Positions 1-24,642 of a stretch of 24,642 nucleotides of DNA are shown in pieces. Numbering within the stretch: position 1 is the stretch's first letter; every line of letters starts with the position of its first letter. Both the position numbers and the translations under genes were made by a program. The notes under the pieces are model-generated. The model was not told where the DNA came from. It worked only from the letters and a program-made list of their open reading frames with translations, and made no database searches. Location: positions 1 to 24,642 of IMG/VR virus record IMGVR_UViG_3300030108_000482; one strand, 5' to 3'. Source of the DNA: a virus.

Positions 1-165
1 CTATCTATGCTGGTGTTCACGGCACTGGTATTTTTGCCGATTTTCCCCGATACACGGATCAAGGCCCTATCGGATTTGTTTGGGCTTTTCTATATCGGGC
101 AGGCTGGCGTAGTGGGAGCATACATGGGCATGACGGCGTACATGTCCAATAACGGGAAACGCTAA
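1..165 (+). CDS. Small two-helix membrane protein, 5'-truncated by window edge
   Basis: Reading frame 1 is open from the first base to a TAA at 163-165 and gives the last 54 residues of a protein. Two hydrophobic stretches are visible, roughly residues 1-15 (LVFTALVFLPIF) and 28-48 (LFGLFYIGQAGVVGAYMG), separated by a short polar turn with DTRIK, and followed by a basic tail NNGKR. This is the shape of a small phage holin or other inner-membrane protein. The stop overlaps the next start (TAATG), which suggests translational coupling. The function cannot be assigned from a fragment. Placement beside other small membrane proteins supports a lysis or envelope role, by inference only. Confidence 0.6.
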   Translation, partial: LSMLVFTALVFLPIFPDTRIKALSDLFGLFYIGQAGVVGAYMGMTAYMSNNGKR

Positions 166-701
166 TGGACCCGTTGACCATAGCCGCCGCAATCACAGCT
201 ACCAAGACGCTGGTTAAGAGTGCGCGAGGTGTGCAAGAGATTGCACACGGGATTGACTCGTTGTTTCACGCGCAAGAGGCGCATGAAGAGAACAAGAACA
301 AGGCGCCCGGTAGTTCTATTGGTGCGAAGAACAAACAGATCTTGCAGAAACGTGCGTCTGACGATGGATCGGAGACGTCCATGTCTGCGGCTGCGGCTGC
401 GATTATTGAAGAGAAACAACTCAAGCAACAGCTGGATGATCTCCGTGACGAGATCAACCGCAAGTGGCCTGTGCCTGTGGGCGAGAAGAGCACATGGGAT
501 TTGATTCTTGCGGAGCGCGAGAAGAGGGTTGCGGCGAAGAAGGAACGTGAGAAGCAAGAGAAGATTCTTGCTGAAGAGCGTAGAGAGAAACGTCAGAAGC
601 TTTTGATTGAGATTGGTAAGGGTCTGGCTGTTCTCTTGGTTGCTGGGGGAATTGCTTGGTTCTTGTGGTGGGCGTATACAAGTGGACCGGCAGTGAGGTA
701 A
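165..701 (+). CDS. Coiled-coil protein with C-terminal membrane anchor
   Basis: 178 aa beginning MDPLTIAAAITATKTLV. The N-terminal 35 residues are an Ala/Thr-rich amphipathic segment. Residues about 80-150 are highly charged (EKQLKQQLDDLRDEI, then repeated K/R/E-rich heptads) and should form a long helix or coiled coil. Residues about 152-171 (GLAVLLVAGGIAWFLWWAY) are a single hydrophobic helix, so the protein is probably tail-anchored with its bulk in the cytoplasm. Architecture and the MDP(L/I)TIA start resemble a conserved cyanophage/pelagiphage family of unknown function that I recall from memory. The start ATG overlaps the preceding stop. A role in lysis or virion exit is inferred only from neighbours. 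Confidence 0.75.
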   Translation: MDPLTIAAAITATKTLVKSARGVQEIAHGIDSLFHAQEAHEENKNKAPGSSIGAKNKQILQKRASDDGSETSMSAAAAAIIEEKQLKQQLDDLRDEINRKWPVPVGEKSTWDLILAEREKRVAAKKEREKQEKILAEERREKRQKLLIEIGKGLAVLLVAGGIAWFLWWAYTSGPAVR

Positions 702-703
702 AG

Positions 704-1060
704 ATGGAACTTGGAGCGAGTCACGCGATACAGGGTATTATGGTACTGGCGACGGTGGCCGGCGGCTATGCTGTAGTGAAAAGTAATCTTAGTCGCGTCA
801 TGCACGATCTTGAAGATCATATCAAAAGCGCGGAAGATAACCGTGAGAAGTTTGACGCGAGGCTTGATAATGCGGAACAGGAACGCGGTAAGATTGCAAA
901 TCAGGTTATGACCCTCAAGGGGATAAACTCTCCGACAGAACTAAAGCTTCTGCATAGGGAGCTTGAAGGGCTTCAGAAGGACGTGAAGTGGATCACGAAA
1001 CAATTAGACCAGCTTTCACACGCACATAACGGCAAGCACCCACCCGTGAAGGACACATGA
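704..1060 (+). CDS. N-anchored coiled-coil protein, i-spanin-like topology
   Basis: 118 aa from ATG 704, preceded by GAGG at 695-698. An upstream in-frame GTG at 656 would extend it into the previous gene, and I reject that. Residues about 8-25 (AIQGIMVLATVAGGYAVV) form one membrane helix after a very short N terminus. The remainder is a charged helical region with heptad-like spacing (LSRVMHDLEDHI, LHRELEGLQKDVKWITKQL). A short N-in tail, one helix and an external coiled coil is the topology of Rz-type inner-membrane spanins and also of many generic phage membrane proteins. There is no sequence match to Rz that I can recognise. A second gene of the same design lies at 1583. Confidence 0.72.
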   Translation: MELGASHAIQGIMVLATVAGGYAVVKSNLSRVMHDLEDHIKSAEDNREKFDARLDNAEQERGKIANQVMTLKGINSPTELKLLHRELEGLQKDVKWITKQLDQLSHAHNGKHPPVKDT

Positions 1061-1221
1061 TGGAACCGAAAGACCTTATAACGATAACTCCCGGTGGTGT
1101 GACTGTAGCGGCATCTTGGCTTGGGCTTATAGAGACAAGCTTGTCGATATTGCTGCTGCTTGCCAGTTTAGGATTTTTAGCGTGGCGCTGGCGACAGGCT
1201 GTAAGGAAAAACGATGGATAA
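1060..1221 (+). CDS. Mini membrane protein (53 aa)
   Basis: Short reading frame starting MEPKDLITITPGG, with one strongly hydrophobic stretch (SILLLLASLGFLAW) followed by a basic end RWRQAVRKNDG, which predicts one transmembrane helix with its C terminus in the cytoplasm. Two ATGs occur in tandem at 1057 and 1060. GAAGGA at 1048-1053 lies 6 bases from the second, so I chose 1060. The start overlaps the stop of the upstream gene and its end overlaps the next mini-gene by 8 bases. Size and layout are compatible with a pinholin or antiholin. Function unknown. Confidence 0.6.
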   Translation: MEPKDLITITPGGVTVAASWLGLIETSLSILLLLASLGFLAWRWRQAVRKNDG

Positions 1222-1333
1222 GATACTTATCTGGTGGGAAAACACATTTGGTGGAAACAATGCGATTTGGAACATCGATTACGGCAAGCTCATTATTATT
1301 GGCCTTCTGCTGTATCACATTTTCTGGCAATAG
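1214..1333 (+). CDS. Mini membrane protein (39 aa), overprinted with the next gene
   Basis: Short reading frame beginning MDKILIWWENTFGGNN and ending in a hydrophobic run LIIIGLLLYHIFWQ directly before TAG. A good Shine-Dalgarno (TAAGGA, 1202-1207) sits 6 bases upstream of ATG 1214. It overlaps the preceding gene by 8 bases and the following signal-peptide gene by 74 bases in a different frame. Trp-rich N terminus plus one C-terminal helix could form a small membrane effector. No family recognised. That it is really translated is supported by the SD and the coupling, but not proven. Confidence 0.5.
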   Translation: MDKILIWWENTFGGNNAIWNIDYGKLIIIGLLLYHIFWQ

Positions 1334-1580
1334 CGCCAAGGCTGATGAGAGGGTCTTTGCTGGTTGGATATTGCACATGTTCATATCCGGTCAGTTGAAA
1401 GAGTATACACCGAGAGGTGGCATGGCTGAGTGTTTGAAGGTGAAGCGTAAGATACTACGCTCACAAGGCACGGCTGTTGGTACACGTTGGGAGTGCGGTC
1501 AGGGAAAACTGGTTCTGCGTAAGTTTGACGCTGGTAGAGATGGCGAGAAATGGTTGCCCGTTGAGCACCTTGGTAAATAG
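1260..1580 (+). CDS. Secreted periplasmic protein with Sec signal peptide
   Basis: 106 aa from ATG 1260, chosen because it gives a clean signal peptide: MRF, a hydrophobic core SSLLLAFCCITF, and an SPase I-type AKA at 26-28 followed by DE. Longer in-frame starts lack this. The mature part has two cysteines (C59 and C79) that could form a disulfide, and the motifs MAECLKVKRKILR, RWECGQGKLVLRKFD and GEKWLPVEHL. This Cys-basic-Cys pattern resembles small conserved proteins of marine phages whose function is not known to me. There is no obvious lipobox, so it is not a classical Rz1 lipoprotein. Its first 74 bases overlap the 39-aa gene, and ribosome binding is weak (GGTGGA, 1250-1255). Confidence 0.65.
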   Translation: MRFGTSITASSLLLAFCCITFSGNSAKADERVFAGWILHMFISGQLKEYTPRGGMAECLKVKRKILRSQGTAVGTRWECGQGKLVLRKFDAGRDGEKWLPVEHLGK

Positions 1581-1582
1581 TT

Positions 1583-2056
1583 ATGGCTGAAGAGACGCCT
1601 AGAGGACGGAGAGGGAGTGATCAGATAAGGGTCAGCGACAGTTCCGCTATTTCTATGCCGATCCGAAATCTGATTAGCATTGTGGCGGCGGTCAGTGTGG
1701 GCGTCTGGGGATATTTCGGCGTTGTAGAGCGGCTGAATAAGCTAGAGACGTTTGAACAGCTTATTGCCAAGGATTTGGAGACAGGACTCAAGGAACTACA
1801 GGCCGATATTGCCAAAAACAACGAGTTTCGTATTAAATGGCCAAGGGGCGAGTTAGGACAAGCCAGTGCCGATCAGGAACAGTACCTCCTGATAGAGCAC
1901 CTCAGTGGCCAGGTTGAGAAGATTCAGAGCCGAATAGAAAAAGATATGAGCAACGGCGTCAACATCACAAGGCTACAGACCGATATGATGGAGGTTCGTA
2001 GTTCCATTGAGAAGCTTAAAGATAAGCAACGCGGTTTGATGAATGGAGGATCGTAG
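1583..2056 (+). CDS. N-anchored coiled-coil protein (second i-spanin-like)
   Basis: 157 aa. A basic, Ser-rich N-terminal tail of about 27 residues is followed by one membrane helix at about 28-47 (RNLISIVAAVSVGVWGYFGVV), then a long helical charged region (ERLNKLETFEQLIAKDLETGLKEL, about 49-78). A central conserved-looking motif is FRIKWPRGELGQASADQEQY (82-101), and a second coiled-coil segment runs to the C terminus. The KWPRGELG...DQEQ motif recurs in my memory of marine-phage proteins annotated only as hypothetical. The start lies 2 bases after the preceding stop, so translation is probably coupled. Likely inner-membrane protein with an external coiled coil. Confidence 0.72.
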   Translation: MAEETPRGRRGSDQIRVSDSSAISMPIRNLISIVAAVSVGVWGYFGVVERLNKLETFEQLIAKDLETGLKELQADIAKNNEFRIKWPRGELGQASADQEQYLLIEHLSGQVEKIQSRIEKDMSNGVNITRLQTDMMEVRSSIEKLKDKQRGLMNGGS

Positions 2057-2060
2057 GGAT

Positions 2061-2192
2061 ATGAAGAAGGGTGGCGAAAAGAAGGTAAAGAAAGTAATAA
2101 AGAAACTGAAGAAGGCATCTAAGGCACATGCGGCTCAGGCTAAGACACTGCAAGGAGTTCTTCGCAGTAAATCTAAGAGGAAAAAATCTTGA
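2061..2192 (+). CDS. Lysine-rich micro-protein (43 aa)
   Basis: Short frame beginning MKKGGEKKVKKVIKKLKK and ending RSKSKRKKS. Lysine and arginine make up over 40 percent of residues and the only acidic residue is one Glu, so the protein is strongly cationic and probably helical. ATG 2061 is preceded by GGAGG at 2045-2049 (a long 11-base spacing). An in-frame ATG at 2043 would add MEDRRD and overlap the previous gene, and it remains possible. Its TGA overlaps the TTG start of the holin-like gene. It is the first of a set of basic micro-proteins. DNA or RNA binding is a reasonable but untested inference. Confidence 0.5.
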   Translation: MKKGGEKKVKKVIKKLKKASKAHAAQAKTLQGVLRSKSKRKKS

Positions 2193-2668
2193 TTAGTCTT
2201 TTAGGAAGTCTTCTGGGGTTCGGAACCTCCATAATTCCAGAGGTCATTGGTATTTTCAAACAGAAACAGGCTGACGCCCATCAGCTGAAGATGCTTGAGG
2301 CGAAGGCTAAGTACGCCGACCAGATGTCCAAGCTAAAAATAGCCGAGCTGGACGCGCAAGCCGAGATTGAAGAAACGAAAGGACTGTACGAGCATGATAA
2401 GTCTATTGACTCTGGAAAATTTATCAATGCTCTCAGGGGTTCTGTGCGCCCTGTCGTTACTTATCTGTTCTTATTAGCGTACTTAACGACGAAAGGAGTT
2501 ATGATATATGCTATGATCGCCATTCAGAACTTGGATTGGACGGTAGCGATAGACATGGCTTGGCGTGAAGAGACAGATGGCGTAATATTTAGTGCTATAA
2601 TCAGCTTCTGGTTTGGAAACAGGGCGATGTCAAAGGCCCGTGCATGGCAACAGGACAGGAAAAACTGA
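2189..2668 (+). CDS. Holin-like protein, GTA-type 3TM family
   Basis: 159 aa starting at TTG 2189, chosen because AAGAGGA (2175-2181) is well spaced and no ATG lies nearby in frame. The N-terminal hydrophobic segment (1-23, LLGSLLGFGTSIIPEVIGIF) is followed by a charged coiled-coil stretch (24-72). Then come RPVVTYLFLLAYL with a long hydrophobic helix (87-112) and a last helix with the diagnostic-looking FSAIISFWFGNRAMSK (134-149). The RPV...Y and FWFGNR motifs match the 3TM holin family known from gene transfer agents of Rhodobacterales and many alphaproteobacterial phages (family knowledge). Its role would be timed permeabilisation of the inner membrane to release endolysin. The endolysin is not in this window. 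Confidence 0.75.
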   Translation: MISLLGSLLGFGTSIIPEVIGIFKQKQADAHQLKMLEAKAKYADQMSKLKIAELDAQAEIEETKGLYEHDKSIDSGKFINALRGSVRPVVTYLFLLAYLTTKGVMIYAMIAIQNLDWTVAIDMAWREETDGVIFSAIISFWFGNRAMSKARAWQQDRKN

Positions 2669-2669
2669 T

Positions 2670-2879
2670 ATGGCCAAGCTTTGTCCTCGAGGAAAAGCCG
2701 CTGCGAAGCGGAAATTTGACGTTTACCCCAGTGCCTATGCGAATATGTACGCGAGTGCGGTGTGCAGTGGTAAGGTAACACCGGGTGGTAAGAAGAAAAA
2801 AGCCAAAAAAACCACAACGAAGAAGCGAAAAACCACCAGAACACGCAAAAAGAGCACGACACGTAGGCGCAAACGATGA
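2670..2879 (+). CDS. Basic protein with CPRGKAAAKRKF domain and histone-like tail
   Basis: 69 aa from ATG 2670. The first 40 residues hold a conserved-looking domain, MAKLCPRGKAAAKRKF then VYPSAYANMYASAVCSGK, with two cysteines (C5, C32). The last 30 residues are almost only K, R and T (17 Lys and 9 Arg in the whole protein, one Asp), like a histone H1 tail. The N-terminal motif recurs in small proteins of marine phages and large algal viruses, usually next to the kind of protein encoded immediately downstream. The stop overlaps the following ATG (ATGA). A role in binding packaged DNA, or in the virion, is inferred from charge only. Confidence 0.68.
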   Translation: MAKLCPRGKAAAKRKFDVYPSAYANMYASAVCSGKVTPGGKKKKAKKTTTKKRKTTRTRKKSTTRRRKR

Positions 2880-3148
2880 GTTTACGCAAGTGGGTAGGCG
2901 AAAAATGGGTTGATATTGGTGCCCCGAAGAAAAAGGGCAAGTTTCAGCCGTGCGGCCGCAAATCTGCTAAGAAAAGTAAGCGGAAATACCCGAAATGTGT
3001 GCCTTTGGCGAAGGCAAAACGCATGACAGCCTCTCAAAGGAAGAGTGCCGTCGCGAGAAAACGTTCAAAAGCGCAAGGTGTTGGTGGAAAACCGACAAAT
3101 GTGGCGACATTCGCTAAAAAACGCAAAAAAACGACGAAAAGGAGATAA
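2876..3148 (+). CDS. Basic protein resembling DUF5872
   Basis: 90 aa. It begins MSLRKWVGEKWVDIGAPKKK, then has FQPCGRKSAKKSKRKYPKC, VPLAKAKRMTASQRKSAVAR and a Lys/Arg-rich end. The layout W-V-x-E-K-W-V-D-I, PCGR...KYPKC and a KAKRM(S/T) helix matches the small family I remember as DUF5872, found in phages and large DNA viruses (name from memory and unverified). The two cysteines (C27 and C41) may pair or bind metal. It overlaps the upstream basic gene by ATGA, so the two are probably translated together. Function unknown. The charge suggests nucleic-acid binding. Confidence 0.65.
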   Translation: MSLRKWVGEKWVDIGAPKKKGKFQPCGRKSAKKSKRKYPKCVPLAKAKRMTASQRKSAVARKRSKAQGVGGKPTNVATFAKKRKKTTKRR

Positions 3149-3150
3149 GG

Positions 3151-3357
3151 ATGGCAGTTAAGAAGAAAAAGACTAAAGGTATGGCCAAAGGCGGTCCTGT
3201 CCGTAAGAAAATGATGGGCGGGGGCATGGCTTATGGCAAGAAAACCAAGGGTATGGCCAAAGGTGGCGCTGCTCGCAAGAAAATGCGGTACGGCGGCATG
3301 GCTGGTGGTAAGAAAACCAAGGGTATGGCTAAAGGTGGTGCGGCAAAACGTAGGTAA
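3151..3357 (+). CDS. Gly/Lys/Met tandem-repeat protein without acidic residues
   Basis: 68 aa with a strong Shine-Dalgarno (AAGGAG, 3139-3144, 6 bases from the ATG). The protein consists of three copies of a 24-residue unit whose core is KKTKGMAKGG, starting at residues 6, 30 and 54. The first two copies continue with (P/A)(V/A)RKKM and a Gly-Met-Ala linker. It uses only nine kinds of amino acid (A, G, K, M, P, R, T, V, Y), with 19 Lys, 5 Arg, 9 Met and no Asp or Glu. It is probably disordered and polycationic. I recall similar KGMAKGG proteins in marine phage structural regions, without a known function. DNA condensation or a virion-internal role is inference. Confidence 0.68.
   Translation: MAVKKKKTKGMAKGGPVRKKMMGGGMAYGKKTKGMAKGGAARKKMRYGGMAGGKKTKGMAKGGAAKRR
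3166..3357 (+). repeat. 72-bp tandem repeat inside the KGMAKGG gene
   Basis: Codons for KKTKG recur at 3166, 3238 and 3310, an exact 72-base period. Copies differ mostly at synonymous positions (for example aaaact versus aaaacc). The third copy is truncated by the stop codon. The synonymous divergence suggests that the peptide repeat is kept by selection rather than being a recent duplication. Confidence 0.75.
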
Positions 3358-4037
3358 TGTCGTATCTAATCAGCAACGTTCCTCACTTCAAGTGCTGGGT
3401 TCGTAAAGAGTTTACGTGCAATCACTCGCAATATCATGGTGAGTTTATTCATGCTATTGCGTTCGCGGTAAACACCATACCTGACCGTTCTCTGAGCTTC
3501 CAAATCGTGTTTACAGGCTGTGAAATCGATATGGAAGGGGGTCCTGAAGAGAATGTCCATGGAGGGGCCATGTGGGCCAGAATGCCCATACAGGCCCTTG
3601 TAGCGGATGTTCCGCTTGAGGAGTGGCCAGAGCCTATGGAGGACCATCTGTGCCAGCCATGGGACTGTGAATCAAGAAATCATAGCGTTATTGTGATGGA
3701 TAGGGTAAGTTCTTCACCATGGTTGTGTAAAATTGACAATAGTTTTCACACGGGAAAGTACTTGTTTACAGTAGATTACACAGATCATGAGATCGCGGAT
3801 GATCCCGCGCAGCATAAGCAGTCACATGTTATTTATTTGACTGACGCTGGACCGTGGACAGGTAATATTGTTGCGCTGCCAAATAATAGGGTTCGTGCGA
3901 CAAGTCCAGCTCTGTGGAGAACAGGCGAGGGGGCGCCAGACTTTGCACCTTCACAATGGACACACTCGGCAGAGTCCCATGAGTCCTATCTCGACCCTTC
4001 TGTGACCTTCAACAACCTTTATTCTGAAGGCGAGTAA
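3357..4037 (+). CDS. Conserved phage protein of unknown function (226 aa)
   Basis: A globular, mildly acidic protein set between basic micro-genes. The start overlaps the preceding stop (TAATG). No signal peptide or membrane helix is seen. Features include SNVPHFKCWVRKEF, a His-rich stretch (HSQYHGEFIHAIAF, 23-36), VHGGAMWARMPIQALV, EEWPEPMEDHLCQPWDC, SSSPWLCKID and LTDAGPWTGNIVALPNNRVR. The high content of Trp, Cys and His is unusual for a simple structural protein. The sequence looks familiar to me from uncharacterised marine phage genomes, where it lies near the portal, but I cannot assign a function. It could be virion-associated or an enzyme with metal ligands. Neither is shown. Confidence 0.7.
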   Translation: MSYLISNVPHFKCWVRKEFTCNHSQYHGEFIHAIAFAVNTIPDRSLSFQIVFTGCEIDMEGGPEENVHGGAMWARMPIQALVADVPLEEWPEPMEDHLCQPWDCESRNHSVIVMDRVSSSPWLCKIDNSFHTGKYLFTVDYTDHEIADDPAQHKQSHVIYLTDAGPWTGNIVALPNNRVRATSPALWRTGEGAPDFAPSQWTHSAESHESYLDPSVTFNNLYSEGE

Positions 4038-4038
4038 G

Positions 4039-4338
4039 ATGGCTAAGAAGCGTCAAAAGGCCATCCGTAGGACCACGAAAGGCAAAGGCGCTAATTACCG
4101 CCCTACCGAAAAGGGCGCGGGGATGACCAAGAGAGGCGTTGCAGCGCATCGCAAAGCCAATCCGGAGTCGAAATTAAAAACAGCAGTTACGGGTAAGGTT
4201 AAACCTGGCAGTAAGGCGGCCAAGAGGCGTAAGAGCTATTGCGCGAGGTCACTGGGGCAATTAAAACGGTCTTCTGCTAAGACAAGGAATAATCCAAACA
4301 GCCGTATTCGTCAGGCAAGAAGAAGGTGGAAATGTTAG
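4039..4338 (+). CDS. Basic protein resembling DUF6321
   Basis: 99 aa, rich in Lys and Arg, with two acidic residues. The order of motifs is KGAGMTKRGVAAHRKANPES (26-45), LKTAVTGKVKPGSKAAKRRK (46-65), SYCARSLGQLKR (66-77), and a C-terminal NPNSRIRQARRRWKC. The G-MT-x-x-G-(VRA)A-x-(Y/H)R...GSKAAKRRKS(F/Y)CAR signature matches a small viral family I remember as DUF6321 (unverified). It begins 2 bases after the preceding stop and ends directly before the portal start. Likely nucleic-acid binding by composition. Its place immediately before the portal gene suggests a packaging or virion link, by inference. Confidence 0.65.
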   Translation: MAKKRQKAIRRTTKGKGANYRPTEKGAGMTKRGVAAHRKANPESKLKTAVTGKVKPGSKAAKRRKSYCARSLGQLKRSSAKTRNNPNSRIRQARRRWKC

Positions 4339-6714
4339 ATGGCTGAAACCCCTATTTCTTTGATTGATGGAGCAATGCCCGCTCAAGGCGAGAATCTTCT
4401 TGAGGAAGAAGAATCTATTGAGGTTGAGGGACTTGAAGATCCGACAGAGATCATTGAAGAAGAGGATGGTTCTGTCATCATCAACTTTGAGGACGCTGTC
4501 AGAGAACAGATGTTCGCAGAGCAAGATGCAAACCTTGCGGAGCTTTTGGACGAACGTGACCTCAATGATATCGCTCAAGAACTCCTATATCTATACGAGG
4601 AGGACAAGTCTGGCCGACAGGAGTGGGAAGATGCGTACTCTGACGGTCTTGACCTTCTTGGTATCAAATATGAAGACCGTGAGGAGCCCTTTCGAGGGTC
4701 TAGTGGTGTAACGCACCCTGTTATTGCTGAAGCCGTGACACAGTTTCAGTCGCAGGCATACAAGGAGCTTCTGCCCTCGTCTGGCCCCGTTCGCACGGAG
4801 ATTGTAGGCGCCGTCACTCCAGAAACAGAAGATCAAGCACAGCGTGTTAAGGATTTCATGAACTACGAAATCCTGAATGTTATGCAAGAGTATGATCCTG
4901 AAACGGATCGTATGCTCTTCTATCTGCCGTTGGCTGGGAGCGCGTTCAAGAAGATTTACTTTGATGACATGCTGGACAGGGCCGTAGCGCGGTTCGTGCC
5001 GGCTGATGATCTTGTTGTACCTTACAATGCTACGGATCTTGAGTCTGCATCTCGTATTGCTCACGTTGTACGCATGGACATCAACAATGTCCGTAAAAAT
5101 CAGGCGGCTGGGTTCTATCGCGATGTTGAACTGACGCCGTATGAATCTGACGATAGTCTACGAGAGAAAGAGCGGGAACTTGTCGGCGTAGAAAAGACCG
5201 TTGATGGAGAAGATTGCACTCTCATAGAGTTTCATATCGACCTTGATTTGAAAGGCTTTGAGCATGTCAGTCCCTTGGATGGAGAAGAAACGGGTATCAA
5301 GTTGCCGTATATTGTTACGGTGGATGAGGGGAGCACGACGGTTTTATCGATCCGTCGCAACTGGAATGAAGGCGATGAGTATTACAAGAAGAATCAATAT
5401 TTCACGCATTACAAGTTTCTTCCGGGGCTAGGCTTCTACGGCCTTGGTCTGCTTCATATGATTGGAGGTCTTGGCCGTTCCGCGACTTCTATTATGCGAC
5501 AGTTGATTGATGCTGGCACCTTGGCGAACCTACCCGCTGGATTCAAAGCCAGAGGTATTCGCATCCGTGACTCTGACGAACCTCTTGCTCCCGGCGAGTT
5601 CCGCGACATTGACGCCCCTGGTGGTGCCTTGCGCGATAGCCTGATGCCGCTTCCCTACAAGGAACCAAGTCAGACGTTGTACTCTCTGCTAGGTTTCGTA
5701 GTAGAGGCAGGCCAGAGATTTGCCGCGATTGCGGATCTTCAGGTTGGTGACGGCAACCAGCAGGCGGCTGTAGGGACAACGGTGGCGCTTCTTGAGAGGG
5801 GCTCACGGGTGATGTCCGCTATTCATAAGCGGCTTCACTACGCTCAGAAACAAGAGTTCAGGATGCTGGCGAAGATATTCAAGGAATCTTTGCCACCCAT
5901 GTACCCCTACAACGTCTACGGTGCGGAGTCCTTCATTAAGCAGATGGACTTTGATGACCGTGTCGATGTTATTCCTGTATCTGATCCGAATATCTTTTCT
6001 CTATCGCAGCGGATAGCGATAGCACAAACACAGCTTCAGCTGGCGCAGTCAAACCCACAGATGCATAACCTGTTTGAGGCGTACAGAAGGATGTATCAGG
6101 CACTGGGGGTTCAGAACATAGAGGCAATCTTGCCTACACCCAAACCTCCACAGCCTACTGATCCAGCGATTGAGAACGCTCGAGCGTTGATTCAAGAGAA
6201 CTTACAGGCGTTTCCGACACAGGATCATGACGCGCACATTCTGTCGCACATTACGTTCATGAAAACACCTGTTCCAGCAGGCACCCCGCCTGTTCTTGGT
6301 CTTCTTCAGGCTCATATCTGTGAGCATATCGCTCTTAAAGCCCGAAATGTAGTTCAGGCAAAAGGTATGATGATGGCAGAAGAAGCTATGGCGCAAGGAA
6401 TGCAGCCACCTCAGATGGACGTAGAGGCCGAGGTTGCACAGTTAGTCGCGGAATATATGCAAGAAATCATGCCTATGCTTGGACCGCCACCAGGCGCCGA
6501 TGTTGATCCCCTAGTCGAGCTTCGTGACAAGGAGCTTGATATCAAGGCCATGGATCTCCAACGAAAGGCGAACGAGTTTGCTGCTCGGTTGGACTTTGAC
6601 CAACAGAAGACGGCAGAAAACCAAGAGATCGATAGGGAAAAAATCGATTCTCAAGAGGATATCGCGCTGTTACGGGCGCAGATTAATCAGAGCCGCATAG
6701 ACAAAATGGGTTAA
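4339..6714 (+). CDS. Portal protein
   Basis: 791 aa, the size of P22-like portals. A strongly acidic N-terminal arm (1-75) precedes the core. Characteristic core segments are GIKYEDREEPFRGSSGVTHP (108-127), AVTQFQSQAYKELLP (132-146) and RTEIVGAVTPETE (152-164), then DYxPETDRMLFYLPLAGSAF-type sequence, DDLVVPYNATDLESASRIAH, a long central stem-like region and a Gln/Met-rich helical part. The last 65 residues are a charged coiled coil. The dodecameric portal forms the unique vertex through which DNA enters and leaves and to which the neck binds. The gene follows AAGGTGG at 4324-4330. I expect the terminase genes upstream of this window. Confidence comes from motif recognition and from scaffold and capsid genes downstream. 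Confidence 0.9.
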   Translation: MAETPISLIDGAMPAQGENLLEEEESIEVEGLEDPTEIIEEEDGSVIINFEDAVREQMFAEQDANLAELLDERDLNDIAQELLYLYEEDKSGRQEWEDAYSDGLDLLGIKYEDREEPFRGSSGVTHPVIAEAVTQFQSQAYKELLPSSGPVRTEIVGAVTPETEDQAQRVKDFMNYEILNVMQEYDPETDRMLFYLPLAGSAFKKIYFDDMLDRAVARFVPADDLVVPYNATDLESASRIAHVVRMDINNVRKNQAAGFYRDVELTPYESDDSLREKERELVGVEKTVDGEDCTLIEFHIDLDLKGFEHVSPLDGEETGIKLPYIVTVDEGSTTVLSIRRNWNEGDEYYKKNQYFTHYKFLPGLGFYGLGLLHMIGGLGRSATSIMRQLIDAGTLANLPAGFKARGIRIRDSDEPLAPGEFRDIDAPGGALRDSLMPLPYKEPSQTLYSLLGFVVEAGQRFAAIADLQVGDGNQQAAVGTTVALLERGSRVMSAIHKRLHYAQKQEFRMLAKIFKESLPPMYPYNVYGAESFIKQMDFDDRVDVIPVSDPNIFSLSQRIAIAQTQLQLAQSNPQMHNLFEAYRRMYQALGVQNIEAILPTPKPPQPTDPAIENARALIQENLQAFPTQDHDAHILSHITFMKTPVPAGTPPVLGLLQAHICEHIALKARNVVQAKGMMMAEEAMAQGMQPPQMDVEAEVAQLVAEYMQEIMPMLGPPPGADVDPLVELRDKELDIKAMDLQRKANEFAARLDFDQQKTAENQEIDREKIDSQEDIALLRAQINQSRIDKMG

Positions 6715-6715
6715 T

Positions 6716-6731
6716 TGTTTCACGTGAAACA
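6716..6731. other. parS: parS-identical centromere palindrome
   Basis: The bases TGTTTCACGTGAAACA form a perfect 16-bp palindrome one base after the portal stop codon and before the SD of the next gene. This is identical to the canonical bacterial chromosomal parS site, bound by the ParB CTPase clamp (established knowledge for Bacillus, Caulobacter and most bacteria). By simple 4^16 reasoning an exact match is not expected by chance in a window of this size. No parA or parB gene is visible here. The palindrome could also fold as a weak RNA hairpin, but no U-tract follows, so a terminator is unlikely. Confidence 0.8.
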
Positions 6732-6733
6732 TT

Positions 6734-6738
6734 AGGAG
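6734..6738 (+). promoter_or_regulatory. Ribosome binding site directly beside parS
   Basis: AGGAG lies 2 bases after the parS palindrome and 6 bases before ATG 6745. A ParB complex on the DNA would cover this stretch, and the RNA hairpin formed by the palindrome would end just upstream of the site. Confidence 0.6.
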
Positions 6739-6744
6739 ATAGTT

Positions 6745-6927
6745 ATGGAAGATGTAGAGATGATGAATGAGCCCGTCGAGATCACGATGGAAGAGGTCGA
6801 TGCACCTCCCCCAAATGCTCCTCAAAGACGTAAAGAGGGCGGTGTGTCTCAGCAACTCATTAAGGGTACTGAGGCTCAGTTTAAGAGCCGCTACTTCAAC
6901 AGCAACGGTGGACAAGGAACATTCTAA
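6745..6927 (+). CDS. Small acidic-to-basic protein (60 aa), unknown
   Basis: The N-terminal 25 residues are acidic (EDVEMMNEPVEITMEEVDAP), followed by a Pro-rich turn, a basic patch RRKEGG, and the end KGTEAQFKSRYFNSNGGQGTF. No membrane segment or known domain is seen. It has a good ribosome binding site and overlaps the next gene by TAATG. It is the first of four small genes between portal and co-chaperonin. Such small proteins are common beside portal genes of marine phages. Function unknown. Confidence 0.6.
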   Translation: MEDVEMMNEPVEITMEEVDAPPPNAPQRRKEGGVSQQLIKGTEAQFKSRYFNSNGGQGTF

Positions 6928-7127
6928 TGGCAAAGGGTAGAACGATATCTAGAGATATACTTAATGACGAGAGTGGTCGCACAATATCTGATGCAGATCG
7001 TGCTCGGGCAAAGGATATACTTAATGACGAGAGTGGCCGCACAATATCTGATGCAGATCGTATGTTGTTGAGGTATCTGAGAGACAACGATGGCCCAGGT
7101 AAACCTAAGAAAACAAAGCTGAGATAA
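6927..7127 (+). CDS. Small protein with two 20-residue repeats
   Basis: 66 aa. The unit DILNDESGRTISDADR occurs twice, separated by ARAK, and a partial GRTISRD precedes the first. The C terminus is basic and flexible (GPGKPKKTKLR). The repeats are short, charged and probably helical. Start and stop both overlap neighbours by TAATG, so it is part of a tightly coupled set. No family is recognised. Because the repeats are almost identical at DNA level, copy number may vary between related phages. Confidence 0.6.
   Translation: MAKGRTISRDILNDESGRTISDADRARAKDILNDESGRTISDADRMLLRYLRDNDGPGKPKKTKLR
6954..7061 (+). repeat. Direct 48-bp repeat, 60-bp period
   Basis: Bases 6954-7001 and 7014-7061 differ at a single position (ggtcgc versus ggccgc, a synonymous change) and are separated by 12 bases. 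The near identity, in contrast to the synonymously diverged 72-bp repeat at 3166, points to a recent duplication or ongoing gene conversion. Confidence 0.9.
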
Positions 7128-7246
7128 TGGCAAAGAAACCCTTGTCTCGGAAACAAAAGAAATTAGCTTCTCTCGCACCACCGCGTAACAAGATCACGGG
7201 TGCGGATTTTAAGAAGCTCAAGAAACGTAAGAAGCGGAAAGCTTAA
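7127..7246 (+). CDS. Basic micro-protein (39 aa)
   Basis: Reads MAKKPLSRKQKKLASLAPP, then RNKITGADFKKLKKRKKRKA. The motif KQKKLASLAPPRNKITGADF resembles a short protein I remember near the portal gene in many marine phages, usually annotated hypothetical. It is strongly cationic with one acidic residue (Asp27). Both ends overlap neighbouring genes by TAATG, which fixes the frame well for so small a gene. A role in portal or scaffold interaction or nucleic-acid binding is inference. Confidence 0.62.
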   Translation: MAKKPLSRKQKKLASLAPPRNKITGADFKKLKKRKKRKA

Positions 7247-7443
7247 TGGAAGATGCTCTTTCGTTCGCTTACGCCGTTCTGAAAGCCATAGAAGGAAGGA
7301 TTGAGCTTACAGAACAGAACATATTGCAAGGCGCTCCAGACAACATGGAGAAATATCGACAGTTGGTAGGGGAACTTGAAGGCTTGCAGTATGCCAGAAC
7401 TGAAATCAGAGAACGACTAGATAGGTTGGAGAAAGAAGAATGA
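7246..7443 (+). CDS. Short coiled-coil protein (65 aa)
   Basis: MEDALSFAYAVLKAIEGRIE opens an almost entirely helical protein. Residues about 33-64 (NMEKYRQLVGELEGLQ and onward to RLDRLEKEE) show heptad-like spacing of Leu/Val/Ile. It is acidic, soluble, with no membrane segment. Start and stop overlap neighbours (TAATG and ATGA). A small helical protein just upstream of the co-chaperonin and scaffold could be an assembly factor. This is inferred from position only. Confidence 0.65.
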   Translation: MEDALSFAYAVLKAIEGRIELTEQNILQGAPDNMEKYRQLVGELEGLQYARTEIRERLDRLEKEE

Positions 7444-7895
7444 CCAAAACCTTATACGTGCCAGACCACGTGGCGGAAGCCAAAAGTTCTGTAGCATCAG
7501 CATACGTTGCTGCTGACGAGAAGGTGTTGGACCCTTCTCTTTTAGAAGAGTCCTTACAGGAACGACTGCCTCAACCGACAGGATGGCGCATCTTAGTGAT
7601 GCCCTATGCTGGAAGGGCGACGACAGAAGGGGGTGTTTACATCCCAGACGCTGTCCGAGATCGAGAGGCTTTAGCCACCGTTGTGGCGTATGTCGTTAAG
7701 TTAGGACCACTAGCATACAAAGACCCTCATAAGTTTGGAGACGACATGCAACCATGGTGTTCTGAAGGACAATGGGTGTGTATCGGACGTTATGCTGGTG
7801 CCCGGTTCAAGATTGATGGTGGAGAGGTCCGAATCATCAACGATGATGAGGTCATCGCTACAATCCTTGAGCCAGATGATATTAAACATGTCTAG
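7440..7895 (+). CDS. GroES-like co-chaperonin (Cpn10 family)
   Basis: 151 aa. Residues about 44-143 match the Cpn10 fold pattern: PTGWRILVMPY for the first strand, then the mobile-loop region GRATTEGGVYIPDAVRD (58-74). There GG-V-Y-I occupies the place of the GG-I-V-L tripeptide by which GroES binds GroEL. This is followed by VVAYVVKLGP, QWVCIGRYAGARFKIDGGEV and DDEVIATI, which parallel the conserved GroES segments D-R-V-L-F-G-K-Y-A-G and D-D-I-L-A. It differs from host GroES by a 43-residue N-terminal extension and a longer roof-loop region (GPLAYKDPHKFGDDMQPW). Lying directly before scaffold and capsid genes, it probably pairs with host GroEL to fold the capsid protein, as T4 gp31 does. Confidence 0.85.
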   Translation: MTKTLYVPDHVAEAKSSVASAYVAADEKVLDPSLLEESLQERLPQPTGWRILVMPYAGRATTEGGVYIPDAVRDREALATVVAYVVKLGPLAYKDPHKFGDDMQPWCSEGQWVCIGRYAGARFKIDGGEVRIINDDEVIATILEPDDIKHV

Positions 7896-7912
7896 AAAGC
7901 ATAGAGGATATG

Positions 7913-8827
7913 ATGAGCGAAATTACGGAAACGGAAGAAACAAGGATTGATGTCGGAGACTCTGAAGAGACATCAGTAGATGTAGATGTCTCGGCACCTC
8001 CTAACCCAGCAGCAGACGGCGTAGAGATAGAGTCCTCTGCTGAAGATGACGGCAAAGAGAAAGAGCTGGACGATTACTCCCGCAAGGCTCAGAGCCGAAT
8101 CAAGCAACTGACTTCAAAGTATCGTGAAGAAGAGCGTCAGAAGCAGACGGCACTTGAGTTTGCGGAAAACGTTCGTAAAGAAAACGAAAGCTTGAAGCAG
8201 CGGCTTGAAAATCTTGATAAGGGATATCAAGAAGAGTTTGATAGTCGCGTCACTTCTCAGATTGACTCAGCAAAGCGTATTCTCAAGGACGCTCATGAGA
8301 GCGGAGATGTAGATCGTCTTGTTGAAGCGCAAGAAGCTCTTGCTCAGTTAACTGCTGAAAAGCAGAAGCTCTCTGCTGTTAAAAGGGAAGTTGAAACTGC
8401 GGAACAGGCGCCACAGCCTCAAGCACAGCCTCAAGCACAGCCTCAAGCACAACCGCAACAGAGACAGCCTGACCCAGACCCGAAAGCTCAAGCTTGGGCG
8501 GAAAGGAACCCTTGGTTTGGCACAGACGAAGTTATGACGTATGCGGCCTTCGCAATACATCGAAGGTTGTTTGAGGATGAAGGATTTGACCCCACTTCAG
8601 ATGAGTACTATAGTGAAATAGATAACCGTCTTTTGTCTGAGTTTCCTCAGAAACTTGGTTCAAAGAACGGTAGCAACGGGGGGACTCAGAAGGTTGCGTC
8701 AGCCGAGAGTTCCAAATCCCGCAACAAGGGTGGACGTAAAAAAGTGCGGTTGAGCCCGTCACAAATTGCGATTGCCAAGAAGCTGAATGTGCCGCTTGAA
8801 GAATACGCAAAATATGTGAGGGATTGA
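7913..8827 (+). CDS. Capsid scaffolding protein
   Basis: 304 aa. It has an acidic Ser/Thr/Asp-rich N terminus, a long charged coiled-coil region (about 45-160, YSRKAQSRIKQLTSKYREEE and onward), a flexible linker of (PQAQ)n at about 168-185, and then a compact C-terminal domain with AWAERNPWFGTDEVMTYAAF and IHRRLFEDEGFDPTSDEYY. The basic tail ends AKKLNVPLEEYAKYVRD. The order acidic-coil-basic tail, the W-x-x-x-N-P-W-F motif and the position before the capsid gene are typical of phage scaffolds, which guide procapsid assembly and then leave or are cleaved. Tandem ATGs occur at 7910 and 7913. AGAGGA (7903-7908) favours the second. No protease domain is seen. Confidence 0.85.
   Translation: MSEITETEETRIDVGDSEETSVDVDVSAPPNPAADGVEIESSAEDDGKEKELDDYSRKAQSRIKQLTSKYREEERQKQTALEFAENVRKENESLKQRLENLDKGYQEEFDSRVTSQIDSAKRILKDAHESGDVDRLVEAQEALAQLTAEKQKLSAVKREVETAEQAPQPQAQPQAQPQAQPQQRQPDPDPKAQAWAERNPWFGTDEVMTYAAFAIHRRLFEDEGFDPTSDEYYSEIDNRLLSEFPQKLGSKNGSNGGTQKVASAESSKSRNKGGRKKVRLSPSQIAIAKKLNVPLEEYAKYVRD
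8417..8452 (+). repeat. 12-bp tandem repeat encoding PQAQ linker
   Basis: Three copies of cctcaagcacag (the last differs in one base) encode Pro-Gln-Ala-Gln in the scaffold protein, followed by more degenerate Pro/Gln codons. It is a flexible hinge between coiled coil and C-terminal domain. The near-identical copies make length variation by slippage likely. Confidence 0.85.
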
Positions 8828-8829
8828 TC

Positions 8830-9318
8830 ATGAGTACCGAGAACACTACTCGCCAGAAGTCACCTAAGACGCCTAGGGCCAATAGCACACGCGAACAACA
8901 GAAGCGTTCTACTCCGTGGCGGCCGCCGTCTATGTTAGACGCCCCACCTGCACCTGAAGGTTACAGGCATAGGTGGATAAGAGCAGAGGTCATGGGTTTT
9001 GATGACCGTAAAAACATATCAGCAAGATCCCGTGAGGGATGGGAGTTGGTACGTGGTGACGAATACCCAGACTTCGAGATACCTACTGTTGAGGACGGTA
9101 AACATGCCGGCGTCATTGGTGTAGGTGGATTGCTCTTAGCACGGATACCGGATGAGATCGCTGACGAACGTAATGTTTACTTTAAAAACGTTGCTAGAGA
9201 TCAGATGTCTGCTGTTGACAACGATTTGGCCCGAGAGCAGCACCCAGCTATGCCGATCAGCAAGCCTGAACGGCAGTCTAGTGTAACTTTTGGAGGCCCT
9301 CGTAAGTTGGAGGGCTAA
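8830..9318 (+). CDS. Head-associated protein, unknown function
   Basis: 162 aa from ATG 8830, 6 bases after GAGGGA at 8818-8823. The first 35 residues are basic and Ser/Thr/Pro-rich (probably disordered). The folded part holds GYRHRWIRAEVMGFDDRKN, ARSREGWELVRGDEYPDFEI, VEDGKHAGVIGVGGLLLARI and DQMSAVDNDLAREQHPAMPI. I recall this family between scaffold and capsid genes of marine podoviruses, without a proven role. Possible jobs are a capsid decoration or a second scaffold-like factor. There is no membrane segment and no catalytic motif that I can recognise. Confidence 0.7.
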   Translation: MSTENTTRQKSPKTPRANSTREQQKRSTPWRPPSMLDAPPAPEGYRHRWIRAEVMGFDDRKNISARSREGWELVRGDEYPDFEIPTVEDGKHAGVIGVGGLLLARIPDEIADERNVYFKNVARDQMSAVDNDLAREQHPAMPISKPERQSSVTFGGPRKLEG

Positions 9319-9331
9319 TGGAGAGTGAAAG

Positions 9332-9976
9332 ATGGCAAACTCTAATGGAGCGTTTGGGCTCAGACCGATTGCGAAGGTAGGTCAGAACTCAAACTCCACA
9401 GGTGTTTCAGGCTACACTCAATATGAAATCGCTAGTGGTAACAGCAATGTTATCTACCAAGGCAGCCCTGTCATTCCCCTTTCTACAGGGTTTATTGACA
9501 TCGTGGGCGCTGCGGCAGGTGGCACTGTTGGTCTTCTTGGCGCGTTCATGGGGTGTGAGTACGTTTCTAGCACCACGGGCAAGCCCGTGTTTAGTAACTA
9601 CTGGCCTGGATCTGGAGCGGACAGTAATCATCCTGTGAAAGCTTTTGTTGCGGATGATCCAATGCAGTTGTTCTTGATTGCTACGGATGCATCCATCACG
9701 AACGAAGCTGGTGCAAGGGCGGCAGTCTTTGCAAACGCCAACTTCTCTAGTGGTACAAGCGGAAGCACCACCACAGGAATGTCTTCGGCAGCATTGGCGG
9801 TGAGTACTATTAACACCACCGCTAACTTGAATCTTCGTATTATGGGTTGGCAAGATGACCCAGAAAACGCTGATTTCGCCGCCGCTGGCATTGGCATTAT
9901 CGTTAGGTTGAACAACAACTTCAATAGCCCGAATGGTGCTATTGCGGGTGGTACTGTTTCAACCACTGGCGTATAA
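9332..9976 (+). CDS. Virion structural protein upstream of the major capsid gene
   Basis: 214 aa, starting MANSNGAFGLRPIAKVGQNS, rich in Gly, Ala, Ser, Thr and Asn, with few charges. Segments YQGSPVIPLSTGFIDIVGAA, GCEYVSSTTGKPVFSNYWPG and HPVKAFVADDPMQLFLIATD are strand-like, and the composition fits a beta-rich virion protein. I know similar sequences from uncultured marine phages, annotated as structural proteins. A capsid-decoration role is plausible from the position between scaffold-associated and major capsid genes. GGAG (9322-9325) provides the ribosome site. An alternative is a second capsid subunit, but the downstream protein fits that role better. Confidence 0.75.
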   Translation: MANSNGAFGLRPIAKVGQNSNSTGVSGYTQYEIASGNSNVIYQGSPVIPLSTGFIDIVGAAAGGTVGLLGAFMGCEYVSSTTGKPVFSNYWPGSGADSNHPVKAFVADDPMQLFLIATDASITNEAGARAAVFANANFSSGTSGSTTTGMSSAALAVSTINTTANLNLRIMGWQDDPENADFAAAGIGIIVRLNNNFNSPNGAIAGGTVSTTGV

Positions 9977-9990
9977 GGAGACGTTGAGAA

Positions 9991-10899
9991 ATGGCTATTT
10001 CAAGAGCACAACTAGCAAAAGAGCTAGAGCCTGGCCTCAATGCCTTATTTGGACTTGAGTACGCTAGGTACGACGCAGAACATGCTGAAATTTTTGACAC
10101 GGAATCTTCAGAGCGAGCCTTTGAAGAAGAAGTAATGTTGTCTGGCTTTGGCTCGGCACCAGTGAAGTCAGAAGGTTCGGCAGTTTCGTTCGATGACGCC
10201 CAAGAGGCGTACACGGCACGTTACACGATGGAAACGATTGCCTTGGCTTTCTCCATTACGGAAGAAGCTATTGAGGACAATCTCTATGATCGTCTGGCGT
10301 CTCGCTACACAAAGGCACTTGCTCGAAGCATGGCCAACACCAAACAGGTGAAGGCCGCAGCTGTTTTGAACAATGCGTTTGATAGCACCGTGACAGGTGG
10401 CGACGGCGTAGAGCTCTGCTCTACCGCACACCCACTGACGAGCGGAAACACTTTCCGTAACGAATTGGCTACGGCAGCGGACCTCAATGAGACGAGTCTT
10501 GAGAACTCTCTCATCGATATTGCTGCTTTTGTTGACGAGCGTGGGCTCAAGGTCTCAGTTCGAGGCTTGAAGCTCATTGTCCCGCCGGCATTGCAATTCG
10601 TAGCGGATCGTCTGCTTGAATCCACCCTTCGTGTTGGCACCGCAGATAATGACATCAACGCCATTCGGAACATGGGTATGCTTCCGCAAGGCTATGTTGT
10701 TAACCATTATCTGACGGATACGGACGCGTTCTTCATTAAGACCGATGCCCCTCGCGGCTTCGTTCATTTTGAACGTCTTCCGATTACGACCAAAATGGAA
10801 GGTGACTTTGACACTGGTAACGTTCGCTATAAAGCCCGTGAACGTTACAGCTTCGGTTTCTCCGACCCACGTTGTGTGTTTGGATCACCGGGAGCCTAA
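9991..10899 (+). CDS. Major capsid protein (HK97-fold type)
   Basis: 302 aa. It begins MAISRAQLAKELEPGLNALF and has FEEEVMLSGFGSAPVKSEGS, then TARYTMETIALAFSITEEAI (a spine-helix-like segment) and KQVKAAAVLNNAFDS. These are followed by GVELCSTAHPL, LIVPPALQFVADRLLES, RVGTADNDINAIRNMG, and a C-terminal KMEGDFDTGNVRYKARERYS then FGFSDPRCVFGSPGA. The LCSTAHPL, LIVPP and YKARERYSFGF motifs match the Mu gpT/HK97-fold major capsid family. It follows scaffold and co-chaperonin genes, and a strong AAGGAG site precedes the start. A hairpin just downstream may set its transcript level relative to later genes. Confidence 0.9.
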   Translation: MAISRAQLAKELEPGLNALFGLEYARYDAEHAEIFDTESSERAFEEEVMLSGFGSAPVKSEGSAVSFDDAQEAYTARYTMETIALAFSITEEAIEDNLYDRLASRYTKALARSMANTKQVKAAAVLNNAFDSTVTGGDGVELCSTAHPLTSGNTFRNELATAADLNETSLENSLIDIAAFVDERGLKVSVRGLKLIVPPALQFVADRLLESTLRVGTADNDINAIRNMGMLPQGYVVNHYLTDTDAFFIKTDAPRGFVHFERLPITTKMEGDFDTGNVRYKARERYSFGFSDPRCVFGSPGA

Positions 10900-10907
10900 C
10901 TTGGGAT

Positions 10908-10929
10908 AGAGAGGGGGAAACCCCTCTCT
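10908..10929 (+). terminator. GC-rich hairpin after capsid gene, attenuator-like
   Basis: Nine base pairs, A-GAGAGGGG / CCCCTCTC-T, close a GAAA tetraloop (10917-10920), an extra-stable GNRA-type loop. It starts 9 bases after the capsid stop. The following bases are pyrimidine-rich (TCTC) but not a U-run, so full intrinsic termination is doubtful. A partial terminator or an RNA 3'-end stabiliser for the abundant capsid message, as seen after T7 gene 10, is the likely role. Confidence 0.55.
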
Positions 10930-10974
10930 TCTCATCTGGGACGATACTAGCCCTAGCGACTGGCCCAGCAGACG

Positions 10975-11012
10975 CTTACGAAGACTCTAGGGCGAAACCT
11001 TTCGTAAGGAGG
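10975..11012 (+). promoter_or_regulatory. Hairpin overlapping a perfect Shine-Dalgarno
   Basis: CTTACGAA (10975-10982) pairs perfectly with TTCGTAAG (11001-11008) around an 18-base loop. The 3' arm runs into TAAGGAGG (11005-11012), a complete 8-base match to the 16S rRNA anti-SD sequence, which sits 8 bases before ATG 11021. Folding would hide the first half of the ribosome site, so the stem could act as a translational switch or a tuning element for the decoration-like protein downstream. The stem is seen in the sequence; regulation is inferred. Confidence 0.5.
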
Positions 11013-11020
11013 AAAGCCAA

Positions 11021-11755
11021 ATGGCAAAAACACATTTCTCAGGCCCGGTTCTGTTTTCTTCGGCCCGTGCATCTCTTGAAGGACTGAACATTGCGGCATG
11101 GCCCGATCAAGTTGTCTACATGGATGACTTCACGGGCGTGGCTTTAGATAACACCAATGATTGGACTGTGGTAAAAGACAGCAGTGCTTCTGCTGCTATT
11201 CTCGCTGACACTATCGGTGGCTTTGTGAAGCTGTCGTCTCAGGCAACCACTGATAATGACGGTGCGTCAATTCAAGGTAATGAAATTTTTGGATTACCTA
11301 GCACGGCTGGTGAGAAGCTTTACTTTGAGGCTCGATTCTCTATGTCGGATGCTGATCAAATGGATCTGTTCATTGGTCTCTGCGAGAACTTTGCTACTAA
11401 TCCAGAAAACTGTCTTGCCGCGTCAAACCGGATCGGATTTCAGATCGATGATGGTGATGCAACCCCGCATCTGATTTCAGAGTCTGGTGATACTGAAACC
11501 GATACCACTCTCGCAGCGGCGAATGACTTTGCTGACGATACTAACGTCACTGTTAGCTTTGTCGCTACGAAGGGCACAAGCACCGACACGGTTCAGTATT
11601 ATATCAACCGTTCTCTTGTTGGTACGCACACCACCAACATTCCTACCGCTAATATGGCGGCAGCGGCGATGGAGATTTCTGGTAATGCTACAGGAACTAA
11701 GTCGATGTCGATTGATTACATCCTTGTCGCTCAAGATCGCGGTGTTAGCTATTAA
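11021..11755 (+). CDS. Jelly-roll (concanavalin-like) virion protein, probable decoration
   Basis: 244 aa. After MAKTHFSGPVLFSSARASLE the protein shows a lectin/glucanase-like beta-sandwich pattern: VVYMDDFTGVALDNTNDWTV, GGFVKLSSQATTDNDGAS, KLYFEARFSMSDADQMDLFI, GFQIDDGD, TVSFVATKGTSTDTVQYYIN and a final SMSIDYILVAQDRG. These are typical segments of LamG-like folds (strand with YFEARF, and a late D-Y-I strand). No catalytic residues are apparent. Its place right after the major capsid gene, with the best ribosome site of the window, suggests a high-copy head decoration. A fibre role is the alternative. Confidence 0.72.
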   Translation: MAKTHFSGPVLFSSARASLEGLNIAAWPDQVVYMDDFTGVALDNTNDWTVVKDSSASAAILADTIGGFVKLSSQATTDNDGASIQGNEIFGLPSTAGEKLYFEARFSMSDADQMDLFIGLCENFATNPENCLAASNRIGFQIDDGDATPHLISESGDTETDTTLAAANDFADDTNVTVSFVATKGTSTDTVQYYINRSLVGTHTTNIPTANMAAAAMEISGNATGTKSMSIDYILVAQDRGVSY

Positions 11756-11766
11756 GGAGAAGACTT

Positions 11767-11955
11767 ATGGCTAAACGAGCGCGAACGAAATCAGGAAAGT
11801 TTGTAGCAGACGATCCCTCTACGCCTGACGTAAATGAGGCGTTTGTTCAGGAGAAGCCGAAGAAAAAAGCTTCTAAAAAGTCTGCTATGGACCTTCCTCC
11901 AGAGGGGAGCGCAGAGCGTAAGCGCCTTGTCCTGATGGGTGTAATCAAGGAGTAG
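11767..11955 (+). CDS. Small Lys-rich head-region protein (62 aa)
   Basis: MAKRARTKSGKFVADDPSTP is followed by DVNEAFVQEKPKKKASKKSA and a C-terminal PPEGSAERKRLVLMGVIKE. It is mostly charged and probably disordered apart from the last helix. TAAGGAG (11753-11759), 8 bases upstream and overlapping the previous stop, is a strong ribosome site. The KSGKFVADDPSTPDVNEA motif recurs, from memory, in small proteins next to capsid genes of marine phages. No function known. A head-completion or capsid-binding peptide is a guess from position. Confidence 0.65.
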   Translation: MAKRARTKSGKFVADDPSTPDVNEAFVQEKPKKKASKKSAMDLPPEGSAERKRLVLMGVIKE

Positions 11956-11958
11956 GTT

Positions 11959-12357
11959 ATGGCCGATACTTTTACGGAGAAGGTGATAGAAGACGGGCCG
12001 AGGAAGCTTGTCAAATCTTTCGCCTACACATATGTGGACACTGGGCAAAGTGCGGTCTTGGCAATCGATGTTTCTGGTTTAAACACCCGCCAAGACGGAA
12101 CGGTTTGCACAAATCTCAGAATCAATAAAATATGGTTCTCTACCATAGGTCTGTCCTTGAAGATTCTTTTTGATGCAAGCACAGATACTTTAGCGGTAGA
12201 GCTTCCTTCAGATTATCAAGGGGAGTTTGATTTCTCTTCTTTTGGAGGTCTTTTGAATTCTGCGAGTAGTCCAACGGGGGATATACGATTTACTACCGTT
12301 GGTCATGGATCTGGTGACACTTACACAGTGGTTCTTGAATGCACTAAGGAATACTAA
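11959..12357 (+). CDS. Beta-rich head/neck protein (132 aa)
   Basis: MADTFTEKVIEDGPRKLVKS, then FAYTYVDTGQSAVLAIDVSG, CTNLRINKIWFSTIGLSLKI, ELPSDYQGEFDFSSFGGLLN and GDIRFTTVGHGSGDTYTVVL. The alternating hydrophobic pattern suggests a single beta-barrel or sandwich domain. The D-G-x-R-x(2)-V-K start followed by a C-T-x-(V/L)-x-I-x-(K/R)-I-x-(F/Y)-S-T pattern is one I associate with a conserved virion protein of T7-like and other marine phages. Location between decoration-like and adaptor genes points to head completion. There is no enzyme motif. Moderately sure of a structural role. Confidence 0.65.
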   Translation: MADTFTEKVIEDGPRKLVKSFAYTYVDTGQSAVLAIDVSGLNTRQDGTVCTNLRINKIWFSTIGLSLKILFDASTDTLAVELPSDYQGEFDFSSFGGLLNSASSPTGDIRFTTVGHGSGDTYTVVLECTKEY

Positions 12358-12362
12358 AAGCC

Positions 12363-13265
12363 ATGGCTACTTCAGGTTCCGTTGATTTCAACTTGAACAT
12401 GGCTGATGTCATTGAAGAGGCCTACGAGAGGTGCGGTCTTGAACTCCGCACGGGCTATGACGCCGCCACTGCAAGACGTTCTTTAAACTTATTGTTTGCA
12501 GAGTGGGCAAACAGAGGTTTGAACCTGTGGACAGTTGAGCAGAAGACATTGACTTTTGCTCGACTCTCCTCCTCTTCTTCCATAGCAACATATCCAATTG
12601 GCACAATCACGATGACCGTGTCATCGTCCTCTGGATTCTCTGTGGGAGAGTCTATAAGCGGAGGAACCAGCGGGGCCTCGGCTTCCGTTATTACAAAACC
12701 TTCTGGCACCACAATGACCATAACGATACCTGTAGGAACGTTTACTGCTACAGAAACGATTACGGGCGCATCTAGTTCTGCTACCGCTACAGTGACATCT
12801 GTATCAGACCTTTCAGATGTCCAGGCTACGGTTGATGTTTTAGAGGCTGTAGTGCGGCGTTCTGGTACAGATATTAGCACCAGCCGAATTGGTAGACAGG
12901 ATTATCTGACGATACCAGACAAGACCACTCAGGGTCGGCCAACGCAGTTCTTCGTAGACCGTCAGATCACCCCTACGATTACGGTTTGGCCCTCTCCTGA
13001 GAACTCTACGGATCAACTAATATATTACAGGGTGAGGCGCATGGAAGACATTGATGCGTCTATAAACAACGCAGATATCCCGTTTCGGTTTCTTCCCTGT
13101 TTAGTTGCGGGTTTATCGTACTATCTGTCGGTAAAGAAGGCGCCCGAAAGGATTGGGACCTTAAAAGACCTATATGAGGAAGAGTTCTATAGGGCGGCGT
13201 CAGAGGATGGCGAAAGAGTATCTCTCAGGCTTGTGCCGAGTTACAGCTCGCTGAGTGTGACGTAA
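12363..13265 (+). CDS. Head-tail adaptor, P22 gp4-like, with inserted beta domain
   Basis: 300 aa. Residues 8-64 (DFNLNMADVIEEAYERCGLE, then AATARRSLNLLFAEWANRG and LNLWTVEQKTL) and 156-295 (VDVLEAVVRRSGTD, TIPDKTTQGRPTQFFVDRQI, TVWPSPENSTDQLIYYRVRR, IPFRFLPCLVAGLSYYLS) match the gp4-like packaged-DNA stabilisation/adaptor family. Members I remember run directly from the T-Y-(D/P)-(L/I) strand to the V-D-(V/L)-(L/I)-E strand. Here about 75 Ser/Thr/Gly-rich residues (about 80-155) lie between, made of two similar halves (VGESISGGTSGASASVIT and ATETITGASSSATATVTS). The adaptor ring seals the portal after packaging. Confidence 0.78.
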   Translation: MATSGSVDFNLNMADVIEEAYERCGLELRTGYDAATARRSLNLLFAEWANRGLNLWTVEQKTLTFARLSSSSSIATYPIGTITMTVSSSSGFSVGESISGGTSGASASVITKPSGTTMTITIPVGTFTATETITGASSSATATVTSVSDLSDVQATVDVLEAVVRRSGTDISTSRIGRQDYLTIPDKTTQGRPTQFFVDRQITPTITVWPSPENSTDQLIYYRVRRMEDIDASINNADIPFRFLPCLVAGLSYYLSVKKAPERIGTLKDLYEEEFYRAASEDGERVSLRLVPSYSSLSVT

Positions 13266-13768
13266 TGGGGAGATACGCTTCTGGAAGATACGCCCTAGGA
13301 ATATCGGATCGTTCTGGTAGAGCGTACAAGCTAACGGACATGATCCGGGAGTGGAACAACTCTCTGGTAGGTAAAGACGAGTACGAATCTAAACACCCTC
13401 AACTTGAGCCTCGCCCTGTCAGAGCGGACCCACAAGCGTTAAGGATTAGCCGTTCAGATCGATCTGAACCCGCCGTCACGGTTCTGTTGAAGTTTAACGC
13501 TTTTAAGTCTGGAAACAGTGGAACTTCTACGATTACTGTTTCTGAACTGAATCACGGGCGCCTTACTGGAGATACTGTTCGTTTCCGATCTGTTGAAGCA
13601 TTTGACGGTTTTACCTCATCAAATCTACAATCTGCGTCTGGGTACTCAATTACAAAAGTAAATGATGATACATACACATTTTCTGCGGGTAGCGAGACCG
13701 CGACATCTGGTAATACGACAGGAGGTGGCGGCGTTGCGTCTGCCGGTCCTGTCACAGTGAGTGCGTGA
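13265..13768 (+). CDS. Neck/tail structural protein with beta module
   Basis: 167 aa. The N-terminal part, MGRYASGRYALGISDRSGRA, then TDMIREWNNSLVGKDEYESK and HPQLEPRPVRADPQAL (to about residue 59), matches a family I know from marine podovirus tail regions. From about residue 84 a beta module follows: STITVSELNHGRLTGDTVRF, YSITKVNDDTYTFSAGSE and a Gly/Thr-rich end. This module resembles one inside the hub protein at 20870. The start overlaps the upstream stop (TAATG). Likely a neck or tail-tube component. Exact place unknown. Confidence 0.68.
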   Translation: MGRYASGRYALGISDRSGRAYKLTDMIREWNNSLVGKDEYESKHPQLEPRPVRADPQALRISRSDRSEPAVTVLLKFNAFKSGNSGTSTITVSELNHGRLTGDTVRFRSVEAFDGFTSSNLQSASGYSITKVNDDTYTFSAGSETATSGNTTGGGGVASAGPVTVSA

Positions 13769-13769
13769 C

Positions 13770-14414
13770 ATGGCATATACATTTACTACGTTAAAGACGG
13801 CAATACAGGATTATACGCAAAACACGGAGACAACATTCGTTAGTCAACTAACCCGGTTTATTCTTAATGCAGAGGAAAGAATCCTAAAAGAAGCGCAGCT
13901 TGATGTATTCAGGAAGAATGCGTCTGGCGTAACGACATCTGGCAACAAATACTTGTCCAAGCCTAGTGATTTTTTAGCGCAAAACTCTCTGAGTGTGATC
14001 AGCAGTTCTGAAAACAAATTTCTTTTATATAAACAAGTTACTTTTTTGCAGGACTATAACCCTAACCCAGCCACCACTGGACTGCCGTTGTATTATGCAG
14101 ATTGGAACGACCAGAGCTTCCTCTTATCTCCGACGCCAGATGCGAACTATAATGTAGAGCTCCACTACTTCTTCCGTCCTGTTTCGATAACAGCCTCTGG
14201 AGACGGAACAAGTTACTTGGGCAACAATGCCGAGCTTGCTCTTCTATACGGAAGCCTAGTAGAGGCGTACACGTTCATGAAAGGTGAAGCGGACTTATTG
14301 CAGCTTTATAACGCTAGGTTTCAAGAGTCCTTACAGTGGATAAAGAACTTGGGCGAGGGTCTTCAGACTCGAGATCAGTATCGTTATGATCGTTTGAGAA
14401 GGGACGTGTCATAA
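13770..14414 (+). CDS. Adaptor-like head-tail connector protein
   Basis: 214 aa from ATG 13770; a GTG at 13761 in frame overlaps the previous gene and is not preferred. The sequence starts MAYTFTTLKTAIQDYTQNTE, then TTFVSQLTRFILNAEERILK, and YLSKPSDFLAQNSLSVI. Next come a strand-rich middle with ATTGLPLYYADWNDQSFLLS and PDANYNVELHYFFRP, and a helical end ALLYGSLVEAYTFMKGEADL. The helical N terminus, central sheet and C-terminal helices match the SU10/gp11-type phage adaptor family as I remember it, widespread in marine podoviruses. It would bind below the portal or gp4-like ring and connect to the nozzle. Clear similarity by eye, not checked by search. Confidence 0.72.
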   Translation: MAYTFTTLKTAIQDYTQNTETTFVSQLTRFILNAEERILKEAQLDVFRKNASGVTTSGNKYLSKPSDFLAQNSLSVISSSENKFLLYKQVTFLQDYNPNPATTGLPLYYADWNDQSFLLSPTPDANYNVELHYFFRPVSITASGDGTSYLGNNAELALLYGSLVEAYTFMKGEADLLQLYNARFQESLQWIKNLGEGLQTRDQYRYDRLRRDVS

Positions 14415-14704
14415 TGTTTGATAGTGATTCGACAACCGAGATCGCAAGCCCGTTCGTTTTCACCTCTACGAACCGAGGTCACTCGCCTGAAGAGATGGCT
14501 GAAATGGCTATGAATAAGATTATGGTTGTTTCTGATACAGCGCCGCCTGTTATCAAAGAACAAGCCTTGGCGCACCGGGAGCGATTGAAAGAGATACTGA
14601 TCTTCTACATGAAGAGAATGGCGCAGAGCGAGAGAACTACGATTTGGGCTCTGATGAAACAACAGGGCCATGAGGACATGGCTGAAATCATAAGGAGGCT
14701 GTGA
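14414..14704 (+). CDS. Small helical tail-region protein (96 aa)
   Basis: Begins MFDSDSTTEIASPFVFTSTN, then RGHSPEEMAEMAMNKIMVVS, APPVIKEQALAHRERLKEIL and a C-terminal ERTTIWALMKQQGHEDMAEI. Mostly alpha-helical. The RGH(S/T)PEE(M/I)A and D-x-APP-x-(I)-x-x-Q-A motifs recur in short proteins beside adaptor genes in marine phages, from memory, without known function. The start overlaps the adaptor-like gene's stop by TAATG and its stop overlaps the next ATG, so it is made with the neck proteins. Possibly an assembly factor; not shown. Confidence 0.65.
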   Translation: MFDSDSTTEIASPFVFTSTNRGHSPEEMAEMAMNKIMVVSDTAPPVIKEQALAHRERLKEILIFYMKRMAQSERTTIWALMKQQGHEDMAEIIRRL

Positions 14705-15210
14705 TGGCTATTGGCTCATCCGCAATGTGCGGAACCTTCAAACGTGAGATACTTGCTGGGATACATCGTTTAACTGCTCATACTAGAGCGTCCAGTACGA
14801 TATCTGCGGACACTTTTAAAGTGGCAATGTTTACGAATAGTGCGTCTATTGATGCCGATACTACTGGGTACACTACCAGTAACGAGGTATCTGGCACGAA
14901 CTACTCTGCGGGGGGTGCCACATTGTCTAGTGTGACCATCGGACTTGCCGATAACAGTTCTGCTGTTCCTACAGCTTTCGTAGATTTCGCGGACACTACG
15001 TTTTCGTCCTCTACGATTTCAAGTGCCAGGGGAGCTTTGATTTATAATTCAACACTTTCTTCCGCAGGCACAGGCTCCACCACTAATCACGCAGCAGATC
15101 CAGCAGTAGCGGTCATTAACTTTGGTGGCGACAAGTCTTCCAGTGCGGGTGATTTTACCATTCAATATCCCGCTAATGATGCGAATAACGCAATTATCAG
15201 GATTAGTTGA
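14704..15210 (+). CDS. Beta-rich virion protein, probable tail/fibre component
   Basis: 168 aa from ATG 14704. It carries CGTFKREILAGIHRLTAHTR near the start, then DTFKVAMFTNSASIDADTTG, NEVSGTNYSAGGATLSSVTI, AFVDFADTTFSSSTISSARG, ALIYNSTLS and a GDFTIQYPANDANNAIIRIS end. This follows a family I recognise as phage minor structural proteins with the line F-K-(V/I)-A-(L/M)-(F/Y)-T, a G-A-L-I-Y-N-S strand and a final sheet. It is rich in Thr, Ser, Ala and Gly with no membrane segment. The position between neck proteins and repeat fibres suggests a fibre or baseplate-like part. Confidence 0.68.
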   Translation: MAIGSSAMCGTFKREILAGIHRLTAHTRASSTISADTFKVAMFTNSASIDADTTGYTTSNEVSGTNYSAGGATLSSVTIGLADNSSAVPTAFVDFADTTFSSSTISSARGALIYNSTLSSAGTGSTTNHAADPAVAVINFGGDKSSSAGDFTIQYPANDANNAIIRIS

Positions 15211-15671
15211 TGACATCGATCACTGGATGGAATAGAGGCGCTTGGAACTCTGGAGCTTGGAACAGTCCATCTCCGGTTGAGGTTACAGGTGTTTCTGCCG
15301 CCAGTGCAATAGGCACCGCTACGGTAAGTCTTCCCGTATCAATCAGTGTAACGGGTGTTTCTGCCGCCAGCGCGATAGGAACGGCAACTGCGACAGGTGT
15401 ATCAAACGTAAGTGTAACGGGCGTATCCGCTGCCAGCGCGGTGGGTAGTCCAACGTTAATAACAAATTCCATTCTTTCTCCATCTGGAATTTCTGCCGCA
15501 ACTAGTATAGGTTCGGCTCAAGTCAACTTTAGTTTTTCTGTAGAAGGAGTTTCTGCTGCTGGTCTGGTTAGTAATGCGGTAGTATGGAGTAGCATAGATA
15601 ACTCTCAGACTTCAAACTTCAGCGAGATTGATGCGTCTCAGACGCCCAACTGGACACAGATAGCAGCATAA
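15210..15671 (+). CDS. Repeat-containing fibre-like protein (VTGVSAASAIG repeats)
   Basis: 153 aa from ATG 15210. The N-terminal motif is ITGWNRGAWNSGAWNSPSPV. Four units with 22-residue spacing follow, then a fifth after 20 residues: VTGVSAASAIGTATVS, VTGVSAASAIGTATAT, VTGVSAASAVGSPTLI, the degenerate PSGISAATSIGSAQVN and VEGVSAAGLVSNAVVW. The C terminus is NSQTSNFSEIDASQTPNWTQ. The units look like single beta-hairpins that stack into a fibrous shaft. I recall VTGV-A-A-(T/S)-A-(I/L)-G repeats in marine phage appendage proteins. Probably a tail fibre or its connector. No enzymatic domain seen. Confidence 0.68.
   Translation: MTSITGWNRGAWNSGAWNSPSPVEVTGVSAASAIGTATVSLPVSISVTGVSAASAIGTATATGVSNVSVTGVSAASAVGSPTLITNSILSPSGISAATSIGSAQVNFSFSVEGVSAAGLVSNAVVWSSIDNSQTSNFSEIDASQTPNWTQIAA
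15282..15600 (+). repeat. Five tandem units, 66-bp period
   Basis: Unit starts at 15282, 15348, 15414 and 15480 are exactly 66 bases apart. The fifth starts at 15540 after 60 bases. The first three are the most similar (gttacaggtgtttctgcc versus gtaacgggtgtttctgcc); the last two have diverged. The gradient suggests recent expansion at the 5' side. Confidence 0.8.
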
Positions 15672-15681
15672 GGACGGTACG

Positions 15682-17151
15682 ATGGCATCTTCATTTACAA
15701 CGAACTTTGGCATTGAGAAAATTGGCTCTGGTGAACAGTCTGGAGCATGGGGGACGACCACCAATCACAACTTGGACCTTCTAGACCGCATAGCGTCATT
15801 CAAGGCTGTTGGGTTAACCGGCACTACTCACACGCTAACGGTTCGAGAGGCGTCTCCCGACGCTGGAACAGAGAACCTTCAAGATGGCATGTTTCGTGTC
15901 ATAAAGTTTACAGGGGCGCTTGGTGCTAACAATACGGTTACTGTGGCTCCAAATACAACGACAGCATATTTTATCTTTATCAATGCGACGACGGACTCTG
16001 GTTCTAGTGGGCCGTACTCTGTGATCATATCGCAAGGATCTGGCGCTAACATAACCATACCGAATGGTCACACGGCAGTTGTCTTTTGTGATGGCGCGGG
16101 ATCTGGAGCAGCAGTCACGGATGCGTTTGCAAGTTTGTATGTGTCGGATGCTCTGCGGATAGGTGACGGCACTGCCGAGGACACTAAAATTGTTTTTGAT
16201 GGAAACGCACAGGACTTTTACATTGGCCTGGATGACTCTGCGGACGATCTTGTAATCGGTTCAGGTTCCGTTGTCGGCACAACGCCAGCCGTATCCATAG
16301 ATGAAAACCAAGCTGTGGTGTTCCCAGCAGCAGCGGTAACCATAGGTGACGGCACGGCTGAAGACACAAAACTTGTTTTTGACGGCAACGCAAAAGACTT
16401 CTACGTGGGCCTAGACGACAGCGCTGACAAGTTGGTGGTCGGCGTGGGCTCTACTGTTGGAACGAGCGGTGTTATGACGATAGACGATGATGCTGTTACG
16501 ATTGGTGACGGCGCGGAGGTTGACACCAAGATCGTTTATGACGGCAACGCGAAAGATTTCTATGTTGGACTAGACGATAGTGCCGATAAATTCGTAATCG
16601 GTGTAGGTTCCACTGTAGGAACGAACTCCATACTTACCATGGACGACGACTCTGTAACATTGGGAGATGGTGCAGAAGTTGATTCAAAGCTTGTCTTTGA
16701 CGGTAATGCTCAAGATTTTTACATAGCACTAGATGACTCAGCCGATGACCTTGTGTTTGGACAAGGGTCAACGGTTGGTAGCAACGTCGCGTTTGCGATT
16801 GATGAAAATCAAGTTACCAGCTTCAGCCATGCGGCGGTGGGCTCAACTCAAACAGCTTCGGTTTCTGGTAACACCACATTGGATTTTCAAACATATCAGA
16901 ATTTTGTTTTGACCTTCACGGCCAATGTAACCTTCGACAACCCATCAACTGAGGCTGTTGGTCAGTCTGGGTTTATTATTATTATTCATAATGGGGCGGG
17001 AAGAACTCTTGCGTTAGGGACTGATTACGAGACGGCGGGTGGTGCGGGACTGACACTCTCGTCAACGGCATCCGCAGTTGATGTCGTGCCGTATGTAGTT
17101 AAAGCAAGCGGGTCCATTCAGTTGGGTGCCGCGCAGTTGGCGTTCGCATAA
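15682..17151 (+). CDS. Tail fibre protein with four ~53-61-residue repeats
   Basis: 489 aa. The N-terminal MASSFTTNFGIEKIGSGEQS, GAWGTTTNHNLDLLD and a domain to about residue 150 resemble the virion-attachment end of marine phage fibres (F-G-I-E-K-(I/P)-x-x-G-(E/D)-x-x-G-x-W-G-x-T-x-N). Then come four repeats of the form (V/R)-I-G-D-G-x-x-x-D-T-K-(I/L)-V-F-D-G-N-A-(Q/K)-D-F-Y-(I/V)-G-L-D-D-S-A-D, at about residues 158, 219, 272 and 325. The C-terminal part is a beta-rich cap: SGNTTLDFQTYQNFVLTFTA, SGFIIIIHNGAGRTLALG. The repeats probably form the trimeric shaft. The ATG lies 10 bases after the previous stop. Confidence 0.8.
   Translation: MASSFTTNFGIEKIGSGEQSGAWGTTTNHNLDLLDRIASFKAVGLTGTTHTLTVREASPDAGTENLQDGMFRVIKFTGALGANNTVTVAPNTTTAYFIFINATTDSGSSGPYSVIISQGSGANITIPNGHTAVVFCDGAGSGAAVTDAFASLYVSDALRIGDGTAEDTKIVFDGNAQDFYIGLDDSADDLVIGSGSVVGTTPAVSIDENQAVVFPAAAVTIGDGTAEDTKLVFDGNAKDFYVGLDDSADKLVVGVGSTVGTSGVMTIDDDAVTIGDGAEVDTKIVYDGNAKDFYVGLDDSADKFVIGVGSTVGTNSILTMDDDSVTLGDGAEVDSKLVFDGNAQDFYIALDDSADDLVFGQGSTVGSNVAFAIDENQVTSFSHAAVGSTQTASVSGNTTLDFQTYQNFVLTFTANVTFDNPSTEAVGQSGFIIIIHNGAGRTLALGTDYETAGGAGLTLSSTASAVDVVPYVVKASGSIQLGAAQLAFA
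16153..16830 (+). repeat. Four long tandem repeats in fibre gene
   Basis: The codons for the central I/L-G-D-G motif start at 16159, 16342, 16501 and 16660, giving periods of 183, 159 and 159 bases. Copies 2 to 4 align without length change over the core; copy 1 carries an 8-residue extra piece before the next unit. Synonymous differences are frequent, so the repeat is old but conserved in protein. Confidence 0.78.
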
Positions 17152-20054
17152 TGCCTATATGGTCACCAGCATTTTTTGGTTCAGGCGCGTCATCTGACTT
17201 CGTTATTGAAGACTCAGTCTGGTTTGATGGGACTGGTGGTGCGGATGTCTTGCAACGAACGCCATTTGTAGCAGGAACCAGTAACAAGAAGTTTGTTCTA
17301 GCGGGGTGGATGAAATGCCTTACAGACACTCCTGCAAACTATACATTAGTCGGAAACACGGGTGCAGCCGATAACACGGTGTTGATTTGGGGAAACGACA
17401 CAGGATCTTGGCGACTTCGTTGGACTAACTCAATTTCTACAGTTTTTCAAACTGGCGATTTATCGCGTGATCCAACGGCGTGGCTGCATTGGTGCTTGGC
17501 AGTAGATACGACACAATCTACGGACACGAATCGAGTTAAGTTTTATCTTAACGGCACGGAGGTCAATAACTACGGCTCAACAAGTTACCCCGCACAAGAT
17601 GCTACTACACTTTGGAACAGCACAACGACTCAAGAAATTCATCAAGCTGGTGGCCCACCGATGATCCTTGCCCAGCTTGTAAACCTTGACGGTCAAAGTA
17701 TTGTTGGGGGTGATCTTGCAATTACTGATCTGGTCGGTTCGGATAGAAACGGTGTTCCGATCCCGGTTGATGTTTCTGGATTAACATATGGTACAAACGG
17801 CTGGCTTTTAAACTTTGATCAATCCGGTTTGTTAGGCGCAAGCAGTAATTCTTCGACAAACCCAACTGTTTCATTCTTGGGTTCAGATGTGCAAGGTCTG
17901 GGGTCTACCCATACGGTTTCAAATGCCACACTTGGAACCGCTGCAAGCAACCGTAGCATCGTCATTGCGGCAGGGGGAGCAAGAAATAATGCTGGAACAA
18001 GAACCGCTACTTGTACAGTAGGTGGTGTTACTGCAACAGAGATAGTTAGAAGTTTTGGAACTAACCCTAATTGCTTATATTTCTTTATTATTGACGTACC
18101 CAGTAATACGGAAGCAGATATTGTTGTAAGTTACAGTGGTGGTAATAATAATATGGATGCTTCTGGTATTGCTTGGTGGCGTGTGCTTGATGCTGGTCAA
18201 CCTATATCAATAAGCACTGCTAATGCTGATGGATGGTCAAGTTTACCTATCACAAATATAGGACAGAGCGGTGACGTAACATTATATGGATTATTCGACA
18301 GTGGAAATGTTACTGCTTTTAATTGGTCAGATGCTACAGAAAGGGCTGATCACTCTAATATAAGAGGTAGTAGCACAACCTTTTTAAGTTTTACCGCCGC
18401 TGATTATTCCTACACTAGTGGAGAAAGCCACACAGAAACAGTTACCACTGCGAGTGGTTCAGGTAACGAAACAAGTTTTGCTGCAATTACACTTAGTAAT
18501 AATAATTCATTTGCATCAACCAGTTTAGCCGCAGCTAATCAAATCACCGACACGCCTACTGATGATGCTGAGACGATTGGAAATTATGTAACTTGGAACT
18601 CAGTAGATAAAGATAGCAACGTCACTTTATCAGAAGGGAATACAGTAGCAGAACAAGATAGCAATACTTCATTCAAAAATGTTTTTGCAACGCAAGTTGT
18701 TCCTAGTAGTGGCAAATGGGTTTGGGAGATTAAGCAATCCGGTGGTCAGCCTTTTGCAGGATATGCGACAACCGGAGTAGCTTCTACGGATGTGTCGCGA
18801 TCTATTGGTCGGAGTGGCTCTGGCGCAATCACTTTTGATTACCAAACAAGCTCTAACAAGATTAGGAAGTTCGGCGGTGGAACAACAGAAGCTGACTATG
18901 CTACTAGCGTGAGTATGTCTAGCGGTGAAGCATTTCAGTTTGCAATAGACTCAGACGCCGAAGAACTAGAGATTTTTGTTAACAATACGCAAGAAGGAAG
19001 CACATTAGACATAAGCAGCTTAACAAAGCCCTATAAAATTATATCGCAAATTGCTTCAAACGGAACGGTTGATCATACGTTAGTTGCGAACTCTGCTGAT
19101 TTTGAAAATAACGTACCAACAGGATACAAGACTATAAACACCGCCAATCTCCCAGCTCCCACGGTGAAAGACCCTGATGATGGATATGTTCAAGTGCTCG
19201 ACACTGGTGCAAATATTCAATCAGCGTTGGCTACGGCACGATCTGGTTACAGCACATACATGGAAGTATTTAAAGATTTAGATAGCACTACGATATGGCA
19301 AGTTCGTTTTTCCGATGATACCAGCAACGGTCTCGATTTTGAAAGCACCGCTGCCAAAACTACATTTGCTGCACCTTCTGGCTCTAACAATTTTCTTGGT
19401 TGGGCGTTTAACATGAACGCAACCCACGGGATGTTCACCGCTGAAGTCAGCCATACGAACGGCTCAGATACCAACACTGCACATTCGTTAGGTGCAGGGT
19501 TAAAGATGGCAGTCGTTAAAATCACAAATACAACTGGTGCTTGGTATTGGAGACATCCCGGCATGACATCAGGCTACAACATCGAGTGGAATCAACACAC
19601 AACGGGTGAACAAAACAGTAAATTTTATGCAGACATTGATGACACAAACGTCATCGTAAAATCAGCCGCACCAACTGGAACGTATCGCGTCATCGCGATT
19701 GTTGAAGTCGAAGGATTTTCAAGCCTAGCAACAATGGTAGGTAATGGTAGTGCTGATGGACCTTTTGTCTACACCGGGATGCAACCAGAGTTCATGATGT
19801 GTCGTCGTCACACAGGCGGTGTAAATACATTCGCGTATGTTCGCCAAGGCCATAACCCAGAGAATACCATGCTTGAATTTGATGATCCGGGGGGAACGTC
19901 TGTTAATACGGGTGCAGATAAAGATTGGTGTGCTAATGGTTTTAAGCAAAGAACAGATAGTAATGACTTTAACCAAGATACGGTAAGAAACTTTTTTTGG
20001 TCAATAGGGCGTCCCTTTGGCGGGTCTGGAGTAGCGCAGGCAAAGGCGAGGTAA
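17151..20054 (+). CDS. Large mosaic tail fibre / receptor-binding protein
   Basis: 967 aa. The N-terminal MPIWSPAFFGSGASS is followed by a LamG-like jelly roll (about 20-225: VWFDGTGGADVLQRTPF, FVLAGWMKC, VKFYLNGTEV, WLLNFDQSGLLG). Residues about 238-452 are a separate beta module (THTVSNATLGTAASNRSIVI, CTVGGVTATEIV, FFIIDVPSNTEADIVVSYSG). The sequence then returns to the usual LAAANQITDTPTDDAETIGN linker and a SPRY-like domain (about 510-660, SSGKWVWEIKQSGGQPFAGY). The C-terminal domain ends with VGNGSADGPFVYTGMQPEFM and NGFKQRTDSNDFNQ (a region I remember as DUF7483, unverified). Likely host-surface binding. The inserted module is poorer in G+C than its flanks. Confidence 0.8.
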   Translation: MPIWSPAFFGSGASSDFVIEDSVWFDGTGGADVLQRTPFVAGTSNKKFVLAGWMKCLTDTPANYTLVGNTGAADNTVLIWGNDTGSWRLRWTNSISTVFQTGDLSRDPTAWLHWCLAVDTTQSTDTNRVKFYLNGTEVNNYGSTSYPAQDATTLWNSTTTQEIHQAGGPPMILAQLVNLDGQSIVGGDLAITDLVGSDRNGVPIPVDVSGLTYGTNGWLLNFDQSGLLGASSNSSTNPTVSFLGSDVQGLGSTHTVSNATLGTAASNRSIVIAAGGARNNAGTRTATCTVGGVTATEIVRSFGTNPNCLYFFIIDVPSNTEADIVVSYSGGNNNMDASGIAWWRVLDAGQPISISTANADGWSSLPITNIGQSGDVTLYGLFDSGNVTAFNWSDATERADHSNIRGSSTTFLSFTAADYSYTSGESHTETVTTASGSGNETSFAAITLSNNNSFASTSLAAANQITDTPTDDAETIGNYVTWNSVDKDSNVTLSEGNTVAEQDSNTSFKNVFATQVVPSSGKWVWEIKQSGGQPFAGYATTGVASTDVSRSIGRSGSGAITFDYQTSSNKIRKFGGGTTEADYATSVSMSSGEAFQFAIDSDAEELEIFVNNTQEGSTLDISSLTKPYKIISQIASNGTVDHTLVANSADFENNVPTGYKTINTANLPAPTVKDPDDGYVQVLDTGANIQSALATARSGYSTYMEVFKDLDSTTIWQVRFSDDTSNGLDFESTAAKTTFAAPSGSNNFLGWAFNMNATHGMFTAEVSHTNGSDTNTAHSLGAGLKMAVVKITNTTGAWYWRHPGMTSGYNIEWNQHTTGEQNSKFYADIDDTNVIVKSAAPTGTYRVIAIVEVEGFSSLATMVGNGSADGPFVYTGMQPEFMMCRRHTGGVNTFAYVRQGHNPENTMLEFDDPGGTSVNTGADKDWCANGFKQRTDSNDFNQDTVRNFFWSIGRPFGGSGVAQAKAR

Positions 20055-20061
20055 TAAGAGC

Positions 20062-20178
20062 ATGGCGCAAAAAGTAGAGGCCAAGATAGCTAGGAAAGTA
20101 ATTCGTCGCAGAAACAAACCTGTTTATCTTCGGCACCGGAAGAAGTTGGGTCCAAAGTCGCATATGCGCGTAAGATAG
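20062..20178 (+). CDS. Basic micro-protein (38 aa) in the fibre region
   Basis: Short frame MAQKVEAKIARKVIRRRNKP, then VYLRHRKKLGPKSHMRVR, with one acidic residue (Glu6). It fits neatly between the fibre gene and the fibre-chaperone-like gene, 7 bases after the former's stop and followed by 14 bases to the latter's start. Strongly cationic and probably helical in its first half. Unknown function. It is less certain than the coupled basic genes near the portal because its start lacks a strong ribosome site. Confidence 0.5.
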   Translation: MAQKVEAKIARKVIRRRNKPVYLRHRKKLGPKSHMRVR

Positions 20179-20192
20179 ATTGGAGAAAGATA

Positions 20193-20867
20193 ATGACCAC
20201 AGTATACAAAGTTAATGGTCAAACAATTAAACCGGGCCGCGCATGGAGAGATGCGGACGGCACTCTACAGCCTAAGAACTGGCAAATTTGGTCTGCTGAT
20301 GAGAAAAAAGCGGCGGGTATTTCTGAGGTTGTAATGCAACCGTTCCCCGATGAGCGGCTTTATCTATCCTCGCACAATGCAGATGGCAGTGTAAACTCAA
20401 CACCTTTATCCTTAGACGATACGGTGCGTCAGACAGAAGTGCGAAACTCAGACGGAGTGTGGATTTTCTTAGATCCCGATAATAAGGAGGTTCTCGACGC
20501 TGATAGAGTCGAAGACGTCAAGTACACGCATAAGATGGAAGACGTCTTAGATGCTGACGGGAATAAAATTATAACTCCCGGTGTGAAAACGAAATTAAAG
20601 GATGAAGTAAAGAAACAACAAGAATCACTTCTTTTCCAAACTGATTGGGCGGTGGTGAGGAAGGCTGACAAAGGCACTGCTATACCGTCCAATATACAAA
20701 CATGGCGGGACGCCATCCGCACCAAAGCAACAGAGATGGAAACAGCCATTGACAACGCTGCGGACACGGCGGCGGTTGAGGCTTTGTTTCTCAAGTGGAC
20801 AACGGACAGTGACGGCAAGACCACCAAGTCCGGTATTTTATATGATTGGCCTGAACTCGGATCTTAA
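20193..20867 (+). CDS. Tail-fibre assembly / chaperone-like protein
   Basis: 224 aa. An N-terminal region MTTVYKVNGQTIKPGRAWRD, NWQIWSADEKKAAGISEVVM and DERLYLSSHNADGSVNST is followed by a charged middle (DPDNKEVLDADRVEDVKYTH). The helical end holds KKQQESLLFQTDWAVVRKAD, WRDAIRTKATEMETAIDN and FLKWTTDSD. The end, with (S/L)L-x-x-T-D-W-x-(V/I)-(V/I)-R-K-(A/D) and W-R-x-x-(I/L)-R, is like the C termini of phage tail-fibre assembly chaperones and DUF4376-type proteins. It follows the large fibre as such chaperones usually do. GGAGAAAG lies upstream. The role is inferred from this pattern and position. Confidence 0.65.
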   Translation: MTTVYKVNGQTIKPGRAWRDADGTLQPKNWQIWSADEKKAAGISEVVMQPFPDERLYLSSHNADGSVNSTPLSLDDTVRQTEVRNSDGVWIFLDPDNKEVLDADRVEDVKYTHKMEDVLDADGNKIITPGVKTKLKDEVKKQQESLLFQTDWAVVRKADKGTAIPSNIQTWRDAIRTKATEMETAIDNAADTAAVEALFLKWTTDSDGKTTKSGILYDWPELGS

Positions 20868-20869
20868 TC

Positions 20870-23155
20870 ATGCCACTGACTAAGATTACTTTTAAGCCAG
20901 GTATAAACAGAGAATCGACATCGTATGCCGCTGAAAACGGCTGGTTTGATTCTAACCTCATACGATTTCGTAAGGGGCGCCCTGAGAAGATGGGTGGCTG
21001 GCAGAAGATTAGTTCAAACTCAGTAACGGGTACAACCCGATCTCTTCATACTTTTTCTGCGCTTGACGCTTCAAAGTTTATGGGCGTGGGCACAGAGAAA
21101 AAGTTTTTTATAGAAGAAGGTGGCACGTTTCATGACATAACGCCTTTGAGGCGTACACAGACACTAGGGTCAAACCCGATTACAACGGGCTCTTCTAGTA
21201 GTAGTGTGATCACCATCACAGACACAAACCACGGTGCTCGAACAGGTGACTTTGTCACGATATCTGGGGCAACAACAACGGATGGAATTACGGCGGCTCA
21301 GATAAACCTTGAGTTTGAGATCACCGTAGTTAACTCAAACACGTATACGGTGACGACAACGGGCAGTGCGTCTTCTGGCAGTACAGCTGGAGGTGGATCT
21401 TCCGTTGTTGCGGCATATCAGATCAGTGCGGGTCTAGGAGTTGTGGTTCCTGGCACAGGTTGGGGCGCGGGTCTATGGGGTGGTTATAATAGTTCTTTCT
21501 CTGAGACAACGCTTGATGGTGCGATTAACAACTCTGTCACGTCTTTCTCTCTAACCTCTGCAACAGATTTTGAGACAGCTTCTACAACGTTATCTGCGGA
21601 TATAACTGACGTAAGTACATCAATACCTCTTACGAACTCTTCGTCATTTCCAGCCAAGGGAACGATCTTGGTTGGTAGCGAAAAGATTGAATACGGCAAC
21701 AATAACTCAAATGTCCTTTCTGACCTTACACGTGGCGCGGACAGTACAACGGCCGCCGCCGGCAGCAGTGGTGCGAGTGTGACGTTTGTTGGTCTTATGT
21801 TGATTGACAATGAGCTTGTCCAATATACAGGCAAGAGCACAAACACCATAAACGCAGGGGTAGTTCGCGGCGTTCGTGGTACAACGGCGGCAGCGCATGA
21901 CGATGACGCTCCCGTTAAAGAAGCAAACGCCTTCGTAGGATGGGGCGAAGCTGCGAACATAACGACAGACGAGGGTTCAAACATTCGTCTCTGGTCCCAA
22001 GACAACTGGGGCGAAGACCTTATCTTCAATGCGTTCGACGGTACGATTTACTATTGGGATCGAACATTAGGAGTAAACGCCAGAGCGACCAGTCTTGCGT
22101 CACAGACCGGCGCGTCAGACGCACCTACGATTGTTCGTAAGACAATGATCTCCACAACAGACCGTCATGTGGTCTGCTTCGGCTGCAATCCTCGAGGTTC
22201 TACGGAACAAGACTTACTTGAAGTGCGCTGGTCTGATCAGGAGGATCCATTCAATTGGACGCCCACAGTTACGAACACGGCTGGTGGCGTTCGCTTGTCT
22301 GCTGGCTCGGAGATCATTACTGCTGTCAAGACTCGACAAGAAATATTGATTTGGACGGACGTTAACCTTCACGCCATGCGGTTTGTTGGTCCAGACGATA
22401 TCTTCTCTTTTGCGCTTGTTGCTAGTAATACGTCGATTATAGGTTTCAACGCCGCTGTGACTGTGGGGGACCGTACTTTCTGGATGGGCCGTAACAACTT
22501 CTATGTATACGCTGGTCGATTGCAGGTCATACCATGCACGGTTCTAGATCATGTGTTTTCAAATATTAACACAGCTCAGAACTTTAAATTTTTCGCAGCG
22601 TCGAACAAACTTTTTGATGAGATCTTTTGGTTTTATGCGTCAGCAAGTTCCGATGAGATCGACAGGTACGTTAAGTTCAATCATGTTGAAGGAACTTGGG
22701 ACATTGGGACCTTGGCTAGAACGGCTTGGGTAGACTTAGGGGTTCATGACAACCCAAGAGGTGCGGGATCTGCTAGTAGCTCTGAGTTTATTTATTCTCA
22801 TGAATCTGGTCAGAACGATGATGGCAGTGCTATGAACTGTTTTATTGAGTCTGCCGACTTTGACCTTGGTGACGGCGAACAATTCATGTTTGTAGATAAA
22901 CTGATTCCTGACGTTCGGCTAAGTGACACCAGCGGTGATAGCAGTGGATCAGTAGACTACGTTATAAAGACACGCAACTTCCCCCTTGAATCCCTGACCA
23001 CGAACTCTACGAGCACGATTGTCAGTTCTACTCAACAAGCATTTATGAGAGCTCGAGGCCGTCAGGCGGTTGTGAGGATTCAGAGTGATTCTACCGACCT
23101 CAATTGGACATTGGGTGATCTTCGTCTGAACCTTAGACCTGATGGGAGACGGTAA
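20870..23155 (+). CDS. Tail hub / nozzle protein, P22 gp10-like
   Basis: 761 aa. It starts MPLTKITFKPGINRESTSYA, then ENGWFDSNLIRFRKGRPEKM and GGWQKISSN, the typical opening of marine podovirus hub proteins. Later blocks, DEGSNIRLWSQDNWGEDLIF, NAFDGTIYYWDR, RHVVCFGCNPRGSTEQDLLE, VRWSDQEDPFNWTPTVTNTA, EILIWTDVNLHAMRFVGPDD, FWMGRNNFYVYAGRLQVIPC and NHVEGTWDIGTLARTAW, give the beta-propeller-like pattern of P22 gp10 and T7 gp12. Between them (about 105-350) lie beta modules, including two copies of an (E)-x-(I/V)-x-Y...RG-x-x-x-T-x-A-A unit at about 271-306 and 315-349. The protein would close the tail tube below the adaptor. Confidence 0.8.
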   Translation: MPLTKITFKPGINRESTSYAAENGWFDSNLIRFRKGRPEKMGGWQKISSNSVTGTTRSLHTFSALDASKFMGVGTEKKFFIEEGGTFHDITPLRRTQTLGSNPITTGSSSSSVITITDTNHGARTGDFVTISGATTTDGITAAQINLEFEITVVNSNTYTVTTTGSASSGSTAGGGSSVVAAYQISAGLGVVVPGTGWGAGLWGGYNSSFSETTLDGAINNSVTSFSLTSATDFETASTTLSADITDVSTSIPLTNSSSFPAKGTILVGSEKIEYGNNNSNVLSDLTRGADSTTAAAGSSGASVTFVGLMLIDNELVQYTGKSTNTINAGVVRGVRGTTAAAHDDDAPVKEANAFVGWGEAANITTDEGSNIRLWSQDNWGEDLIFNAFDGTIYYWDRTLGVNARATSLASQTGASDAPTIVRKTMISTTDRHVVCFGCNPRGSTEQDLLEVRWSDQEDPFNWTPTVTNTAGGVRLSAGSEIITAVKTRQEILIWTDVNLHAMRFVGPDDIFSFALVASNTSIIGFNAAVTVGDRTFWMGRNNFYVYAGRLQVIPCTVLDHVFSNINTAQNFKFFAASNKLFDEIFWFYASASSDEIDRYVKFNHVEGTWDIGTLARTAWVDLGVHDNPRGAGSASSSEFIYSHESGQNDDGSAMNCFIESADFDLGDGEQFMFVDKLIPDVRLSDTSGDSSGSVDYVIKTRNFPLESLTTNSTSTIVSSTQQAFMRARGRQAVVRIQSDSTDLNWTLGDLRLNLRPDGRR

Positions 23156-23322
23156 TGGCCAAGCTTCTTGATCAGGAGCTTCCACAAGCTCCCGTCACAT
23201 ACGAGGTAGAGGTGTTCGACCTTATCTTTAGCGATGTCGAACGAGCTCTTTCAACAAAAGAATTTCCTAGCGTTGTAGCGGATCGTGACGATGTCCATAG
23301 CATAAACTGGTTCATGAGCTAA
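23155..23322 (+). CDS. Small acidic protein (55 aa), unknown
   Basis: Reads MAKLLDQELPQAPVTYEVEV, then FDLIFSDVERALSTKEFPSV and VADRDDVHSINWFMS. Acidic, no membrane segment. The start overlaps the hub protein's stop (TAATG) and the stop overlaps the next ATG, which supports real translation. No family recognised. A small hub- or fibre-associated protein is likely from context only. Confidence 0.58.
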   Translation: MAKLLDQELPQAPVTYEVEVFDLIFSDVERALSTKEFPSVVADRDDVHSINWFMS

Positions 23323-23642
23323 TGGCGATTGCGTACAAAAATGTAACCACTTTAGTGGGTAGCACAGGGGATATAACGGTGTACACGTGCCCTAGTGTTA
23401 CGCAGTCTATAATCAAGAACATAAATTTGTATAATAGCCACAGTGGGACTATAGTGATATTCCCTAAGATTACCGATAGCTCCGCATCTGTTACGGCTAC
23501 TTTGCAGAAGATAAGTCTCGGAACTCTCGCACAAACGTCCCTTGCTGGACCTTTTGTATTGGAAGCAAGTGACGTTCTGATATTGAACTGTGACACTGCA
23601 TCCAAGATTTTTGCAGTAGCTAGTATATTAGAGGTGTCGTAA
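23322..23642 (+). CDS. Small beta-rich tail protein (106 aa)
   Basis: MAIAYKNVTTLVGSTGDITV is followed by YTCPSVTQSIIKNINLYNSH, SGTIVIFPKITDSSASVTAT, TSLAGPFVLEASDVLILNCD and KIFAVASILEVS. The pattern of alternating hydrophobics with N-L-Y-N-S-H-S-G and a late V-L-E-A-(S/N)-D-x-L strand is one I know from short virion proteins in marine phages that sit near fibres or ejection proteins. It is a single beta-sandwich by appearance. It is coupled at both ends by TAATG. Structural role likely, exact position in the virion unknown. Confidence 0.68.
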   Translation: MAIAYKNVTTLVGSTGDITVYTCPSVTQSIIKNINLYNSHSGTIVIFPKITDSSASVTATLQKISLGTLAQTSLAGPFVLEASDVLILNCDTASKIFAVASILEVS

Positions 23643-24642
23643 TGCAGGCTGTAGGACCTAAATACGAAGGGGAGCCCACCGTAGAGGCGCTTGCAAACGG
23701 CCTTGCTTCACTAGGTCGATACGGTGATTCCTACATGGTTCACGCCGCCGAGGGCGAGACGGTTGTTCCGAAAGAAGTTCTGGAAGCGAACCCCGGCCTG
23801 AAGAACCAGCTTCTCTGGCAAATGAAGATGATGGGTATTGAGAACCCGAATCGCTACGTTGTGGGTAGCGAGTTTAACTCAATTAACCCAGTCACAGGTC
23901 AGCCTGAATTCTTTTTCAAGAAGGTCTTCAAGGCCGTCAAGAACGTATTCAAAAAAGTTCTACCCGTCGCTGCTCCCATCATTGGTAACATGATTGCACC
24001 GGGTATCGGCGGTCCTGTCGCCGCAGCTTTGAGTGCGAAGCTGACAGGGGGCTCCATGAGCGATGCCCTCAAACAAGCCGCGTTTGCCTATGGGGCGCAG
24101 ACCCTTGGTTCAGGAATCATGGGCGCTACAGGTGGGGGTGGCATGTCTGGCTTTATGGAGGGACTCAAGAGCGGAGCTTTGGCGCCTATTGAAGCAGCAA
24201 GCAATATCTTTGCATCAGGGCCCACGAATCCTTTACAGCAAGGTATCTTTGGCAATGTGAACGCTGCTACACGTGGCCTTAACGTAGATACGATCTTCCC
24301 GCAGTATGATCCTAATGCTGCTGGAGTTGTAGGAACGTCCGTTGCAACGCCAAGTGGGGTAGCAAGCGCGAATACGGGAGTTCCAAGTGGACAACTTCCA
24401 GCAGGGCCACCTCTTCCCGGCGCTATGACGATGCTTAGTGAGCCCACTAACGTAGCCTCTTCAGGATTCTTGAGTGGTATTTCTCCGGGCGTAATGGACA
24501 AATTAAAGGTAGCAGGTATTTTAGGCGCTGGAGGGCTCGCTCTTGGTGCTCTAACTCAAGAAGAGGTATCTGAGTTTGAAAGTATGCAGCCGAATGATCC
24601 TAGAAGAGCAGTGTATGATCAGTATAAGAACCTGACTCCTGA
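23642..24642 (+). CDS. Putative internal virion / ejection protein, 3'-truncated by window edge
   Basis: ATG 23642 overlaps the previous stop, and the frame stays open to the last base (333 full codons). The N-terminal region has YMVHAAEGETVVPKEVLEAN, then GLKNQLLWQMKMMGIENPNR and YVVGSEFNSINPVTGQPEFF. This is followed by a cationic amphipathic segment FKKVFKAVKNVFKKVLPVAA and a Gly/Ala-rich hydrophobic stretch (IIGNMIAPGIGGPVAAAL and later GAQTLGSGIMGATGGGG). Further on it is Pro/Ser/Gly-rich. The EGE(T)VVP(K)EVL...NPNRY(V)VG and FFFKK(V/I)FK pattern is shared, from memory, with marine phage proteins of unknown role. Membrane-active composition and location after the tail hub suggest an ejection protein that crosses the host envelope. 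Inference. Confidence 0.65.
   Translation, partial: MQAVGPKYEGEPTVEALANGLASLGRYGDSYMVHAAEGETVVPKEVLEANPGLKNQLLWQMKMMGIENPNRYVVGSEFNSINPVTGQPEFFFKKVFKAVKNVFKKVLPVAAPIIGNMIAPGIGGPVAAALSAKLTGGSMSDALKQAAFAYGAQTLGSGIMGATGGGGMSGFMEGLKSGALAPIEAASNIFASGPTNPLQQGIFGNVNAATRGLNVDTIFPQYDPNAAGVVGTSVATPSGVASANTGVPSGQLPAGPPLPGAMTMLSEPTNVASSGFLSGISPGVMDKLKVAGILGAGGLALGALTQEEVSEFESMQPNDPRRAVYDQYKNLTP

Follow-up and report, generated by a model that had tools for sequence, protein, structure and literature searches.

A chromosomal-type parS site maintained in the head operon of a marine phage family with no detected ParB

Introduction

Some phages hijack XerCD via dif-like sites. The closest precedent for the locus described here is SGI1, whose parS mimics hijack the ParABS system of the IncC plasmid: the foreign ParB is bound, the element is stabilised and the competitor is harmed (PMC10954446). 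Partition elements are also known from phages, namely P1, extrachromosomal mycobacterial prophages (PMC7157519) and the ParB-bearing Staphylococcus phage Lacachita (PMC10286716). In bacteria, parS is the place where ParB is loaded as a CTP clamp and from which it spreads; ParB also stimulates ParA, and SMC is brought to the same sites (PMC12704722, PMC10197239). The palindrome TGTTTCACGTGAAACA serves as the chromosomal parS consensus in one of these studies (PMC10197239), after Livny et al. 2007.

Here we describe a marine phage that carries a perfect copy of parS, the sequence that bacteria use as a chromosome centromere. The site is the same 16-bp palindrome as in chromosomal ParABS (Spo0J-parS), with the same tolerated positions (1, 5 and 8) as in Bacteroidota chromosomes, but it lies in a head operon, away from a chromosomal origin and without parA or parB alongside. 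As in SGI1, a mobile element without parAB of its own carries the parS of another replicon. In SGI1, however, binding and effects are experimental, whereas here the proposed target is the ParB of the host chromosome, the carrier is a lytic-type phage, and binding and effect are predicted. The plasmid prophages P1, those of mycobacteria and Lacachita have a ParB gene of their own, in most cases together with ParA, in contrast to the phage family studied here, in which neither was found. The dif-hijacking phages likewise combine a host chromosome-maintenance site with a host protein, but the dif hijack serves integration, and none is suggested here.

Results

We analysed a 24,642-nt IMG/VR fragment (IMGVR_UViG_3300030108_000482), hereafter the window, which contains one copy of TGTTTCACGTGAAACA with no mismatches at positions 6716-6731. 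The portal stop codon (TAA, 6712-6714) is followed by a single spacer base (T, 6715), the palindrome, the ribosome site TTAGGAGA and the ATG at 6745. A first-pass annotation had described a perfect canonical parS between the portal stop and the ribosome site and had put its chance occurrence in the window at about 6e-6. The site is exact as described, and the number of copies expected from base composition (6.6e-6) agrees with that figure. The features around the site are as follows.

4339..6714, + strand: portal protein gene (phrog_1216, E 4e-48), which stops 1 base ahead of the site
6715..7439, + strand: variable portal-to-GroES interval, which holds the site in every site-bearing locus that spans it
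6716..6731, no strand assigned: parS palindrome TGTTTCACGTGAAACA, an exact match to the 16-mer
6745..6927, + strand: small gene (open reading frame, 60 aa) immediately 3' of the site
7440..7895, + strand: GroES-like co-chaperonin (Pfam Cpn10 PF00166, E 1.9e-8), the right border of the interval
7910..8827, + strand: conserved 305-aa protein (phrog_28737) between the GroES and capsid genes
9991..10899, + strand: major capsid protein (phrog_371, E 7e-22)

The 60-aa gene had no match in PHROG or Pfam searches. We also noted several repeats in the window. A gene for 66 aa that lies shortly 3' of the site contains, at 6954-7061, two nearly perfect copies of a ~48-base stretch at a spacing of 60 bases, and tandem repeats occur within a small gene (3178-3339, 72-bp unit) and in the gene for the 305-aa protein (8412-8458, a 12-bp unit coding PQAQ).

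Relatives were fetched by the portal protein alone, blind to the site, which yielded 80 loci totalling 642 kb and a stronger test than the single copy in the window. The exact 16-mer is present in 45 of these loci, with 47 copies against ~1.7e-4 expected, while none of 764 palindromes made by shuffling its letters occurs and the next commonest 16-bp palindrome occurs in 2 of the 80. Among the loci that span the region from portal to GroES, 39 of 42 carry a site (defined as up to 2 mismatches, at positions tolerated by ParB), 27 of them exactly. Counted as species-level clusters (95% portal DNA identity), the site is found in 27 of 29, and a 44-kb contig (G001) represents a near-identical relative of the window phage (portal 99%). 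The three spanning loci that lack the site (L022, L024 and L039) fall together in one nested clade of the portal tree, where L024 groups with L022 and the fragment L010 is a further member; because they share this clade, their lack of the site is a derived loss. By its own criterion, the first-pass annotation would have been overturned by loss or unconstrained mutation of the palindrome in close relatives, and the retention in 39 of 42 loci gives no such refutation.

The site is far better conserved than its surroundings. Within the window clade, in each of the four main classes of position, it is 93-100% identical between distinct sequences, whereas the 30 bases upstream are 48-66% identical, the 15 bases downstream 43-79% and sequence further away 31-56%, so that the flanks overall range from 31 to 79% and are mostly below 56%. 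In a more divergent class the flanks are only 26-38% identical, although these loci were chosen by the exact site and the comparison is thus biased. The contrast between site and flanks, together with the presence of the site in 27 of 29 clusters, is the pattern of an element maintained by selection.

Gene junctions change around the conserved palindrome. Between relatives the site lies at differing junctions, mostly directly after a stop codon, and the next gene differs. Clustering over 115 family loci gave 36 position classes, an upper bound, since loci with a common ancestral position but strongly diverged flanks could have been counted in separate classes. Single genomes hold several exact copies in unrelated surroundings (three in L017 and in L133, five in L124), and new copies therefore arise. 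One of the copies in L017 lies within the homologue of the gene for the 305-aa protein; this placement and the changing junctions argue for a role at the DNA level. The position is not wholly free, as within the window clade the site was never found outside the portal-to-GroES interval (39 of 39 site-bearing spanning loci). L124 (a 12.1-kb contig) and L133 are distant portal relatives (~35%) whose five and three exact copies, respectively, lie within ~1 kb, an arrangement that recalls the centromere clusters of bacteria. The two fragments showed no ParB.

Changes in the phage sites are confined to half-site positions 1 (T1/A16), 5 (T5/A12) and 8 (C8/G9). None of the 20 counted changes, which are partly shared by descent, falls at positions 2, 3, 4, 6 or 7. 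A parS at ≤1 mismatch is present in 83 of 99 Bacteroidota genomes, and among the matches listed all 36 one-mismatch chromosomal sites differ at position 5 (21), 1 (10) or 8 (5). In 13 phage isolates unrelated to the family, all six sites with one mismatch differ at these same three positions. By these criteria the window and its relatives carry a chromosomal-type parS, either TGTTTCACGTGAAACA itself or a permitted variant. The comparisons indicate that the site is kept by selection for ParB-type binding and, because the tolerance pattern of the phage sites equals that of chromosomal parS, point to ParB itself as the likely reader. We consider it very likely that the ParB of the host binds the phage site.

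We also asked whether the phage itself encodes proteins that might serve the site. PF02195, the N-terminal family of ParB, was absent from the window and from 28 family records, of which 23 are contigs and 5 are isolates, a search that covers the window as a 24.6-kb fragment and the contigs of relatives as far as these reach, and in which divergent ParB-like proteins could fall below the reach of the profile; in a control search the profile matched in 10 of 14 genomes. Among 90 other viral contigs fetched by the exact site there were three matches to PF02195, two of which exceeded the cut-off, and all three contigs fall outside the window phage family. In 16 long relatives and isolates we found neither ParA (PF13614) nor a tyrosine integrase (PF00589). 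The gene content of a 56-kb relative (G008), which encodes DNA polymerase A, primase, helicases, terminase subunits, endolysin, DNA methyltransferases and Pam3-like genes, appears to be a lytic-type set. An integrated prophage is contradicted by the lack of an integrase in all 16 of these relatives and isolates. The first-pass annotation had proposed, as one option, a plasmid prophage with its own ParB elsewhere; the search of long relatives returned neither parA nor parB, and the counts (PF02195 in none of 28 records or the window, PF13614 and PF00589 in 0/16) contradict that proposal. By contrast, its reading of the site as a real parS in a phage with no visible parB is borne out by conservation, tolerance and the absence of PF02195, and the site is in addition kept by selection.

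The exact 16-mer also occurs in 286 of 50,697 public phage records, many of them near-identical, so that this figure is not a number of independent gains; two shuffled palindromes occur in none. The records include Listeria P100-like phages, phages of Microbacterium, Arthrobacter, Gordonia, Clavibacter, Lactobacillus, Bacillus and Ruegeria, phi29-like phages of Bacillus and Enterococcus, Vibrio phage phi 3 and gut microviruses. In Butyrivibrio phages one parS likewise lies between portal and protease, while in unrelated phages the site is found in early regions, in terminal repeats or within genes. The 13 isolates with parS that we examined whole carry 1-4 sites each, and 12 of them are without ParB. 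A factor common to parS-bearing phages of so many hosts would most simply be the host's own ParB.

Some of these phages merit separate mention. The sole ParB-domain protein among the 13 isolates is encoded by the Microbacterium phage Quhwah (W10:49574-49831, in a 297-aa frame); its gene is ~7 kb from parS (region L434), which itself lies within the gene of another DNA-binding protein. The T5-like Vibrio phage phi 3 (KP280063.1, L431) has parS at 821-836 and 2934-2949, one exact and one a position-5 variant, in the terminal repeat, whose DNA is expected to enter first, with a site between the A1 and A2 genes. Microviridae and related small ssDNA phages of 4-6 kb (for example, MG945234.1) carry exact parS, some in up to six copies, and the small phage PQ006149.1 gave 12 hits with both strands counted. 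One shuffled control palindrome, TGTTCTACGTAGAACA, is present in many IMG/VR viral contigs (at least L225-L304) and in none of the phage collection, and may itself be conserved as a site in a group of phages. Given the frequency of this control, IMG/VR counts are unfit as an enrichment figure, and we used the portal-chosen loci and the phage collection instead.

To our knowledge, Escherichia, Salmonella and Klebsiella have no chromosomal ParB. No phage of these genera appears among the 120 matches listed, and the three names are missing from the ten commonest among parS-bearing records. This fits a dependence on host ParB but is suggestive only, as only part of the 286 records was listed.

Spread within the wider family has limits. 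The Pelagibacter phage HTVC027P has a single one-mismatch site (a change at position 1) at 16412, ~10 kb before the portal, and the isolated relatives HTVC023P, CRP-902, DSL-LC04 and 023Pt_psg01 have no site at up to 2 mismatches. No ParB-compatible site was found on 80 fragments of the HTVC027P clade, most of which end short of the place of the HTVC027P site. Because the isolated relatives are mostly without the site and the fragments of the HTVC027P clade lack a compatible one, the trait is a property of particular clades rather than of the capsid type itself, and any benefit would be clade- or host-dependent. A search for hosts via genome contigs recovered two distant portal relatives only, in a Flavobacterium single-cell genome and a Chloroflexi bin, with no site in the DNA fetched. 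The GC content of the window clade (47%), as against 36% in the HTVC027P clade, argues against SAR11 as its host.

Discussion

Given the analyses presented above, we think it probable that the parS copy is kept so that host ParB loads on the phage DNA, where it would recruit SMC and ParA in cis, perhaps with a concurrent depletion of ParB from the host origin. Over the length that the contigs cover, phage DNA usually has a single parS and no parB. Host ParB-CTP clamps would load at the phage site and slide across the neighbouring kilobases, a step that we infer from what is known of ParB biochemistry and from the sequence rules that phage and chromosomal sites share. The ParB load might then lead to SMC-condensin loading and ParA attachment, as at the host origin, and access to SMC and ParA could help to place, compact or separate replicating phage genomes. 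As phage copies rise, their many sites would draw ParB and SMC off the host origin. For SGI1, experiments show that a parS mimic can have both kinds of effect simultaneously on another replicon (PMC10954446). A site that serves the whole genome in cis would leave the exact gene junction nearly free. Binding is predicted from the sequence patterns, and which benefit follows from it is a proposal.

Alternatively, the site may be a decoy, whereby titration of host ParB (and thereby of SMC, ParA and division control) off the origin halts segregation or division, with no gain in cis. Replicating phage genomes would exceed the few parS of the host (Bacteroidota have mostly 1-3 sites at ≤1 mismatch), a decoy needs no fixed position, and the parS mimics of SGI1 destabilise a competitor replicon (PMC10954446). 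However, most family contigs have one site only, when a pure decoy would profit from many, and the terminal-repeat sites of Vibrio phage phi 3 suggest use at an early stage, ahead of high copy number. We regard a pure decoy as unlikely, although still to be taken seriously. The first-pass annotation had listed both hijack of host ParB/SMC and titration among its options; both fit, and they are indistinguishable here.

Control of late genes, a further option of that annotation, would have ParB repress or time the portal and capsid operon by spreading or by blocking transcription. The confinement of the window-clade site to the head operon in all 39 loci is in keeping with this idea, and ParB is reported to be able to repress promoters beside strong parS in Pseudomonas (PMC5521831). 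It is weakened by the varying junctions and next genes, by the HTVC027P site ~10 kb away and by the early regions, terminal repeats and gene interiors that hold the site in unrelated phages, even though spreading could still cover the operon. We consider local gene control improbable, and less likely than hijack of host ParB in cis.

Upkeep of an episome, that is, a carrier state or plasmid-like prophage partitioned by the host ParABS as SGI1 is by that of a plasmid (PMC10954446), would be the simplest use for a centromere and has the SGI1 precedent. However, no integrase or ParA was found in 16 long relatives and isolates of the family, and the 56-kb relative has lytic-type genes (PolA, primase, helicases, terminase and endolysin). 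Sites are also carried by phi29-like and P100-like phages, which are lytic. This explanation too seems doubtful to us.

An accidental likeness to parS, with the palindrome acting as an RNA hairpin or as an operator for some protein of the phage itself, is very improbable. The palindrome can fold as RNA into a 6-bp hairpin and sits at stop/start junctions, but a hairpin would tolerate compensatory changes and none were seen; the identical letters recur at unrelated places, within genes and in unrelated phages, and the variants follow the tolerance of chromosomal parS. Chance or an assembly artefact, for which nothing but the first single sighting could speak, is ruled out by the relatives (45 of 80), the shuffled controls (none) and the 286 phage-collection records.

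As a kind of site the palindrome is familiar; what appears to be new is its use by lytic-type phages without ParB, its family-wide selection and its presence in many unrelated phages. In the open-access literature searched, we found no description of natural lytic phages with a chromosomal parS. The first-pass annotation had called the site a little-described phage-host interface; we found no earlier description of it, but it is not peculiar to the window phage.

Beyond this family, we lean, if only slightly, towards the view that centromere mimicry is a general phage strategy, in which phages of lytic type, with hosts from many bacterial phyla, have gained and kept 1-4 host parS sites independently of one another. 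Host ParB, and through it SMC and ParA, would be loaded on viral DNA, which would organise the viral genomes and deprive the host chromosome of these proteins. Among the carriers are phi29-like phages of Bacillus subtilis, such as B103, Goe1 and BSP11, which makes the idea testable in laboratory systems; parB (spo0J) of B. subtilis is non-essential. In laboratory practice, phage DNA is tagged with parS and fluorescent ParB (PMC13190303), of which the parS phages would, if the proposal is true, be a natural counterpart. A plain 16-bp search would then predict phages that use host ParB. If host ParB does load on phage genomes, the chromosome segregation proteins would be both a target and a tool of phages in many hosts.
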